Source: Calothrix anomala FACHB-343 (GTDB lineage Bacteria; Cyanobacteriota; Cyanobacteriia; Cyanobacteriales; Nostocaceae). From it: DNA of 64,000 nt. The stretch lies in contig NZ_JACJQG010000003.1 in assembly GCF_014696435.1 (NCBI RefSeq), forward strand, positions 1 to 64,000, written 5' to 3'. Within the stretch, counting starts at the first letter, position 1; every line of letters begins with the position of its first letter. A model generated the notes under the pieces. That model ran no database searches. It was not told where the DNA came from and saw only the letters and a list, made by a program, of their open reading frames with translations. This document shows, piece after piece, positions 1 to 64,000 of the stretch. The position numbers and the translations under genes are program-made.

Positions 1-2
1 CC

Positions 3-185
3 TTCAACAAGTTTTTCAATGAATCTGTTAATTCCATTGACACCTATGTACATTCAAAAATCGAATCATCATTGAATTTACTACAAAAAGGGAAGGAAGA
101 GGTTGCCGTTGGCAACCTCTTCCTTCCCCACCAGAATGATTATCATTCTTATAAGTTGTATATTTTATTCTCTGGAAGTCCCTAA
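3..185 (+). CDS. possible 3' end of a gene cut by the window edge
   Basis: A reading frame is open from the left edge to a TAA at 183-185, about 60 codons with no start inside the window. The first 30 codons look protein-like (serine-, asparagine- and lysine-rich). It then reads straight through the perfect hairpin at 90-128 and the palindrome at 133-149, which is unusual for coding DNA. It may be the tail of an upstream gene into which a hairpin repeat has been inserted, or an open frame by chance. No family is recognised. Confidence 0.3.
   Translation, partial: FNKFFNESVNSIDTYVHSKIESSLNLLQKGKEEVAVGNLFLPHQNDYHSYKLYILFSGSP
90..128. repeat. perfect 18-bp hairpin
   Basis: Arms at 90-107 and 111-128 are exact reverse complements with a 3-nt loop (GTT). 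The stem is G/A-rich on one side. No T-run follows on the plus strand (CCACC follows), and on the minus strand TTTTTGTAG follows, so if it terminates transcription it does so leftwards. It may equally be a dispersed repeat. Confidence 0.6.
133..149. promoter_or_regulatory. Fur-box-like palindrome
   Basis: A 17-bp perfect palindrome. Read on the minus strand it contains AATGATAATCATT, the exact 13-bp core of the classical Fur consensus. No start codon of a recognised gene lies close by in the window, so any target would have to lie to the left of the window or be unrecognised. It sits right after the hairpin at 90-128. Confidence 0.35.
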
Positions 186-846
186 GCAGCCAGGTTTTTT
201 GGTGTTGGGTTACCCTTCGGGAAGCCGCTCCGCGTCTACGTTCCTCAACCCAACCTACGTCTCAATTAACCAGTCAAGATTTTTAAGTGTTGGGTTTTGT
301 TCCTCAACCAAACCTACATTTGTAGCTATGCAATCATGGGAAAAACTTAGAGAAATTGATATTATGGCAACGGATAACCGTGAATATTCGTATAAGCTCC
401 AAAATTCTAACTAAAGTTAGATTGGCAATGTTGCTAAATGTAAAGCATAATTCTTTTTTGGAGTCATCAGCCAGCACTGCACTTCCAAGCTGAAAAGTAT
501 TTTGTCATCAGAAATTTTCTAGTTTTTTTCGGTTGAAAGTTGAGTATTCAACCCTCTATTATCTGCGTGATAACACTTAAGTAAATGCAAGTAAGTATAC
601 GCAAAAAATTAAAAAAAGATTAACAACAAAAGGCTAAAACCTTTTTGCTGCTATAAATTACCAAGCAAATACATAGATACTGGTAGTGTATCAATTCAAA
701 ATATAAGGGAAGCGATCGCCCAAGAACTTTAACCGTAAATACCCGTATATTCTCCCCCCCCTCCTAGAGAAATTCCGCAATAACACGGTTACGCCATTTT
801 GTTGTTCAGATAAAAATGGCGAATATAAAGTTAGGAGGGTAGATTG
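186..846. other. intergenic region, no gene seen
   Basis: No convincing gene. 211-239 carries the ACCCTTCGGGAAGCC-type repeat also seen (inverted) near 42656-42685. The open frame across 103-414 runs through this repeat and is rejected. The last 20 bases hold the strong Shine-Dalgarno GGAGGG (834-839) for the gene at 847. Confidence 0.6.
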
Positions 847-1092
847 ATGACAAGCCCTGTAATGACTGTAATTCGAGTCAATCTAGAGAAAGCTAAAGAG
901 GTGGCTCGAAATTGGGAAAGAGCTTCATATACTGAACTGAGTGCTTACTGTTTGGAAATTTTGCGGGAAATTGGCTGTTCTAGTAGTGAACTACCCGTAA
1001 ATTTACAGACTCGCGAGCAACAACTTAATTTCATCGCCGGTTTCGCTTCTTATGCATTTGGGGAGGTGCTAAATGTCCAGAACGCTAAATGA
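847..1092 (+). CDS. small protein of unknown function, first gene of a two-gene operon
   Basis: 81 residues from the ATG at 847, which has GGAGGG seven bases upstream; a TTG at 844 is the only earlier in-frame start. The protein looks soluble and helical with no membrane segment and one cysteine. No family is recognised. Its last 20 bases overlap the next gene, which has its own Shine-Dalgarno inside this frame, so the two are probably translated together. Small coupled pairs of this kind are often toxin-antitoxin or regulator pairs, but nothing in the sequence proves that here. Confidence 0.7.
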   Translation: MTSPVMTVIRVNLEKAKEVARNWERASYTELSAYCLEILREIGCSSSELPVNLQTREQQLNFIAGFASYAFGEVLNVQNAK

Positions 1093-1372
1093 AGAGATCT
1101 TTAACGAACCAGAACAGGTAGAAGAAATTAGTTTACCTGTCACCGAAGAAGACTTGTTTATTTTAATGCAGAAATTTTCTGGTTATGAAATTCCTGCAAA
1201 GGTTTTCTCTCAAGCAGTGGCTATCGCTACTTACGATCGCGCATCAGCTTTCCGCTACGCTGATAATTATGTAAGTATCCTCAAGAATAAAAATAAACGT
1301 AAACATTGGCTGAAGCTAGAACCTGCACCTGATTTTCGCCTTGATAAAAGATTCGCAGATTTACATAATTAG
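1073..1372 (+). CDS. small protein of unknown function, second gene of the pair
   Basis: 99 residues. The ATG at 1073 follows GGGGAGG (1060-1066) with ideal spacing and overlaps the preceding gene by 20 bases. The N-terminal third is acidic (many Glu), the C-terminal third basic (a Lys/Asn/Arg run near residues 70-78, then a Leu/Pro/Asp segment). No transmembrane helix and no known motif. Function unknown; product ratio and coupling with the upstream gene suggest that the two proteins act together. Confidence 0.7.
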   Translation: MSRTLNEEIFNEPEQVEEISLPVTEEDLFILMQKFSGYEIPAKVFSQAVAIATYDRASAFRYADNYVSILKNKNKRKHWLKLEPAPDFRLDKRFADLHN

Positions 1373-2157
1373 CAGTTTTGCACTTTGCTGTTTCTCAATA
1401 GAATTGGCAACTTACCAAAAATATAAATCTGCATTGGCTAGAGAAAAATAGCGTTAAGTCTGATAAATACTTATCTTAGCCATTGCATGAAATATTCGGT
1501 CGTTAAATACTCTACTCTACAGATATTTGAGTTTTGCTGTATTTTTGAGGTCAATGAATCTGGAACAATTGGCTAGATTGTTTATTGAGATGATCTGCAA
1601 TCAAAAAATAACAGCTATGTTATTTGTTTTAAGCTTTAGCCTGATGCTAAAAGTCTAGTACCTCTGTAATTTAGTCAAAGCTTTAGTCAAAACTCAAAAG
1701 CAGTTGATTTCGTTCTATATCTTATCTATCTAATTTTTGCTCAAGTTTTGAGCCTCAGAATGGCTTTCCCCAAACTATAGGAGTTTACTTACACTAGTCA
1801 TATTGGGTACAGATAACAATTCTGTGTCTAAATATCTACCTCTCTAATAAAAACACGTTTTCTGGAAATAAAACTCAATATTTAAGTTTTTCCTCCCGAT
1901 TCAAGTTAGAACTGTAGTAATTGTTGATGTTATGTTGCAAACTTGTCGCTTGCTTATTTCGCTTAGTTGATTTTTTGGCAGTGATAATTGCAATATCTTC
2001 ATCTTCAATTACTATTTTTTTGTCAATTGTCAGTTGTCAGTCGCCAAATGAGAAAATTCCAGAATTAAATCATCTAAGTTCTTAGAGCTAAGATGAACGT
2101 CTCAGTCTGCTTCCTCTGCTGACATGGCGATAGGATATTTGTTTATTTAGAAGTTTG
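1373..2157. other. intergenic region, no gene seen
   Basis: About 785 bases of AT-rich DNA between the two convergent units (unknown operon and panB). No open frame of interest, no tRNA-like fold and no clear terminator were seen. A short run of TTGTCAGTC-type repeat units is near 2022-2044. Confidence 0.55.
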
Positions 2158-2928
2158 CTAGGGGAATTTTTGCTCGCGCACTTCTAGTGCATAATCCTGT
2201 ACAGCTTTGGTAATAGTCTCCCGGAGATTAGTATAAACTTTGGCAAAAGGCGGGTGTTTTTCTGAAAGTCCCAGAACGTCAGAGGTGACTAACACTTGTC
2301 CATTACAATGGATTCCTGCGCCGATGCCAATAGTAGGAATACTGAGTTTTTGGGTAATACGGAGTGCTAATTCTGCAGGAATATGCTCAAGAACGATCGC
2401 AAATACACCCGCTTGTTCGAGAGCGATCGCTTCATTTAAAATTCTCTCAGCAGTTTCCTGCGTTTTCCCTTGTTGTCGCAAACCCAGTTGATGAACTGAT
2501 TGTGGCGTTAAACCTACATGTCCCATCACAGGAATTCCCGCTTGTACCAGTCGCGCAATCGTTTCTACCATCGCCGGATAGCCGCCTTCTAATTTCACAG
2601 CTTGAGCGCCGGTTTCTTTTAACACCAACCCAGCTGAATGCATAGCTTGTTGAATACTTTCTTGATAAGTCAAGAACGGTAAATCCACCACGACTAAGGC
2701 ACGTTTAACGCCACGACGCACAGATTTAGCATGGTAGAGCATTTCCTCTAAAGTAATAGGCAATGTAGTCTCATAGCCAAGAACCACAGCCATTGAGTCA
2801 CCTACCAGGATTAAGTCTACCCCAGCTGCATCGAGTAATTGCGCGATCGCATAATCCCAAGCGGTCAACGCGACAATTGAACGCCCTTGTTGTTTCCATT
2901 GAATTAATTGCTGGGTGGTAACGACCAT
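2158..2928 (-). CDS. panB: 3-methyl-2-oxobutanoate hydroxymethyltransferase
   Basis: First committed step of pantothenate (coenzyme A) synthesis: transfers a hydroxymethyl group from methylene-tetrahydrofolate to alpha-ketoisovalerate in the cytosol. 256 residues from the ATG at 2928 (a TTG two codons earlier is possible), normal for the family. Diagnostic segments are [18 protein letters not shown], the metal-binding [38 protein letters not shown] and [14 protein letters not shown]. It stands alone; the next minus-strand gene ends about 200 bases upstream across a repeat-rich spacer. No other pan gene is visible. Confidence 0.95.
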
Positions 2929-2959
2929 TTTCAATCCGAGTAGAGGTTAGGGGTAAGGC

Positions 2960-3132
2960 GCTAGGGAGGTAGAGGACTGAGGAAGGGCGACAAGGAAGAC
3001 AGGGGGGACAAGGAGGAGCCACTGCGTTGCGCGGGTTCCCCGCGTTGTAGCAAGTGGCGTTGACAAGGGAGACAAGGCGGATAAGTATTTCCCAATGCCC
3101 AATGCCCAATGCCCCATGCCCAATGCCCAATC
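2960..3132. repeat. low-complexity tandem repeats upstream of panB
   Basis: Contains GACAAGG-type purine runs (2988-3080), a CGTTGCGCGGGTTCCCCGCG hairpin-like stretch (about 3024-3045) and six CCCAATGC/CCCATGC units (3090-3130). The same unit types recur at 13660-13800 and 4383-4436. These are typical dispersed intergenic repeats of Nostocales genomes. Confidence 0.7.
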
Positions 3133-3133
3133 C

Positions 3134-4249
3134 TTACTTCACCGCACGACTAAAAGCCAGATGGGTTTTTGCACTCTCCATTTTCGGCATTAACCAAGCT
3201 AAACCTTCACTAGTGCCAATCCATAATTTATTGGCAATATCAGGAACCAAAGCAAGTACCCGACTAGAAGGAAGTCCTGCAACCTCATCTAAGACAGCGC
3301 CTGTATTTGGATTTAATCGTAACAAACCATTGTTGGTACCGATCCATACACTACCATCTTGAGCGAAACGTATTGCTGTGACATTACGTCCGCGCAGACG
3401 AGTGACAGAACGCATGACTGCACCAGTTTTCGGGTTAATAACTAGCAAATTATTTGGCATCCCCGCCCAAATTAATCCTTCTGGACTAATAGCCAAAGCT
3501 TGCACAGTTGTTCCTGGTAAATCGGCAATCCGCTTGATAATTAAAGCATTAGCAGTATTTACCCGGATCAGTCCGTCTAAAGTGCCTACCCATAATTGAC
3601 CATCTGCATCTAAAGTTAAGGCGTTAGCACTAACACCAGGCAAATTTTTTAACGTAGTCATAATTAAACCTTGGTCAGGACTAATCAAGGCCAAGCCGTT
3701 ATCAGTTCCCGCCCATAAATAGCCACGTTTGTCAATCAATAGCGATAAAACTCGTTTAGAAGGCAAAAATAAATTTTGGGCAGTAATTTCACTGGTGCGG
3801 GGTTCAACGCGGATTAATCCTTCATAATTTCCTACCCAGACGCGCCCTACTTTGTCTTGTGCTAAGGCACTAATGGCGACATTCGGTAGACTTACGCGAG
3901 AGACAATCTTGCCCGTTTTCGGGTCAATGCGTGACAAACCGCGCCAAGAAGCTACCCAAAGATTACCAGTCACATCTGCTAATAAGTTGCTAACGCGGTA
4001 ATCTGGTTCTAGAGAATTTTCCTGTTCTTCCCTTTCATTCGGCAAAGGGTCTACTCGCGGAGGTGGCGCAACAGCTGGGTAAGAGTTAGTTGGCTTAGAT
4101 GAATTAGTAACAGGTTTTGTGGGTGTTGGTGCAGGACTATCAGTTTTTTGGGCTGTCGCTGGATTGCTCAAAGCGATAATTCCCATGCTGGGTAGCATCA
4201 CCATTCCTGCGAGGATAGAAGTAATCAATACATTAGTACGCTTAATCAT
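3134..4249 (-). CDS. secreted beta-propeller protein (two-component-regulator-propeller repeats)
   Basis: 371 residues. The N-terminus is a signal peptide: Lys/Arg, a hydrophobic stretch to about residue 30, then NPATAQ. A Pro/Thr-rich linker follows to about residue 75. The rest is seven repeats of the type LWVG-x(4-6)-GL-x-RI/V-P-x-TG, matching one seven-bladed propeller (Reg_prop family). In two-component hybrid sensors this domain precedes a kinase; here it stands alone, so it is more likely a periplasmic or surface binding protein. The ligand is unknown. A repeat-rich spacer separates it from panB downstream. Confidence 0.8.
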   Translation of the reverse strand: MIKRTNVLITSILAGMVMLPSMGIIALSNPATAQKTDSPAPTPTKPVTNSSKPTNSYPAVAPPPRVDPLPNEREEQENSLEPDYRVSNLLADVTGNLWVASWRGLSRIDPKTGKIVSRVSLPNVAISALAQDKVGRVWVGNYEGLIRVEPRTSEITAQNLFLPSKRVLSLLIDKRGYLWAGTDNGLALISPDQGLIMTTLKNLPGVSANALTLDADGQLWVGTLDGLIRVNTANALIIKRIADLPGTTVQALAISPEGLIWAGMPNNLLVINPKTGAVMRSVTRLRGRNVTAIRFAQDGSVWIGTNNGLLRLNPNTGAVLDEVAGLPSSRVLALVPDIANKLWIGTSEGLAWLMPKMESAKTHLAFSRAVK

Positions 4250-4334
4250 GGTGAGATTCCCTTAAAGAGAGGGTTAATTTTCAGTGTTCCCTTCACCAAG
4301 ATTTTTTAAACGCCTTCAGCAATTTTTCTGGGTG

Positions 4335-4436
4335 GTCAATAGTCAATAGTCAATAGTCAATAGTCAATAGTTATTTGCTTCCTTGTCCCCCTTGTCCTCC
4401 TTGTCCCCCTTGTCCCCCTTGTCTCCCTTGTCCCCC
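4335..4436. repeat. heptamer and nonamer tandem repeats
   Basis: Five perfect GTCAATA heptamers (4335-4369) are followed after 13 bases by six nonamers of the TTGTCCCCC type (4383-4436). They lie between the divergent propeller gene and rbcL. The heptamer belongs to the same family as the 13-unit array at 63748. Confidence 0.9.
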
Positions 4437-4585
4437 ATCTCCCCTTTTAGCCCAAAGCATATATGACTATAAATGTACTTTTGTAAACCACTCTTAACAA
4501 AATGTTTAAAACTTTATGTAATAAAAAATTTAAATATATAAGTTAAAAAGTTTCAAAGTATAACTTATTGATTTCTTGATATATT

Positions 4586-4599
4586 GTGAGACAAGTTAC
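4586..4599. promoter_or_regulatory. NtcA-like binding site upstream of rbcL
   Basis: The sequence is GTG-N8-TAC, which fits the minimal GTN10AC rule for NtcA, and within TGT-N10-ACA (4585-4600), the older BifA rule. NtcA/BifA binding upstream of rbcL has been described in Anabaena sp. PCC 7120. No clear TAN3T -10 box at the expected distance was found, so it could repress rather than activate, or be chance. Confidence 0.35.
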
Positions 4600-5095
4600 A
4601 AATTACGTGGTGTGCAATTTTTGTCTTGCGCTCACCATTTCTCTAAACCCAACTCAAGCCACATAAATCTGAGTATTTCCTTGTAGAACAAGGAAAATAG
4701 ACGGATATAGAGGTGAAAAGTCCCTAATGCCTAAGTTGTACTTCAGGAAAAATGGGTAAAAAATCATTTTGCGTCACAGCAAGGTTATGTGGGCTGGGAA
4801 ACACATTAGAGGAATGAGAGAAAGAGATAAAAAGAATTTATATGCCTGGGAAAGAGGAACAGTAGAAGCACATAGCTGTGTGCATCGAAAAATCAAGGAA
4901 ATTGGCGATTGTGTCTGAAATAGCACACCAAATATTCCGAAATCAAAACCGCTACCCTTTGCCATAGACAACCCCTAACTAAAAAAAATTTTCTTGGGCT
5001 TCCCCTTGCTTACAGGGGGAGAGCGCAGGGTGAGGGGAAATTGCACTAAGCGTGATTTGTGAAGTAATTCAGTGTGACTTCTTGGAAGGGAATTT

Positions 5096-6526
5096 ATGTC
5101 TTACGCTCAAACGAAGACTCAGTCAAAATCTGGGTATCAAGCCGGGGTTAAAGATTACAGACTTACTTATTACACACCCGATTACACACCTAAAGATACA
5201 GATATTCTGGCAGCGTTCCGAGTCACACCCCAGCCTGGCGTTCCTTTTGAAGAAGCAGGCGCGGCGGTAGCGGCTGAGTCTTCCACTGGTACCTGGACAA
5301 CAGTATGGACAGACTTGTTGACCGACCTAGATCGCTACAAAGGTCGTTGCTACGATATCGAACCCGTTCCTGGCGAAGACAATCAATTTATTGCCTACAT
5401 TGCCTATCCTCTAGATTTGTTTGAAGAAGGTTCTGTTACCAACATGTTTACCTCCATCGTAGGTAACGTATTTGGTTTCAAAGCTTTGAAAGCTCTGCGT
5501 CTAGAAGACTTGCGGATTCCTGTTGCTTACCTCAAGACCTTCCAAGGCCCTCCCCACGGTATCCAAGTTGAGCGTGACAAATTAAACAAATACGGTCGTC
5601 CTTTGTTGGGTTGTACAATCAAACCCAAATTGGGTCTGTCTGCTAAAAACTACGGTCGTGCAGTATACGAGTGCTTGCGCGGTGGTTTGGACTTCACCAA
5701 AGACGACGAAAACATCAACTCTGCTCCATTCCAAAGATGGCGCGATCGCTTCTTGTTTGTTGCTGATGCTATCCACAAATCTCAAGCAGAAACAGGCGAA
5801 ATCAAAGGTCACTACCTCAACGTAACCGCTCCTACCTGCGAAGAAATGTTGAAGCGTGCTGAGTATGCTAAAGAACTCGGTATGCCCATCATCATGCATG
5901 ACTACCTAACCGCAGGTTTCACCGCTAACACCACATTGGCTCGTTGGTGTCGTGACAACGGTTTGTTGCTGCACATCCACCGCGCGATGCACGCTGTAAT
6001 CGACCGTCAAAAGAACCACGGTATCCACTTCCGTGTATTGGCTAAAGCATTGCGGATGTCTGGTGGTGACCACATTCACACCGGTACCGTTGTTGGTAAA
6101 TTAGAAGGCGATCGCGGTATTACAATGGGCTTCGTTGACCTGTTGCGCGAAAACTATGTAGAGCAAGACAGATCTCGCGGTATCTACTTCACCCAAGATT
6201 GGGCTTCTATGCCTGGTGTAATGGCAGTTGCTTCTGGTGGTATCCACATTTGGCACATGCCCGCACTAGTTGAAATCTTCGGTGATGACTCCGTACTACA
6301 ATTCGGTGGTGGTACACTCGGTCACCCCTGGGGTAACGCTCCTGGTGCAACCGCTAACCGCGTGGCTTTGGAAGCTTGTATCCAAGCTCGTAACGAAGGT
6401 CGCAACTTGGCTCGTGAAGGTAACGATATCATCCGCGAAGCTGCTAAGTGGTCTCCTGAATTGGCTGCTGCTTGCGAACTGTGGAAAGAAATCAAGTTCG
6501 AGTTTGAGACTGTTGATACCGTCTGA
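5096..6526 (+). CDS. rbcL: ribulose-1,5-bisphosphate carboxylase/oxygenase large subunit
   Basis: Catalyses CO2 fixation in the Calvin cycle, in the carboxysome. 476 residues, the usual length of Form IB. Visible active-site segments are [11 protein letters not shown] (first catalytic Lys), [14 protein letters not shown] (the carbamylated Lys), the HIHRAMHA His segment, loop 6 [10 protein letters not shown], and the C-terminal-half [15 protein letters not shown] phosphate site. It is the first gene of rbcL-rbcX-rbcS, with a Shine-Dalgarno GGAAGGG at 5084-5090 and codon use typical of a highly expressed gene. Regulation by nitrogen or carbon status is plausible from the leader. Confidence 0.99.
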
Positions 6527-6531
6527 TAATC

Positions 6532-6609
6532 AAGTAAAAGGTAAAAAGTTAAAAGGTAAAAGAAAATTTTCAATCCTTCTTTTTACTTTTTACTTTTGAC
6601 TTTTTACTT
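6532..6609. repeat. imperfect A/T inverted repeat between rbcL and rbcX
   Basis: The left arm, built of GTAAAAG/GTTAAAAG units (6532-6565), is the imperfect reverse complement of the right arm, built of TTTTTACTTTT units (6577-6609). The transcript could fold into a long AU-rich hairpin just after the rbcL stop, which could stabilise the rbcL message or reduce read-through into rbcX and rbcS. Confidence 0.6.
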
Positions 6610-6629
6610 AAATTTGGGCTGGGTCAAGC

Positions 6630-7037
6630 ATGAATTTCAAGCAAATTGCGAAGGATACAGCCAAAACTCTCCAAAGCTACCTAACTTATCAGGCGCTAAG
6701 GACTGTGCTGGCGCAGCTAGGCGAAACGAATCCACCATTGGCACTGTGGCTGCATAACTTTTCTGCCGGAAAAGTCCAAGATGGGGAAAAATACATCGAA
6801 GAACTTTTGCGAGAAAAACCAGAATTGGCATTGCGGATTATGACGGTGAGAGAACATATAGCTAGGGAAATCACCGAATTTCTCCCAGAAATGGTTCTTA
6901 CTGGCATTCAGCAAGCAAATATGGAAAAGCGCCGCCAGCATCTAGAACGCATGACGCAGTTGAATTTATCTAACCCCAGTCCGGAATCAGAACAGCAAAG
7001 TTTTACCGATCCTGACTTAGATAACTTAGCTAGTTAG
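6630..7037 (+). CDS. rbcX: Rubisco assembly chaperone RbcX
   Basis: 135 residues. RbcX dimers bind the C-terminal tail of RbcL and stabilise RbcL dimers until the L8 core is built. The N-terminal segment MNFKQIAKDTAKTLQSYLTYQALRTV is typical of the family, as is the alpha-helical body ending near residue 110 followed by a poorly ordered Ser/Gln-rich tail. It lies between rbcL and rbcS, as in Anabaena and Nostoc, about 100 bases after rbcL and 57 before rbcS. Confidence 0.97.
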   Translation: MNFKQIAKDTAKTLQSYLTYQALRTVLAQLGETNPPLALWLHNFSAGKVQDGEKYIEELLREKPELALRIMTVREHIAREITEFLPEMVLTGIQQANMEKRRQHLERMTQLNLSNPSPESEQQSFTDPDLDNLAS

Positions 7038-7094
7038 GATATCAATACCCACGTAATTCCAAGTCGTCACAAAATATTACCGGTTATATAAGCC

Positions 7095-7424
7095 ATGCAA
7101 ACTCTACCAAAAGAGCGCCGCTACGAAACCCTTTCTTACTTACCCCCTCTGTCTGACGCTCAAATCGAAAAGCAAGTTCAGTACATTCTGACTCAAGGTT
7201 ACATTCCAGCAATCGAATTCAACGAAACTTCTGAACCTACCGAATTCTACTGGACACTGTGGAAGCTACCTTTGTTTGGTGCTAAATCCACCCGCGAAGT
7301 ATTGAGCGAAGTTCAAGCTTGCCGTTCTCAGTATTCTAACAACTACATCCGTGTTGTAGGTTTCGACAACATCAAGCAGTGCCAAGTTCTCAGCTTTATC
7401 GTTCACAAACCCAGCAGATACTAA
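7095..7424 (+). CDS. rbcS: ribulose-1,5-bisphosphate carboxylase/oxygenase small subunit
   Basis: 109 residues, the cyanobacterial length. Segments [41 protein letters not shown], and [13 protein letters not shown]-like (here [13 protein letters not shown]) are diagnostic. Caps the L8 core at both ends to make L8S8 Rubisco. It is the last gene of the operon and is followed by a strong hairpin. The C-terminal domain of the activase at 10560 resembles it. Confidence 0.99.
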
Positions 7425-7455
7425 AAGCTGATTTAGCTTAAATAATTCATTAATT

Positions 7456-7492
7456 AAAGAGAGGTAGATAAATTTACCTCTCTTTTCTTGTT
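7456..7492 (+). terminator. rho-independent terminator of the rbc operon
   Basis: An 11-bp perfect stem (7456-7466 with 7475-7485), an 8-nt loop, and a T-rich tail, 31 bases after the rbcS stop. It ends rbcL-rbcX-rbcS transcription. Confidence 0.85.
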
Positions 7493-7519
7493 TTTTAGAT
7501 ATTGAGAACTCCATGCCAG

Positions 7520-8326
7520 ATGAGTGAATCAAAAGTAATTCATAGCACATCATCACCTCGCACTCGTCAGAGTTTAGCCACAGATTTAGTCAATGCCGGC
7601 CTTAATTCAGGGATGACGGTGATAGTACATTCATCTCTTAGTTCATTAGGATGGGTTTGCGGTGGTTCAGTTGCAGTAGTTCAAGCACTGATGGATGTGA
7701 TTACACCAGCCGGAAATTTGGTCATGCCTACCCATTCTGGTGATTTATCTGACCCGGCTATGTGGCAAGAACCAGCAGTTCCGCAACAGTGGTGGTCTAT
7801 CATCCGTGAAACGATGCCAGCTTTTGATACTAAAGTGACTCCAACACGAGATATGGGCAAAATTGTTGAAACCTTCCGAACTTGGGAAAATGTCATCCGA
7901 AGTTCTCATCCCCAGGTTTCTTTTGCTGCTTGGGGTCAAAACGTTGAAAAAATAGTCTCAAATCACTCTCTTGACTACTCATTAGGAGAAAATTCACCAT
8001 TAGCTCGTCTGTATGACTTGAATGGTTGGGTACTTTTATTGGGTGTTGGATATGAAAATTGCACTAGTTTTCATCTAGCCGAGTACCGGGTTGGTCAAGC
8101 ACAGCAAGTTAAAAAGGGTGCGCCTATTTTGGAAACAGGACAACGTGTTTGGAAATGGTTCACAGATATTGATTTTGATACTAGCTGTTTTGTTGAGATA
8201 GGTGAAGCATTTGAAAAAACTGGCCAAGTCCAAATCTCAACGGTTGGTTCTGCAACAACAAAATTCTTTAATATGAAAAATGCCGTTGATTTTGCAGTTA
8301 CTTGGTTGAAGGATAATCCTAGATAG
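7520..8326 (+). CDS. AAC(3)-family N-acetyltransferase
   Basis: 268 residues from the ATG at 7520 (a TTG six codons earlier also opens the frame). It has the family's hallmark N-terminal core, HSSLSSLGWVCGGSVAVVQAL then ITPAGNLVMPTHSGD, and the later SSHPQVSFAAWG segment. Members transfer an acetyl group from acetyl-CoA to an amino group; some act on aminoglycosides (position 3), others on unrelated substrates such as small-molecule intermediates. Nothing here proves drug resistance. Its neighbour, 24 bases downstream, is an SGNH hydrolase; the two may form one unit between rbcS and the nuclease gene. Confidence 0.85.
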   Translation: MSESKVIHSTSSPRTRQSLATDLVNAGLNSGMTVIVHSSLSSLGWVCGGSVAVVQALMDVITPAGNLVMPTHSGDLSDPAMWQEPAVPQQWWSIIRETMPAFDTKVTPTRDMGKIVETFRTWENVIRSSHPQVSFAAWGQNVEKIVSNHSLDYSLGENSPLARLYDLNGWVLLLGVGYENCTSFHLAEYRVGQAQQVKKGAPILETGQRVWKWFTDIDFDTSCFVEIGEAFEKTGQVQISTVGSATTKFFNMKNAVDFAVTWLKDNPR

Positions 8327-8350
8327 ATATCGCAACTGAGTAGAGGTTTT

Positions 8351-8962
8351 GTGACTGAAAAATCTCCATCCCAAATGAGAATTTGCTTTCTAGGCGAGTC
8401 ATTCGTGAATGGTACAGGCGATCTAGAATGCCTCGGTTGGACAGGTCGAATATGTGTGAATGCCCAGAAAAAAGGTCATGAAATCACTTACTACAATTTA
8501 GGTGTGCGGCGAGAAACGAGTACAGAACTGAGAAACCGTTGGCACAGAGAAGCTACCTATCGCCTACCAAAAGAATGTGACGGGAGAGTAGTATTTTCCT
8601 TTGGGGTAAATGACACGACAATTGAAAATGGTAAAACCCGTGTTGCTGTTGAAGATTCAATTGATAATATCCACAATATTTTGAGTCAGGCTCAACAGTT
8701 ATATCCGGTTTTGATGGTGAGTCCGCCTCCATGCACAGATGAGGCACAAAATCAACGAATTGCTAATTTAGTCCAAGAGTTTGGTTTAGTTTGTCAGGAA
8801 TTAAATATTCCCTATCTCAACATTTTTCAATATTTACAAAAATCAACAATTTGGAGAGAAGAAGCAAGAAATTATGATGGCGCTCATCCAAGAGCTTGTG
8901 GTTATGAGGAATTTGCTCAACTTGTAGATCGTTGGGAAGCTTGGAAAAATTGGTTTATATAA
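8351..8962 (+). CDS. SGNH/GDSL-type hydrolase
   Basis: 203 residues from a GTG at 8351; an ATG at 8375, just before the conserved core, is an alternative. Block I is GESFVNGTGD (nucleophile Ser near residue 17), block III has FGVND, and the C-terminal DGAHP supplies the Asp-His pair. Members are esterases or lipases acting on small esters or acylated sugars. There is no signal peptide, so it is probably cytosolic. It lies 24 bases after the AAC(3)-like gene; an N-acetyltransferase next to a deacylase suggests tailoring of one small molecule, which is inference only. Confidence 0.8.
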   Translation: MTEKSPSQMRICFLGESFVNGTGDLECLGWTGRICVNAQKKGHEITYYNLGVRRETSTELRNRWHREATYRLPKECDGRVVFSFGVNDTTIENGKTRVAVEDSIDNIHNILSQAQQLYPVLMVSPPPCTDEAQNQRIANLVQEFGLVCQELNIPYLNIFQYLQKSTIWREEARNYDGAHPRACGYEEFAQLVDRWEAWKNWFI

Positions 8963-9009
8963 GAATTGCTTATACTAGATGCAGAGAAATTTTTTTGAGG
9001 AATTCATAA

Positions 9010-9672
9010 ATGACAGCTTCAGATATCAAAATACCACCTTTAGAAAGTGGCGATCGCCTAACTCGCCCAGAATTTGAACGTCGTTATCATACGATGTCGA
9101 ATATTAAAAAAGCAGAATTAATCGAAGGAGTCGTTTACGTGGCCTCACCATTACGTTTTAAAAGTCATGGACAGCCTCATGGTAACTTGATTATCTGGTT
9201 AGGTACTTACAAAGTTTCTACTCCAGGTGTGGAGTTAGGCGATAATACAACAGTCCGCTTAGATGCAGATAATGAAGTACAACCAGATGTTGTACTGATA
9301 CTTAACGAAAAACTCGGTGGACAAACCCGAATTAGTGAAGATGACTATATAGAAGGCGCACCTGAATTAATTGCAGAAGTTGCTGCTAGTAGTGCGGCTA
9401 ATGATTTATATGATAAAAAACGGGTATATCGTCGCAATGGCGTTAAAGAATATATTGTTTGGCAAGTATTTGAAAATAAATTTGATTGGTTTATTTTAGA
9501 AAATGGTGAGTATGTCACATTAACACCCGATGCTGATGGGATTATTAAAAGTCGTGTATTTCCTGGTTTATGGTTGGATGTGACTGCATTATTAACTGGA
9601 GAAATGACGCAAGTTTTAGCGATATTACAGCAAGGATTGAATTCGCAAGCGCATCAACAATTTTTAGCATAA
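9010..9672 (+). CDS. Uma2-family putative nuclease (DUF820)
   Basis: 220 residues. The family has a PD-(D/E)XK nuclease fold. The likely catalytic residues are the Asp of EVQPDVVLI (about residue 98) and the Glu of LIAEVAASS followed by Lys in DLYDKKRVYRRNGVKEYIVW. Uma2 proteins are expanded in filamentous cyanobacteria, often alone and of unknown target. A GAGGA-type Shine-Dalgarno precedes the ATG. A second, divergent copy is at 20272. Confidence 0.85.
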   Translation: MTASDIKIPPLESGDRLTRPEFERRYHTMSNIKKAELIEGVVYVASPLRFKSHGQPHGNLIIWLGTYKVSTPGVELGDNTTVRLDADNEVQPDVVLILNEKLGGQTRISEDDYIEGAPELIAEVAASSAANDLYDKKRVYRRNGVKEYIVWQVFENKFDWFILENGEYVTLTPDADGIIKSRVFPGLWLDVTALLTGEMTQVLAILQQGLNSQAHQQFLA

Positions 9673-9720
9673 TTACTCAAATATTTCGGCTTGAATATTA
9701 AAATAGATGTTGAGATTAAC

Positions 9721-9816
9721 CTAATACCATTTTGATATGAAGATGCATATTATTAGCCTGCGGAGGCAGGCTTTGTTTATTTAGCCCCAGGCTTCTAGCC
9801 TGCGGGCGTTAATGTG
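9721..9816. repeat. dispersed hairpin repeat, copy 1
   Basis: Starts CTAATACCA, contains GAAGATGCATAT, the hairpin AGCCTGC-GGAG-GCAGGCT (9755-9772) then TTTGTTT, and ends GCGTTAATGTG. A second copy with the same order of parts is at 51845-51923 and a partial one at 43876-43897. It probably represents a small non-coding mobile or REP-like element. Confidence 0.7.
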
Positions 9817-9865
9817 CAACCTCACATAGAATTGATATAAAATTAAATATCTGAAGGTAGTATTT

Positions 9866-10093
9866 ATGCAGCAAATTACTCTAGATGAAGCATCACAACA
9901 CTTATCTGATTTGGTTGAAGCAGCCCTAAGCGGTGAAGAAATTATTATTATCAAAGATAATCAACCTGTAGTAAAGTTAACACCTGTATCACCAGTTAAA
10001 CGCCGTCCTCAGTTTGGTAGTGCTAAGGGATTAATAACTATATCTGATGACTTTGACGAACCATTAGAAGATTTTAAGGAATATATGGAATGA
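9866..10093 (+). CDS. Phd/YefM-family antitoxin
   Basis: 75 residues. The N-terminal QITLDEASQHLSDLVEAALSGEEIIIIKDNQPVVKLTPV is the typical Phd/YefM DNA-binding fold; the acidic C-terminus (DDFDEPLEDFKEYME) would wrap the toxin. The stop overlaps the toxin start as ATGA (10090-10093), so translation is coupled. Such antitoxins repress their own operon. Because the toxin is interrupted, this copy may now act only as a free antitoxin or be drifting. Confidence 0.9.
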   Translation: MQQITLDEASQHLSDLVEAALSGEEIIIIKDNQPVVKLTPVSPVKRRPQFGSAKGLITISDDFDEPLEDFKEYME

Positions 10094-10470
10094 GACAACT
10101 ACTGGATACTCATACTTTTATTTGGTTTGTTATGGGTAATCCAAGAATTAGCGAGAATTGGCGATCGCAAATTGAAAACAATGATAACCTACTCAGTCTT
10201 GTCAGTCTTTGGGAAATGGCAATCAAACACAGTATTGGTAAACTCAACTTTAATATGAGTTTTCCAGAGTTTATTGAACAGTAAATAATTAACAATGGTA
10301 TTGAAGTAATACCGATCGCCAGAGAAGAGATTATAGTTGTTTCCCAACTTCCTTTACATCACCGCGATCCATTTGACAGGCTGTTAATTGCACAGTCTAT
10401 AGTAGAAAATATTCCTATACTGAGTGCTGATACAATTTTTGATGCCTATCCAATTCAGCGATTGTGGTAG
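10090..10470 (+). pseudogene. PIN-domain toxin interrupted by an in-frame stop
   Basis: The frame starts at 10090 with LLDTHTFIWF, a typical PIN start with the first catalytic Asp, and WEMAIK (second acidic residue). It meets TAA at codon 65 (10282-10284). The same frame then continues with NNGIEVIPI, LHHRDPFDRLLIAQ and ILSADTIFDAY to TAG at 10468-10470; these are the missing PIN C-terminal motifs. Without the stop the protein would be 126 residues, normal for the family. One C-to-T change in a CAA codon would explain it. The split product lacks half its active site and is probably inactive. Confidence 0.85.
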
Positions 10471-10559
10471 TTAGGATTATCTTTATACCAAAAGATAAAT
10501 AAAATTTGACACAAAAACACGTAGCATTATTTTAATAACTCCCAGGCAAGAACAATTTT

Positions 10560-11831
10560 ATGGGTTACTACATTGCTCCTCGATTTTTGGATAAAATTGC
10601 TGTCCACATTACCAAAAACTTCTTAAATCTTCCTGGTATTAGAGTACCTTTGATTTTAGGGATTCATGGACGTAAAGGTGAAGGGAAAACCTTTCAATGT
10701 GAATTAGCTTTTGAAAAAATGGGTGTGGAAGTAACACTCATCTCTGGTGGTGAATTAGAAAGTCCTGATGCGGGAGATCCAGCACGTTTAATTCGCTTAC
10801 GCTACCGAGAAACGTCGGAATTAAGCAAAGTGCGCGGTAAAATGTGCGTGCTGATGATTAACGATTTAGATGCAGGTGCAGGTAGATTTGATGAAGGCAC
10901 TCAATATACAGTAAATACTCAGTTGGTGAATGCCACACTGATGAATATTGCGGATAATCCTACCGATGTGCAGTTACCTGGAAGCTACGATTCCACACCT
11001 TTGCGTCGCGTACCGATTATTGTCACCGGTAATGATTTTACTACCCTGTATGCACCGTTAATTCGTGACGGGCGCATGGAAAAATTTTATTGGGAACCCA
11101 GCCGTGACGATAAAGTGGGGATTGTGGGCGGAATTTTTGCACCAGATGGACTTTCGCAAAAAGAAGTAGAACAGTTAGTTGATACTTTTGCTAATCAATC
11201 GATTGATTTCTTTAGTGCATTGCGATCGCGCATTTATGACGAACAAATCCGCCAGTTTATCCATGATATAGGATTTGAGCGCATTTCTTTACGTGTTGTC
11301 AATAGTATAGAAGGGCCGCCAGCATTTAAAAAGCCAGATTTTAGCCTAGCGCATTTAATTGAATCTGGTCACTTGATGGTAGCAGAACAAAAGCGGGTAG
11401 AAAATTCCCAGTTGGTTGATGAATATAATCGCCTCAATCGCGGTAGAAGTTATCAAGCTGCGCCACCTCCCAATGTGACACCAACTAGTCAGCCGTCAAG
11501 TGATGGTGAAAAGCAAGTTGCAAAAACCAATGGTGCAAATAAGCCAGCGTCGAGTCCCCATTTAACATTAGAAACCCAAGAACAGATTCGGCAAATTTTG
11601 GCGCAAGGTTACACCATTAATATTGAACATGTTGATGAACGTCGTTTTCGGACAGGTTCTTGGCAAAGTTGTCTCAATACCCACATTGATGCACATTCCG
11701 ATGCCATATCCGCTTTAGAATCATGTCTAGAGGAATATAGCGGTGAATATCTGCGTTTGGTAGGAATCGATCCAAAAGCGAAGCGGCGCGTGATAGAGAC
11801 GATTATTCAGCGTCCGAATGGGAAAAATTAA
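10560..11831 (+). CDS. rca: Rubisco activase-like AAA+ protein with SSUL domain
   Basis: 423 residues. The AAA+ ATPase removes inhibitory sugar phosphates from Rubisco. Walker A is GRKGEGKT (residues 37-44), Walker B VLMINDLD (97-104); sensor region IIVTGNDFTTLYAPLIRDGRMEKFYW matches plant and cyanobacterial activases. After a Pro/Ser/Asn-rich linker (about 295-335) comes a small-subunit-like domain (about 340-420: QIRQILAQGYTINIEHVDER, then SALESCLEEYSGEYLRLVGID), which in Nostoc tethers the enzyme to Rubisco in the carboxysome. It is 3.1 kb from rbcS, separated by accessory genes, and probably has its own promoter. Confidence 0.95.
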   Translation: MGYYIAPRFLDKIAVHITKNFLNLPGIRVPLILGIHGRKGEGKTFQCELAFEKMGVEVTLISGGELESPDAGDPARLIRLRYRETSELSKVRGKMCVLMINDLDAGAGRFDEGTQYTVNTQLVNATLMNIADNPTDVQLPGSYDSTPLRRVPIIVTGNDFTTLYAPLIRDGRMEKFYWEPSRDDKVGIVGGIFAPDGLSQKEVEQLVDTFANQSIDFFSALRSRIYDEQIRQFIHDIGFERISLRVVNSIEGPPAFKKPDFSLAHLIESGHLMVAEQKRVENSQLVDEYNRLNRGRSYQAAPPPNVTPTSQPSSDGEKQVAKTNGANKPASSPHLTLETQEQIRQILAQGYTINIEHVDERRFRTGSWQSCLNTHIDAHSDAISALESCLEEYSGEYLRLVGIDPKAKRRVIETIIQRPNGKN

Positions 11832-11837
11832 AGTATA

Positions 11838-11862
11838 AAGGGCGGGGAAATCTCGCCCTTTG
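11838..11862 (+). terminator. hairpin terminator after rca
   Basis: An 8-bp stem (AAAGGGCG with CGCCCTTT; 11838-11845 and 11855-11862), 9-nt loop, six bases after the rca stop. The T-run is short. Confidence 0.65.
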
Positions 11863-12012
11863 TCGATATTGATAAATTGAGGAAGTGCTTTATTGATGCG
11901 ATCGCTTTTACTGTATTAGTGTAAAGACATGGGTAGAGCGTTCCCCGAAGGGGTTGCCGCAGGCATCGCCTAACTACATACTTTGAGGTTAGCTGTTTCT
12001 GGTGAGTCCTCA

Positions 12013-12402
12013 CTAAGGTAGTTTGACTTCACAGGTAGTTAATCCCTTAGCTTTTTTCACGAATTTATCATCAAAAGTGTAAAACTCTGCATGATTTTGG
12101 CTTTGGGCTAAATGAAAAGCATCTGCAAAATCTAAGCCTAATTCATGCCAATGCAGTGCCTGAAAAACTAGGCTAGCATTACTCAGATGAACATTTGGCA
12201 AACCAAAAAGCTTTCTTAAGGCTGTGCATATTTCAGCAGGTTTAAACTTATAAGCAAACCTTAGTACCCACTCAGTTTCTAGAACAACTGTATCTGGTAT
12301 AAAAATATTTTGATTTTGAAAAATTTCTAGACTCTTTCGGTACTGTAATTCGTCATCTTGGGTCAATAGACGTACAATAATATTAGTATCAACTGCCACC
12401 AT
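12013..12402 (-). CDS. PIN-domain ribonuclease toxin (VapC-like)
   Basis: 129 residues. MVAVDTNIIVRLLTQDD carries the first catalytic Asp, VVLETEWVLRF the Glu, and DFADAFHLAQ with FYTFDDKF the remaining acidic residues of the PIN active site. These toxins cut RNA when unbound. The start overlaps the end of the upstream antitoxin gene by 14 bases. Unlike the pair at 9866-10470 this toxin is complete. Confidence 0.9.
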   Translation of the reverse strand: MVAVDTNIIVRLLTQDDELQYRKSLEIFQNQNIFIPDTVVLETEWVLRFAYKFKPAEICTALRKLFGLPNVHLSNASLVFQALHWHELGLDFADAFHLAQSQNHAEFYTFDDKFVKKAKGLTTCEVKLP

Positions 12403-12652
12403 GCCATGATTCCTCTACACCTTGACGGATGGCATAATTTATCTCTTCTAAAGATTTTGGTGAGCCTTCATATTTTAAGCAGCCTGCAACATCATTTAAT
12501 GTGGTTTCTGTAAAAGGTTTCTTAGGTTTGAGAAGGATACCATCACCCATATTAATTGCTATTAATTCCTGTCCGATTTCCCAGCCTGAAGCTTTTAGCA
12601 ATTCTTCAGGAATAATTACTTGTCCCTTACTGGATACTTTTGTTATTTCCAT
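12389..12652 (-). CDS. AbrB/MazE-type antitoxin
   Basis: 87 residues from the ATG at 12652. A longer frame reaches 12763 but its first 37 codons overlap the end of the ROK kinase gene and look non-coding. MEITKVSSKGQVIIPEELLKASGWEIGQELIAI is a textbook SpoVT-AbrB swapped-hairpin domain; the C-terminal half would bind and block the PIN toxin encoded next. It is expected to repress its own operon. Confidence 0.9.
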   Translation of the reverse strand: MEITKVSSKGQVIIPEELLKASGWEIGQELIAINMGDGILLKPKKPFTETTLNDVAGCLKYEGSPKSLEEINYAIRQGVEESWHGGS

Positions 12653-12723
12653 ATATTTCGTCAATATTTGTTTGTACTGTATTTTTAATTTTAAATTTTT
12701 TATTCTTTCAGATTGCAAGATAA

Positions 12724-13635
12724 TTACAGATGCATATTTGAAGATTCGGAAATATGTTGCCATGCTAACTTGGCTGCACCCGCCATACCCGCAGCATTAC
12801 CCAATTCTGCTTGTATAATTTGTAAACCGACACGCGATGTCGGCATCACTCGTTGTTCTATTTCTGCTTTGACGGCTGGCACAAAAAACCGGAAACTTGC
12901 ACTAACTCCGCCACCAATGACGATCGCTTCTGGCGTTAATACATAAATTAAACTGGTTAAGCCAATACCCAAATCTTTACCATATTCTTGCCAAAAAGTC
13001 AAGGCTTCTTGATCGGCGGCGGCGGCTAGAGCGCCCAATTCCCAAGGTTCTTTACCAGTGCGGCGACGGATAGCTGTGATCGAGGTGTATTGTTCTAAAG
13101 AACCGCGATTACCACTATTGCACATCGGCCCTTCAGGGTTAAAGCTAATTAAACCGAGTTCTCCCCCTGCGCCTTGATGTCCAATAAATAGTTTGCCATT
13201 GAGGAAGATAGCACCGCCTACGCCAGTGCCCAATGTCAGCATAATAAAATTTTGAAAACTGCGCCCAGCACCTAACCAAGCTTCGCCTAAACCGGCGCAG
13301 TTAGCATCATTACCAATAATTGTGGGTTTAGCAATTTTCGCTTCTAACCAATCGGCTAAGGGCACATCTCGCCACCCTGCTAAGTTGATGGCGATTTTAG
13401 CGATGCGTCCCTGAGCATCAGCCGGGCCGGGAGTACCGACGCCAAGAGCCACAGTTTGATTATCTGGATCGACTTGAGCGATCGCATCTACCATTACCGC
13501 CAGTACTGCCTCTGGCGTGGATGGTTGGGGAGTTGCTACTGTCAGAGATTGCAAGCAATTGCCATCTCGGTCAAATCGCCCCAGCTTAATCGCTGTTCCC
13601 CCCAAATCAATACCAATTACTTGAGAATTTACCAC
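12724..13635 (-). CDS. ROK-family sugar kinase (glucokinase-like)
   Basis: 303 residues from a GTG start. Phosphate-1 loop VIGIDLGGTAIKLGRFD, sugar-binding GNDANCAGLGEAWLGAG with catalytic Asp, phosphate-2 LTLGTGVGGAIFLNGKLF, and GELGLISFNPEGPMCNSGNRGSLEQY. In most ROK proteins the last segment has CxCGxxGC zinc ligands; here only the first Cys is kept (CNSGNRGS), so zinc binding is doubtful. Likely phosphorylates glucose or a related sugar in the cytosol. Not obviously linked to its neighbours. Confidence 0.9.
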   Translation of the reverse strand: MVNSQVIGIDLGGTAIKLGRFDRDGNCLQSLTVATPQPSTPEAVLAVMVDAIAQVDPDNQTVALGVGTPGPADAQGRIAKIAINLAGWRDVPLADWLEAKIAKPTIIGNDANCAGLGEAWLGAGRSFQNFIMLTLGTGVGGAIFLNGKLFIGHQGAGGELGLISFNPEGPMCNSGNRGSLEQYTSITAIRRRTGKEPWELGALAAAADQEALTFWQEYGKDLGIGLTSLIYVLTPEAIVIGGGVSASFRFFVPAVKAEIEQRVMPTSRVGLQIIQAELGNAAGMAGAAKLAWQHISESSNMHL

Positions 13636-13659
13636 TTTTTAGTCTAGGGATTAGGGGCT

Positions 13660-13800
13660 AGAGAGGGGGCAGGGGGCAGGGAGCAGGGGGACAAGGAAGA
13701 CAAAGGGGACAAGGAGGAAAAGGAGGAAAATTGTACAGACGCGATTAATCGCGTCTCTATTGATCGCCCAATGCCCCATGCCCCATGCCCAATGCCCAAA
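13660..13800. repeat. low-complexity repeats with one copy of a 30-bp inverted element
   Basis: GGCAGGGAGCAGGGGGACAAGG-type purine tracts, then a 30-bp sequence (13729-13758) built around the perfect 20-bp palindrome AGACGCGATTAATCGCGTCT, then five CCCATGCC/CCCAATGCC units. The 30-bp sequence has an exact inverted copy at 15034-15063. Confidence 0.8.
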
Positions 13801-13807
13801 AAGCATC

Positions 13808-14029
13808 TTAGCTTTTTTGGGTGTTGTTGCTAAAAAATTCTGAATTCTCTTTTTTATTAGCTGCAAATTGCAAATTGCTTACATTCCCTTGGCGTACACC
13901 AGATTCAACTTGCCAAGCTGTAACTGGTGTTCCCCGTAAAATACCGGATAAAGCTACAGAAAGCATAAATCCACCTGTAGCCGCAGCAACTAAAGTCAAA
14001 TTGTCTTTCACCTGAATCTCCAAATCCAA
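13808..14029 (-). CDS. small membrane protein of unknown function
   Basis: Up to 73 residues. The start is unclear: the frame opens with TTG at 14029, and a GTG at 14011 has a TTGGAG sequence just upstream. One hydrophobic segment (LTLVAAATGGFMLSVALSGIL, roughly residues 11-31) is followed by a polar C-terminus rich in Asn, Glu and Lys. No family is recognised. Its stop is next to a CCCAATGCC repeat block. Coding character is moderate only. Confidence 0.45.
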   Translation of the reverse strand: MDLEIQVKDNLTLVAAATGGFMLSVALSGILRGTPVTAWQVESGVRQGNVSNLQFAANKKENSEFFSNNTQKS

Positions 14030-14069
14030 AATTGGTCTGTGTACTAATTAATGTTCACAACGAGCTAAA

Positions 14070-14966
14070 TTATTTCCGAATACTATTCTGTCGTCGTAAA
14101 CGCGGATTGACAAATTCATTTAAACCTTCACCAAGTAGTGATAACCCTACCACCATTAATGTCATTGCTAAACCGGGAAACAGTGTAGTCCACCAAATCC
14201 CTGTGGATAATCCTTCTAGTGCTAGTTTTAAATCTCTTCCCCATTCGGGAACGGTTTCTGGTAATCCTAAACCTAAAAATCCTAAACCGCCTAAAACTAA
14301 AATTGCATCGGCGGCGTTGAGGGTAAATAATACAGGTACGCTTTGAATAACGTTGAAAAATAGATAGCGCGATAGCACAGTCCAAGTAGAAGCGCCCATT
14401 GCTTGTGCCGCTTCGATAAATACTTCGGTTTTGACGCTGACGGTGTGGTTGCGCACAACTCGGTAATATTGGGGAATGTAAGCAATACTAATAGCGATCG
14501 CGGCATTTAATATCCCCCGTCCCACAATAAATGCCAGTGTTACTGATAGTAGTAATCCCGGTAGTGTATAAATACTATCCATGATAAACAGCAGGATTTT
14601 ATCTAGTCTGCCGCCAAGATAGCCGCTAACCATGCCTAAAGGCACGCCAATTAACATACTTAAGGCTGTTGCTAAAATCACCACTTGCAAAGCAGCTTGA
14701 GCGCCAAAGATGGTTCGAGAAAAAACATCATGTCCTAAAAGACTAGTACCAAACCAATATTTACCAGAAGGTGGATCGTAAACGGGGTTATTTAACAACT
14801 CTGTGGGACTTTGTAGCCATCCCCAAGCTTGAAATACGGGTGCAAAGAAAGCTAGGAAGATAAAAAATAGAGTAATGGCTAACCCGATCAACATTAACAC
14901 TTGAGAAAGATTCGGATTTTTGGGAAAGCGTAAAAATGACGGCATTTGCCGTTTTGTCATGGCCAT
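14070..14966 (-). CDS. ABC transporter permease (DppC/OppC type)
   Basis: 298 residues with about six hydrophobic segments. The N-terminal cytosolic and first membrane region is that of OppC-type proteins; the binding-protein-dependent transport EAA loop is EAAQAMGASTWTVLSRYLFFNV (around residues 183-204), with the usual G four residues after EAA. Imports peptides or nickel-like solutes with partner permease, two ATPases and a binding protein; none of these are nearby, so the partner genes must be elsewhere, as is common in cyanobacteria. Confidence 0.9.
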   Translation of the reverse strand: MAMTKRQMPSFLRFPKNPNLSQVLMLIGLAITLFFIFLAFFAPVFQAWGWLQSPTELLNNPVYDPPSGKYWFGTSLLGHDVFSRTIFGAQAALQVVILATALSMLIGVPLGMVSGYLGGRLDKILLFIMDSIYTLPGLLLSVTLAFIVGRGILNAAIAISIAYIPQYYRVVRNHTVSVKTEVFIEAAQAMGASTWTVLSRYLFFNVIQSVPVLFTLNAADAILVLGGLGFLGLGLPETVPEWGRDLKLALEGLSTGIWWTTLFPGLAMTLMVVGLSLLGEGLNEFVNPRLRRQNSIRK

Positions 14967-15298
14967 GAGCGATCGCCTACATTGAGCGAGATACGCTGAC
15001 CATTTTACATATCATTTGTCAATGGTCAGTAGTAGAGACGCGATTAATCGCGTCTGTACAATTGTCAGGTGTTTATCTCATGTCTTCACCTTATCTACTG
15101 GGTTGGGTAATAAAGCTAAAATTCCGAAAAAGCAAGCTCAAGTGGTGAAATTTAATATATCTGAGCAATTGTGTTGTTAAGAATTGTCATGAAAATAGAA
15201 ATTATACTGAGGTATTTTATTTGTTAGTAAAATAAAATACATAAATACGGATTATAAGTACTGAAAATATCTCATTATCGTCAACGAGGTGGAAACCA
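14967..15298. other. intergenic region with inverted 30-bp repeat copy 2
   Basis: Divergent spacer between the permease and the dynamin locus. 15034-15063 is the exact reverse complement of 13729-13758. The remaining DNA is AT-rich and may hold the promoter of the dynamin locus; GAGGTGG (15285-15291) is the ribosome site of the next gene. Confidence 0.7.
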
Positions 15299-15619
15299 AT
15301 GGAAGGCGATCGCAATCATGACTTAGAACAGCGCGAACGCGATCTCAGACAGCGCGAAGTGGAATTAAGACTTCGGGAAATGGAAGCGGATCTCAATCCT
15401 TCTAATGCACCTTTTCATAAAACTGTCAAGCATCCGTCAGAAAAGTTCTCTCAACCTTGGATGAAAAAAGCCATTCTTGGTTTACAGCTTTTTGGACTTG
15501 GCGTGGCGGTTTTGGTTGCTGCAAGGATAGCCGCAGCTGTCGCGGGAATTGTAATGTTTGGCGCGCTGGTTTGGATGGCTTACAAGCTGTTTCTGGAATC
15601 TCCCAAAAATAAACCTTAA
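15299..15619 (+). CDS. small coiled-coil membrane protein, first gene of the dynamin locus
   Basis: 106 residues. The first 30 are very charged with a heptad-like pattern (LEQRERDLRQREVELRLREME), predicted coiled coil; then a Pro/Lys linker and a hydrophobic hairpin from about 58 to 98 (two segments: LGLQLFGLGVAVLVAARIAA and AVAGIVMFGALVWMAYKLF). It is 14 bases upstream of the BDLP gene and probably co-transcribed. It could be a membrane anchor or adaptor for the dynamins; that is inference from context. Confidence 0.75.
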   Translation: MEGDRNHDLEQRERDLRQREVELRLREMEADLNPSNAPFHKTVKHPSEKFSQPWMKKAILGLQLFGLGVAVLVAARIAAAVAGIVMFGALVWMAYKLFLESPKNKP

Positions 15620-15633
15620 TTTAGAGAGTCAAT

Positions 15634-17715
15634 ATGACTAATCAAGTTGCGGCTGACAGATTTCTCAACGATTTAGAACGTGTAGCGCAAGTCAGAGCAA
15701 AAATGGCTGTATGTTTGAGCCAACTTGCTGACACAATTAATCAAGCAGAATTAGCTGGTGAATCTTCTTCTGGTAAACTGAGTTTAGAACGAGATATTGA
15801 AGATATTACAGCAGCTAGTAAAAATCTGCAAAAAGGTGTATTTCGCCTATTAGTATTAGGCGATATGAAACGAGGTAAAAGTACGTTTCTTAACGCCTTA
15901 ATTGGTGAGAATTTATTACCCAGCGATGTGAATCCTTGCACGGCTGTATTAACAGTTTTACGCTACGGGCCGGAGAAAAAAGTCACAATTCACTTTAATG
16001 ATGGTAAAAGTCCGCAACAGCTAGATTTTCAAAGCTTTAAATATAAATATACTATCGATCCAGCAGAGGCGAAGAAATTAGAACAGGAGAAAAAACAAGC
16101 TTTTCCTGATGTTGATTATGCTGTGGTTGAATATCCTTTAGCTCTTTTAGAAAAGGGAATTGAGATTGTTGACAGTCCTGGATTAAATGATACAGAAGCG
16201 CGGAATGAATTATCTTTAGGATATGTCAATAATTGTCATGCAATTTTGTTTGTCATGAGAGCATCTCAACCTTGTACTTTAGGTGAGCGTCGCTATTTAG
16301 AAAATTATATTAAAGGTCGAGGATTGAGCGTTTTCTTCTTAATTAATGCTTGGGATCAGGTAAAAGAATCGCTCATAGATCCTGATGATGTGGAAGAATT
16401 AAGCGCCGCCGAAGCGAGATTGAGACAAGTATTTCAAGCGAATTTGGCAGAATATTGCTATGTAGATGGACAGAGTATTTACAATGAGCGTGTATTTGAA
16501 CTTTCCTCAATTCAAGCACTGAGAAAAAGATTAAAAAATCCCGAAGCTGATTTGACTGGAACTGGGTTTCCTGAGTTTATGGGATCTTTGAATACATTTC
16601 TTACCAGAGAACGTGCGATCGCGGAATTGCGACAAGTCAGAACCTTAGCGCGACAAGCTTGTAATCACACTCGCGAAGCCATAGATAGACGATTACCATT
16701 GCTGGATAAAGATGTCAATGAATTGAAACAAAAAATTGATTCTGTAGAACCAGAATTTAAAAAGTTGACAAATATCCGCGATCAATTTCAAAAAGAGATT
16801 ATCAATACTAGAGACACCCAAGCGAGAAAAATTTCCGAATCATTCCGCAGCTATGTTTTAGGCTTAGGCGATACCTTTGAAACAGATTTCTTACGCTATC
16901 AACCAGAGTTAAATTTATTCGATTTTCTCAGTATTGGTAAGCGAGATGCTTTTAATACGGCTTTGCAAAAAGCGTTTGAGCAATACATTACTGATAAATT
17001 TTCAGCTTGGACTTTAACAGCAGAAAAAGATATAAATGGCGCATTTAGAGAACTTTCTGTAAGTGCGGCACAATATGGCGCATCTTATAGCCAAGTTACA
17101 GACCAAATTACCGAAAAGTTAACCGGACAACAAGTCAAAGTACATGCATCTTCTACTACTGAAGATGATAACTCTCCCGGATGGGCAAAATGGGCGATGG
17201 GGTTGTTATCTTTATCGCGAGGTAATTTAGCTGGTGTGGCGTTAGCTGGCGCAGGATTTGATTGGAAAAATATCTTATTAAATTACTTCACTGTGATTGG
17301 TATTGGCGGTATAATTACAGCAGTAACAGGTATTTTTCTGGGGCCGATTGGCTTTGCATTGCTAGGTTTAGGTGTAGGCTTTCTCCAAGCAGATCAAGCG
17401 CGGAAAGAATTAGTAAAAACAGCCAAGAAAGAGTTAGTTAAACACCTACCCCAAGTAGCTCACGAGCAATCGCAAACTGTATATGATGCAGTTAAAGAAT
17501 GTTTTGATGTTTATGAAAGAGAAGTGAGCAAGCGAATTAACGACGATATCACATCTCGCAAATCGGAATTAGATAATCTCCTCAAGCAAAAAGCCACACA
17601 AGAAATTAATCGCGAAGGTGAATTAAAGCGGCTGAAAAGTTTGCAGGAACAGGTGATAGAGCAATTGCAAAAAATTGAAGCTGCCTATAGTAACTTAATC
17701 GCTTACTATAGTTAA
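15634..17715 (+). CDS. bacterial dynamin-like protein (BDLP1 type)
   Basis: 693 residues, the same length I recall for the structurally characterised Nostoc punctiforme BDLP, and nearly the same sequence in the GTPase domain. G1 is GDMKRGKST (residues 76-84), G2 is in the NPCTAVLTVL segment, G3 DSPGLND, G4 NAWD. Long helical neck and trunk regions follow, with the hydrophobic membrane-binding paddle at about 570-610 (ILLNYFTVIGIGGIITAVTG onward). Such proteins self-assemble on lipid, tubulate membranes and couple this to GTP hydrolysis. It is the middle gene of a three-gene locus. Confidence 0.97.
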   Translation: MTNQVAADRFLNDLERVAQVRAKMAVCLSQLADTINQAELAGESSSGKLSLERDIEDITAASKNLQKGVFRLLVLGDMKRGKSTFLNALIGENLLPSDVNPCTAVLTVLRYGPEKKVTIHFNDGKSPQQLDFQSFKYKYTIDPAEAKKLEQEKKQAFPDVDYAVVEYPLALLEKGIEIVDSPGLNDTEARNELSLGYVNNCHAILFVMRASQPCTLGERRYLENYIKGRGLSVFFLINAWDQVKESLIDPDDVEELSAAEARLRQVFQANLAEYCYVDGQSIYNERVFELSSIQALRKRLKNPEADLTGTGFPEFMGSLNTFLTRERAIAELRQVRTLARQACNHTREAIDRRLPLLDKDVNELKQKIDSVEPEFKKLTNIRDQFQKEIINTRDTQARKISESFRSYVLGLGDTFETDFLRYQPELNLFDFLSIGKRDAFNTALQKAFEQYITDKFSAWTLTAEKDINGAFRELSVSAAQYGASYSQVTDQITEKLTGQQVKVHASSTTEDDNSPGWAKWAMGLLSLSRGNLAGVALAGAGFDWKNILLNYFTVIGIGGIITAVTGIFLGPIGFALLGLGVGFLQADQARKELVKTAKKELVKHLPQVAHEQSQTVYDAVKECFDVYEREVSKRINDDITSRKSELDNLLKQKATQEINREGELKRLKSLQEQVIEQLQKIEAAYSNLIAYYS

Positions 17716-17767
17716 ATCCTCATCACAGATAATACTAAGAGATGACTAATATTTTATCATCTCTTAT

Positions 17768-17837
17768 CTCTGCGCCCTCTGCGTCTCTGTGGTTGAATAA
17801 ATTATTTTTTAACCGCAGAGACACGGAGAACACAGAG
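17768..17837. repeat. imperfect hairpin repeat (CTCTGCG/CGCAGAG type)
   Basis: The left arm at 17768-17794 is the imperfect reverse complement of 17811-17837. It lies between the two dynamin genes. The frame of the downstream gene happens to stay open through it, which argues against using the upstream ATG at 17742. Confidence 0.7.
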
Positions 17838-17873
17838 AGATGTCTTGGTATTAGATATACAAGTCAAAAAGAT

Positions 17874-20111
17874 ATGCAAAAACAATCTGAAAGTTATCAG
17901 GATTTAGTAAACGCGCTTAAATCTGCATCTAAATTGCTAAATTTAGAGCGCAACTCACAACTAGTTCAAGATATCAATACTATTTCTCATTATCTGACTA
18001 ATCCTAACTTTCAGATTGCAGTATTTGGCCCTTTTAATCATGGTAAATCTACCTTATTAAATGCCATTTTAGGAAATCGCACTTTACCAATTGATTTAAT
18101 TCCCACTACAGGCGCGGCGATTACTGTTAAATATGGTAGCGATTTACGCACGCGAATTATGTTAAGAGATGGTACCGAAATTTATCGTAGCGGTACCGAA
18201 ATTTTACAGCAATATGCAATTCTGGATGGGAACAGACAGATGCGTCAAGATGTAGCATCTGTAGAAGTTTTTTGTCCCCATCCGTTTTTAGCCAGGGGTA
18301 TAGAATTATTAGATTTACCTGGTACAAACGATCGCGAAGCCCAAGATATTTTAGTACGCGATCGCCTATTATCCACAGATTTGGTAGTACAATTACTTGA
18401 TGCACGCAAGTTAATGACTTTAGGCGAACGGGAAAACCTGCGCGATTGGCTACTAGATAGGGGTATTAAAACGGTTATTTTCGTTGCTAATTTTATTAAC
18501 TTACTCGAACCCGAAGAACAACAGCAAGTACAAAATCGCCTGCTATTTGTTGCGGAAAGTTTTCGCGCTGAATTACCGCCAGGATTTAGTAATTTATATC
18601 GTGTAGATGCGTTACCTGCGTTAAGAGCGAGATTAAAAGGTGATGCTGCTGGTGCTACGAGTAGCGGGTTAGCAACCTTTGAAGCAGCTTTGCAAAATAT
18701 AGTCACTATTTTACAACAAAATCGGGGCGATGTGCGATTACCGAGAGTGCAGGCGATCGCTTCCCAAATTCAATTAAATTTACAAGCAAAAATTGACCCT
18801 CTACTCAAAGAAGTTAAGTCTTTTGATGAGAAAGAGAATGCAAAAATTGAAGTTAAACAAAAAGCCGCTAATTTAATTCAACAAGGCTTAAATAAGAGTT
18901 TTACTGAATTACGCAATTGGCTAGAATTAACCAATCTGCTGAAGAAATATCAAACTGAGGCTACAGTTGCAATTGCCGAAGATAAATTTAAAACTTGGCA
19001 AATCGGTACTTTAAAAAAAGACCTCAGCGAGTTACAACTAAATATTATGAAATGGCTGTATCAAGCTTACGAATTTTTTAAAGAAGAAAGGCCAGAAGAT
19101 TTATCTATTCCCTTACCTAGCGAACCACAAATTACATTACCGCCAAAACCAGGGAGTAATAACGATTTAACAGAACCTGCTGGTGCTGTTGCAGTTGGTG
19201 GTGGTATTGGTTGGTTATTAGGGGGGCCTGTAGGTGCGGCGGTAGTTGGGAGTATTTCTTATTTATTAAACAAAAATATTCAAGAAACTGACGATAAATC
19301 AGCACAGGAATCCTATCATCAGCAAGTTGCGAAAATTTGCATAGGTGTGACTGAAGATTATTTCACTGAATTGAGCAATCAAGGATTAGCTATTTTAGGA
19401 GAATTTGAGTATAAAGCTAAAAGGGTAACTCGTTTTTCTGGTAGTCCAGAACCGCTAGAAATTGCTCATAAAAGACAAGATTTACAGCAATTACAAATTA
19501 GTTTTAATCAATTAGTACAACAGTTAAGTAAGGCTAAAGTACCGACAAATTATCAACCTTATCGAGAAACACCTAAATATATACCATATACCCCACCAGT
19601 TGAAAAGGAACAAACAACTTATTCCCAAAAAGAAAAAGCGAATAATTCTACATCCTCAACATATAGATATTCCTATAAAACTGCTGAGACTAATCAAGCC
19701 AATTCAAATCAGCGCGTGAATACATCTCCTCCACCCAAAGCTTCAACTTCACCCAATCCCGCAGAAGTAGACACAAATTTTCGCAATTGGGAAATCGATC
19801 AGGAGATAGCAAGAATGAAAGCTGAAATGCGTTCTCCTGGTTATCAAGCTAACAAACAACAGCAGAAGACATCCCAAAGTAATAAAGCACCGCAGCAACC
19901 AAAAACTCAAGCCGAAAAAGATAAAATTACTCGCGCTTATAGTATTTTAGGTTTACAGCCTGGTGTATCCATTAATGAAGTGAAACAGGCTTATAAAAGC
20001 TTAGTAAAAAAATGGCATCCAGATTTATTTGTAAATCAGCCACAATTACAAAAACAAGCTCAAGAAAAAATGCGATTAATTAATGAAGCTTATACCATTT
20101 TATCGGATTAA
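17874..20111 (+). CDS. dynamin-like GTPase fused to a C-terminal DnaJ (J) domain
   Basis: 745 residues from the ATG at 17874; an in-frame ATG at 17742 would add 44 residues encoded by a hairpin repeat and is disfavoured. G1 is GPFNHGKST (about 52-60), followed by the dynamin-like PTTGAAITVKYG switch and G3 DLPGTND. A hydrophobic Gly-rich segment (AVGGGIGWLLGGPVGAAVVG, near 440) could be a membrane paddle. A Pro/Ser/Gln-rich linker leads to a J domain (about 685-745) with the HPD motif in KKWHPDLF, which would recruit and stimulate Hsp70. Tandem with BDLP1; heteromeric action is likely. Confidence 0.9.
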   Translation: MQKQSESYQDLVNALKSASKLLNLERNSQLVQDINTISHYLTNPNFQIAVFGPFNHGKSTLLNAILGNRTLPIDLIPTTGAAITVKYGSDLRTRIMLRDGTEIYRSGTEILQQYAILDGNRQMRQDVASVEVFCPHPFLARGIELLDLPGTNDREAQDILVRDRLLSTDLVVQLLDARKLMTLGERENLRDWLLDRGIKTVIFVANFINLLEPEEQQQVQNRLLFVAESFRAELPPGFSNLYRVDALPALRARLKGDAAGATSSGLATFEAALQNIVTILQQNRGDVRLPRVQAIASQIQLNLQAKIDPLLKEVKSFDEKENAKIEVKQKAANLIQQGLNKSFTELRNWLELTNLLKKYQTEATVAIAEDKFKTWQIGTLKKDLSELQLNIMKWLYQAYEFFKEERPEDLSIPLPSEPQITLPPKPGSNNDLTEPAGAVAVGGGIGWLLGGPVGAAVVGSISYLLNKNIQETDDKSAQESYHQQVAKICIGVTEDYFTELSNQGLAILGEFEYKAKRVTRFSGSPEPLEIAHKRQDLQQLQISFNQLVQQLSKAKVPTNYQPYRETPKYIPYTPPVEKEQTTYSQKEKANNSTSSTYRYSYKTAETNQANSNQRVNTSPPPKASTSPNPAEVDTNFRNWEIDQEIARMKAEMRSPGYQANKQQQKTSQSNKAPQQPKTQAEKDKITRAYSILGLQPGVSINEVKQAYKSLVKKWHPDLFVNQPQLQKQAQEKMRLINEAYTILSD

Positions 20112-20271
20112 TCTCAATCCTGAGAATACAGGAGTAAACTGAGGAAGATACAATTACAGCAATTTCAGATAAGTTGTAAAAGGAAAATTATATAACGAAC
20201 CGCGAAGTGCGCTAAGTACGCGAAGAAAGATAAGAAAGAGGATTTTCACAAATAATGTAAGGTTGCTGTAT

Positions 20272-20856
20272 TTACCAAACTTTACTCATATTCAAAATAA
20301 ACCCAGGTAACACCGGATCTCCACTGACTGTATCAGGATTATCTAAACATTCTGTAGATAAACCAGGACGATAAATATAAACTTGACGATTTTGACGATC
20401 GATTAACCAGCCTAATTGTATTCCTGGTTCGCGCATATATTCTGCCATTTTATCCTTGAGAGGTTGGAGATTATCGCTAGGCGATCGCAATTCAATCACA
20501 AAATCTGGACAAATAGGTGCAAATCTTTGTTGTTGTTCAGAAGACAAACTATTCCAGCGTTCTAATTTCATCCAAGAAACATCAGGGGATCTATCTGCAC
20601 CATTTGATAGCTTAAATCCTGTACTGGAGTCAAAACAAATACCTGTACCATCTTTTTCTGCCCAAACTCCTACCTGTAAGGCAATATTGAAGTTACGATT
20701 GCCAGACTCTGAACCCGTGGGTGGCATAATTGATATCTCTCCTAATGTATTACGCTCAATACGTAAGTCACGATTTACCTGACAAAACTCAAAGAATTGT
20801 TCGTCTGTCATTTGCATTGATGGTGGAAGTTGCAACACCAAGGGAGATGAGAACAT
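20272..20856 (-). CDS. Uma2-family putative nuclease, second copy
   Basis: 194 residues from the ATG at 20856; a GTG twelve codons earlier (20892) is possible. PD-(D/E)XK-like residues are the Asp of DRSPDVSWMKLERW and the Glu of DFVIELRSPSDNL with Lys in LKDKMAEYM; the typical IQLGWLIDRQNRQVYIYRPG strand follows. Only the nuclease fold is shared with the copy at 9010; the sequences differ widely. It lies downstream of the peroxiredoxin gene but behind a terminator, so it is probably transcribed separately. Confidence 0.85.
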   Translation of the reverse strand: MFSSPLVLQLPPSMQMTDEQFFEFCQVNRDLRIERNTLGEISIMPPTGSESGNRNFNIALQVGVWAEKDGTGICFDSSTGFKLSNGADRSPDVSWMKLERWNSLSSEQQQRFAPICPDFVIELRSPSDNLQPLKDKMAEYMREPGIQLGWLIDRQNRQVYIYRPGLSTECLDNPDTVSGDPVLPGFILNMSKVW

Positions 20857-20904
20857 AATGCTTACCAGACTAACTTTTATCTTTATTTTCACGCATAAAT
20901 ATAA

Positions 20905-20930
20905 AGGCGCAAAGTTTTACCTTCGCGCCT
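20905..20930 (-). terminator. terminator after the peroxiredoxin gene
   Basis: On the minus strand AGGCGCGAAG pairs with CTTTGCGCCT (10 bp with one G-U pair) around a 6-nt loop, followed by TTATATTTAT. It lies 33 bases after the peroxiredoxin stop, just before the Uma2 gene. Confidence 0.65.
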
Positions 20931-20962
20931 GAAAAACAGACAATAGGAAATGATTTTCAGAC

Positions 20963-21601
20963 TTACTTGTTAGGCTGGGGTGTCATCCGCAAGTAAGGTT
21001 TGATTACCTCGTAACCTTTGGGGAATTTCTCCTTCAACACTTCTGGATCTTTCAAAGAGGGGACAATTACTACATCATCTCCATCTTTCCAGTCAGCTGG
21101 TGTAGCTACGCTGTAATTATCTGTTAGTTGCAGAGAATCAATGACTCGCAACAGTTCATCAAAATTGCGTCCTGTGCTGGGGGGATATGTGAAACTCAGA
21201 CGTAGCTTTTTGTTAGGATCGATGACAAAAACCGATCGCACTGTCACAGATGCATTAGCATTGGGATGAATCATATCGTACAGGTCAGAAACCTTACGAT
21301 CTGCATCTGCCAAAATTGGGTAGTTGAGAGTTGTACTCTGGGTTTCTTCAATATCACCCACCCATCCGTTGTGAGATTCTACATCATCAACGCTGAGAGC
21401 GATCGCTTTGACATTGCGCTTGTCAAATTCTGGTTTTAGTTTAGCAACCGTCCCTAATTCGGTGGTGCAAACAGGTGTAAAATCGGCAGGGTGAGAAAAC
21501 AGCACTACCCAGCTGTCACCTGCCCATTCGTAAAAATCTATATCGCCATGTGTAGAGGCTTGAGTAAAGTTGGGTACTGTATCACCTAGACGCAGAGTCA
21601 T
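20963..21601 (-). CDS. 1-Cys peroxiredoxin (Prx6 type)
   Basis: 212 residues from the ATG at 21601, which has AAGGAAG about 7 bases upstream; a further ATG at 21628 lacks one. The peroxidatic Cys is in HPADFTPVCTTELG, and the long C-terminal dimerisation domain (YPPSTGRNFDELLRVIDSLQ, then DWKDGDDVVIVPS) is that of the Prx6 subgroup, with no resolving Cys. Reduces hydrogen peroxide and organic peroxides in the cytosol; glutathione or thioredoxin may reduce it. Confidence 0.95.
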   Translation of the reverse strand: MTLRLGDTVPNFTQASTHGDIDFYEWAGDSWVVLFSHPADFTPVCTTELGTVAKLKPEFDKRNVKAIALSVDDVESHNGWVGDIEETQSTTLNYPILADADRKVSDLYDMIHPNANASVTVRSVFVIDPNKKLRLSFTYPPSTGRNFDELLRVIDSLQLTDNYSVATPADWKDGDDVVIVPSLKDPEVLKEKFPKGYEVIKPYLRMTPQPNK

Positions 21602-21812
21602 GAGAGCTTCCTTGTAGTTAGAAGGCATTAAGTATTCTACTACGCAAACGTGACATAAAACCCCGGTTTTCCCATCGGGTTAAGAGACGCGAAAGAAAAT
21701 TTGATATTACGTAATTTCCCTTAAAAAAGCTCAATGAAAAGGCAGAGGGCAGACGGCAGAAGGCAGAAGGTATGCTTATAAAAAGGGATTAGAGGGTAAG
21801 TCAGAGAGATTT

Positions 21813-23030
21813 TTATATGAGGGGTGAGTTGAAAGATTTATTTCTTCCTTGTCTCCCTAAGATTTCCTGGTATGCGGCGATAGTTTGGCGAGCGATCGCA
21901 TCCCAACTATAATTTTGTAGTGCATATTGTTTGGCGTTTATTCCCCGACGTTGGCGTTCTTGGGGATTTTCTAAAGCCGTTTGCAATAAATTTACCAGTA
22001 CTTCGACATCTAATCCACCTACCCAGCCTGACTGACTTTCCTGTATTTGGTGACAAATATGCACTTGGTCGGAAATTACCACAGGAATTCCTGCTACCAT
22101 CGCCTCAGCCACAGCAATACCAAAATTTTCATAGTAGGAAGGCAAGACGAACACATCAGCAGCTTGCATTAAACTAGCTTTTAGCTCGCCAGTGACAAAG
22201 CCTGTAATTGTACAGTGCGATCGCAGTGATGAATTGTGAATTTTTGTAATGATACTTTGTTCATAATCGGGATCTTGGGGATTTGTTCCAGCCAAGACAA
22301 AATGAAAATTAAAACCAATCGCTAATAGTTTTTCTAAAGCGGGAATTAACAAATTCAACCCTTTTTTTGGGTCAATCCGCGACATAAATAATATTACAGG
22401 TACATCACTCAGAATCCCTAATTGATGGCGGACTAAATTCTTTTGTTGTTCGTTGGTAAATTTAGGCGGAATCACACCCAAAGGAATTACTAAATCTTGC
22501 GTATTTACCCCAAATTTTGAGGATGTTTTCGCTTCGCGATCGCTAGTAAAATGAATTGCAGATGCACCAACCAAATTTTGCTTTTCAATAATAGCTGCAT
22601 ATAACTGTTTTAATAATTTCTTTTTCCGTAAATCAGCCGGATCGAGAGTTCCCAAAGGTCGCAAAATATAAGGTAAACTTTGCTGACGACAGATAGTAGC
22701 CGCCATACTACTCACAGGAGAGAATAAAGCATGAATATGCGCCAAATCAAACTCACCAGCATGACATTTTAACCAAGCAAGTAAATCTAGAGAAAACTTA
22801 TAACGACGAAACGGCGCACAACGAAAATAAATTATTTCATACCCATCTTGTTTAACAGGAGAATTTAACGGAACATCCAGAGGTTTTTGTCCATTATCAC
22901 CATTACTATCAGTAGTAATTAACGTAACCTCTACACCTTCCCTTACCAAAGCCGGAGCCAATCCTAACACCATTTGACTAGGCCCCCCATAAACAAGAGA
23001 AACAGAAGGAACAACCTGTAATATTTTCAT
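21813..23030 (-). CDS. family 4 glycosyltransferase
   Basis: 405 residues from the ATG at 23030 (another ATG lies four codons upstream with GGAGGG right beside it; the true start is open). GT-B fold: N-terminal MKILQVVPSVSLVYGGPSQMVLGLAPAL with the acceptor-domain glycine loop, donor-site LFMSRIDPKKGLNLLIPAL, and the EX7E motif in NFGIAVAEAMVAGIPVVIS. Retaining enzyme that uses a nucleotide sugar to extend a surface polysaccharide or glycolipid. It is the last gene of a minus-strand glycosyltransferase run starting near 28395. Confidence 0.9.
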   Translation of the reverse strand: MKILQVVPSVSLVYGGPSQMVLGLAPALVREGVEVTLITTDSNGDNGQKPLDVPLNSPVKQDGYEIIYFRCAPFRRYKFSLDLLAWLKCHAGEFDLAHIHALFSPVSSMAATICRQQSLPYILRPLGTLDPADLRKKKLLKQLYAAIIEKQNLVGASAIHFTSDREAKTSSKFGVNTQDLVIPLGVIPPKFTNEQQKNLVRHQLGILSDVPVILFMSRIDPKKGLNLLIPALEKLLAIGFNFHFVLAGTNPQDPDYEQSIITKIHNSSLRSHCTITGFVTGELKASLMQAADVFVLPSYYENFGIAVAEAMVAGIPVVISDQVHICHQIQESQSGWVGGLDVEVLVNLLQTALENPQERQRRGINAKQYALQNYSWDAIARQTIAAYQEILGRQGRNKSFNSPLI

Positions 23031-23107
23031 AAATTCATCCATCCCTCCAACATAACCTCTTCTCTGCGCCCCTTTGCGTAAACCTCCGCGCCCCTTTGCG
23101 TTTAAAA

Positions 23108-24286
23108 TTAAAATTTACTATTAACAACTTCCTGATAAAAATCTAACTGCTGTCGCGCCAAAGCCTGATTCGTATATTTATCCATCACCTTTTGATACCC
23201 CATACACCCCAACCTCATAGCAAATTCAGGGTTATCAATTAATTGCGTTAAGCAACTCCCTAAAGCCTGAACATCTCCTTCCGGGAATACCAAACCAGCA
23301 TCACTAATTACATGAGGAATCTCACCAGAATTAGAACCAATCACCGGAACTTTGCAAGCCATCGCCTCAATAATTACATGACCAAATTGTTCCTTCCAGC
23401 CAATAGCAGTTAAAGTTTTAAATTTATATGTAGTTTCTGATGGCAAGACTAAAGTACTCATCAAATTAATATATTCAGGTACTGCATTATGGGGAACGCT
23501 TTCAATAATAATTACTCGTTCTTGAATTTGATTCTCTGCTGCTATCTTCAGTAATTCCGTCTGTAAGTCTCCCCTTCCCAATAAAAGTAGCTTCCAAGAT
23601 TTATCTTTGATACTAATCAATGCTTGTAAAAGTGTTAATAAACCCTTCTCTGGCACAAATCTACCCACAAATCCGACCACAAAATCACTAGATAAAATAC
23701 CTAATTGATCAGCTAACTCTGGTTGCGTTTGAGGAGTAAATAATTGCTCATCTACACCTAACTGCGGCATAACCTTTATCGGTCTTTTATAGCCTTTTTG
23801 TCTGAATATTTCTGCCCCATCTTGATTACCACAAATAATCCCGTGGCTGTGACTTAGGTTATATTTTTCTAATAAAGCAACTGGTAATTTTAGTTTATAG
23901 GGTAAATTCCACCAAGTAAAAAAAATATTTTTGGCATTTAAACCCAAAAGTAAATTTAGTGCGATCGCTTGAGTATAAGCCAGTCCTCTAGAACCTTGTT
24001 CTACCTGAATTATATCAGGGCGAAACTGTTGTAATAAAGCGATTAAATCTGTGCCAAATGTGAGTAATCCTTGCTGATTTTGACTAAAATTAGCAATAGG
24101 TACAATTTTAAATGCACCTTCATCGCGGTATTCTGTGGCGATAATTTTATTTTGTACGCCACCAGGTCGCCATCTTTTAGGAACAACAACCGTAACCTCA
24201 ATTCCCGATTCTAGTTGAGATAAAGCGCGTAATTTTTGGCAATTTAAGTCTACAATATAAGTATGGCTAGCAACTAAAATTTTCAT
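23108..24286 (-). CDS. family 4 glycosyltransferase
   Basis: 392 residues from the ATG at 24286, where MKILVASHTY begins the GT-B fold; the frame extends upstream to 24334 without sequence of GT character. Donor-site GFVGRFVPEKGLLTLLQAL and the EX7E segment EQFGHVIIEAMACKVPVIGS are clear. Acts in the same polysaccharide pathway as its neighbours by position. A CTCTGCGCCCC-type repeat lies in the 77-base gap to the next gene. Confidence 0.9.
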   Translation of the reverse strand: MKILVASHTYIVDLNCQKLRALSQLESGIEVTVVVPKRWRPGGVQNKIIATEYRDEGAFKIVPIANFSQNQQGLLTFGTDLIALLQQFRPDIIQVEQGSRGLAYTQAIALNLLLGLNAKNIFFTWWNLPYKLKLPVALLEKYNLSHSHGIICGNQDGAEIFRQKGYKRPIKVMPQLGVDEQLFTPQTQPELADQLGILSSDFVVGFVGRFVPEKGLLTLLQALISIKDKSWKLLLLGRGDLQTELLKIAAENQIQERVIIIESVPHNAVPEYINLMSTLVLPSETTYKFKTLTAIGWKEQFGHVIIEAMACKVPVIGSNSGEIPHVISDAGLVFPEGDVQALGSCLTQLIDNPEFAMRLGCMGYQKVMDKYTNQALARQQLDFYQEVVNSKF

Positions 24287-24363
24287 AGCTAATATCATTA
24301 ATATAGGAAAATTGATCAGGCAGGTAATTCCCACCCTAAAAACAAGGTTTATATATTTGCAAA

Positions 24364-25350
24364 CTAATTAAAATTTTGTTGGTCAAGACGACTATAGATT
24401 TGTCCATCATTCCAAATTGATTGAATGACAGTCCATAAAGCTTTGAGAAAACCCAAAATATAGAAACAGCCACGAGTCAAGATTTTGATAGGAGAACCGC
24501 TTTTATGACAAGGAGGTCGTCCCAGTACGTGACAATCAAATAAACGGGCGTAAAGGCGTAAAGCTTGGCTAACCGTCAGATTTTTCAGACCGAGTAAAAA
24601 ATGATTGTGGTAAAAGGTGAGTTGATATTCGAGCGATCGCATACTAATATCATGACAACCCCCAGTCTCTTCACCCAAATGCACTAAATTAGCCTCTGGG
24701 TCGTACCAAATCTTATATCCTGTCTGTCGCACCCGCAAACAAAAATCTGATTCTTCGCGTACAGCACTACCGCGAAACCTTTCGTCAAATCTCAGCCCAT
24801 ATTTAGTAAAAATTTCCCGACGAAAAGACATATTACAACCCCTAGCTGTTAACACTTGCTGAGGTTTAATAGTGTGAACTAAATCTATGTGATACCAAGC
24901 AACTCCCGGTTCCATGGCTTCCGGAGGAAGATATTCAATTTCCAACTCTCCTCCAGAATCGCCTAATTTCATTCTGTCAAATACTCGTCCCGCAACAGCC
25001 CCTACTTCTGGTTTTTGCAAATAATTTTTCACATGGGCTGATAAAAACTCTGGCTTTAATTGAACATCATCATCAATAAATAAAATTATGTCACCCTGTG
25101 AGCGACGGATACCATAATTACGCGCCCCTGGTAAACTCGCCCAATCTAAACGGAACCATTTTATTTTACCTGCTGTTGTCATTTCTTCTAGGTAACTTTG
25201 AATTTCTGGTTGATGTTTTGGCGTTTGGTCTACTACTAGAACTTCAAAATTCGGATAATCTTGTTTAAGGATATCTACTACAGTATCTCTTAATGCTTCT
25301 TCACGATAATAAGTAGGAATAACTACAGAAATTAAAGGTAAATCACTCAT
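24364..25350 (-). CDS. family 2 glycosyltransferase
   Basis: 328 residues. GT-A fold: N-terminal ISVVIPTYYREEALRDTV, the DxD-like metal site FIDDDVQLKPEF, and the acceptor/catalytic segment VREESDFCLRVRQTGY (ED). An inverting enzyme. There is no strong membrane segment apart from a hydrophobic stretch near the C-terminus (FYILGFLKALWTVIQSIW). It lies in the glycosyltransferase run, 21 bases downstream of the next upstream gene's stop. Confidence 0.9.
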   Translation of the reverse strand: MSDLPLISVVIPTYYREEALRDTVVDILKQDYPNFEVLVVDQTPKHQPEIQSYLEEMTTAGKIKWFRLDWASLPGARNYGIRRSQGDIILFIDDDVQLKPEFLSAHVKNYLQKPEVGAVAGRVFDRMKLGDSGGELEIEYLPPEAMEPGVAWYHIDLVHTIKPQQVLTARGCNMSFRREIFTKYGLRFDERFRGSAVREESDFCLRVRQTGYKIWYDPEANLVHLGEETGGCHDISMRSLEYQLTFYHNHFLLGLKNLTVSQALRLYARLFDCHVLGRPPCHKSGSPIKILTRGCFYILGFLKALWTVIQSIWNDGQIYSRLDQQNFN

Positions 25351-25371
25351 GATTTTTTATAGCTAAATAGA

Positions 25372-26532
25372 TCAAATTAATTTAGATGCTGTTGCATAAA
25401 GGTTATCAAAAAAGTCATTGTATTTTACGGCATTATGAAAATTTTTGGCTTGAGTGAGCGCACCTAAACTGAGATATTCATAATGCGATCGTTTATCATT
25501 TCTGTCAAAAAATTGGAGGATTTTTTGCAGTGCTGCTTCTGCTAAATAATCATAGGTGCTATTTACAATTTCCCAATATTCATCAGTTTTGGTTTTTTCT
25601 CCATGCATCCAATTAAGCCAATGACGTATTTCATTAATAGGTAATTCTAAGTGATAGCCATTTTCACCAGGATGTACAAATTCTGGTAAAGCACATATAT
25701 TAGTAGTAATAGCCGGCGTAGCTACTGAAAAACCTTCAATTACGCTATAGCCATAAGTGTCATGTAATGTAGCTAAAATTTGAAAATGGCTTTGTGATAA
25801 TAAATTTAAAACTTGTTCGTTAGGAATATTTTGATATAAACTGACATTTTGTAAATCTAATAACTTTAAGTCATCTGCATATTTAGATGAATCGGGATAA
25901 TCAGTAGGTACTCCTGCACCATGTTTTAAGCCAGAAACTATATGTATATGAATAGGTAATCCTAATATTTCTGCTTTTTTGGCTAGTCTTAAAGCAACAA
26001 TTCCACCTTTACGTGCTAAATGGTTACCCACAAATATTAGTTGTAATTTATCATTTGGATTGTATGTTTTATGCTGATTAGTTCTAACTGCAAAATTTGG
26101 CGAAATAACAACTAATTTTTCCTGTAGTTTATGAGCAATAGACCAATCTTGCGTTCTGTTGATAAATCTCAGTTTGGCATAATCGGATATAGCTATTAAG
26201 TACTGACAATTTTCTAAAGCTAACCGCTCGTTCAAGATATTATAAATTTTTTCTGCAAACTTATTTTTAGGATTTCTATATAAAAATCTATGGTCTTCAA
26301 AAGTGACGAACCAAGGTTTATTGGTATATTGTATGCTATTAAAAGCATGAATAACCTGATACTTTTTATTAAAAGCTTGCCAAGAATTTAAACTGTTAAA
26401 AGGATGCCAAAACCTTTCTAAGGGATACCTGCCTGAAGGAAATGGTTTAGAGCTAATTAATGTATGTCTAGAGTTTCGAGGTAGGTTAGGAATACTAAGA
26501 TGTTTTTCTCCGGCTATGAGTATTGTTATCAT
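25372..26532 (-). CDS. glycosyltransferase, family 4-like
   Basis: 386 residues. A divergent GT-B protein: donor-half LIFVGNHLARKGGIVALRLAKKA matches the GT4 VGR-x-KG motif, and YGYSVIEGFSVATPAITTNICALPEFV corresponds to the EX7E region. The first half is not recognisable. The gene is more AT-rich than its neighbours, which may reflect horizontal transfer of a polysaccharide locus. Probably adds one sugar in the same pathway. Confidence 0.8.
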   Translation of the reverse strand: MITILIAGEKHLSIPNLPRNSRHTLISSKPFPSGRYPLERFWHPFNSLNSWQAFNKKYQVIHAFNSIQYTNKPWFVTFEDHRFLYRNPKNKFAEKIYNILNERLALENCQYLIAISDYAKLRFINRTQDWSIAHKLQEKLVVISPNFAVRTNQHKTYNPNDKLQLIFVGNHLARKGGIVALRLAKKAEILGLPIHIHIVSGLKHGAGVPTDYPDSSKYADDLKLLDLQNVSLYQNIPNEQVLNLLSQSHFQILATLHDTYGYSVIEGFSVATPAITTNICALPEFVHPGENGYHLELPINEIRHWLNWMHGEKTKTDEYWEIVNSTYDYLAEAALQKILQFFDRNDKRSHYEYLSLGALTQAKNFHNAVKYNDFFDNLYATASKLI

Positions 26533-26721
26533 TTGAATATTGTTAATTAAATTAAATATTTTTTATTGTATGTAAAAAAATGATTTTTAATACCGCTCGT
26601 GCAAATTATGAACATAATTAGATTAAGCTAAATCTTGAATCTAGCCTAGTCTACAAATAAGTATCTGCCCTCCGAGAGTTTACGGTACTATTTTATTGAT
26701 GATTTATTTGTAGATAATTTC

Positions 26722-28395
26722 TTAAGTTAATGAGCGTTTTCTTTTAGCTTTAGATTGCGCTGCTATATTTTCTTGATCTTGTTGATCTAGTAAAGGTAAT
26801 TTAAACAGAACTCCGGCGAAAAACCAGTAATAAATGGCGACTGGATCGACATCTAGAGGATAATAATAGGTGTTATAGCTAATAAATACTATAAATACCC
26901 ACAAAGCTGCGCCATAACTTCGTAAGTTCCGATTTTTTAGGGAACGATAAGCTTTAAAACTAGTTTTTGTGAGAGTAGTAACCAAAAGTAAGAAGCCAAT
27001 TAATCCGCAAATTCCCACTTCATAAATTACTTTAGGATAGTAGGTTTCTATAAGTTTTGTTTCTCCCATTGAACGAGCAGAATTAGTGGCTCTTCCTAAG
27101 CCATTTCCTAATGGGTTATCGAGATTTTTTAAGGTATCGTTAAATTGCTGAATTATAAACTCTTGGGGTGGAGCAGCTTCCCAACGAGTAGTGAAGCTAT
27201 CCAATCTTTCTTGAACTACTTCTGGGTTATTTACCATTGCAATTCCCAGAATCGTCGCCAATCCTAAAATGATGGGTATAAAACGTTTAAAGTTGGCAAT
27301 TTGACCTGTTAAAAACAGCAACACTATAAAGCATGTTGGAACTAATGCTAAGGCAATTCTCTGCCCTGAAATTACAGCATTAATAAAGACTGCGGCTAAG
27401 GAACCTAAACTGATAAATCGCCAAATTATCGCTGGATCTGTAAAGCCAGTTGCAAAGTTAAAAAAGGTGCTAGAAATTAAAAACCATGCCCATTGCCAAG
27501 GCGCTACAAAAGTTCCAGGGAGGCGAATTACTCCTTCTTCGGGACTATATAATAATGAGCCACCAAAGTAACATCGCGCTTCTAAAGTAGCTCTAAATAA
27601 GGCATCTCCTACATAACCTCTGGTACCCTGACATACGCCAGTTAGTAATAATAAATATTGGATAAATCCCAGGAAGCAACAAACTAATGTGAGGACAACT
27701 TGTAGCCGAGATAAAAATAGAAAGTCTTTTTGATTGCGAATTAAATAATAAGCGCAACTAATCAGGGGAACATAGCCTAAAAATACTTTGAGTCCTAAAA
27801 TACCCATACCTAAAGGTATTTCCTTGACTGGTTTTTCTAATAGTCCTACAGGCGGCGGGTTAAACTGCTGTCCACCATTAATAAATAGTAAGGTTAATAA
27901 ACAAAAGCCTAATAATATAAATAAGGGAATTTTAATAGCTTTGGGAATAATGAAAGGTAACCCCTGTTGGCGACAATTTTGCCAAATTCCGATTAAGGCG
28001 GGAATATAAAAAGCGTCTTTAGCTAATTGCAATATAGGGCTATTACCGATGTAATAAGTAATAGTGCCGCCAAAGGGAACATAAATTATAAAAGCAAATA
28101 AAGCTTGACGGGGATATTTGTAAGCTAAGGAAAGAATAATAATTGCTAAAATGCCGGGAACTGCTGCTTTAATTCCACCTGCGGCAAACAGTATTATACC
28201 CAAGAAGAAACCGCCACCGACGGCGGCGGTTAGTAAACTAATAAATTCTTTTTTGGCTAGGTTAGCTTTGCGCTTTTGGGCTAGCTGTTCTTTGAGGCTA
28301 AGGGTAGGCTTTTCAGATTGCGATGCCTGCGGCGGGCTACGCCTACGCTTTTTCGATTTTCCAACTTTAGAAGATTTTTTCTGGGGTTTCGCCAT
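26722..28395 (-). CDS. O-antigen ligase / polysaccharide polymerase-like membrane protein
   Basis: 557 residues with about a dozen hydrophobic segments. A Lys/Arg-rich cytosolic N-terminus of about 45 residues is followed by the membrane core; the long extracytoplasmic loop near residues 390-440 (ITTRWEAAPP-like, then NPLGNGLGRATNSARSMGE) is typical of the Wzy/WaaL family. Would polymerise or transfer the repeat units built by the glycosyltransferases encoded downstream. Part of the basic N-terminus (about 28318-28348) is encoded by a sequence found as an intergenic repeat elsewhere. Confidence 0.8.
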   Translation of the reverse strand: MAKPQKKSSKVGKSKKRRRSPPQASQSEKPTLSLKEQLAQKRKANLAKKEFISLLTAAVGGGFFLGIILFAAGGIKAAVPGILAIIILSLAYKYPRQALFAFIIYVPFGGTITYYIGNSPILQLAKDAFYIPALIGIWQNCRQQGLPFIIPKAIKIPLFILLGFCLLTLLFINGGQQFNPPPVGLLEKPVKEIPLGMGILGLKVFLGYVPLISCAYYLIRNQKDFLFLSRLQVVLTLVCCFLGFIQYLLLLTGVCQGTRGYVGDALFRATLEARCYFGGSLLYSPEEGVIRLPGTFVAPWQWAWFLISSTFFNFATGFTDPAIIWRFISLGSLAAVFINAVISGQRIALALVPTCFIVLLFLTGQIANFKRFIPIILGLATILGIAMVNNPEVVQERLDSFTTRWEAAPPQEFIIQQFNDTLKNLDNPLGNGLGRATNSARSMGETKLIETYYPKVIYEVGICGLIGFLLLVTTLTKTSFKAYRSLKNRNLRSYGAALWVFIVFISYNTYYYPLDVDPVAIYYWFFAGVLFKLPLLDQQDQENIAAQSKAKRKRSLT

Positions 28396-28401
28396 TGGTT
28401 T

Positions 28402-28453
28402 CAGTACTGTAGTGCTGAGTCTGAATTACGTATAACTCAGCACTACAGCACTG
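28402..28453. repeat. long hairpin between glmM and the polymerase gene
   Basis: Two arms (28402-28420 and 28435-28453) pair over 18 bp with one mismatch and a 14-nt loop. It fills almost the entire gap between the two genes. There is no T-run in the direction of transcription, so it is more likely a repeat element or an RNA-stability hairpin than an intrinsic terminator. Confidence 0.75.
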
Positions 28454-28454
28454 T

Positions 28455-29912
28455 TTATCCTAAGTGTTGCTGGACTTGAGAAACTAGTTCGTTTGTCCAG
28501 TGGTGAGCCAATTCTGCATTGGCCGCTTCCACCATAACTCTGATAACTGGTTCTGTGCCAGAAACACGCACTAAAATTCTGCCAGCATCACCCATTGCTG
28601 TTTCGGCTTGGGCGATCGCTTTTTGTAGGGGTTCGCAATCTTTCCAAGCCATGCGGCGATCGCGATCTAATACGCGCACGTTCTTTAATAGTTGTGGGTA
28701 TGTCTGAAAGCTTTGGTCTACCATTTCATGAAGTTCTACGCCAGCTTCTTTAATTAAAGCTGCTATATGCAAAGCTGTTAACAAACCATCTCCGGTCATG
28801 CCATAATGCAGACACAAAATATGACCAGACTGTTCGCCGCCTAGCATTCCCCCAGTGCGTAACATTTCGGCTTGCACATATTGATCGCCCACAGCAGTGC
28901 GAATTAATTTTCCGCCTAGCTGTTCCCAAGCCCTTTCAAAGCCTAAGTTAGCCATCACGGTGGAAACGATCAAATTATCTGGTAGCTGTTGCTGTTGCTT
29001 GAGGTGGCGTCCCCAGAGGTAAAGAATGTAATCGCCGTTAACTTGTCTCCCTGTACTATCTACAGCTAACACGCGATCGGCATCGCCATCAAAAGCAAAA
29101 CCAACGTTAGCGTTATGTTCTTGTACTGTAGCTTGCAGCATTTCTAAATGGGTAGAACCGCAATCAACATTAATGCGATCGCCATCTGCTTCATTATGCA
29201 AGCAAATAACCTCTGCCCCCATTTCCCGAAAAACTTTTGGGGCTAACCCCACAGCTGCACCCCAGGCTAAATCTAAAACAATCTTCATTCCCTGAAGATT
29301 TACTGCACCTTGCAAAGGTTGCTTTAACGCATCACCATAATTTGTCACTAATTCTTGACGCGAATAATGGCGTCCGCAATTATTTACACCAATAACAGCT
29401 TTATTACCCCGCAGTCCGGCTTCAATTTCTGCTTGCAATGCTAGTGGTAACTTTCCACCATCTGCACCAAAGATTTTAATCCCGTTGTCTTCTGGTGGAT
29501 TATGGCTAGCAGAAATCATCACCCCGCCGATAGCATCTGTAATGCTTGTCAGATAAGCAACGCATGGTGTAGGACATAAACCTAAATACCAAACCTCAAT
29601 TCCGGCTGCTGTTAACCCTGCACTCAAAGCCATTGCTAACATATCGCTGGAGTTTCTGGAATCCTGTCCGAGAATTACCGGGCCCAAGCGCTTGGCGTGA
29701 GTCTGTAAAACAATCCCCGCCCAATAACCGATTTGCAATGCTAAAGGTGCATTGAGTAAGTCTCCTACTCGTCCGCGAATCCCATCTGTACCAAACAAGG
29801 GATTTTTTGGTAGCGATATTAAATTTGGGGCAAAATTATTGGCGATAATATTGTCTGCTATTGCAGAAACTTCATTAAGTCCGCTTTGAGTTCGAGTTAT
29901 TGATGAAACCAT
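28455..29912 (-). CDS. glmM: phosphoglucosamine mutase
   Basis: 485 residues. Converts glucosamine-6-phosphate to glucosamine-1-phosphate for UDP-GlcNAc synthesis (peptidoglycan and surface glycans). The active Ser is in [16 protein letters not shown], the metal loop is [14 protein letters not shown], the sugar loop GEQSGH, and the phosphate-binding loop [13 protein letters not shown]. The N-terminal extension of about 35 residues before [12 protein letters not shown] is common in Nostocales. It precedes the glycosyltransferase run on the same strand. Confidence 0.96.
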
Positions 29913-30649
29913 ATCTTAAAACACTCCACACAATCACACAGGAGAATAGCACTTTATACTTTGTTCAACAATTCTGACTTATTACCGCTTAATTTGCATA
30001 AGTAACTAGATCATAAAAATCACGGGTATCACATTTATCAGTGTTAATGCTTACTTGTGACCCCAATTGCTTGATAGTAATTTTTGAAAAAATCACTGCA
30101 TATTTACTGATACCAGTTTTGGCGATCGCGATTTTTTGTTTTTTATCCCATTAAAATTAACACGTTTACTTAAATATATTTGTGATTTTTAGAGCATATC
30201 TCTAATATAAGAATACTGTTTACTAGAGAAAATACTTATTAAATTTTCTGGTTATTCGTGAAGATTCCTTAATTTCTTGGAGAACCGGAAATTAATAAAT
30301 CATCTCTGCCAGCGGGGAATCTCCGTGTTTACATGCCCCAGTGTACTGTATGGAACTAAGGGATTTCCGGCGCAAAAGGTTAAATTAAGTTTTTTTATGC
30401 CAAATTACTATCGTAAATTTGCTAATGCTGTTAATATACTCTCAAATGCTGTTCTAAAGATTTATACGAATACAACCTCCAAAAATAGTAGCTGTATAAA
30501 TTTGTGTCGCATACGAATTCATACGTATGAAGCAACTACTCATACTTTGTGTTGGCTAACTATGAGTTAGTCAAATTTGGGTAGTAAATAAACTCAAACC
30601 ATCAATCAGACAAATTTAACTAATTGAAGTAGATCGTCAAGAAAAGCCT
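29913..30649. other. divergent intergenic region upstream of the caspase gene
   Basis: 737 bases. No credible gene: a 97-codon open frame at 30277-30570 has no protein-like character. 30518-30531 is a perfect palindrome (TTCATACGTATGAA) about 120 bases before the caspase start. Otherwise AT-rich promoter DNA for glmM and the caspase. Confidence 0.55.
30518..30531. promoter_or_regulatory. palindromic operator-like site upstream of the caspase gene
   Basis: 14-bp perfect palindrome TTCATACGTATGAA, preceded directly by CATACGAA (30510-30517), which repeats half of it. This arrangement fits binding of a dimeric regulator; the regulator is unknown. Confidence 0.3.
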
Positions 30650-32665
30650 ATGACGCGCAATTTATATGCTTTACTGGTGGGAATTGATGAATACGTATAT
30701 CCCATTTCCCCACTTCAGGGTTGTGTTAATGATATCTATGCCATCCAAGAGTATTTAGAAGGACGGATAGATACAGGTGAATATCAGCTACATTTACGGA
30801 CACTGTTAAATAAAGAAGCTACTCGACAAGCAATTATTGATGGTTTTCGTCAACATCTGTGTCAAGCGGAAAGTGAGGATGTAGCGTTTTTCTATTATGC
30901 AGGGCATGGTTCTCAACAAGAAGCACCGCAAGAGTTTTGGACTATAGAGCTAGATAGACTCAATGAAACCATCGTTTGTTACGACAGTCAAAAGTCGGGG
31001 GAATGGGGTTTAGCGGATAAGGAGATGGCAAAGCTGATTGCAGAGATTGCCCAGAAAAACCCTCACATTACAATTATTATGGACTGTTGCCATTCTAGCT
31101 CTGGCACTCGTGGCGATTTAGAAACAGATACCGCAGAGCGAAAAGCGCCTATTGATAGCAGAAAACGCCCATTAGAAAGCTTTCTTGTATCTCCTTTAGA
31201 GGTTGAACAACTATTAACTGAACGCAATCTGGTAAAAGCACCCACAGGTGAGAATTTACCGCGAGCCAAGCATATTTTTTTCGCAGCTTGTCGAGATAGC
31301 GAAACAGCCAAAGAATATGCGATTAATGGACAACGTCGGGGAGCATTTTCTTATTTCCTCGTGGATACTTTAAAAAAAGCCAATGGCAATTTAACTTATA
31401 GAGATTTATTCAAACGGACTCATGCTTTAGTTCGGAGTAAGGTATTAGCGCAATCCCCGCAATTAGAAGCCACAGACTTAGATGATATAGAACAACCCTT
31501 TTTAGGAGGAGCGATCGCGCAACACAAACCTTACCTAACTGTCAGCTATCATCCAGATTACCAGTGGGTAATTGATGCGGGTTCAGTGCATGGAATTCCC
31601 CAACCTTCAGGGGAAGAAACAACCTTACTCGCATTATTCCCCTTTGATAGCTCCCCACAACAGATGCAGAAATTGTCCGCCGCTATAGGTGAAGCGAAAG
31701 TAATTGCAGTTAAGCCACAACTGAGTTTAGTGCAAATTAGTGGTATTGCAGCTTTAGAACCAGAGATGACTTTTAAAGGTGCGATCGCGAGTCTACCTTT
31801 ACCACCAAAAGGAGTTGTAATTACAGGCGAGCCAGCAGCAGTAGAATTAGCCCGCACCGCCTTACAGACAATTAACGGCTCAAACCAGCCCTCCCTCTAT
31901 TTAAAAGAAGTTGCAACCCCGGAAGAAGCCGAATTTAAGTTACTTGCTCGTAATGGACAATATACAATTACTCGCCCAGCCGACGATCGCCCCTTAGTTG
32001 CACCAATTCAGGGTTATACAGAAAAAAATGCCTTGCAAGCAATTGAGCGATTAGAGCATATTACCCGTTGGACAAACATTGCTGAACTCTCAAGTCCTGC
32101 TACCAGTAGTATTCCCGCCGATGCAGTGCAAATAGTCATTTATCAAGAAGATAAAGAACTCAAAGATTCTGAGATTAACTTGCACTATCAACAGCAAAAT
32201 GGTAAGTGGCAAGGCCCTGCTTTTAAACTCAAGCTCAAAAATACTAGCAATCAAGAACTATTTTGCGCCCTCCTAGATTTAACAGATAGTTATGCAGTTA
32301 GTCCCGAACTATTAGAAACTGGAGGGATTTGGCTTAAACCAGGACAAGAAGCTTGGGCATTAAGAGGAGAAAACATCTATCCGACTGTGCGAGAAAAACT
32401 TTGGAAACAGGGAATCACTCAAAGCCGAGATATTCTTAAGCTAATTGTTAGCACAGCTGAATTTGATGCTACCTTACTCAAACAAAATGAACTAGATTTA
32501 CCTTTCTTCCCGGAAAGAGAAGTAGGGCGAGGAAACGGAACCCTCAACCGCTTAATGAAGCGCGTCCAATCTCGCGACTTGAGAGCCGCACCAGAAGAAG
32601 AAGAACTTTATGATGACTGGATTACCAGTCAAATCCACATTACTACCGTGCGCCCAAGGGCATAG
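30650..32665 (+). CDS. caspase-like protease (orthocaspase) with C-terminal domain
   Basis: 671 residues. The p20-like domain has YYAGHGSQ (catalytic His about residue 86) and IIMDCCHSSSGTR (catalytic Cys about 147), so the dyad is complete. LVGIDEY at the N-terminus is typical. Orthocaspases cut after Arg or Lys and are linked to stress responses and programmed death in cyanobacteria. From about residue 290 there is a second, unidentified region of beta-rich character with no known motif, ending in an acidic patch (EEEELYDD). It precedes the caspase-NTPase-WD40 gene on the same strand, but a terminator hairpin separates them. Confidence 0.88.
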   Translation: MTRNLYALLVGIDEYVYPISPLQGCVNDIYAIQEYLEGRIDTGEYQLHLRTLLNKEATRQAIIDGFRQHLCQAESEDVAFFYYAGHGSQQEAPQEFWTIELDRLNETIVCYDSQKSGEWGLADKEMAKLIAEIAQKNPHITIIMDCCHSSSGTRGDLETDTAERKAPIDSRKRPLESFLVSPLEVEQLLTERNLVKAPTGENLPRAKHIFFAACRDSETAKEYAINGQRRGAFSYFLVDTLKKANGNLTYRDLFKRTHALVRSKVLAQSPQLEATDLDDIEQPFLGGAIAQHKPYLTVSYHPDYQWVIDAGSVHGIPQPSGEETTLLALFPFDSSPQQMQKLSAAIGEAKVIAVKPQLSLVQISGIAALEPEMTFKGAIASLPLPPKGVVITGEPAAVELARTALQTINGSNQPSLYLKEVATPEEAEFKLLARNGQYTITRPADDRPLVAPIQGYTEKNALQAIERLEHITRWTNIAELSSPATSSIPADAVQIVIYQEDKELKDSEINLHYQQQNGKWQGPAFKLKLKNTSNQELFCALLDLTDSYAVSPELLETGGIWLKPGQEAWALRGENIYPTVREKLWKQGITQSRDILKLIVSTAEFDATLLKQNELDLPFFPEREVGRGNGTLNRLMKRVQSRDLRAAPEEEELYDDWITSQIHITTVRPRA

Positions 32666-32687
32666 GGACTTCAACTACCTGGTGATC

Positions 32688-32720
32688 AGATCCCCGACTT
32701 CTTAAAGAAGTCGGGGATCT
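32688..32720. terminator. strong hairpin after the caspase gene
   Basis: A 16-bp perfect stem (32688-32703 and 32705-32720) with a 1-base nominal loop, 22 bases after the stop. No T-run follows, so it may instead be a repeat of the GATCCCCGACTTC type common in cyanobacterial intergenic DNA, but its position suits transcript ending. Confidence 0.55.
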
Positions 32721-32991
32721 AGCAACCCAGCAAAATTAGAATGCTTGGTGGTTCCATCAATTCAGCTTTTTGATAATTTTTGCGTAATATCATGTCCGGG
32801 TAATTAGTTATGATTCCCATAGTCACTGCACCCCACACGCCAGTCCGCTCAAGTCGGGAAACCCGCCCACGCGGCTGGCTCCCCTTAATCCCCACCCCGC
32901 AAGCGGGAAGGGGACACAAAGCATCGCTTTGTTGGGGTGGGGTTCTTGAGATTTAGTAAGTAATCAAGCGGACATGATATAAGTCCCGATC

Positions 32992-33037
32992 TAAGTCAGA
33001 CACAAGTCAGTCATACTCAGGTATGAACTAAGTATGC
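32992..33037 (+). promoter_or_regulatory. 46-nt TCAG-repeat element, copy 1
   Basis: The pattern is AAGTCAG-N4-AAGTCAG-N5-CTCAGG-N9-AGTATGC. The TCAG cores lie 11 and 10 bases apart, one helical turn, as in operators for OmpR/PhoB-type regulators that bind direct repeats. It ends 67 bases before the start of the caspase-NTPase-WD40 gene. A copy with identical spacing and 34 of 46 identical positions lies at 41867-41912. Confidence 0.6.
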
Positions 33038-33104
33038 AGTGGAGTTAGATCGATATATAGGTTTTTAACCAGTACAAAAAATCACTAACAAAATAACTAT
33101 TTTT

Positions 33105-36100
33105 ATGTCGGAGTTCTCTAGAAATCTAGCATTTATCATTGGCATAAATAATTACGCAAACGGTATTTCACCTTTACAGAATGCTGTTAATGATGCCAGA
33201 AAAATAGTTGAAATACTGCGAGAAAAGCATGAATATAAAGTATGGGTATGTTTAGACGAAGTAGCTACCCTGAAAAATTTAAATCAACTTTTAGAAAAAA
33301 TTTTACCTGAACAAGTTTCTGAAAATGACCGCTTGCTGTTTTACTTTGCTGGTCATGGGATAGCTTTAAATGGCGATGATGGCCCAACAGGTTATTTAAT
33401 TCCTCAAGATGCCAAATTGAATGCTACTGAAACTTATCTGCCCATGACCAAATTGCAGGAATCCTTAGAGAAATTACCTTGTCGTCATTTCTTAGGAATC
33501 CTGGATTGCTGTTTTGCAGGAGCATTTCGTTGGTCAAGCACCAGGGATTTATTAACTACGCCAGAAGTCATCCACAAAGAACGCTACGATCGTTTTATTA
33601 CCGATCCCGCTTGGCAAGTAATTACTAGTGCTGCCTATGACCAAAAAGCTTTAGATGCCTTCGTACTCAAATCGGAACGTGGTCAAATAGGTAATCATTC
33701 CCCCTTTGCAGCAGCATTAATAGAAGCACTTGCAGGGAAAGCCGATATTTATCCTCCTTCTACCAATGGTAAACCCGCAGGAGATGGAGTCATCACTGCT
33801 ACTGAACTCTACTTATATTTACGGGATGCAGTAGAACCAGCCACGGAAGGAAATCACCAACGCCAAACCCCTGGAATTTGGCCTTTAAAAAAGCATGATA
33901 AAGGCGAGTATATTTTCCTGACCCCTGGACATGAACTTAACTTACCGCCCGCACCACCTTTGGATGCTAATAACAATCCCTACCGAGGTTTGGAATCTTA
34001 TGAAGAGGAACACAGCAAACTGTTTTTTGGTAGAAGTAAACTGGTAGAAAAATTACATGAGTTTGTTAAAACTAATCCCTTGACAGTAGTTTTAGGTGCT
34101 TCTGGTTCAGGTAAATCTAGTTTAGTCAAAGCAGGATTAATTCCCCAACTCCGGCAAGATAATACTCAAAAATGGGAAATCTTAGAACCTATCCGTCCTG
34201 GTGAGACTCCCTTACAAGCGTTAAGTAATGCCTTAAGAAATGCCCAATTACCAGAAATACCAGCCCAAAACCCAGAGCAGAAATTAGCAATGAGCATTGA
34301 TGCTTGGGCTAAAAATCACCCTAAATCTAAGTTATTACTGTTTATTGACCAAAGTGAAGAAATTATTACTCTCTGTCAAAACGAGGATGAACGTAAGGAA
34401 TTTTTCCAACAGATACTCACAGCAATTAATGTTCATCGCCAGAGATTACGAGTAGTTTTATCCTTACGTTCTGACTTTGAACCCCAAATCAGAGATGCTG
34501 GTTTAAAATTTGTCCCCAGTTCCCTGAACTTAGAAAATACGGTACTGAGAAATAACTGGTATAGCGGAAGATTTATTGTACCAGCGATGACAAGAGGAGA
34601 ATTACGCGAAGCAATTGAGAAACCCGCAGAAGCACGGGTAATGTATTTTCAGCCCCACGAATTAGTAGAACAATTGATTGATGAAGTAGCGGATATGCCG
34701 GGAGCATTACCCCTGCTGTCTTTTGCCTTGAGGGAACTTTATCTCAGATATTTAAAGCGACAACGTGATGCAGAAAATAGAGGTATCACAATTGACAGAG
34801 CGCTAACTCAGGCAGATTATCAAGATTTAGGTGGAGTTATCCAATCATTGACTCAAAAAGCTGATGCAGAATATGAGGCTTTAGTTCAAGAAAATTCCAC
34901 TTATGAGCATATTATCCGTCAAGTAATGTTGCGGATGGTTGCCCTTGGTGGAGGTGAATTAGCACGCAGACGAGTACCGCTATCAGAACTAGAATATCCG
35001 CCTCCTAAACATGATTTAGTTAAAGAAGTAATTGAGCATTTTACCAAAGCAAGGTTACTAGTTACAGGAGAAGATGCTGAAGGTAATTACTATGTAGAAC
35101 CTGCCCATGATGCTTTGGTGCGGGGATGGCAAAAACTGCTGGGGTGGAAGCAAGAAGATGAACAAATTTTAGTTCTGCAACGAGAGTTAACTCAGGCGGT
35201 ACAGAAGTGGGCAAATTTTAAAAATCAGGACAAAGAACAACAACAAGGAATTTTAGGCAAGACTGCACCTGTTTTGGTGGCGTTAGATCGAATACTATTA
35301 CCTATTGAAAACTTCGTGAATAAAATTCCTGAAAAATTAGCTGAAAAATTACGACGCGCGGAGAATCAGCAAGGACAACGGAGAAATAAATCCACAGAGT
35401 TTTTGTGGGATACAGATCCTTATCTTGAAGTGTTAGATGAAAAGCTTAAATCTGATGAAAACTGGTTTAACCAACTAGAAACTGAGTTTGTGCAGAAAAG
35501 CTTATTGCAAAAACGCCAGAATAGTAGTTGGCGCTGGCGAATTGCGATCGCTGTTATGCTGGGCTTGAGTGGGTTGACTATCGCTGCTTTAATCGGTCAG
35601 AGAAACGCCCAGATTGCTCAAATTCAGGCGACAATAACTTCTTCAGAAGGGCGCTTTGCTGCACAGCAAGAACTTGATGCTCTGCTAGATAGTCTTAGGG
35701 CGACAAAACAGCTACAAACATTACTTTTAGGAAGCCATGACTCTCAAATGAAAGCCCAACTCGCTCAAGTTTTGCAGCAAGCAGTATATGGAGTGAGAGA
35801 GTCCAATCGCCTGGTAGGTAATGGTAAGCCGTTAGATTGGGGTGTTGATGGACAAATAAGTTGGAGTCCCGATGGACAGACTCTCGCTTTTGCAAGTGGA
35901 GACAATACTGTGCAATTGTGGAGACAGGATGGAAGCAAACCAAAAATTCTCAAGGGTTATAGTACCAAAGTGCTGGGAGTTAGTTGGAGTTCCGATGGCA
36001 AGATTCTGGCTACTGTTAGTAAAGTTGGAGAGGTGAAACTCTGGAAGCCAAATGGCGAATTGTTCAAAGCGTTCAAAATTGAAGGAAGTTCCCATTGCTA

Positions 36101-37691
36101 CCAACCATACAGCGTTAATTGGAGTCCTAATGCTGAACTCCTAGCTCTTCCCTGTTTGAACGACATGATTCAGTTGTGGAAGCCAGATGGCACCTTGTTT
36201 GCAACCCTTAAAGATTCTAATTTACATCAGGGCGTCTTTAGTGTGAGTTGGAATCCCGATGGAAACACACTCGCCTCTGGTGGTGCAGATGGAAAGGTTC
36301 GGTTATGGAAGCCAGATGGCACCTTGATAAAAACTTCCAATAACTATGGATATTGGGTGATTGGTGTAAGTTGGAATCCTCACGGGCAGATCCTAGCTAC
36401 TACTGGTGGTAATATGGTAAAACTACTACAGCCAGATCTCACAGAGCTAACGTCCGTCGAAGCAAAAGGCCATGGGCTAATCAGTTGGAATCGCGATGGT
36501 CAAATTCTAGCAGCTGCTGGGAGTAATGACGGAACTGTGAAATTGTGGAAATGGGATGGCAATAAAAGACTGAGTCCCTTAACTACCTTCCATACTTCTA
36601 CGCCCATTGCTAGTATCAAATGGAGTCCTGATGGAGAAACCCTGGCTACTCTTAGCAGTAGCGATGGCACGGTGAGGTTGTGGAAAAAAAATAATCCCTT
36701 GCTGATCACCCTCAATAACCACAGCCAGGAAGTTAATGATGCAAGTTTTAGCCCAAATGGGGAATTATTGGCGACGGCTAGTGGCGATAGAACAGTGAAT
36801 TTGTTGCAGCGAGATGGCACTTTATTAAAAACTCTCACCGTTGAGAGTGGGGTCAATAGCGTGAGTTGGAGTCCTGATGGACAGACCCTAGCCTCTGCTG
36901 AGTTTAACACCGTAAAGTTGTGGCATCCGGATGGCACGCTCCTCAAAACCCTTCCAGGTCATAGCAATAACGTTTATAGTGTCAGATGGAATCCTGATGG
37001 GCAGGTTCTGGCATCAGCGGCCGGAGATGGCACTGTGAAGTTATGGCAGCGAGATGGTACACTTTTGCAAAATCTCATTCAGATCGCGGATGGAGACTGG
37101 GGTTATGATGTCAGCTGGAGTTCTGATGGAAAGCTGCTGGCAGCAGCCTATAGGAATGGTAAGGTATTTTTACTACAACGGGATGGGAAGCAGATCGCAA
37201 AATTTGATAATACTTTCAATAACAGGGTCAGTTGGAGTCCCAATGGGAAAATTCTAGCGACGAGTGGGGGGCTAGGGAGCAACAATGTAGAGCTTTGGCA
37301 GCCAAATGGTAATTTAATGAAATCTATTCAGGTCGGTAGTGATGGTGTCGATAAAATCGCCTGGAGGCCTAATGGGCGGATGTTCGCTACCACTTCACGA
37401 AACAGTATAAAGTTGTGGAAACTAGATGGTACATTATTGACTACCCTGAAAAATCATACCGATCAGGTGAATAGCGTTGCCTGGAGTCCCGACGGAAAAA
37501 TTCTGGTTTCAGCTAGCAAAGACCAAACCGTGAAGCTATGGCAACTACATGAAAACTTGGATAATCGGCTACTAGATGATTTACAAGTACAAGCTTGTCA
37601 TTGGATGGGTGACTATCTCCAAAATAACCCCAATGTTAATGAGAGCGATCGCCATTTGTGTGACAATGTGCCCAAGTTAGTTGACAAATAG
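33105..37691 (+). CDS. caspase - STAND-type NTPase - WD40 protein
   Basis: 1528 residues. Residues 1-250: caspase-like domain with YFAGHG (His84) and ILDCCFAGAF (Cys136), a full dyad. About 290-520: NTPase beginning NPYRGLESYEEEHSKLFFGR, P-loop GASGSGKSS (331-339), Walker B-like LLLFIDQSEEI. About 530-750: helical winged-helix-like region. One hydrophobic segment near 810-830 (IAIAVMLGLSGLTIAALIG) may anchor it in the membrane. From about 880 to 1490: 14 WD40 repeats, enough for two seven-bladed propellers. The plan (death protease, switch ATPase, sensor propellers) is that of NLR-like cell-death or defence proteins. Trigger unknown. Confidence 0.92.
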   Translation: MSEFSRNLAFIIGINNYANGISPLQNAVNDARKIVEILREKHEYKVWVCLDEVATLKNLNQLLEKILPEQVSENDRLLFYFAGHGIALNGDDGPTGYLIPQDAKLNATETYLPMTKLQESLEKLPCRHFLGILDCCFAGAFRWSSTRDLLTTPEVIHKERYDRFITDPAWQVITSAAYDQKALDAFVLKSERGQIGNHSPFAAALIEALAGKADIYPPSTNGKPAGDGVITATELYLYLRDAVEPATEGNHQRQTPGIWPLKKHDKGEYIFLTPGHELNLPPAPPLDANNNPYRGLESYEEEHSKLFFGRSKLVEKLHEFVKTNPLTVVLGASGSGKSSLVKAGLIPQLRQDNTQKWEILEPIRPGETPLQALSNALRNAQLPEIPAQNPEQKLAMSIDAWAKNHPKSKLLLFIDQSEEIITLCQNEDERKEFFQQILTAINVHRQRLRVVLSLRSDFEPQIRDAGLKFVPSSLNLENTVLRNNWYSGRFIVPAMTRGELREAIEKPAEARVMYFQPHELVEQLIDEVADMPGALPLLSFALRELYLRYLKRQRDAENRGITIDRALTQADYQDLGGVIQSLTQKADAEYEALVQENSTYEHIIRQVMLRMVALGGGELARRRVPLSELEYPPPKHDLVKEVIEHFTKARLLVTGEDAEGNYYVEPAHDALVRGWQKLLGWKQEDEQILVLQRELTQAVQKWANFKNQDKEQQQGILGKTAPVLVALDRILLPIENFVNKIPEKLAEKLRRAENQQGQRRNKSTEFLWDTDPYLEVLDEKLKSDENWFNQLETEFVQKSLLQKRQNSSWRWRIAIAVMLGLSGLTIAALIGQRNAQIAQIQATITSSEGRFAAQQELDALLDSLRATKQLQTLLLGSHDSQMKAQLAQVLQQAVYGVRESNRLVGNGKPLDWGVDGQISWSPDGQTLAFASGDNTVQLWRQDGSKPKILKGYSTKVLGVSWSSDGKILATVSKVGEVKLWKPNGELFKAFKIEGSSHCYQPYSVNWSPNAELLALPCLNDMIQLWKPDGTLFATLKDSNLHQGVFSVSWNPDGNTLASGGADGKVRLWKPDGTLIKTSNNYGYWVIGVSWNPHGQILATTGGNMVKLLQPDLTELTSVEAKGHGLISWNRDGQILAAAGSNDGTVKLWKWDGNKRLSPLTTFHTSTPIASIKWSPDGETLATLSSSDGTVRLWKKNNPLLITLNNHSQEVNDASFSPNGELLATASGDRTVNLLQRDGTLLKTLTVESGVNSVSWSPDGQTLASAEFNTVKLWHPDGTLLKTLPGHSNNVYSVRWNPDGQVLASAAGDGTVKLWQRDGTLLQNLIQIADGDWGYDVSWSSDGKLLAAAYRNGKVFLLQRDGKQIAKFDNTFNNRVSWSPNGKILATSGGLGSNNVELWQPNGNLMKSIQVGSDGVDKIAWRPNGRMFATTSRNSIKLWKLDGTLLTTLKNHTDQVNSVAWSPDGKILVSASKDQTVKLWQLHENLDNRLLDDLQVQACHWMGDYLQNNPNVNESDRHLCDNVPKLVDK

Positions 37692-37700
37692 CTAGACAAG

Positions 37701-37749
37701 AGCGATCGCACTCTCTAATTCTGGGAATAAAAAGTGCGATCGCTATTTT
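37701..37749 (+). terminator. terminator after the caspase-NTPase-WD40 gene
   Basis: A 12-bp perfect stem (37701-37712 and 37733-37744), with the HIP1 octamer in each arm, followed by ATTTTT. Ten bases after the stop codon. Confidence 0.75.
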
Positions 37750-37776
37750 TGATTAATTGTTTGCTTGAAAAACAAA

Positions 37777-37974
37777 CTATGGTTCTCTATCTGTTCCCGG
37801 CGAGAGCGTTGATTTGGGTGTGATTGTTGGAGCTTGTTTCAGTTGTTGTTTTTCTAACTTGCTATTTTGCTTGTTTGATGCATCAGATTTCGCTTCACCA
37901 CCTCTATCTGTTGCTGGAGAAAAATCTGATTCTTCTTCTATTTCCAAAGCTTGTTTAATTTCTTGATTTTCCAT
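37777..37974 (-). CDS. small hydrophilic protein, doubtful
   Basis: 65 residues, no Shine-Dalgarno. Composed of two similar halves (KQALEIEEESDFSPATDR and KQAPTITPKSTLSPGTDR), suggesting internal duplication. Rich in Glu, Lys, Ser and Gln and probably disordered. It lies downstream of the NB-ARC-WD40 gene on the same strand, 36 bases after its stop, so it could be a small companion gene. No family is known. Confidence 0.4.
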   Translation of the reverse strand: MENQEIKQALEIEEESDFSPATDRGGEAKSDASNKQNSKLEKQQLKQAPTITPKSTLSPGTDREP

Positions 37975-38010
37975 ACGGTTTTTGCACCCAAACTGTTTGA
38001 TGATTAAGCA

Positions 38011-41000
38011 TTATTTCATCATAACGTTTTCTTCTCTTTCTATGGCACCCAGAGCCTTAAGCGTGTCTTTTTGACAAATTGTTAAACCATTAATATTTTT
38101 AATATTCATCCCTTCATATGGTCTATCAATTCTGATAGTCTTGATACATTCACCTGTTTCAATATCCCAAAGCTTCATCGTTTCGTCTTCGCTACTACTA
38201 ACTAAAACAGAACTATTGGGGCTAAAACATATTGAACGTACTGCTTTGAGATGTCCTGAAAATGTTTTGATCGGCGAACCTGTATGCATATCCCATAATT
38301 TCACAGTCCGATCGTCACTACCGCTAGCTAAAATTTTGCCATCTGGACTAAAAGCAATTGTTCTTACTCTATATGTATGACCTGACAAAGTTTGTAGACA
38401 TTGCTTTGTATTCACATCCCACAATCTTATAGTTTGGTCTCCACTAGCGCTAGCAATAATTTCTGCATTTTCAGCGAAAGCAACAGCTAATACCCAATCA
38501 CTATGTCCCGAAAATGTTTGTAGACACATTCCTGTATTTACATCCCAAAGTTTGACAGTATTATCGTGGCTACCACTGGCTAAAAACTTACCGCAAGGAC
38601 TGAAATTAACGGTTTTGACTTCACCAATATGTTCTGTTAATGTCAACAAACATTCTCCTGTATACCAATCCCAAAGCTTTACTGTTTGATCGCGGCTAGC
38701 ACTCGCCAAAATCTGTATATCTGGACTAAAGCTAATAGAATGTACCCAGCTATCATGTCCCCAAAGTGTTTGTAAGCAATCTCCTGTATTTACATCCCAA
38801 AGTTTAATAGTTGTGTCATCGCTGCTAGTTGCCAAAATCGGTCTTTGTCGCTGCTTTTCTCTGTCTGCAGATGAGACTATAATTCTGTTGATTGCAAAAT
38901 CATTTAGGTGTTTGCCAGCAAAGGTAACTGATGAGACTAAATTAGTATGACCTTTTAAAGTCCGCAGGCATTTTCCTGTATTTACATCCCACAATCTTAC
39001 ATATTGGTCTTGGCTGCTACAAGCCAACATTTGACCATCAGGGCTAAAAGTAACAGATAATATCCAATTAATGTAGCCATGCACTGTTCTCAAACATTTT
39101 CCTGAGTTGATATCCCATAATCTGATAGTTTGATTTTCATTGATACTGAGCAAAGTTTGATTATCGGGATGAAGTGCTACTAACCAAATACGTGAAGCAG
39201 GGCGATCGCCTGTGGATAAATCTCCATCTTCAGACAAGGTTTGCAGACATTTACCTGTAGCAACATCCCATACTTTCACAGTTGTATCTTCACTCCCGGT
39301 TACCAAGGTTTTACCATCAGAGCTAAAAGCAACTGTCCAGACATGACTTTGATAATCTGGTATTGTGCTGATACAATCACCACTGACTAAATCCCAAAAT
39401 TTGACAGTTGTGCGATCGCTTCCTGTAGCTAAAGTTTGTCCGTCTGGACTCAGTGCGATCGCTAATACCCAGTTAATTGGAATTTTCAGAACTCGCAAAC
39501 ATTCACCCGTGAGAACATCCCATACCCTAACAGTTTGGTCTTCACTTCCAGACACTAAGGTTTCCCCATTAGCTGTAAAAGCAATAAAAATCACCCGATT
39601 GCTATGTCCTGATAAAGTTTGTAGACATTCTCCAGTGTCAATACGCCACAACTTTACTATTTGATCTTTACCACCACTAGCTAAAATGTTGCCATCGGGA
39701 CTAAAAGCTAAAGATTGTACCCAGCTTGTATGACCTCGCAAAGTTTTGAGACATTGACCAGTATGTATATTCCACAATCTTACTGTTTGGTCATTACTAC
39801 CACTAGCTAAAATGTTACCATCGGGGCTAAAAGCTAGAGATTGTACCCAACTTGTATGACCCATATATGTGACAATTTGTTTGATATTTGTCACAGACCA
39901 CAAGCAAATTTCATGGTCAATGCTTGTTGCTAATAATTTACCGTCTGGACTAAAAGTTGCTGATAGCACACCCCCTAAAGTTCGACTTAAAGCAGACTTA
40001 CTCAAATCTGCATTGCTAAAGTTAACTCCAGGTAAGCTCATATCTTGTAAATAAGCTTGCCAAACTGTTAAGTTAGAAAAATCATAGCCACTCAAATTAA
40101 TTTGCAGCTGCCATAGTAAATTGAGAATATTGCCAGCTGCATATCCTGGTTTGCGCTGAACGCCAGATTTCAAGTTAGATAAAATCCTGTTCAAAGCAAC
40201 CTGCACATTTTCTAAACTGCCAAACAGATTTACTAATTTATCTGCAATTGGTTTAAGGATCAGCCTAACCTGTGAATTTCGCACATAATCTTTAGCTTCA
40301 GCTTTGATCAAAGCCAATTTATCAAATAACTCTATCTCTCCCGTGTGAATTTCTTGACAAATTTGCTGAATTAAGCAGTCAATCACATACTCCATGACTA
40401 CTGGTTGTTGCGTAAAATAACCAGCATTTTTATCAATTAGCGATCGCAATTGTAGAGATTCTAAATTTTCTAATAAATCTTTAAATGAAACCTGGGGAAT
40501 AATATCTTCCTGTAAATCTTTCCAGGATACCCATTCTCGATTAATTGCCAGCCAATACATCACCTGTTGTTCTAAAGTAGACAATCGATGAAACTGCTGG
40601 TCAAGTAAATCAGAAATATCACCAAATACAATAGTTCCCTGCTCTAAAAACAAGTCAATATTATCATCGAATATCTCATGAATCGTAGTTGCAACAATTT
40701 TTAATGCCAAAGGATTACCTGCATATAGAGCAACTAGCGATTGACATTCATCTCTAGAAATACCCAAGCCTTTCTCAGCAAAAATTTTTTCAGATTCTTC
40801 TCCTGATAAACCAGATAAATTTAGTGAGCGAATTGGAGAATTAATACCTTCCTTAATTCTAATACATCTAGGTTTTTCTCTACTAGTTAACAATAGGCAG
40901 CTTTGATGCTCAGTTTCACCGATAGTTCTAAATAATTGTCCGTATCCTTCATAACCTTGACGATACGATCCCGCAGGGCGATCGCTAGATAAAATCGACT

Positions 41001-41637
41001 CTACATTATCTAAAATTAACAAGCAACGCTGGGCACGTAAATATTCAATTAAAGCAGAAATTTTACTATCTAAGTTTTCATTGCAAACAATTTCTTGATG
41101 TGATAAAAACTTAATGAAGTCGTTAACAATCTCATGAATTGGTGGTGCATTACGTAGACTGCGCCAAATTAAATATTGAAATTCGGTTTGCAAAAGCTGT
41201 CCTAATTTGACAGACAAAGCTGTTTTCCCAATCCCACCCAAACCAATTAAACTAATAAGTCGGCAACGATGGTCAATAATCCATTGTTTTAACGTAGCTA
41301 ATTCTTCTGTACGTCCATAGAACAGAGAGACATCAATTGCTTCTCCCCAGTTCTGGTAATTATGAGTTATTTCTCTAGTTTGTCTATCTGAATCTACATT
41401 CTGTAATCGATTGTCAACATCCAAATCAGCGATTTCTCTCCACGAAAGCGCTAACTTTCGACAAAGTTCTTCAAATGTTAAATAGTCAACTGGTTTACCT
41501 GTAAGGAAGTTGCTAACTGTAGCTAAAGCCAACCCTACATCAATAGCCAAAGCTTTTTGACTAGGAAAACCATTGCGCCTGACTGCTGATTTTACTTTTT
41601 CAATGAACTCTGGGCGAACCCTGAGTGACCTAGCCAT
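38011..41637 (-). CDS. HTH - NB-ARC ATPase - WD40 protein
   Basis: 1208 residues from the ATG at 41637; a further in-frame ATG at 41685 adds 16 residues outside the conserved start [16 protein letters not shown]. Residues 1-70: helix-turn-helix-like domain ([20 protein letters not shown]). About 95-400: NB-ARC with P-loop [10 protein letters not shown], Walker [21 protein letters not shown] and [10 protein letters not shown] (GLPL-like). About 410-520: helical region. Then 14 WD40 repeats (two seven-bladed propellers). Two adjacent blades (about 2 and 3) share 20 identical residues, evidence of recent blade duplication. Likely a signal-activated oligomerising switch; effector unclear since no protease domain is present. 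Confidence 0.92.
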
Positions 41638-41692
41638 GACTCGTTTAAATACGACTCTATAAATTTTAACAGTAATGGTTTCCAAGTCAGCT

Positions 41693-41808
41693 AATCACGA
41701 AAAAATCTCACAACCAAACATGAAAATCTCTCTCCCCTAGCCCCTAAGCCATATTTTCAAGACAGTCAATCACGCAAAAATCTCACAACCAAATATGAAA
41801 ATTTCTCT
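41693..41808. repeat. 41-nt direct repeat pair
   Basis: Two copies starting AATCACG and ending CTCT, differing at three positions and 75 bases apart. They lie just upstream of the NB-ARC-WD40 start, and may be paired binding sites or a slipped duplication. Confidence 0.8.
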
Positions 41809-41866
41809 TTCCTCACACCTAGCCTCTAGCCCCTAGCCTAAGCGCCCCTATTTTCAAAATCAGTCA

Positions 41867-41912
41867 CAAGTCAGATATAAGTCAGTAATTCTCAGGCGAT
41901 AAACCAGTATGC
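41867..41912 (+). promoter_or_regulatory. 46-nt TCAG-repeat element, copy 2
   Basis: Same order and spacing of parts as 32992-33037; a fourth TCAG at 41860-41863 extends the 11-base series. It ends 151 bases before the AraC gene and lies 230 bases upstream of the divergent NB-ARC-WD40 gene, so it could serve either. Confidence 0.6.
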
Positions 41913-42063
41913 GCCAGGTTTTGATAGATTTATCAGGTTGAACACCAGGATAAGTAAGCATTATCCATCACTATTGCTGAAAACACACCTTAAGTTTAAG
42001 GGGTCGTCAGTAATGAAATATAGCAACTTGATAAATATATAGAAATATTAGGAGATAAATAAA

Positions 42064-42582
42064 ATGACCGATATTTTAATCAATGATACCAACTTTGAGA
42101 CCCAAACATTATTAATGAGATGCTTAGAAAATGCAGGCTTTGAGATAATTAATATTGAAAATGGTATTGTTAAGGTTGGTATTTTCCAAAATAAAACTTC
42201 TCAAAAACATAACGCTCATATCACAAATTATCAAAAATCTATATTTCCTAATATTGCTCGACTCAATGAAGTGTTTGAGTTTATTGAATTAAATTATCAT
42301 CAAAATATTAGTCTCAAAGAAGTAGCGCAAGCAGTTGGTTATTCATCAGCTTATTTAACAGATTTAGTCAGAAAATTGACAGGAAAGACAGTTAATAACT
42401 GGATTATTGAACGCCGGATAATTCAAGCAAGTAACTTACTTTTAGAAACCAATTATTCTGTGGAAGAGATTGCTTTACAAGTAGGTTATCAAAATATTAA
42501 TCATTTCTACTGCCAGTTTCGTGACTACTATAAAAATACTCCCCGTGCTTGGAGAGAAAACCATCGTCGCCAAGTATCTTAA
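42064..42582 (+). CDS. AraC-family transcriptional regulator
   Basis: 172 residues. The C-terminal 100 residues are a complete AraC DNA-binding domain with two helix-turn-helices: ISLKEVAQAVGYSSAYLTDLVRKLTGKTVNNWI and YSVEEIALQVGYQNINHFYCQFRDYYKNTPRAWR. The N-terminal 65 residues begin like a receiver domain (ILINDTNFETQTLLMRCLENAGFEI) but stop short, so this may be a shortened response-regulator remnant. It heads the gene run up to 47389 and is the best candidate for its regulator. Confidence 0.9.
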   Translation: MTDILINDTNFETQTLLMRCLENAGFEIINIENGIVKVGIFQNKTSQKHNAHITNYQKSIFPNIARLNEVFEFIELNYHQNISLKEVAQAVGYSSAYLTDLVRKLTGKTVNNWIIERRIIQASNLLLETNYSVEEIALQVGYQNINHFYCQFRDYYKNTPRAWRENHRRQVS

Positions 42583-42918
42583 AAGCCAATACCCTTCAGT
42601 TAGCGCCAAAAACCTGAAAATGTGTAGATTCTGTAGGGTGCGTTATCACGTAGACACGAAGTGGCTTCCCGAAGGGTAGTGTAACGCACCGCATTCTCAT
42701 TTTTGCTTCGGCGCTTGGCGAAAACACAACGCCAGTTTACACAACGATGGAAACCTGCAACGCACTGACTCACCTATATATATTTCAAAAATCAAATATG
42801 AATTTGATATCTAAAAATAATCAACTATCATCTCATCAACAGCTAAAAATAATTAATTATCAAATAAATCATCAACAACTATTCTAGTATTAACAACAAA
42901 CAAAAGGATTAACTGACA
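42583..42918. repeat. intergenic region with repeat
   Basis: 42630-42695 is a hairpin-type repeat: GGGTGCGTTA pairs with TAACGCACC around a core (GTAGACACGAAGTGGCTTCCCGAAGGGTAG-type) that recurs inverted at 211-239. The remainder is AT-rich upstream DNA of the next gene. Confidence 0.65.
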
Positions 42919-43566
42919 ATGGTCACTCATAAATCAAAAGCTGAAGCCTTAGCCGAATATTATGCAGAAAATGGCTGGAGAACCCAACCTTTGACAATTA
43001 CATATTTAGAAGATGCAGATCCAAATACTTGGGAAGCGAAACCTAATCAACCAGATGCTTGGAATGATGTGAGAATTCTTTGGCAACCTAAAGAAGGTAA
43101 AGTTATTGTTAGTTGTTCTGCTACTACAGAGCCGGGAATTAAGGCTGTAAACAATCCGATGAATTCTAATGGTACTTTTAGAATTGGCTTAGATACTCTC
43201 TTCAAAGATGCTTGGGAAGTAGGTAAACATATTACAAAATCTTCTAATCAATTAGCTCTTGTTCAGTGTGGTGAGGTTTTAGGTTATAGAGACGCTAACA
43301 AAGATCATATCAGAACTGGAGATAAAACCTATGCAGGTAGTGATTTTGGTATTAACCAACATACAACTGGAAATAGTGCAGATTCACCCGCACCTGATAC
43401 AGTTGGTGCTTGGAGCTATGGTTGTTTAGTTGGTAAGCATCCATCTACACATTACAATCTCTTTATGCCTGCTTGTCAGGAAAGTGGACAAACAAAATTT
43501 GATACTGTAGTTATTGATGCTTCAAAATTTCAAAAATGGTTACAGAGCAAAGACTACAGCCTCTAA
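42919..43566 (+). CDS. YkuD/L,D-transpeptidase-like protein, phage-lysis-associated type
   Basis: 215 residues, no signal peptide. The C-terminal half contains INQHTTGN, then 17 residues after the His WSYGCLVG, matching H-x(14-17)-[ST]-x-GC of the L,D-transpeptidase (YkuD) catalytic site; the Cys would be the nucleophile. Related phage-borne proteins have the same NIH...WSxGCQV pattern. The N-terminal half is unknown. A holin-like gene follows 450 bases downstream. It may act on peptidoglycan; that activity is inferred from the motif. Confidence 0.55.
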   Translation: MVTHKSKAEALAEYYAENGWRTQPLTITYLEDADPNTWEAKPNQPDAWNDVRILWQPKEGKVIVSCSATTEPGIKAVNNPMNSNGTFRIGLDTLFKDAWEVGKHITKSSNQLALVQCGEVLGYRDANKDHIRTGDKTYAGSDFGINQHTTGNSADSPAPDTVGAWSYGCLVGKHPSTHYNLFMPACQESGQTKFDTVVIDASKFQKWLQSKDYSL

Positions 43567-44018
43567 CCAAATGAAAAATTTATTGATAAAGCAAAATTCA
43601 ATCATTAATTTTGTTTGTTATTAATCCTTTAACGTGAATTCGATAAAACCTCATCCACTCAGTCTCACTCTCCTCACAGGAAGAGTAACGAAAAATGAAA
43701 AATTAGTCTTTTCTCTACCTTGTACTCAAATTCAAGAGATTAAGGAGATGAGGTCAAAATCTGGGAGCATCCCAAATGTGCAAAAACGCCCTCACCCTAT
43801 AAGGGTGGGGCTAGAAATACGAAGCCTGCCTACCCTTCGGGAACGTCTTCGACGAACGCAGGCTATCAAACTTTTAGTCTGCGAAGGCAGGCTTTGTTGG
43901 TATAGCAATACCCTTCTAGGGTATTGCGTCAAAATTGGGATGCTCCCCAAAATCTTTTGCATCGAACTCACGTTATTTGCTCAATAAATAATATATGCAA
44001 TCAAATTCATAGGTCATA
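43567..44018. repeat. intergenic region with hairpin repeats
   Basis: 43823-43864 has AGCCTGC and GCAGGCT arms around an ACCCTTCGGGAACGTCTTCG core; 43876-43897 is a partial copy of the dispersed hairpin seen at 9755 and 51880; 43904-43926 is an AGCAATACCC/GGGTATTGC hairpin. A 117-codon open frame spans these repeats and is rejected. Confidence 0.65.
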
Positions 44019-44303
44019 ATGAACAGCAAGAATCAAAATGAGAAAATTGATCGAACTGTAGCTAAGAGCATATTTGCAAGTAGGACATTCTGGGGTGCCG
44101 TATTAGCAGGAGTAGCATCATTAGTTCCAATTGCTGTAAAGGGTATTAAGGCTAATAAAATCACTGTTGATGATGTTGGACAAGCAGTATTAGTACTATG
44201 TGGTGTAGGAACAGCAATTGTTGGGCGTGTAAATGTTCAGTCACAAGTTTACACTCCTGATATTCTGCCCGGGCCAAATAAATCAGATTATGAAAATAAA
44301 TAA
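44019..44303 (+). CDS. holin-like small membrane protein
   Basis: 94 residues. Two hydrophobic segments: about 24-42 (FWGAVLAGVASLVPIAVKG) and 54-70 (GQAVLVLCGVGTAIVG), followed by GRVNVQSQVYTPDILPGPN, a tail resembling small phage holin-like proteins. The N-terminus is polar. Holins oligomerise in the inner membrane and release muralytic enzymes. A terminator follows, so it is probably transcribed with or just after the YkuD-like gene. Call rests on topology and tail motif. Confidence 0.55.
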   Translation: MNSKNQNEKIDRTVAKSIFASRTFWGAVLAGVASLVPIAVKGIKANKITVDDVGQAVLVLCGVGTAIVGRVNVQSQVYTPDILPGPNKSDYENK

Positions 44304-44343
44304 AATCGGCAAAATTTAGAATCTGCAAAATTATTAATGATTA

Positions 44344-44382
44344 TAGCAGTAAGTTACCTAAAATTTACTGCTACTATTTTTT
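44344..44382 (+). terminator. terminator after the holin-like gene
   Basis: A 9-bp perfect stem (44344-44352 and 44365-44373), 12-nt loop, followed by CTATTTTTT; 40 bases after the stop. Confidence 0.75.
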
Positions 44383-44595
44383 GTGCATTTTTCTGAAAAG
44401 TATTTATTTTGGGTTTGAATAGCCTGAATAATTAATTTGAAAAATATTTAATTACTTTTAAATAAATCAAAAAATAATTAATTACCAATCAAATTTATAT
44501 CAAATAATATCAATCAGAGGAAATAAAAATTTAGCTGATTGCTGAAAAAAAATGCCTTCAATCTCACATTACTGACAAATTAAGGAAATTAAATT

Positions 44596-45519
44596 ATGGG
44601 TACTGGCGATCAAGTCATTGTATATGATGACTCGCAATATGGTGGATTTGCCCAAACTTTAGCAGCAGGAAATTACGACTGGGGTCAAATTCATAATGAT
44701 ACGATTAGCTCGTTGAAAGTTCCACCAGGAATGCAAGTGACGCTATATAGCAATACTCGCTTTCAAGGGAGGAGTAAAACTTTTACTCAAGATACGCCTT
44801 ATGTCGGTGATGATTTTAACGATCAAACTTCTTCTATCAAAGTTGAATTAATAAATTCAAATAACCAGGTTATTGTCTACGATGACTCACAATATCGCGG
44901 ATTTGCTCAGACTTTAAATGTTGGTAGTTATTATGATTGGGGTCAGATTCACAATGATACTATTAGTTCGCTGAAAGTTCCTCCAGGAATCAAAGTGACC
45001 CTTTACAGCGATACTAACTTTCAAGGGAGGAGTAAAACTTTTACTGAAGATACGCCTTATGTGGGTGATGATTTTAACGATCTGACTTCTTCGATTAAAG
45101 TTGAAAATGATAATTCTTCTAATGTTGTTAGCCAAATGCTTAATTTGGTAAATCAAGAACGGAGTGCAGCAGGTTTAACACCACTCACACTAAATTCTCA
45201 ATTGACGACAGCCGCCCAAGCACATAGTCAAGATATGGCAGACCATAACTTTATGGGGCACAATGGTTCAGATGGCTCGTCTCCATTCGACCGAATAAAA
45301 CGAGAGGGTTATTATTTTTCAACTGCCGCAGAAAATGTTGCCGCAGGTCAATCTACCCCTGAAGATGCAATGTCAAGTTGGATGAATGAAACGCCACCTA
45401 ATGATGGACACAGGCAAAATATTCTGAATCCCAATTATCGTGAAATTGGCATTGGTTATGCCTATAGTAACGCAACTCAGTACAAACACTACTGGACTCA
45501 AGATTTTGCTACCAGATGA
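44596..45519 (+). CDS. two betagamma-crystallin domains plus CAP (SCP/PR-1) domain
   Basis: 307 residues with no signal peptide. Two nearly identical betagamma-crystallin domains (about 5-84 and 91-168) each have VIVYDDSQY-GGFAQTL, NDTISSLKVPPG, VTLYS and GDDF-ND motifs typical of this Ca-binding fold. The C-terminal CAP domain (175-307) has LNLVNQERSAAGL, AQAHSQDMADHNFMGHNG, ENVAAGQ and DGHRQNILNPNYREIGIGYA. CAP proteins act outside cells as lipid binders, proteases or growth modulators. The same crystallin module is at the end of the protease at 46232. RBS AAGGAAA. Confidence 0.9.
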   Translation: MGTGDQVIVYDDSQYGGFAQTLAAGNYDWGQIHNDTISSLKVPPGMQVTLYSNTRFQGRSKTFTQDTPYVGDDFNDQTSSIKVELINSNNQVIVYDDSQYRGFAQTLNVGSYYDWGQIHNDTISSLKVPPGIKVTLYSDTNFQGRSKTFTEDTPYVGDDFNDLTSSIKVENDNSSNVVSQMLNLVNQERSAAGLTPLTLNSQLTTAAQAHSQDMADHNFMGHNGSDGSSPFDRIKREGYYFSTAAENVAAGQSTPEDAMSSWMNETPPNDGHRQNILNPNYREIGIGYAYSNATQYKHYWTQDFATR

Positions 45520-45868
45520 TAAACTTCTCTATCAAATATCACCGTCTAAAACAGACATTTTCTACAAAGACGGACTGATATAAAAAGGGGAATTTAGGCG
45601 TATCTAAACTAATTTGATCCATCGCTAAAGACTTTTCAAATATCCTCTAAGAAGCGATCGCACTATATCGTAGTACAAAATCAATTGTTTGTACTACGAT
45701 ATTGCCATTTTCTCTCTTCAGATTTTTGGTCGAAAATTATTTTCCCTAATTTTTTTACATCTAAAAATTATTAATGTTGAACTAACATAGTAAAGAAAAA
45801 TTTTTAATTACCAAGCATATTGAATAAAAATAATATGTATACATAGAAAGACAAGAGAACAAACAAAT
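45520..45868. other. intergenic region upstream of the inhibitor gene
   Basis: AT-rich, with the hairpin at 45665-45702. The last 90 bases probably hold the promoter of the chagasin-protease pair. No gene. Confidence 0.6.
45665..45702. terminator. 15-bp perfect hairpin
   Basis: Arms 45665-45679 and 45688-45702 with an 8-nt loop. It lies 146 bases after the CAP gene stop and 167 before the chagasin gene. Followed by TGCCATTTT; could be a terminator or a repeat. Confidence 0.5.
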
Positions 45869-46195
45869 ATGTCTTCTAACTTAATTCTTGGAAAGGACGA
45901 TAACGGTAAAACTGTTGAGTTGTCGGTTGGTCAAAGTTTTCTCATCCAACTAAACGAAAACCCAACAACTGGTTATCAATGGGAAGTGAGCAAAATAGAT
46001 GCGGACTTCGTCAAACTCACAGAAGACCAATATATCCAAAATATTGATTCTGAAACAGGAGGAGGAGGCATCAGGAATTTTAAATTCACAGCCAACTCAA
46101 CTGGTGAATACCAAATTCAATTGGTACATCAATGTTCTTGGAGAAGAGATGAGTCATCTATTACTTATTTCAAAATTAAGTTACGAATTTGTTAG
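45869..46195 (+). CDS. chagasin-family cysteine protease inhibitor (I42)
   Basis: 108 residues. The signature loop NPTTGYQW is at 31-38, the GGGG loop at 64-67 and Trp91 in the third loop (HQCSWRRD); these three loops block the papain active-site cleft. There is no signal peptide, whereas many bacterial members are exported. Its stop is 36 bases before a papain-like protease gene, so inhibitor and protease form a pair in inhibitor-first order, as in toxin-immunity modules. Confidence 0.9.
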   Translation: MSSNLILGKDDNGKTVELSVGQSFLIQLNENPTTGYQWEVSKIDADFVKLTEDQYIQNIDSETGGGGIRNFKFTANSTGEYQIQLVHQCSWRRDESSITYFKIKLRIC

Positions 46196-46231
46196 TTCAA
46201 TTGTCAATTATTACTAAAGGATAAATTACCC

Positions 46232-47389
46232 ATGACTAATCATGAATTTCTGCAAAATCTGCATATTTCGTTACAATCTACAAACGCCGGTTGGGAAGCA
46301 GGCGTCAATCGTATCACCCAGCTTTCAGACATAGAAAAAACATATCTGTGCGGTTTAGTTCCCGGGCCGGGTGAGCCATCGTTGGTAGAGCGAGAACGTC
46401 TTGCAAAGAGTCAACCTCAGACTCGAGGACTAGCAGCAGCATTCCCTTCTTCCTTTGACTGGCGCGATGTTAACGGAAAGAACTTCGTTACCTCAATCAA
46501 AGACCAAGGACAATGTGGTTCTTGCGTTGCTTTCGCAACCGTCGCAACAGTTGAATCTGCTGCACGTATATTCAAAAATATTCCTGTTAATTCTTCTAAT
46601 GATTTTGTATTTGAGGATTTATCGGAAGCACAACTGTTTTATTGTTACGGTGGTAGCCAAGGCAGGAATTGTGGTAGCGGTTGGTGGAATGCGGCCGCGT
46701 TAAATTTTTGTAGAGATCAAGGTCTAGTTCCACAATCTAGTTTTCCATATACTGCGGGAGATCAAGGATGTAACTTAAATGGAAATTGGCAAGATAAAAT
46801 CACTCAGGTATCTAGTTATCACGAAATTACATCCATTGATGAGATGAAAGCTTGGCTTTCTTCTCAAGGCCCTTTGTCTACTGGCCTGACGATTTACGAA
46901 GATTTTTACCACTATACCAATGGGGTTTACAAGCATGTTAGCGGTAACCACATTGGTGGACATGCTGTAGCCTGTATTGGTTATAACGATAGCCTTGGCG
47001 CTTGGCTGTGCAAAAATAGCTGGGGAACTGGCTGGGGAATGGATGGATACTTCTGGATTGGTTATGGGGAATGTGGAATTGACGCGAGTATGTTCGCTGT
47101 TGATGGCTTTTCTAGAGTCTATCTTTCTCAAACTACATCATCAGTGACGATTTACGAACATGCCAACTTTCAAGGAAACAGTTTTAACCTACCAGTTGGT
47201 CAATATGACTGGGGTCAACTCGGTCTCGATAACGATAGTTTGAGTTCATTGAAAGTACCTCAGGGAATGAAAGTTACTCTTTACGAACACGTTAATTTTA
47301 GTGGACGAAGCAAAACTTTCACCGAAGATACATCTTATGTGGGTGACGACTTTAACGACACCACATCCTCGATTCTTGTGGAAATGTAA
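46232..47389 (+). CDS. papain-family (C1) cysteine protease with C-terminal betagamma-crystallin domain
   Basis: 385 residues, no signal peptide. A propeptide-like region of about 70 residues comes first. SSFDWRDV starts the mature enzyme; DQGQCGSCVAF carries catalytic Cys98 (Val where papain has Trp), GGHAVACIGY His244, and CKNSWGTGWGMDGYFWI Asn262, so the triad is complete. Residues 304-385 are a betagamma-crystallin domain almost identical to those of the CAP protein. The chagasin gene lies 36 bases upstream. It would need an unusual export or release route, since no leader is seen. Confidence 0.93.
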   Translation: MTNHEFLQNLHISLQSTNAGWEAGVNRITQLSDIEKTYLCGLVPGPGEPSLVERERLAKSQPQTRGLAAAFPSSFDWRDVNGKNFVTSIKDQGQCGSCVAFATVATVESAARIFKNIPVNSSNDFVFEDLSEAQLFYCYGGSQGRNCGSGWWNAAALNFCRDQGLVPQSSFPYTAGDQGCNLNGNWQDKITQVSSYHEITSIDEMKAWLSSQGPLSTGLTIYEDFYHYTNGVYKHVSGNHIGGHAVACIGYNDSLGAWLCKNSWGTGWGMDGYFWIGYGECGIDASMFAVDGFSRVYLSQTTSSVTIYEHANFQGNSFNLPVGQYDWGQLGLDNDSLSSLKVPQGMKVTLYEHVNFSGRSKTFTEDTSYVGDDFNDTTSSILVEM

Positions 47390-47477
47390 ACTCGATGGCA
47401 GTTAGTTTTGGTATGGTGTTTCCACTTACAGGATAATCCTCCATCTGCTGTTGAAAAAAGTTCCGCTTATAGTTAAC

Positions 47478-47542
47478 AGGACTTACGGACAAGTGACGGA
47501 AAATTGAACCACAGAGTTTTGGAGATTTTTCGCGTAAGTCCT
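47478..47542. repeat. 65-bp element with AGGACTTACG terminal inverted repeats
   Basis: AGGACTTACG (47478-47487) is exactly inverted at 47533-47542. The same terminal sequence bounds the element at 56469-56617. Confidence 0.7.
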
Positions 47543-47550
47543 CGTTAATG

Positions 47551-47582
47551 AAAAACTCCACCCCCTTGGGGGTGGAGTTTTT
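47551..47582. terminator. bidirectional 15-bp terminator hairpin
   Basis: AAAAACTCCACCCCC pairs with GGGGGTGGAGTTTTT (47551-47565 and 47568-47582); 2-nt loop; T-run on both strands. It closes the gene run at 47389 before the heme oxygenase gene. Confidence 0.85.
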
Positions 47583-47789
47583 GGGTATGGGGAATTGGGT
47601 TATAGGTATTCTCAAATCTCTTGTGCTAATGCTATTCCAAGATGTGCTTAAACGGTCAATGCTCTCAGCTTAAAAATTTTTAATATAAATTCTCATCAAA
47701 TCGTTCTAATGTAACGTTTTAATGGCCTAATTTAGCCATTGATAAATCGAAACTCTGGTAGTAGACCTTTTAAAGTTGAGAAATTTAGC

Positions 47790-48503
47790 ATGAGTAGCAA
47801 TTTAGCAAGCAAGTTGCGTGTAGGTACTAAAAAAGCCCATACGATGGCAGAAAATGTTGGTTTTGTCAAGTGCTTTTTAAAAGGAGTGGTGGAGAAAAAC
47901 TCATACCGCAAGCTAGTTGGTAATTTCTATTTCATCTACTCAGCTATGGAAGAGGAAATGGAAAAGCACCAGAACCATCCGATTGTTAGCAAAATTAAAT
48001 TTATCGAACTCAACCGGAAGCAAACCTTAGAGGAAGACCTGAGTTACTACTACGGTTTTAACTGGCGGGAACAAGTACAGCTATCTCCAGCCGGGGAAGC
48101 TTACGTACAACGCATCAGAGAAATCTCTGCTACAGAACCAGAATTATTAATCGCCCATTCTTACACCCGTTACTTAGGCGATTTATCTGGCGGTCAAATC
48201 CTCAAAGGTATTGCCCAAACAGCAATGAACCTGACTGAAGGTGGTACTGCATTTTATGAATTTGCAGATATTACTGACGAAAAGGCATTTAAAGCTAAGT
48301 ATCGTCAAGCTTTAGATGAATTACCCATCGATGAAGCTACAGCCGATCGCATTGTGGAAGAAGCCAACGCTGCTTTTGGCATGAACATGAAGATGTTCAA
48401 AGAATTAGAAGGTAATTTAATCAAAGCTATTGGTATCATGCTTTACAACAGCTTAACCAGAAAGCGCAGCCGTGGCAGCACCGAACTGGCTACTGCTGAG
48501 TAA
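47790..48503 (+). CDS. ho1: biliverdin-producing heme oxygenase
   Basis: 237 residues from the ATG at 47790, which matches the usual start (MSSNLASKLRVGTKKAHTMAE); the frame is open 17 codons upstream. The proximal heme ligand His is in KKAHTMAENV, and SYTRYLGDLSGGQILKGIAQ is the distal helix signature. Uses reduced ferredoxin to open heme to biliverdin IX-alpha, CO and iron, the first step to phycocyanobilin and phytochrome chromophores. Confidence 0.97.
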   Translation: MSSNLASKLRVGTKKAHTMAENVGFVKCFLKGVVEKNSYRKLVGNFYFIYSAMEEEMEKHQNHPIVSKIKFIELNRKQTLEEDLSYYYGFNWREQVQLSPAGEAYVQRIREISATEPELLIAHSYTRYLGDLSGGQILKGIAQTAMNLTEGGTAFYEFADITDEKAFKAKYRQALDELPIDEATADRIVEEANAAFGMNMKMFKELEGNLIKAIGIMLYNSLTRKRSRGSTELATAE

Positions 48504-48867
48504 TAATTTTTTGTCAAATCAATTTGGATAAATTCTCGGGGCAATTTCCCTGGGGTCACCTGAGTCAATGAGGCGATCGCAAGGAAGTTGCCCTAAATTT
48601 TATTTGGTCATTTGTCATTTGTCATTTGTCAATAGTCAGTTGTCCTCCTTGTCTCCCTTGTCCCCCTTGTCCCTCCGAAGTTCTGATCGCCGGAAGCCGG
48701 CGCTCAGACTTCTCTCCTTGTCTCCCCTGCACCCTGCCCCCTGCCCCTCTGCCCTCTTCCCTTGTCCTCTTTCATACATCTTTGTCCGGATTTCCAATCA
48801 ACGGGGGGATGGGGGAAAATGCACTTAGAGGCCAAGTATGGCTTTTGGGCAAAATTCGCGTTAAACA
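48504..48867. repeat. intergenic region with tandem repeats
   Basis: TCATTTG and TTGTCCCCC-type repeat units (48607-48672), then CCTGCCCC/CCTCTGCC tracts. Overlapping open frames in this region read through repeats and are rejected. Confidence 0.7.
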
Positions 48868-49908
48868 ATGGCTACAAAAATTCCTGTCACAGTGATCACA
48901 GGCTTCTTAGGTAGTGGTAAAACTAGCCTAATTCGCCACCTGCTACAAAACAACCAAGGACGCCGGATTGCGGTTTTAGTTAATGAATTTGGCGAACTGG
49001 GTATTGATGGCGAATTGCTGAAATCCTGTCAAATTTGTCCCGAAGATAGTCAGGATGGCAGTAATATCTTTGAGTTAACTAATGGCTGTTTGTGCTGCAC
49101 CGTACAAGAAGAGTTTTATCCGACGATGCAAGAGTTACTCAAGCGGCGCGATCGCATTGACTCGATTATCATTGAAACTTCTGGGTTAGCTTTACCTAAA
49201 CCTTTAATTAAGGCTTTCCGTTGGCAAGAAATTCGCACTGGTGCAACGGTAGATGCGGTAATTACCGTTGTTGATTGTGCGGCGGTAGCAGCAGGGACAT
49301 TTGCTAGCAATCCTGAGGCGGTAGCAGCCCAACGGCAAGCTGATGATAGTCTAGAACATGAAACACCATTGCAAGAACTGTTTGAAGACCAACTAGCTTG
49401 TGCAGACTTGGTAGTTTTGAATAAAACTGACTTGGTGGATGCACAGACAAAAGCCCAAGTTGAGGAGTTAGTTAAACAAGAGTTACCCAGAGTGGTGAAG
49501 ATTGTCGAGAGCGATCGCGGTCAACTCGATCCATCTATCTTACTCGGTTTGCAAGCGGCTGTGGAAGATAATTTAGATAGTCGTCCTAGTCATCACGACA
49601 CAGAAGAAGACCACGATCACGATGACGAAATTACCTCAACTCATGTTATTTTAGATCGGGCTTTTGATCCAGAAAAGCTGCAACAACAGCTGCAACAAAT
49701 AGTCAATCAACAAGAGATTTATCGGATTAAAGGTTTTGTGGTTGTCCCCAATAAACCTATGCGTTTAGTTATGCAAGGTGTAGGCACCCGCTTTGATAAA
49801 TTTTACGATCGCCCTTGGCAACCAGAAGAAGCTAGGCAAACTCGTTTAGTTTTTATCGGTCGCGATTTGAAATCTGCAGAGATAGAATCTCAACTTGTAG
49901 CTTTATAA
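48868..49908 (+). CDS. CobW/COG0523-type G3E GTPase, metal chaperone
   Basis: 346 residues. Walker A GFLGSGKT (12-19), metal-binding GCLCC (CxCC) after FELTNG, GTPase LNKTDLVD, IIETSGLALPKP, and a His/Asp/Glu-rich loop near 243-253 (HHDTEEDHDHDDE). The C-terminal CobW_C domain (THVILDRAFDPEKLQQ onward) is present. These GTPases deliver zinc, cobalt or similar ions to target enzymes; the His-rich loop favours zinc or cobalt. The exact target is unknown; no cobalamin genes are nearby. Confidence 0.93.
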   Translation: MATKIPVTVITGFLGSGKTSLIRHLLQNNQGRRIAVLVNEFGELGIDGELLKSCQICPEDSQDGSNIFELTNGCLCCTVQEEFYPTMQELLKRRDRIDSIIIETSGLALPKPLIKAFRWQEIRTGATVDAVITVVDCAAVAAGTFASNPEAVAAQRQADDSLEHETPLQELFEDQLACADLVVLNKTDLVDAQTKAQVEELVKQELPRVVKIVESDRGQLDPSILLGLQAAVEDNLDSRPSHHDTEEDHDHDDEITSTHVILDRAFDPEKLQQQLQQIVNQQEIYRIKGFVVVPNKPMRLVMQGVGTRFDKFYDRPWQPEEARQTRLVFIGRDLKSAEIESQLVAL

Positions 49909-49929
49909 GCGAGTCATTTGGCGAATCTC

Positions 49930-49975
49930 AAATCTGATTTTAGCAGAATTTATTAATAATGTTAAAATCAGATTT
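49930..49975 (+). terminator. hairpin after the CobW-type gene
   Basis: A 13-bp perfect stem (49930-49942 and 49963-49975) with a 20-nt loop, 21 bases after the stop; only a short T-run follows. Confidence 0.55.
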
Positions 49976-50237
49976 TCATCTTTAATGTAAAATCTAAAAT
50001 CTAAAATTGGGTGAAGAAATTTTTGCATAATACCGATTTTTTATGAGGCTGCATAAAATTCGATACCCCCTAACCCCCCTTAAAAAAGGGGGAAAAGAAT
50101 CAAAGTCCACGGCAGTTGCTTCAAGTCGGGAAACCCGCCCAACGCACTGCCTCCCCTTAAACAGGGGGATTTAGGGGTATCTAGATATATGCAACTTCAG
50201 ATTAAATTGGTATAAACTAATTTTAAAATGATGCTCG
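49976..50237. repeat. intergenic repeats
   Basis: CCCCTTAAAAAAGGGGG-type hairpin units, and AAGTCGGGAAACCCGCCCA (50123-50141), second copy of the repeat at 32851. No gene. Confidence 0.65.
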
Positions 50238-51287
50238 ATGTTATCTTTATATAGATTAGACAAAAAATATTGCCTTCTGCTATTGCCCCTAGTTTTAGCG
50301 GGTTTTTTAATACATTTTAAATTCTGGCTCACACCTGCTGATGCTTTAAAAAATCAGGATATTTACTTTATTTGGTTGGAAGGCAAGCGGATTATTAGTG
50401 GAGAAAACCCTTATGCCAGAGTTTTGTTAGGTGACATGAGGAACAATGATAAATATGCAACTTACTTTCCACTTGCTTACCTTTTCTCTGCGTTAGTTCA
50501 AAAGCTTGGGTTTCTAGAGTTTCGGGATTGGTTATATTTTTGGCGACCTATTTCTTTTAGCTTTCATATTGGTATAGTTGCTTTAATATTGAGATATTTC
50601 CAGATCCGAGGTTTATGGATAATTGGCTTTGTAGCCTCTACAATAATCTTATTAGGGCGCTGGAGTATATATATAGTCAGGGTTCACCACCTGGAATTTG
50701 CAGCCATCTTTTTTTTAATATTATCTTTAGTTCTATTGAAAGAGAAAACTAAATTTTCTTTGCTAATGTTTAGTATATCTTTGGGAATTAAGCAGATTGC
50801 AATATTTTTGCTACCTTTGTATCTTATATATATCTGGAAAAATGCAGCTAAAAATAGACGAATTAAACATATAATCTGGGGATTTTTGATTATTTTCAGC
50901 ATTCCTTTTTTAACATCATTACCTTTTCTGATTTGGGATGCTGAAGCTTTCTTCAAATCTATCTTGTTTTCAGGAACAAGGTTAGCGAGTTCGCATATAA
51001 CAGATGCACCCTCAGTTGATGTGATTTTTTCTCAAAAATACCCGTGGATTGTAGGATTAAGAGCCAAGTTACTCATGCTATTTCTGATGGGAATGATTTA
51101 CCTAAGTTTCCTGAAAGAAAAGGTGAGCATGTTTGTATCTTCTACAATAACCATGATGATATTTTTGTATTTTAATTCAGTACTGTTTTTACAATATTTC
51201 TTGTGGTCTCTATGTATTATTCCCTTTGCATTGGTTGAGTTGATACCTTTATCTTCTCAGCAAAATAAGGATAGACCGAACTTTTGA
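50238..51287 (+). CDS. multispanning membrane protein, GT87/DUF2029-like
   Basis: 349 residues with about nine hydrophobic segments. The first loop has the DIYFIWLEGKRIISGENPYARVL pattern (acidic pair then GxNPY) seen in polyprenyl-phosphate-dependent mannosyltransferase-like families. Likely a GT-C type glycosyltransferase adding a sugar outside the membrane. The gene is AT-rich. The next gene follows 36 bases downstream but is not obviously related in function. Confidence 0.65.
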   Translation: MLSLYRLDKKYCLLLLPLVLAGFLIHFKFWLTPADALKNQDIYFIWLEGKRIISGENPYARVLLGDMRNNDKYATYFPLAYLFSALVQKLGFLEFRDWLYFWRPISFSFHIGIVALILRYFQIRGLWIIGFVASTIILLGRWSIYIVRVHHLEFAAIFFLILSLVLLKEKTKFSLLMFSISLGIKQIAIFLLPLYLIYIWKNAAKNRRIKHIIWGFLIIFSIPFLTSLPFLIWDAEAFFKSILFSGTRLASSHITDAPSVDVIFSQKYPWIVGLRAKLLMLFLMGMIYLSFLKEKVSMFVSSTITMMIFLYFNSVLFLQYFLWSLCIIPFALVELIPLSSQQNKDRPNF

Positions 51288-51323
51288 CTTCAGAACATCT
51301 TACAAATCAAAAAAATCAAATCC

Positions 51324-51788
51324 ATGAACGTCACGCAATTATTTAACGTTGCCAATCTTTTTGTATTACCCTTTTGGGCTTTGATGATTCTCCTACCTAA
51401 TTGGAAAGTCACTCGCCGAGTGATGGAATCATATATACCCTTTTTACCTTTAGCTGGAGCTTATGTATATTTGTTCGTTACCAGCATTACCCCAGAAAAT
51501 GCCCAAGCTTTATCTAATCCTCAGTTAGCTGATATTGCCAAATTTTTTGCTGATGAAACAGCCGCCGCTACTGGTTGGATTCATTTTCTAGTGATGGATT
51601 TATTTGTTGGGCGTTGGATATATTGGCAAGGACAAACTACAGGTATTTGGACGATTCATTCTCTGATACTGTGTTTATTTGCCGGGCCTATGGGTGTTTT
51701 ATCCCATATTTTGACTTCCTGGATAACTAAAGCATTTTCTTCTAATGAAAAGTCAGATGCAATAGTCCAAGATAAAGCTATTTCATAG
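51324..51788 (+). CDS. ABA4-like membrane protein (DUF4281)
   Basis: 154 residues with four hydrophobic segments. LFNVANLFVLPFWALMILLPNWKVTRRVM and the later GWIHFLVMDLFVGRWIYWQG with GPMGVLSHILT are hallmark segments of the ABA4 family, which in plants is needed for neoxanthin synthesis. The role in cyanobacteria is not clear; carotenoid-linked function is possible. Confidence 0.9.
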   Translation: MNVTQLFNVANLFVLPFWALMILLPNWKVTRRVMESYIPFLPLAGAYVYLFVTSITPENAQALSNPQLADIAKFFADETAAATGWIHFLVMDLFVGRWIYWQGQTTGIWTIHSLILCLFAGPMGVLSHILTSWITKAFSSNEKSDAIVQDKAIS

Positions 51789-51844
51789 AGCAATAGTTAA
51801 TCATTGGGTAATAGATTATTTTCCGATTTATTACCCATTTTTAG

Positions 51845-51923
51845 CTAATACCAATTCAAGATGAAGATACATATAATTTAGCCTGCGAAGGCAGGCTTTG
51901 TTTGTTTAGAGAGCGTTAATGTG
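51845..51923. repeat. dispersed hairpin repeat, copy 2
   Basis: Same order of parts as 9721-9816: CTAATACCA, GAAGATACATAT, TTAGCCTGC-GAAG-GCAGGCTTTGTTT, GCGTTAATGTG. The hairpin is at 51880-51897. Confidence 0.7.
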
Positions 51924-51930
51924 GTAAAAC

Positions 51931-52134
51931 CTATCTATAATTAGCATCTAACCAACAACGGGGAAGACTTTCTCCTGAAGGAAAAACTAACTCATCTTTT
52001 CTGAAGATATCTGTTTCTTGTTCTTCTTGACCTTCTTGGTCTTTACCGTGAACGGTATCTTTATTGGGATCGATCAATTCTTCAAAATCGACAATTTTAA
52101 TTAAACCATTGGTATCTTTGGTTTGTAAAAACAT
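51931..52134 (-). CDS. small acidic protein of unknown function
   Basis: 67 residues from the ATG at 52134, which follows AAAGAGGTG; a GTG three codons upstream lies inside that ribosome site. Starts MFLQTKDTNGLIKIVDFEELIDPNK and is rich in Glu, Asp and Gln; FPSGESLPRCWLDANYR at the end looks conserved. No family is recognised, but it has the look of small cyanobacterial hypotheticals. Confidence 0.7.
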   Translation of the reverse strand: MFLQTKDTNGLIKIVDFEELIDPNKDTVHGKDQEGQEEQETDIFRKDELVFPSGESLPRCWLDANYR

Positions 52135-52259
52135 ATAATTCACCTCTTTGTAATTTGAATTTGTAATTCGTAATGCGTCGTTTAGGGTTTTGAGAGAATT
52201 GGTCAGAATTTAATGTTTAAATATCGCCAATTATGCCTGAAAATTGGCAAATAGGGAAT

Positions 52260-52481
52260 TTAAGCCTTACCAGATTGTTCCACTATTTTTCTTAACCGCA
52301 TATATGCCTCTTCTGGTGTTAAAGGTTCTGATTGTGTTTCGTTAGGAATGTAATATTCCCTGCTATCAGGAAAATAACGCACTACAAAACTAGGAATCAA
52401 ACCTAAGGCCAAAGCTTTTTTACCTAGATTCTCGGCTGTTTCGGCTAGGCTAGATTCATCGTGAAACTGATATGTATTCAT
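52260..52481 (-). CDS. small protein of unknown function
   Basis: 73 residues from the ATG at 52481 with GGAGG just upstream. MNTYQFHDESSLAETAENLGKKALALGLIPSFVVRYFPDS then PLTPEEAYMRLRKIVEQ; soluble alpha/beta character. No family is recognised. Two further small minus-strand genes follow the same orientation upstream (52543 and 52971), possibly a loose cluster. Confidence 0.7.
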   Translation of the reverse strand: MNTYQFHDESSLAETAENLGKKALALGLIPSFVVRYFPDSREYYIPNETQSEPLTPEEAYMRLRKIVEQSGKA

Positions 52482-52542
52482 GTCCTCCACCTCTGCTAAG
52501 AGGATGCTGCAAAAGTCACTAGGGACACTGAAAGTAGAGATG

Positions 52543-52851
52543 TTACAACTCGCGTTGGAATTTTTCGAGAATATCGACTAAACTTACCTGACATTGCAGG
52601 GGTAGTAAATCGATTAAGGGAATTTCTTTCCTTCCACCACCAATTTTTACAGGAATTGCAGCTAATACGGCGATAACTCTGTCTTCATTCACCGTATTGG
52701 AAGTAATTAAGGGATATAGCTGTTCGGCGACAACGGTATGCAATTTGGCATTAGATAAATAAAGATGCCACTTAGCAATGTCTATGTAAACATTTTCCCC
52801 TATTTCGGCTGCTAGGGCTTCTAGCATTTCTGTGGTGTTAGTCTTAGCCAT
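52543..52851 (-). CDS. DUF3181-family protein
   Basis: 102 residues from the ATG at 52851. MAKTNTTEMLEALAAEIGENVYIDIAKWHLYLSNAKLHTVVAEQLYP and the GGGRKEIPLIDLLP segment match the cyanobacterial DUF3181 family. Function unknown; soluble. Confidence 0.85.
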   Translation of the reverse strand: MAKTNTTEMLEALAAEIGENVYIDIAKWHLYLSNAKLHTVVAEQLYPLITSNTVNEDRVIAVLAAIPVKIGGGRKEIPLIDLLPLQCQVSLVDILEKFQREL

Positions 52852-52970
52852 AAAAATCACCCCATATCAACGAAAAGCGCTAACTCTCAGGTTCTTTATT
52901 ATTATCGCTCAATTGGCTGGGCTAACTCTACAGTCACAGGTTACATCGCCCTAGCATTTATGGTCTATAT

Positions 52971-53228
52971 TTAGGTAGATTTGGGTGGGGTATCGGAATA
53001 ATTGGCGATCGCGCTGATATAAAGAAAATGGACTAACAAAATCACCAGCCAACTGACTGATACCCAAGGTAGCCATTCCCAGTTAGTTGCTTTGAGATTG
53101 TGGAAAAACCATAGTCCGGAGTTTATCGTCGCCGCGATCGCTACATGAACAGCAAAGTTCATTCTGTCATCTATTTTGCGGTAAGCTGGGTCTTGGCGAT
53201 CGGGTTTGGTAGGCCAACGAGGAGGCAT
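52971..53228 (-). CDS. 2TM-domain protein
   Basis: 85 residues. After PRWPTKPDRQDPAYRKIDDRMNF come two hydrophobic helices (about 24-42 FAVHVAIAATINSGLWFF and 53-74 LPWVSVSWLVILLVHFLYISAI) with the N..W.. and W..W.. pattern of the 2TM family. Function unknown. Confidence 0.85.
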   Translation of the reverse strand: MPPRWPTKPDRQDPAYRKIDDRMNFAVHVAIAATINSGLWFFHNLKATNWEWLPWVSVSWLVILLVHFLYISAIANYSDTPPKST

Positions 53229-53375
53229 AAATTTTTGTTACATAATTCAACATACCCTAATTATTCTAAGATTGTTGGGTATGAATTAACTACAACACTA
53301 TCAAATACTATTAAAGCCAGCCAATTCTCATAAATTTTTTATTAGTTAGTCATTTGGGAAATTTGCTCCCAGCAG

Positions 53376-55088
53376 TTAGCGATTTCCCTGATAAATGGGA
53401 ATTTCGATGACAAACTCAGTACCCTGTTCTGGGAAAGAATTACAGTACAGCTTACCACCGTGATTGCCGACAATTATTTGATAACTAATAGATAAGCCTA
53501 AACCAGTACCTTTACCTACGGGTTTGGTAGTAAAAAAGGGGTCGAATAACTTCGCTTTTACTGTTTCATCCATGCCGTAACCATTATCATGAATATGAAT
53601 AGAGACGGCTTTGTCTGCTAAAACTTGGGTAACAATAGAAATTTGGGGATTTGTTTTTGCAGCTAATTGATGGCTAGTTGATGCTTCTAACGCATCGATG
53701 GCATTTGCCAAAATATTCATGAATACCTGATTTAATTGTCCTGGATAACATTCCACCTTGGGTAACTGGCTGTAGTCTTTAATGATTTCGATACCAGCAA
53801 AGCCAGGTTTAGCGTTAAGACGGCTTTGGAGAATGAGTAGCGTACTTTCAATCCCCTCATGTACATCTACTATTTTCAACTTAGCTTCATCCAGACGCGA
53901 GAAGTTGCGTAGAGATTGGACAATTCCCCGGATACGTTCTGTACCTGTTTTCATTGAACCTATCAGCTTGGGAAGGTCTTCCTGGATAAATTCTAGGTCG
54001 ATTTCTGCTACTTTGTGGTTAGTTTCTGGATTATCTGAATATTTTTGGCGATAAATGTCGATTAATTGCAACAAATTTTGCGTATAATCCTCAATATGAC
54101 TGAGATTACCGTGAATAAAGCTAACTGGATTGTTAATTTCGTGGGCTACACCTGCAACTAGCTGTCCCAAACTCGACATTTTTTCCGCTTGTACAATCCG
54201 CGTTTGCGCTTGTTGCAAATCTTGCATAGCTTTCTCTAAATCTTGCGCTTGCTGTCGTAGTTGTGCTTCTGACTCTAGTAAAGCCGCTTCAACTTGTTTG
54301 CGCTGTGCTATTTCCTGTTCCAGTTGCTGATAAGCTTCTACTCTGGTAGCTGCTGCTTGAATTGTCTGCGCCAGGAATTTGATTTCATTATTAGGCAAAC
54401 CGCTAGGCATGACAAAATAGTCAATACTGGGACTGTTGGTGACGGCTTTATTCAACCGTTGCAAGGGATGTAAAACTAAGCGCTGAATCATCATTGTCAT
54501 CAACATCAAAATTGCTGACATGCCAACGACTAGGGTAATGGTAGAAGTAGAGAAAGTTTGCCAAGCTTGCTGTTGTAATTCTTTCACATCGAGAATAGCG
54601 ATCGCTAATCCGCGTCGATTTTCTTTAGCAAATAATGTGCTGCTAAAGGGCAAAATTTCCACTAATACCGGTCTACCATCTATTTGCGTGCGAAAACTCC
54701 TGTCTATACCTGTTTGTGCAGCCTGTTGTAAAATTTGCGCCCATTGTGGATAAATGTCTGCATAGGGGCGATTTTTTGCTTGCGCGCCACTCCGAGCCAG
54801 GGTTTGTCCGTCGGGACTGACAATGGCGACTTCAACCACCGATGGCATTGTGGCATAATTTTGGACGATGCGTTTAATAATGCTCGTATTTCCCAGTTCG
54901 ATTAATCCTTCTGTAGAAAATGCCACCCCTTGGGTGATGGTTTGGGCACGTTGTTCTTGCTTATATCTTAGTTGTGACTTAATCAACAAGTGGTTAAATC
55001 CCAATGTAGTTAAGCCAACCGTAATCAGAGAAATACCAAAACCTATCAATAGTTGCTGCGATAAGCGATTTTTAGCTGGCTGGCTCAT
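53376..55088 (-). CDS. membrane sensor histidine kinase
   Basis: 570 residues from the ATG at 55088. One TM near 10-30, an extracytoplasmic sensor region (about 35-180), a second TM near 180-205, a HAMP-like linker, and a long Gln/Leu coiled coil (about 255-305). The HisKA H-box is GVAHEINNPVSFIHG, the N-box NAIDALEAS, G-boxes HDNGYGMDETVKAKLFDPFFTTKPVGKGTGLGL. The start overlaps the stop of the upstream substrate-binding-protein gene as ATGA, so the two are made together and probably sense one ligand. No response regulator gene is directly adjacent. Confidence 0.93.
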   Translation of the reverse strand: MSQPAKNRLSQQLLIGFGISLITVGLTTLGFNHLLIKSQLRYKQEQRAQTITQGVAFSTEGLIELGNTSIIKRIVQNYATMPSVVEVAIVSPDGQTLARSGAQAKNRPYADIYPQWAQILQQAAQTGIDRSFRTQIDGRPVLVEILPFSSTLFAKENRRGLAIAILDVKELQQQAWQTFSTSTITLVVGMSAILMLMTMMIQRLVLHPLQRLNKAVTNSPSIDYFVMPSGLPNNEIKFLAQTIQAAATRVEAYQQLEQEIAQRKQVEAALLESEAQLRQQAQDLEKAMQDLQQAQTRIVQAEKMSSLGQLVAGVAHEINNPVSFIHGNLSHIEDYTQNLLQLIDIYRQKYSDNPETNHKVAEIDLEFIQEDLPKLIGSMKTGTERIRGIVQSLRNFSRLDEAKLKIVDVHEGIESTLLILQSRLNAKPGFAGIEIIKDYSQLPKVECYPGQLNQVFMNILANAIDALEASTSHQLAAKTNPQISIVTQVLADKAVSIHIHDNGYGMDETVKAKLFDPFFTTKPVGKGTGLGLSISYQIIVGNHGGKLYCNSFPEQGTEFVIEIPIYQGNR

Positions 55089-56143
55089 GATTTCCATCCC
55101 GCCATTGCTTCATTGACAAGTTCGGTATTAATCTCTACATCTTGGCGAATAACTCGTCCGTGACGCGGATCTGCTTGTAGTAGTTGTATAATTTCTTTTT
55201 TTGCAGCATTGAGACGACTATCTGCGGCGAACATCCGCCGATTTAAAGTTATATCGCCTTTTTTTAATCCTGCATAATCAGCCGCAAAAGACTCAGTACT
55301 TTGTCCTAATGTTTGCGCAACAGTGTCAAACACCTTTTTCGGCTGGGTTTCTACAGCTTGCATGACATCAAACCATGCTAAAAGAAATTGCTTGAATTCG
55401 GCTTTTTTCGCTTTCACCGTTCTGTCGCTAGACATCAAAATATCAATTACTAGACTGTCTAGTTGCTTAGTAGTATGAATGATATTTCCCTTGATTTTTT
55501 TCGCCGTTTCCCCTAGCATTGGTTCCCATAACACCGCCGCATCAATGGCACCTGTTTTAATTTTTTCGGCGGCTACCTCATTGGAGTAATCGATAATTTT
55601 CACCTCAGCAGGTTTGATTTTATGGGCTTTTAAAGCTTCTAATAAAATCAAATGGTTGACAGTACCTAACTTTGCACCTACCTGTTTACCGCGTAAATCT
55701 GCTACAGATTTTATTGCTGGTTTGGCAACAATTCCATCTGCACCAGCAGAAATATTGGTTGTCATTAATACTGCTGGTTTATCGTTACCTGGATCGACTT
55801 GCATCGCATCCCAAAAAGACACAAACGCCGCATCTAATCCGCCACGAATCACGGCTCGACTAGAATCTTGCTGGTTATCAAATTGTACCAACTCCACTGC
55901 TAATCCCCGTTGCTTGAAGATGCCTGCGGGTTGGGCATAGCGTACAATATCAAAGCCTACCCAGCTGGTAATTCCGATCCGCAGTGGCTGGAGAGATTGA
56001 TTTTGCCCAAAACTACAAGCATTAGCGATTAATATCACACAAAGAGCGATCGCAGACAAATAGAAAAATCTAGCCTTGATACCTAATCTCAATTTTCGCA
56101 GGCACCAGATTGTCCATCTGTAAATAATTTGCGGAATTTTCAT
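55085..56143 (-). CDS. substrate-binding protein, SsuA/NrtA/ThiY-like
   Basis: 352 residues from the ATG at 56143; an in-frame TTG at 56185 is possible. A basic N-terminus and a hydrophobic segment ending in ILIANACSFG suggest a signal sequence, perhaps a lipobox, with Cys as anchor. Then the bilobed domain: LRIGITSWVGFDIVRYAQPAGIFKQRGL, VELVQFDNQQDSSRAVIRGGLDAAFV, ADLRGKQVGAKLGTVNHLILLEAL and GAIDAAVLWEPML. Such proteins bind nitrate, sulfonates, pyrimidines and the like. No permease or ATPase is next to it; instead it overlaps the histidine kinase by four bases, which suggests a sensory role. Confidence 0.9.
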   Translation of the reverse strand: MKIPQIIYRWTIWCLRKLRLGIKARFFYLSAIALCVILIANACSFGQNQSLQPLRIGITSWVGFDIVRYAQPAGIFKQRGLAVELVQFDNQQDSSRAVIRGGLDAAFVSFWDAMQVDPGNDKPAVLMTTNISAGADGIVAKPAIKSVADLRGKQVGAKLGTVNHLILLEALKAHKIKPAEVKIIDYSNEVAAEKIKTGAIDAAVLWEPMLGETAKKIKGNIIHTTKQLDSLVIDILMSSDRTVKAKKAEFKQFLLAWFDVMQAVETQPKKVFDTVAQTLGQSTESFAADYAGLKKGDITLNRRMFAADSRLNAAKKEIIQLLQADPRHGRVIRQDVEINTELVNEAMAGWKS

Positions 56144-56789
56144 ATAATACCCATATTTTTTTGGGAAAGGTATACTTACAACCAATGATTCCCAAAAAAT
56201 TAATTGGTATAACTCAATAGGTTTGGGTTGAGAATATTTCTTGAAAAAGTAAAAATTCCTAGTAATCGCTGTCTGTCGTCAGGCTTGCAAATCTAGCAAT
56301 TCTAAATTATTCACCGAATTATAGATTTTAGATTTTAAATTTTGGATTGAAGATTCAAAATTTAAAATCTCATCTCGTATGTTCGCCTAGCATTCCCGTA
56401 GGGTAGCCCCCGAATTTATTCGGGGAATAAATCTAAAATCCACCCATCCAAAATTGATTCACAAATACTAGGACTTACGCACCGAACACAAAAACCCTCA
56501 CAAGGGTGGTCAAAAGTCAACAGTCAATGGTCAAAATTCAGGTTTTTGGACTATTGACTATTGACCATTGACCATTGACAAAAAGCATGAAAAATATCTG
56601 ACACTGCGTAAGTCCTAAAATACCTATCTCCCTTGTCCTCTTTGTCCTATCTGTCTTCCTTGTCGCTTTTGTTCGCAGATTCAATAGGATTAATATATAT
56701 TCAAAAGGGCACGCATTAGCGTACCCCTACTTTCATATTCTGTTGGTAAATTGGGATAATTTTGGGATTGATTGTGAATATAGGTAATT
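56144..56789. other. intergenic region with MITE-like element and repeats
   Basis: Contains ATTTTGGATTGAAGATTC (56339-56356; also at 62735-62752), a CCCGTAGGGTAGCCCCCG-type repeat (about 56393-56415), the element at 56469-56617, and TTGTCCTCTTTGTCC units (56631-56668). No gene. Confidence 0.7.
56469..56617. mobile_element. 149-bp MITE-like element
   Basis: 13-bp perfect terminal inverted repeats TAGGACTTACGCA / TGCGTAAGTCCTA (56469-56481 and 56605-56617). Inside, GTCAACAGTCAATGGTCAA and its inverted counterpart of TTGACCATTGAC units form a second hairpin. No reading frame. The 10-bp core of the terminal repeat also bounds the element at 47478. Confidence 0.65.
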
Positions 56790-57191
56790 TTAATTGTGAG
56801 AAATATTACTAATAGAAAAATTTGCATAGGCAGATTCTACTATTGTTAATAATTCTGTAATGTCATAGGGTTTATTAACAAAATGAACAATACCTAACGA
56901 TGAAGCTAATTCCTCTATATGTCCATAAGCTGTAGCTAAAACAACTGCTAAATTAATACCTTGGGCTTGCATTTGCTGATAAACTTCGGCTCCGGTTAAT
57001 TCTGGCATCCGGTTGTCTAAAATTAATAAATCAGGGCGATCGTTAACTATTGTTGCTAAAGCTTCTTTACCATCCCGTGCTTCTTTGACTTCCCAGCCTT
57101 CATCTTCCAGTAAAAAAGCCAGCATCTTTCGACTGTCATCGTCATCGTCTGCAATCAGCACCTTACGCTTCACTGAAATATTTCTGCTCAT
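56790..57191 (-). CDS. single-domain response regulator
   Basis: 133 residues, receiver only. The acidic pair is in KVLIADDDDDSRKM, the phosphorylated Asp in RPDLLILDNRMPE (about residue 57), the Thr/Ala switch AVVLATAYG, and Lys in VHFVNKPYD. No output domain. Start overlaps the stop of the upstream GAF protein gene as ATGA, so they are translated together. Probably passes phosphate in a pathway with a kinase such as the one at 53376. Confidence 0.95.
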   Translation of the reverse strand: MSRNISVKRKVLIADDDDDSRKMLAFLLEDEGWEVKEARDGKEALATIVNDRPDLLILDNRMPELTGAEVYQQMQAQGINLAVVLATAYGHIEELASSLGIVHFVNKPYDITELLTIVESAYANFSISNISHN

Positions 57192-58387
57192 AACTTATAA
57201 TTAGCTAGTGGTAGAGAAAAAGTGTACTTGCCTGATTCTAATTGGTCAAGATTTAATCTGTCATTTGGGATAAAACTGACTTGCACAAATCCAGAATCTA
57301 GTATATTCACGACTACTTTGACTCTACCGGCTTTGCCGACAATCTCAAATATCTGTAAAAAATAGCGAAAAAGCTGACGCAATAGGCTACGCGAATCTGC
57401 TAAAACGTGAATTGGTTCTTCTTGCCAATATGTGATAACTTCTAGTTTGCGAATTGAGATTTCCGTTGAGAGTAAATCCACTAAATCGCGAATGCTATCT
57501 GTGAGGCACATAGGTTGAACTGTACCTAGTTCTAATGATGCTAAACTCTGCCAAACTTCTGCCCGACGGCGAAAAATTTGAATTGAGTTGTCAGCTTGTT
57601 GCAAAATTTGCATGGCATAATCTAAGCGATTGTTGGCTACCATCCGCGAGCCAATTTCCATTTTTAAGCGTGCTGCTTGATGCGCTTGAATAATATCTTG
57701 ACGCAGTTCTTCTATGGGTTGGTAGTCTTCATGATGAGCTGTCAAAATCCGGCGTACATCTTGTTCTAATTTAGCGACAACAAATTCAGCTTCAATACCA
57801 TGACTAGCGCATTTCAAGATTTCTTTGAGGCGTTGTCCAGCATCAGCACGCCGTAGAGAGATACTAAATACGCCAATAATTTCTTGTTTGTCGTTTCTCA
57901 GAGGAATTCCTTGACAGGTAAAGGAATGAAACCCCTCGATAAAATGCTCGGCGGCGACGATTTCTATATAATCTGCTGCTGCTAAGGATGTACCAATTCC
58001 ATTAGCTCCGGCTACACTTTCCGAAAGTAGGGAACCTGGGCCGGGGAAAGGTTCTGGCCCATGTACAGTCTGCTCATCGCCTACCACATCTAAGACAATG
58101 GCGTTGCGATCGCCTAACATAACTGCATGACGCTCAGATCCGGCGGCTTGGGATAAAATTCTAAAATAGGGACGAGCTGCCTTAATTAAAGCACTATTTT
58201 GCCCTACTAATCTTTCTGTATCGATAATTGAAAGTTTTTCCGCTTGTAGGGCGTAGGGGTTAGATCCTTGGAGGTGCGATCGCTCCCATGCATGATAAAT
58301 TGGCGATCGCAACAGATTTACAGGAATTGCACCAGTAGATTTATATATTCGTCCTGCTTCAAAAGCATTGTTTGTTAGAGAGGACAT
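57188..58387 (-). CDS. GAF-domain protein with degenerate histidine-kinase-like C-terminus
   Basis: 399 residues. The N-terminal half resembles the GAF sensor of AcoR-type activators: WERSHLQGSNPYALQAEKLS, then GPGSLLSESVAGANGIGTSLAAAD and FIEGFHSFTCQGIPLRND. The C-terminal 130 residues have the layout of a kinase ATP-binding domain (DSRSLLRQLFRYFLQIFEIVGKAGRVKVVV, ending YTFSLPLANYK) but the N and G boxes are missing, so catalysis is unlikely. No sigma-54 domain is present. It overlaps the response regulator gene by four bases. It may be a ligand-sensing scaffold or a repressor of that regulator. Confidence 0.75.
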   Translation of the reverse strand: MSSLTNNAFEAGRIYKSTGAIPVNLLRSPIYHAWERSHLQGSNPYALQAEKLSIIDTERLVGQNSALIKAARPYFRILSQAAGSERHAVMLGDRNAIVLDVVGDEQTVHGPEPFPGPGSLLSESVAGANGIGTSLAAADYIEIVAAEHFIEGFHSFTCQGIPLRNDKQEIIGVFSISLRRADAGQRLKEILKCASHGIEAEFVVAKLEQDVRRILTAHHEDYQPIEELRQDIIQAHQAARLKMEIGSRMVANNRLDYAMQILQQADNSIQIFRRRAEVWQSLASLELGTVQPMCLTDSIRDLVDLLSTEISIRKLEVITYWQEEPIHVLADSRSLLRQLFRYFLQIFEIVGKAGRVKVVVNILDSGFVQVSFIPNDRLNLDQLESGKYTFSLPLANYKL

Positions 58388-58698
58388 AGCTTTGCGCTCA
58401 ATTTATGGTAATCAGTTTAATCTCAAAAATGCTGTCTTGGGTTCAATATTGACAGGTTGCTAGGAAAGTTTTCATTAAACTATTATTTAAATTTCATTGC
58501 AAAAAGCACAGTTACTATTTTCATTAACTTGCTTGAAAAAAGTTTATTGATACGGGAAATTATCCCTAATAAATTTACATACATCAACCAATTGGCTGAG
58601 TTTAAATATTGATGATACAAAAATGATTCTGCATTTTGGTAGAGGGAGTTACAAGATGTAATTGTGAATATGGAATTGCACTTTATCAGTAGATAAAA
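58388..58698. other. divergent intergenic region
   Basis: AT-rich. A minus-strand open frame at 58483-58728 overlaps the DUF2795 gene and has no protein-like character; rejected. It probably holds promoters for both neighbours. Confidence 0.6.
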
Positions 58699-58896
58699 AT
58701 GGCTAAGGCAAACCCAATTTCTGTACAAAAATACTTGAAGGGTATTGACTATCCCGCCACCACCGAAGAATTAATTCAACACGCACAAGAGCAAGGCGCT
58801 GATGAAGATGTGCTATCCATCTTAGAAGAATTACCCGAAGATGAAGAATTTGATAGCCCCACCGATCTCAGCGCAGCTCTAGGCGATTTAGAATAA
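58699..58896 (+). CDS. DUF2795 domain protein
   Basis: 65 residues. ISVQKYLKGIDYPATTEELIQHAQEQGADEDVLSILEELPEDEEFDSP covers the complete DUF2795 fold, a small helical domain. Very acidic. Function unknown; the family is widespread and often encoded alone. Confidence 0.92.
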   Translation: MAKANPISVQKYLKGIDYPATTEELIQHAQEQGADEDVLSILEELPEDEEFDSPTDLSAALGDLE

Positions 58897-58964
58897 CCTA
58901 TCCTGCATTTTGTTTGGGACTTCCAGAAAATAAATTATCCCATTTTCATAGTGGCAAATTATTT

Positions 58965-59095
58965 CTCCTCTGCTTCCTCTGCCTCCTCTGCATACACAGC
59001 GATGGAATATTTTTTTAGTTGGAAGTCCCTTTCCTCCCCCTTGCTCCCTGCTCCCTGCTCCCCTGCCTGCCTCCACAGCTTTTTTAATTGGAAGT
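58965..59095. repeat. CTCTGCCTCCTCTGC and CTCCCTGC tandem repeats
   Basis: Tandem TCTGCCTCC units (58968-58992) and CTCCCTGCTCC units (59040-59070), with two copies of TTGGAAGTCCCTTT/TTGGAAGTCCCTGT (59020-59034 and 59087-59101). It lies between the DUF2795 gene and the end of moaC. Confidence 0.7.
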
Positions 59096-59599
59096 CCCTG
59101 TTGGTGGGAAATAATCTCCTGATTTCCCGCCAGTTTTGCTAATTAAGCGAATTGATTCAATTTGCATCGATTTTTCTAAAGCTTTCGCCATATCGTATAA
59201 AGTCAAAGCCGCAACGGAAACCGCCGTTAAGGCTTCCATTTCTACCCCGGTTTCGGCTTTGGTTTTGACGGTGGCTTGAATTTGATAGCCGGGAAGCTGT
59301 TCGTCGGCTATTATCTGAATTTCAACTTTCTGCAAGGGTAGCGGATGACACAGGGGAATTAAATTTGCTGTCTGTTTCGCCGCCATAATTCCGGCGATTC
59401 TCGCAGTAGCTAAAACATCGCCTTTGGGCGTATTTCCGGCTTGGATGGCGGCTAAAGTTGTGGGTAACATGCGTACTTGCGCCGCCGCTACAGCTTGGCG
59501 AATGGTTAGTGCTTTTTGCGACACATCCACCATTTGCGCCTGTCCTTGGGAATCGAGGTGAGAGAGGTTGGCAAAATTAGCTGAAAAATTGTCTTGCAT
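59084..59599 (-). CDS. moaC: cyclic pyranopterin monophosphate synthase MoaC
   Basis: 171 residues. Converts the GTP-derived intermediate of MoaA into cyclic pyranopterin phosphate in molybdenum-cofactor synthesis. Substrate pocket residues are in [14 protein letters not shown] and [23 protein letters not shown], and the final [10 protein letters not shown] is conserved. Stands alone; the divergent tRNA gene is 38 bases from its start. Confidence 0.96.
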
Positions 59600-59637
59600 A
59601 ATTTTGAGAGAAAGTGCTAATATAAGTTCCTGTGCGA

Positions 59638-59711
59638 GGGCGTGTAGCTCAGTGGACTAGAGCACGTGGCTACGGACCACGGTGTCGGGGGTTCGAATCC
59701 CTCCTCGCCCG
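59638..59711 (+). tRNA. tRNA-Arg (anticodon ACG)
   Basis: 74 nt. Acceptor GGGCGTG pairs with CTCGCCC (one U-U mismatch), D stem GCTC/GAGC, anticodon stem CGTGG/CCACG around loop CTACGGA (anticodon ACG), variable loop GTGTC, T stem GGGGG/CCCTC around TTCGAAT. Discriminator G; CCA not encoded. The first anticodon base would be read as inosine after editing. Confidence 0.95.
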
Positions 59712-59724
59712 TTACATAAATTAG

Positions 59725-59755
59725 AGAGGCGCAATTATTAATTAATTGCGCCTCT
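59725..59755. terminator. 13-bp hairpin between tRNA-Arg and the MFS gene
   Basis: Arms 59725-59737 and 59743-59755, 5-nt loop. 13 bases after the tRNA and 9 bases after the MFS stop on the other strand, so it probably terminates both. Confidence 0.7.
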
Positions 59756-59764
59756 TTCTATATA

Positions 59765-60997
59765 TCAGGATTTATTGAGATAATAATGGTCTTTGCCTCT
59801 GCCTAAGGCAAAGCTGAGGGAATCGCGCAGATTTTTATTGGATTGGGTGAGGAAAATCAGCAAGGCGAGAAAGCTTAAAGCGGTGCAGTAAGCAAACATT
59901 TGCCGATAACCGACTTGTTCGGCTACATAACCCAAAATTGGCGCGGCGATCGCAATTCCTAAATCTAATCCGGCGACACAGATCGCAAAAATTCGCCCCC
60001 GTTCTTGGGGTAAGGAGCGATCTGTCATCAGCGTCACCACCATCGAAATGATGGTTCCCCCACCAGCACCTTCGGCTATGGCTGCGAGGATGAAAGTAAT
60101 CTGACTATTAGCTTGCCATAGTAGCAAAGTGGCTAAAAAGTAACCAATGACGCCAGCTGTAATAAATAAACCACGCCCAAAGCGATCGCTTCCTCGTCCC
60201 GAAAAAATTCTCACGCTAAAGCTAGCAAGGGCGGCGATGGTGAAAAATAACCCCGCGTTAAAATTAACGCCTGTTTCTTGAATAAATAAAGCGATAAAGG
60301 TATGTACAGTACCCAAGGATAACCCAACTAATAACATTACCAAGGCGGGAATTCTCACCCTGGGACTAACGATCAGTTGCCAAAAATTGGTTTTTTGATT
60401 TTCTGTTGATGGGTATTTTGTAATTGGCGGATTAATGATGAAGCCAATACCCAATAGCGCCACAAAAGCCAATTCAGATGCTAAAAGAAATAACGTCCCA
60501 TTCCCTGCTGTTGCTTGTAAATAACCACCCAAAGCCGGGCCAATTGCTAAACCGATGGGAGTCGCCAAAGTCATGTAACTAACAATTTCACCACGTTTGG
60601 CGGGTGGTGCTAAATCTGCCACCAAGGCGCTGTAACCTGTAGTAAACGCCGCTACTGCAACGCCATGTACAGCGCGAACGAAACCCAAAATGGGAATTGA
60701 TGGAAAGAATAAATAACCAAAGGGTGCGATCGCGGCGACAATGACACCAATAATTAAGGGAATTTTTCGACCACCGCGATCGGCTAAATTTCCTAACATG
60801 GGGCGAAAGAGTAACAAGCCAATGGCAAAACTACCCATAACAATGCCAATTTGTTGCTTACTTGCACCTACATTTGCAATATATAAAGGTAAAGTAGGCA
60901 TCAAAGAAGACATGCTAGACCAAAATAATAAACCTGCTAAAAATAAAATTAACAGGCTTTGACGCACGTAAATATCAAAATTGTCGAAGGCTTTCAA
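59765..60997 (-). CDS. major facilitator superfamily transporter
   Basis: 410 residues, about 12 hydrophobic helices. The loop 2-3 motif A is GNLADRGGRKIP (degenerate copy FSGRGSDRFGRG in the second half). Similar to drug/metabolite exporters of the DHA type; the substrate is unknown. The reading frame opens with TTG at 60997; a GTG ten codons inward (before RQSLLILFLAG) is an alternative start. Confidence 0.9.
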   Translation of the reverse strand: MKAFDNFDIYVRQSLLILFLAGLLFWSSMSSLMPTLPLYIANVGASKQQIGIVMGSFAIGLLLFRPMLGNLADRGGRKIPLIIGVIVAAIAPFGYLFFPSIPILGFVRAVHGVAVAAFTTGYSALVADLAPPAKRGEIVSYMTLATPIGLAIGPALGGYLQATAGNGTLFLLASELAFVALLGIGFIINPPITKYPSTENQKTNFWQLIVSPRVRIPALVMLLVGLSLGTVHTFIALFIQETGVNFNAGLFFTIAALASFSVRIFSGRGSDRFGRGLFITAGVIGYFLATLLLWQANSQITFILAAIAEGAGGGTIISMVVTLMTDRSLPQERGRIFAICVAGLDLGIAIAAPILGYVAEQVGYRQMFAYCTALSFLALLIFLTQSNKNLRDSLSFALGRGKDHYYLNKS

Positions 60998-61043
60998 GGT
61001 AGATGCAGTTAAATACTAAGTGTGTTTCCTTCTTATTGTTACG

Positions 61044-62057
61044 TTACTTAATATTTTTTGCTACCACTTCCCGCACTCGATAAATCGGTCTACCTTGAGA
61101 TTCGTGGTAAGTACGCATCAATAATTCAGCTAACAGCCCAAAACAAAATAATTGCACCCCCGTTACTAATAACAGCACTCCTAAAATTAGCAATGGGCGA
61201 TTACCAATCATTTGCCCCCAAGCTAATTTAAGAAAAGTTAAATAAATCCCAATAATTGTTCCCAATACCATCGAAATTAAACCCAAAAGCCCAAAAACAT
61301 GCATGGGTTTGGTGAGGAACTTTTTCATAAAAGAAATAGTTAATAAATCCATCATCACCCGGAAAGTCCGCGATAAGCCATATTTGCTTTGACCAAAACG
61401 CCGGGGATGGTGGCGCACGGGGATTTCGGTAATTCTCGCCCCTTCAATGTAAGCTAAAGCGGGTAAAAAGCGATGTAATTCGCCGTAAAGGTTCATATCA
61501 GCTAAAACTTCTGCCCGATAAGCTTTGAGAGAACAACCATAATCGTGTAATTTTACGCCTGTAATTATCCCAATTAACCAATTGGCAATTTTTGACGGAA
61601 GTAAGCGAGATAAGGCTGCATCTTGACGTTTGTGTCGCCACCCACTGACCAAATCGTAACCTTCTGCTAATTTGGCTAATAATATGGGTATATCCGCCGG
61701 ATCGTTTTGCAAATCCGCATCTAGAGTGACGATAATCTTACCCAAAGCATAATTAAACCCCGCAGCCATCGCCGCAGTTTGTCCGTAGTTGCGGCGCAAA
61801 ATTACTGCTTTTAAATCATTGCGAATTTGGGCTTGTTCCTTGAGCCATTGAGCAGAACCATCGCTAGAACCATCATCGATACAGATGATTTCATAAGTCA
61901 ACTGATTGGCATTCAAACAAGATGCGATCGCTTCTAATAATAATGGCAAACTTTCCACTTCATCGCGGACAGGCACCACCACGGAAACATCAGGGACAAT
62001 TCCCAAAATCGCCCCGTTTTCCTCACCAGTTCTTGCAGAAACCAACCCACTACTCAT
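61044..62057 (-). CDS. family 2 glycosyltransferase with two C-terminal TM helices (DPM/GtrB-like)
   Basis: 337 residues. GT-A catalytic part: VVVPVRDEVESLPLLLEAI, ICIDDGSSDGSAQW, and TLDADLQNDPADIP (DxD). Two helices near 255-280 and 290-320. Likely transfers a sugar to polyprenyl phosphate at the membrane for later use outside. Two bases separate it from the NlpC/P60 gene stop, so they form an operon. Confidence 0.92.
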   Translation of the reverse strand: MSSGLVSARTGEENGAILGIVPDVSVVVPVRDEVESLPLLLEAIASCLNANQLTYEIICIDDGSSDGSAQWLKEQAQIRNDLKAVILRRNYGQTAAMAAGFNYALGKIIVTLDADLQNDPADIPILLAKLAEGYDLVSGWRHKRQDAALSRLLPSKIANWLIGIITGVKLHDYGCSLKAYRAEVLADMNLYGELHRFLPALAYIEGARITEIPVRHHPRRFGQSKYGLSRTFRVMMDLLTISFMKKFLTKPMHVFGLLGLISMVLGTIIGIYLTFLKLAWGQMIGNRPLLILGVLLLVTGVQLFCFGLLAELLMRTYHESQGRPIYRVREVVAKNIK

Positions 62058-62059
62058 AT

Positions 62060-62767
62060 TTATTTGCGCCCCTGTGGTTCATAACTCTTCACAACTCTGC
62101 CAGCACCACGCAGTTGTTGATAATATGACCGACTAACCTCATCTCCTGTTTCCGTTAGTCGATCAATTCCTATGCCATTGCGTCCTTTATCTTTCCCCGA
62201 ACTATGAATGTAGCAACTATCCCCTAAATAAAGTCCCACATGAGTTGCTTTTTCGGGATTACCAAAAAATATTAAATCCCCTGGTTCTAATTCAGCCATT
62301 GCAACTGCTTGGGTAAAAGCTTCCTGTTGATAAGCATCTCGCGGTAACCAGATACCCACAGACACAAAAGCCGCTTGCATTAATCCCGAACAATCGTAAT
62401 TCGGCCCCACCGTACCGCCCCAAAGGTAATAATTTGATTGTTGCATTGCTTGGTGAGTAAAAGCGATCGCACCCGGTAAGAGTTTTTTAATATCCGCAGC
62501 CGATAATCTGGTTGCCCGATAAGGTAAAGTAGCTGTTTGTAATAAACCAACATCACTCAGAGATACCCACCCTGGGTAATCATCTTCACACAAATACACT
62601 TCAACAGCTGCATCCTGAAAATTAGCACTTACCCACAGATGTCGCCCAGTCGCAGCTTGAGTTGCTAGGCGACTACATTCAGGTGAATCATATAAATTAA
62701 GGTCAGCCAGACAATTGTACTCAGCCGATGTGAGATTTTGGATTGAAGATTCTAAATTAGATACCAT
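62060..62767 (-). CDS. NlpC/P60 cell-wall endopeptidase
   Basis: 235 residues. N-terminal SH3b-like part (about 20-100, VSLSDVGLLQ and flanks) and C-terminal NlpC/P60 domain with catalytic Cys in NYDCSGLMQAAF and His in THVGLYLGDSCYIHSSG. Resembles the crystallised Anabaena and Nostoc gamma-D-glutamyl-diamino-acid endopeptidases, which recycle peptidoglycan peptides. No signal peptide. The first codons overlap a repeat motif shared with 56339-56356, so the start is uncertain. Confidence 0.92.
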   Translation of the reverse strand: MVSNLESSIQNLTSAEYNCLADLNLYDSPECSRLATQAATGRHLWVSANFQDAAVEVYLCEDDYPGWVSLSDVGLLQTATLPYRATRLSAADIKKLLPGAIAFTHQAMQQSNYYLWGGTVGPNYDCSGLMQAAFVSVGIWLPRDAYQQEAFTQAVAMAELEPGDLIFFGNPEKATHVGLYLGDSCYIHSSGKDKGRNGIGIDRLTETGDEVSRSYYQQLRGAGRVVKSYEPQGRK

Positions 62768-62789
62768 TCTGCAAGGTTATTAGCTAACA

Positions 62790-63746
62790 ATGATTTTTTT
62801 CCGTAAAGACGAACAACTCGAAAATCTCGGTTCAAGTATATTAGAAGCGACTTGGGCAGAATTTCCCACATTAGCCCGAAATCAAATTGCTCTGACTTGG
62901 ATTGTCTACGATCCGCCTGTACTAGTAAATACTGGTGGAGCATTAACACCAGATGCCTTTTGGAACCATACAGTCCGTGGTTTTACTTACCGGGGAGTCG
63001 AGCGAATTTACCCGGCAAGTGTGGTGAAATTATTTTATTTAGTAGCCGTTCACGAATGGTTAGACAAAGGCATGGTGCAACCTTCTAAAGAATTGGAAAG
63101 AGCCATGGGCGATATGATTGTTGATTCGAGTAACGATGCTACTAGCTTAATAGTTGATGTATTAACTGGTACTACATCCGGCCCGGAATTACCTCCCGGC
63201 CCCTTTGAAACTTGGAAATCCCAGCGCAATTTTATCAACCGCTATTATCAGTCTTTAGGTTGGGAAGAAATGCAGACAATTAACGTCTGTCAAAAAACCT
63301 GGGGTGATGGCCCTTATGGCAGAGAACGGGCATTTTATGGAGAAATGCTAGAAAATCGCAATATGCTGACCACAAATGCGATCGCTCGATTGTTACATAG
63401 TATAGTCGGGGGCGTTGCCGTTTCCAGTGCGCGATCGCAAGCCATGATGGGCTTACTTCAACGCAGTCTCAAAAGCGAAGATTTACCCACAGATGTAGAA
63501 GAAGACCAAGTTACAGGCTTTATCGGCGGTGGAATTCCCCAAGACGCGCAAATTTGGTCAAAAGCCGGATGGACAAATCAGGTACGCCATGATGCAGCAT
63601 ACATTGAAATCCGCGATCGCCATCCCTACCTTTTAGTCTTGTTCACAGAAGGTAAAGCCAACGCCAAAAACCGAGAGATTTTACCTTATGTCTCCAGACT
63701 AATTAGCGAAGCCGTCAGCAGTTTATCAATAGAGAATAGAGGCTAA
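62790..63746 (+). CDS. beta-lactamase-related serine hydrolase (class A-like)
   Basis: 318 residues. SVVK (Ser77-Lys80) is the SxxK motif, SND (114-116) stands in for SDN, and SKAGW near residue 262 for KTG. Without a signal peptide and with a tyrosine-rich N-terminus it is more likely a penicillin-recognising carboxypeptidase-like enzyme or a cytosolic serine hydrolase than a true beta-lactamase. Only 22 bases separate its start from that of the divergent NlpC/P60 gene, another cell-wall enzyme. Confidence 0.85.
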   Translation: MIFFRKDEQLENLGSSILEATWAEFPTLARNQIALTWIVYDPPVLVNTGGALTPDAFWNHTVRGFTYRGVERIYPASVVKLFYLVAVHEWLDKGMVQPSKELERAMGDMIVDSSNDATSLIVDVLTGTTSGPELPPGPFETWKSQRNFINRYYQSLGWEEMQTINVCQKTWGDGPYGRERAFYGEMLENRNMLTTNAIARLLHSIVGGVAVSSARSQAMMGLLQRSLKSEDLPTDVEEDQVTGFIGGGIPQDAQIWSKAGWTNQVRHDAAYIEIRDRHPYLLVLFTEGKANAKNREILPYVSRLISEAVSSLSIENRG

Positions 63747-63747
63747 A

Positions 63748-63840
63748 GTCAACAGTCAACAGTCAACAGTCAACAGTCAACAGTCAACAGTCAACAGTCA
63801 ACAGTCAATAGTCAACAGTCAACAGTCAACAGTCAACAGT
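63748..63840. repeat. 13-unit heptamer tandem repeat
   Basis: Twelve GTCAACA units and one GTCAATA (63804-63810), right after the serine hydrolase stop. A further set of TGACCAT/TGACTAT units is at 63933-63974. Short tandemly repeated heptamers are a hallmark of heterocystous cyanobacteria. Confidence 0.95.
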
Positions 63841-64000
63841 AAAAATACTGATATCATCAGCTTTTGTGTCATTTGGAATAGTAAGTTGATTAACACCGTG
63901 GTATAAGAGAGAAAAAAAGCGATCGCCAACAAATGACCATTGACCATTGACTATTGACCATTGACCATTGACCACCTCAGTAATTCCGTCAAATACAGGA
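63841..64000. other. intergenic right edge
   Basis: No gene seen; contains a second heptamer cluster (63933-63974) and a HIP1 octamer at 63919-63926. Confidence 0.6.

What the first reader, a model, noticed from the sequence alone, without database searches (positions are those of the whole stretch)
42064..47389. AraC-headed cluster: YkuD-like, holin-like, crystallin-CAP, chagasin, papain-crystallin
Six genes on one strand combine a regulator, a possible cell-wall enzyme, a possible holin, a CAP protein, a protease inhibitor and a papain-like protease. None of the four larger proteins has a signal peptide, yet CAP, chagasin and papain folds normally act outside cells. A holin-like protein could supply release by lysis or a pore. 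I know of no described system with this set; it could be a lysis-released or injected effector module with built-in immunity.
Basis: inference. Interest (0 to 1): 0.78.

Follow-up and report, generated by a model that had tools for sequence, protein, structure and literature searches.

The report
Shared-switch cluster of effector-like genes
A filamentous cyanobacterium keeps an AraC-type regulator beside genes for wall-attacking, protease and protease-inhibitor proteins, and three of the gene units carry one shared DNA switch that also fronts effector-like genes in related cyanobacteria.

Summary
The six genes are real: AraC regulator; phage-endolysin-type protein with a YkuD-like motif; small membrane protein; (crystallin)2-CAP; chagasin; papain-crystallin. 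None of the four larger non-regulator proteins shows a signal-peptide-like N-terminus (hydropathy only).

They are not one operon. A tandem direct repeat (AAAAATARTTAATTAYCAA, usually 33 bp apart) followed by TANTAT lies before the endolysin-type, CAP and chagasin-papain units. In this 9.24-Mb genome its only two exact matches are both here. Tandem repeats occur in 27 of 44 other AraC loci and 0 of 34 control loci, and on a Fischerella plasmid not used to build the motif. At least 14 CAP genes lie within 10 kb of this AraC against 0.7 expected (P 6e-14). In relatives the AraC or repeat fronts CAP, crystallin, S8 protease with PrcB and leader-RNase, lanthipeptide and contractile-sheath genes.

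The six-gene set is a mosaic found in no other of 212 family genomes. 'Holin' is unsupported. Chagasin is probably the papain's own inhibitor. Release by lysis as wall- and protein-attacking agents is inferred, not shown.

The parts
42064..42582 (+). AraC-family regulator, 172 aa (HTH_18; N-terminal part shared within the subfamily)
   Evidence: Pfam; subfamily at E<=1e-45 in 37 of 212 family genomes; alignment of 10 members
41987..42052 (+). conserved region upstream of the AraC gene, shared with other members of the subfamily; different from the cargo repeat
   Evidence: 18 of 47 AraC upstream regions (this one included) matched a common block; best window score 32.6, next -1.3
42813..42863 (+). 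tandem repeat (copies at 42813 and 42845, 32 bp apart), proximal copy 74 bp before the endolysin-type ATG
   Evidence: the second copy is one of only two exact pattern matches in the genome; the first copy is degenerate (below matrix score 3)
42919..43566 (+). phage-endolysin-type protein, 215 aa, H148 and C169 invariant in the alignment, no signal peptide seen
   Evidence: phrog_3000 / phrog_33083; 29 of 29 alignment members match both; among those members PG_binding_1 in 5 and GH108 in 1; invariant columns; AF2 pLDDT 96.2
43754..43954 (.). dispersed repeat, about 40 full or partial copies in the genome, between genes 2 and 3
44019..44303 (+).
44440..44503 (+). tandem repeat (copies at 44440 and 44470, 30 bp apart), proximal copy 126 bp before the CAP-crystallin ATG
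44596..45519 (+). two beta/gamma-crystallin domains + CAP domain, 307 aa, no signal peptide seen; four Ca motifs
   Evidence: (PDB clostrillin 3so1 3.4e-16, Protein S 1prr 9.1e-14)
45763..45829 (+). tandem repeat (copies at 45763 and 45796, 33 bp apart), proximal copy 73 bp before the chagasin ATG; distal copy weak
45869..46195 (+). chagasin-family (I42) cysteine-protease inhibitor, 108 aa, no signal peptide seen
   Evidence: (PDB 6cjz 8.3e-11)
46232..47389 (+). papain-family protease + crystallin domain, 385 aa; catalytic residues present; 36 bp after chagasin
   Evidence: (dipeptidyl peptidase 1, 3pdf, 7.2e-35)
38011..41685 (-). divergent NB-ARC-WD40 (STAND) protein with a weak N-terminal HTH match; neighbour, may or may not belong
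   Evidence: WD40; HTH_26 0.0085, below cut-off; NB-ARC 7.9e-11; next to the endolysin-type gene in G108, G141, G149

Best explanation
An AraC-type activator (gene 1) drives several separate promoters, each with two direct repeats about 33 bp apart next to a TANTAT box, and so switches on an endolysin-type wall enzyme, a (crystallin)2-CAP protein and a chagasin-papain-crystallin operon. The products collect in the cytoplasm, where chagasin keeps the papain silent and low calcium leaves the crystallin domains without calcium. When some cells lyse, with help from the endolysin-type enzyme, the proteins are freed; dilution or loss of chagasin activates the papain, and outside calcium lets the crystallin domains fold and hold CAP and protease near surfaces, where they attack walls and proteins of competitors, grazers or fungi. 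Shown here by computation: the genes, the shared repeat, its link to this AraC subfamily, recurrent cargo kinds and the papain-chagasin pairing. Inferred: that AraC binds the repeat and activates; storage, lysis release, calcium step and target. The set is one mosaic member of a wider, partly plasmid-borne regulon.
For: Repeat: a matrix from the three window sites alone puts 22 of 44 other AraC loci above every one of 34 control loci and of one shuffle of the AraC loci (MWU against controls P 2e-8). Tandem sites in 27 of 44 AraC loci, 0 of 34 control loci (465 kb), 0 of 80 viral contigs fetched for one motif copy; spacing 33 bp in 27 of 31 pairs found at 20-49 bp. Exact pattern: 44 matches in 20 of 37 genomes with the AraC, 4 in 4 of 43 without (Fisher 1.8e-5; reversed pattern 7 in all 80). 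In this genome both exact matches lie in the cluster. Out of sample: a Fischerella NIES-4106 plasmid has AraC, tandem repeat 33 bp apart, two hypothetical genes, then beta-1,3-glucanase and CAP as annotated. Linkage: at least 14 of 239 CAP hits in 37 genomes lie within 10 kb of the AraC, 0.72 expected (P 6e-14); without the window 13 against 0.71; crystallin without the window 5 of 30 against 0.09 (P 4e-8). The clustered CAP/crystallin/leader family F2 is in 15 of 44 AraC loci and 1 of 16 other loci of the same batch; S8 (F7) 8 of 44 and 0 of 16. CAP/crystallin genes not within 10 kb of an AraC also carry the motif (G117, G088:C11, G122, G118, G003). Contrast: G108 and G141 (and a broken copy in G149) have the neighbour STAND gene and endolysin-type gene (83% DNA) without the 959 bp that hold AraC and the repeat. 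Papain-chagasin: 6 of 7; in 6 of 6 pairs both partners have or both lack a hydrophobic N-terminus. Endolysin type. Protein S match. Parallel: signal-less protease PopC held by PopD (PMC6434023, passages).
Against: No binding or expression data. No site above threshold in 11 of 45 AraC loci, window included, and none before the 94-aa gene. The refined matrix was trained on the AraC loci, so 33 of 44, 27 of 44 and 34 of 45 are in-sample; at two mismatches the motif is background (46 against 44 reversed). The controls were other loci I had fetched, not random, and some overlap each other (e.g. L232/L251, L233/L254); L220 and L238 were dropped from them because they carry regulon genes. Most CAP copies listed are not near AraC. 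STAND/WD40 genes (F1) are no clear sign: 18 of 44 AraC loci, 5 of 16 others. The papain-type proteins of G170 and G020 have no chagasin in those genomes at E<=1e-6, nor was one found by G025's papain. Operator-bearing genes include some with no weapon look (a cupin-like protein, small F5 genes), and some cargo has signal peptides, so signal-lessness is not a rule. A signal-less endolysin needs a pore, and the holin label fails. Nothing shows these proteins outside cells.
Confidence: 0.55

Rival explanations
1. Self-directed death module: papain with chagasin as its antidote, endolysin-type enzyme and small membrane protein kill the producing cell when infected or stressed, under the divergent STAND protein and AraC; CAP-crystallin is a passenger.
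For: Inhibitor gene comes first and both proteins are signal-less; NB-ARC-WD40 neighbour upstream; 6 of 44 AraC loci hold DUF1822 (F10) and 6 of 44 a sigma-like gene (F9), and ECF sigma plus DUF1822 go with caspase-type conflict systems in PMC8195603 (passages).
Against: No PADLOC match for the six proteins; CAP and crystallin, the two cargo kinds I tested for enrichment, have no known role in self-killing (recalled); STAND-WD40 genes are no more than slightly commoner at AraC loci (18 of 44) than at other fetched loci (5 of 16).
Confidence: 0.2
2. Surface-building module: calcium-folding crystallins, CAP, endolysin-type enzyme and protease remodel the sheath or wall of special cells (akinetes, hormogonia, fragmenting filaments), as Protein S coats Myxococcus spores (recalled).
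For: The crystallin pair matches development-specific Protein S (1prr, 9.1e-14); the CAP part matches the YkwD family model (4.4e-35, below its cut-off); LysM-CAP and LysM-chitinase relatives.
Against: Patchy, partly plasmid-borne distribution and a repeat shared with lanthipeptide, leader-toxin and contractile-sheath genes fit antagonism better than a core developmental task.
Confidence: 0.15
3. Payloads of a contractile injection system, loaded in the cytoplasm and fired into targets.
For: The repeat stands before a sheath gene in G066 (L192); AraC precedes a Pvc16_N gene in G086 (L212); this genome has three Pvc16_N hits; tCIS is exposed in ghost cells (PMC8894136, passages).
Against: Pvc16_N is in 156 of 212 genomes; the one place of this genome that was listed lies on another contig (C58), the other two were not listed; I found no loading signal but made no dedicated search; no repeat above threshold in L212.
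Confidence: 0.07
4. Chance assembly: a regulator and unrelated genes brought together by mobile elements, with no common role.
For: Best relatives of the parts lie in different genomes; a repeat element interrupts the cluster.
Against: Three units share the repeat, both exact genomic matches are here, and AraC-CAP/crystallin linkage recurs.
Confidence: 0.03

Closest known systems
PopC/PopD of Myxococcus xanthus (PMC6434023, passages read)
   Same: protease without signal peptide made in advance, held by a partner protein until release
   Different: PopC is a subtilisin secreted by starving cells with the help of Oar; here a papain with a chagasin and no route known. S8+PrcB_C pairs at other AraC loci are nearer to it
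Protein S of Myxococcus xanthus (PDB 1prr)
   Same: two beta/gamma-crystallin domains, sequence match 9.1e-14; signal-less and surface-assembling (recalled)
   Different: here fused to CAP or papain
Cyanobacterial tCIS and ghost cells (PMC8894136, passages)
   Same: stress lysis exposes intracellular injection machines in filamentous cyanobacteria
   Different: no tail genes in this cluster
AraC-type regulators of natural-product clusters in Nostoc (recalled; not in the rows listed)
   Same: AraC regulator beside exported-product genes; here some relatives front LanM lanthipeptide genes
   Different: whether those are this subfamily is untested (also for Npun_BF041 of PMC7660261, passages); this cluster makes proteins, no small molecule
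Plant pathogenesis-related protein sets (analogy only; recalled)
   Same: CAP with beta-1,3-glucanase, chitinase, thaumatin, RNase, protease inhibitor or peroxidase recur at AraC or CAP loci
   Different: bacterial, mostly without seen signal peptides, mixed sets; not homologous as systems

Membership tests
AraC/XylS regulators | C-terminal double HTH of about 100 aa | tested here: met
   HTH_18 1.6e-20; PDB RamA, SoxS, MarA
AraC/XylS regulators | binds direct repeats near the -35 region and activates (recalled) | not testable with these tools
   tandem repeats followed by TANTAT found by sequence only
Phage endolysin with YkuD-type (L,D-transpeptidase) domain | recognised YkuD domain or fold | tested here: inconclusive
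Phage endolysin with YkuD-type (L,D-transpeptidase) domain | His...S-x-G-C active-site pattern (recalled signature) | tested here: met
   H148, G168 and C169 invariant, S166 in 90% or more of 29 sequences
Phage endolysin with YkuD-type (L,D-transpeptidase) domain | occurs in phages and with peptidoglycan-binding or muramidase domains | tested here: met
   37 loci in viral contigs; PG_binding_1 in 5 and GH108 in 1 of 29 members
Holin | homology to a known holin family or presence in phages | tested here: not met
CAP superfamily | CAP domain over cut-off | tested here: met
   105.6 bits against 21.1
Calcium-binding beta/gamma-crystallin | (N/D)(N/D)xx(S/T)S motif in each half (recalled) | tested here: met
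   6 motifs in 3 domains; calcium binding itself untested
Chagasin I42 | NPTTGY/F, GxGG and RPW/F loops (recalled) | tested here: inconclusive
   first two present, third reads CSW; Pfam 81 bits against 27.2
Papain C1A | Cys-His-Asn catalytic residues | tested here: met
   C98, H244, N262
Papain C1A | signal peptide (secreted or lysosomal members; recalled) | tested here: not met
   no hydrophobic N-terminus; hydropathy only
Known anti-phage defence system | PADLOC model match at E<=0.001 | tested here: not met
   0 of 6 proteins; the STAND neighbour matched one HEAT-ARM model over its WD40 part

The most novel reading that the evidence does not exclude
A plasmid-mobile AraC regulon of Nostocales that pools very different released agents (lanthipeptides, leader-RNases with S8/PrcB, CAP-crystallins, papain-chagasin, beta-glucanase, contractile sheaths) behind one tandem 33-bp operator: a shared 'arsenal switch' into which new agents are recruited by acquiring the operator, with signal-less proteases kept safe by co-encoded inhibitors and armed by cell lysis and outside calcium.
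Probability: 0.35. Interest if true: 0.85.

Novelty: new variant of a known kind. Interest (0 to 1): 0.7.

Why it matters
The repeat turns a list of odd neighbours into a testable regulon: it predicts, gene by gene, which unknown cyanobacterial proteins belong together, including CAP and crystallin genes far from the regulator, leader-toxin genes and a contractile-sheath gene. It would link three separate questions (how signal-less proteins leave cyanobacteria, what bacterial CAP and crystallin proteins do, what starts weapon production in filaments) to one regulator that could be deleted in laboratory strains.

Tried and rejected
Holin: no phage or family match; the other carriers whose neighbours I saw sit by MATE/MerR-like, ligA-like, caspase-like or lanthipeptide genes, read mostly by eye. 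Defence system: no PADLOC match for the six. Regulation through the conserved AraC upstream block: in the window found only before AraC. Whole-operon reading: rejected by gaps of 292-452 bp and separate repeats. A phage origin of the repeat: 85 viral stretches hold one copy; none of the 80 returned has the tandem form. PR-like clusters in L252, L253 and L235 carry no site over score 13, so I do not count them in the regulon. A search for TATAAT, TACAAT and TATACT behind the sites gave none; TANTAT was read by eye from the aligned sites. STAND/CHAT partnership as a rule: not borne out against other loci; 'CHAT' itself is my reading, no model match was seen. Literature: the rows listed (top rows only where more papers matched; open-access text) showed nothing on this regulon or gene set. 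Rows dropped: L220 and L238 left out of the 34 controls because they hold regulon genes; one search kept them (36 controls; 3 exact core matches there). Of the 50 AraC matches, 47 lie in the window or the 44 fetched loci; G143:C324 and two G086:C162 places were not fetched. The CAP count near AraC uses the listed part of the 239 matches; G086, one of the 37 genomes, is flagged 38% contaminated. The 43 genomes without AraC were picked by me, not drawn at random. LanM and leader labels were first read by eye and then checked: the G170 and G020 leaders are NHLP-type, the G022 one Nif11-type.

Full report
What is there. The six genes exist as described. The regulator is an AraC-family protein. The second protein has no Pfam match but is of phage-endolysin type: it and the 28 viral-contig relatives aligned with it all match phrog_3000 and phrog_33083 'endolysin'; relatives were found at 37 loci in viral contigs, the nearest (71%, L316) in a stretch like the G095 prophage region whose neighbours match phage sheath and baseplate models, and some are fused to peptidoglycan-binding or GH108 domains. 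The third protein has nothing in favour of 'holin' beyond hydrophobic stretches. The CAP protein carries two crystallin domains, matching clostrillin and Myxococcus Protein S; the papain carries one. All six calcium motifs and the papain catalytic residues are present. Of the four larger non-regulator proteins none has a signal-like N-terminus by hydropathy.

Not one operon. Gaps of 336, 452, 292 and 349 bp separate the units; only chagasin and papain are close (36 bp). A dispersed repeat element sits between genes 2 and 3.

A shared repeat. Comparing the upstream regions of four window genes gave a 16-bp element better than 20 of 20 shuffled sets. Extended, it reads AAAAATARTTAATTAYCAA, is often present in two direct copies 33 bp apart (27 of 31 pairs) and is followed by TANTAT and a conserved stretch (by eye). 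In the window the pairs lie before the endolysin-type, CAP-crystallin and chagasin genes, with spacings of 32, 30 and 33 bp and weak distal copies before the first and third; none lies before the 94-aa gene. A matrix from the three window sites alone puts 22 of 44 other AraC loci above all 34 controls and a shuffle (P 2e-8). The refined matrix finds tandem sites in 27 of 44 AraC loci and 0 of 34 controls; this part is in-sample. The exact pattern occurs 44 times in 20 of 37 genomes with this AraC and 4 times in 4 of 43 without; the reversed pattern 7 times in all 80 (Fisher P 1.8e-5). In this genome both exact matches are in the cluster, and the chagasin site is one of five single-mismatch matches; at two mismatches there is no signal over background. 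A Fischerella NIES-4106 plasmid, whose AraC sequence was in none of the other loci fetched, shows the predicted layout: AraC, tandem repeat 33 bp apart, two hypothetical genes, then genes annotated as beta-1,3-glucanase and SCP-like (CAP).

What the switch fronts elsewhere. The AraC subfamily is in 37 of 212 family genomes and on plasmids of Tolypothrix, Calothrix, Fischerella and others. Cargo near the AraC includes CAP alone or fused to crystallin, LysM or an acidic leader; crystallins; S8 protease with PrcB_C protein and leader-borne RNase (PF00545); phage lysozyme; NHLP- or Nif11-type leader peptides with LanM; haem peroxidase; patatin; contractile sheath genes. CAP lies within 10 kb of this AraC in at least 14 cases against 0.72 expected, crystallin (window left out) in 5 against 0.09. 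Several CAP or crystallin genes with no AraC within 10 kb carry the motif as well, so the regulon acts in trans if AraC is the binder. Against this: 11 of 45 AraC loci show no site over threshold, and some repeat-bearing or AraC-linked genes have no weapon look or have signal peptides. STAND/WD40 genes are at 18 of 44 AraC loci but also at 5 of 16 other loci, so I build nothing on them.

How this cluster came about. Among 212 family genomes only G022, besides this one, has matches to both the 94-aa protein and the chagasin, and there they lie on different contigs, so no other genome holds all six together. In same-genus G108 and G141 the divergent NB-ARC-WD40 gene and the endolysin-type gene (83% DNA identity) are neighbours, and the 959 bp with AraC and repeat are missing; G149 has a broken copy. 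The AraC with its upstream region aligns over 728 bp with G170 (76%), though by protein it is nearest to G088 (75%); the 94-aa protein is nearest to G170 (74%), the chagasin to G022 (70%), where the papain match breaks off after 79 residues. The set is a mosaic.

Papain and chagasin. Of seven genomes with a papain-part match at E<=1e-20 among 118 searched, six have chagasin within about 1.2 kb (G025 shows none). In six of six pairs both partners have, or both lack, a hydrophobic N-terminus. That is what a dedicated inhibitor would show. The more distant papains of G170 and G020 have no such partner. A protease without signal peptide held by a partner is known in PopC/PopD (PMC6434023, passages).

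How it most likely works. AraC activates three promoters; proteins build up inside, papain held by chagasin; lysis of some cells, which in Anabaena yields ghost cells under stress (PMC8894136, passages), frees them; calcium outside lets the crystallin domains fold. The first step is supported by sequence statistics, the rest is inference. Self-killing, surface building and injection remain open rivals.

Verdict. I rate it a new variant of a known kind: an AraC regulon, but with a tandem operator and cargo that none of my searches showed described.

Noticed in passing
L176:7591-11971, L199, L207, L210, L216: A shared acidic N-terminal leader of about 60-70 aa (read by eye) is fused to CAP, barnase-like RNase (PF00545), Cys-rich or helical C-termini, by an S8 protease and PrcB_C protein: looks like a polymorphic-toxin-like family.
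   Followed up: partly
L252 (Rhizonema MAG contig), L253, L235: Clusters like plant PR-protein sets: LysM-CAP, GH17 glucanase, GH19 chitinase, thaumatin, GH30; no repeat over score 13.
   Followed up: partly
window 38011-41685 and L223, L224, L229: NB-ARC-WD40 protein divergent from AraC; next to the endolysin-type gene in three same-genus genomes without AraC there.
   Followed up: partly
L212, L192: AraC upstream of contractile-injection genes; repeat before the sheath gene in L192, none over threshold in L212.
   Followed up: partly
L189, L192, L194, L196, L200, L203, L205, L208: Small tandem genes (F5, 75-105 aa) with a partner of up to 176 aa (F4), representatives without Pfam match, behind the repeat.
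   Followed up: no
window about 43754-43954: Dispersed repeat of about 200 bp with about 40 full or partial copies in the genome, several at contig ends.
   Followed up: no
L177, L238 (G170, G020): Relatives of the 94-aa protein sit in NHLP-leader + LanM + papain clusters, with a tandem repeat before the gene in G020.
   Followed up: partly
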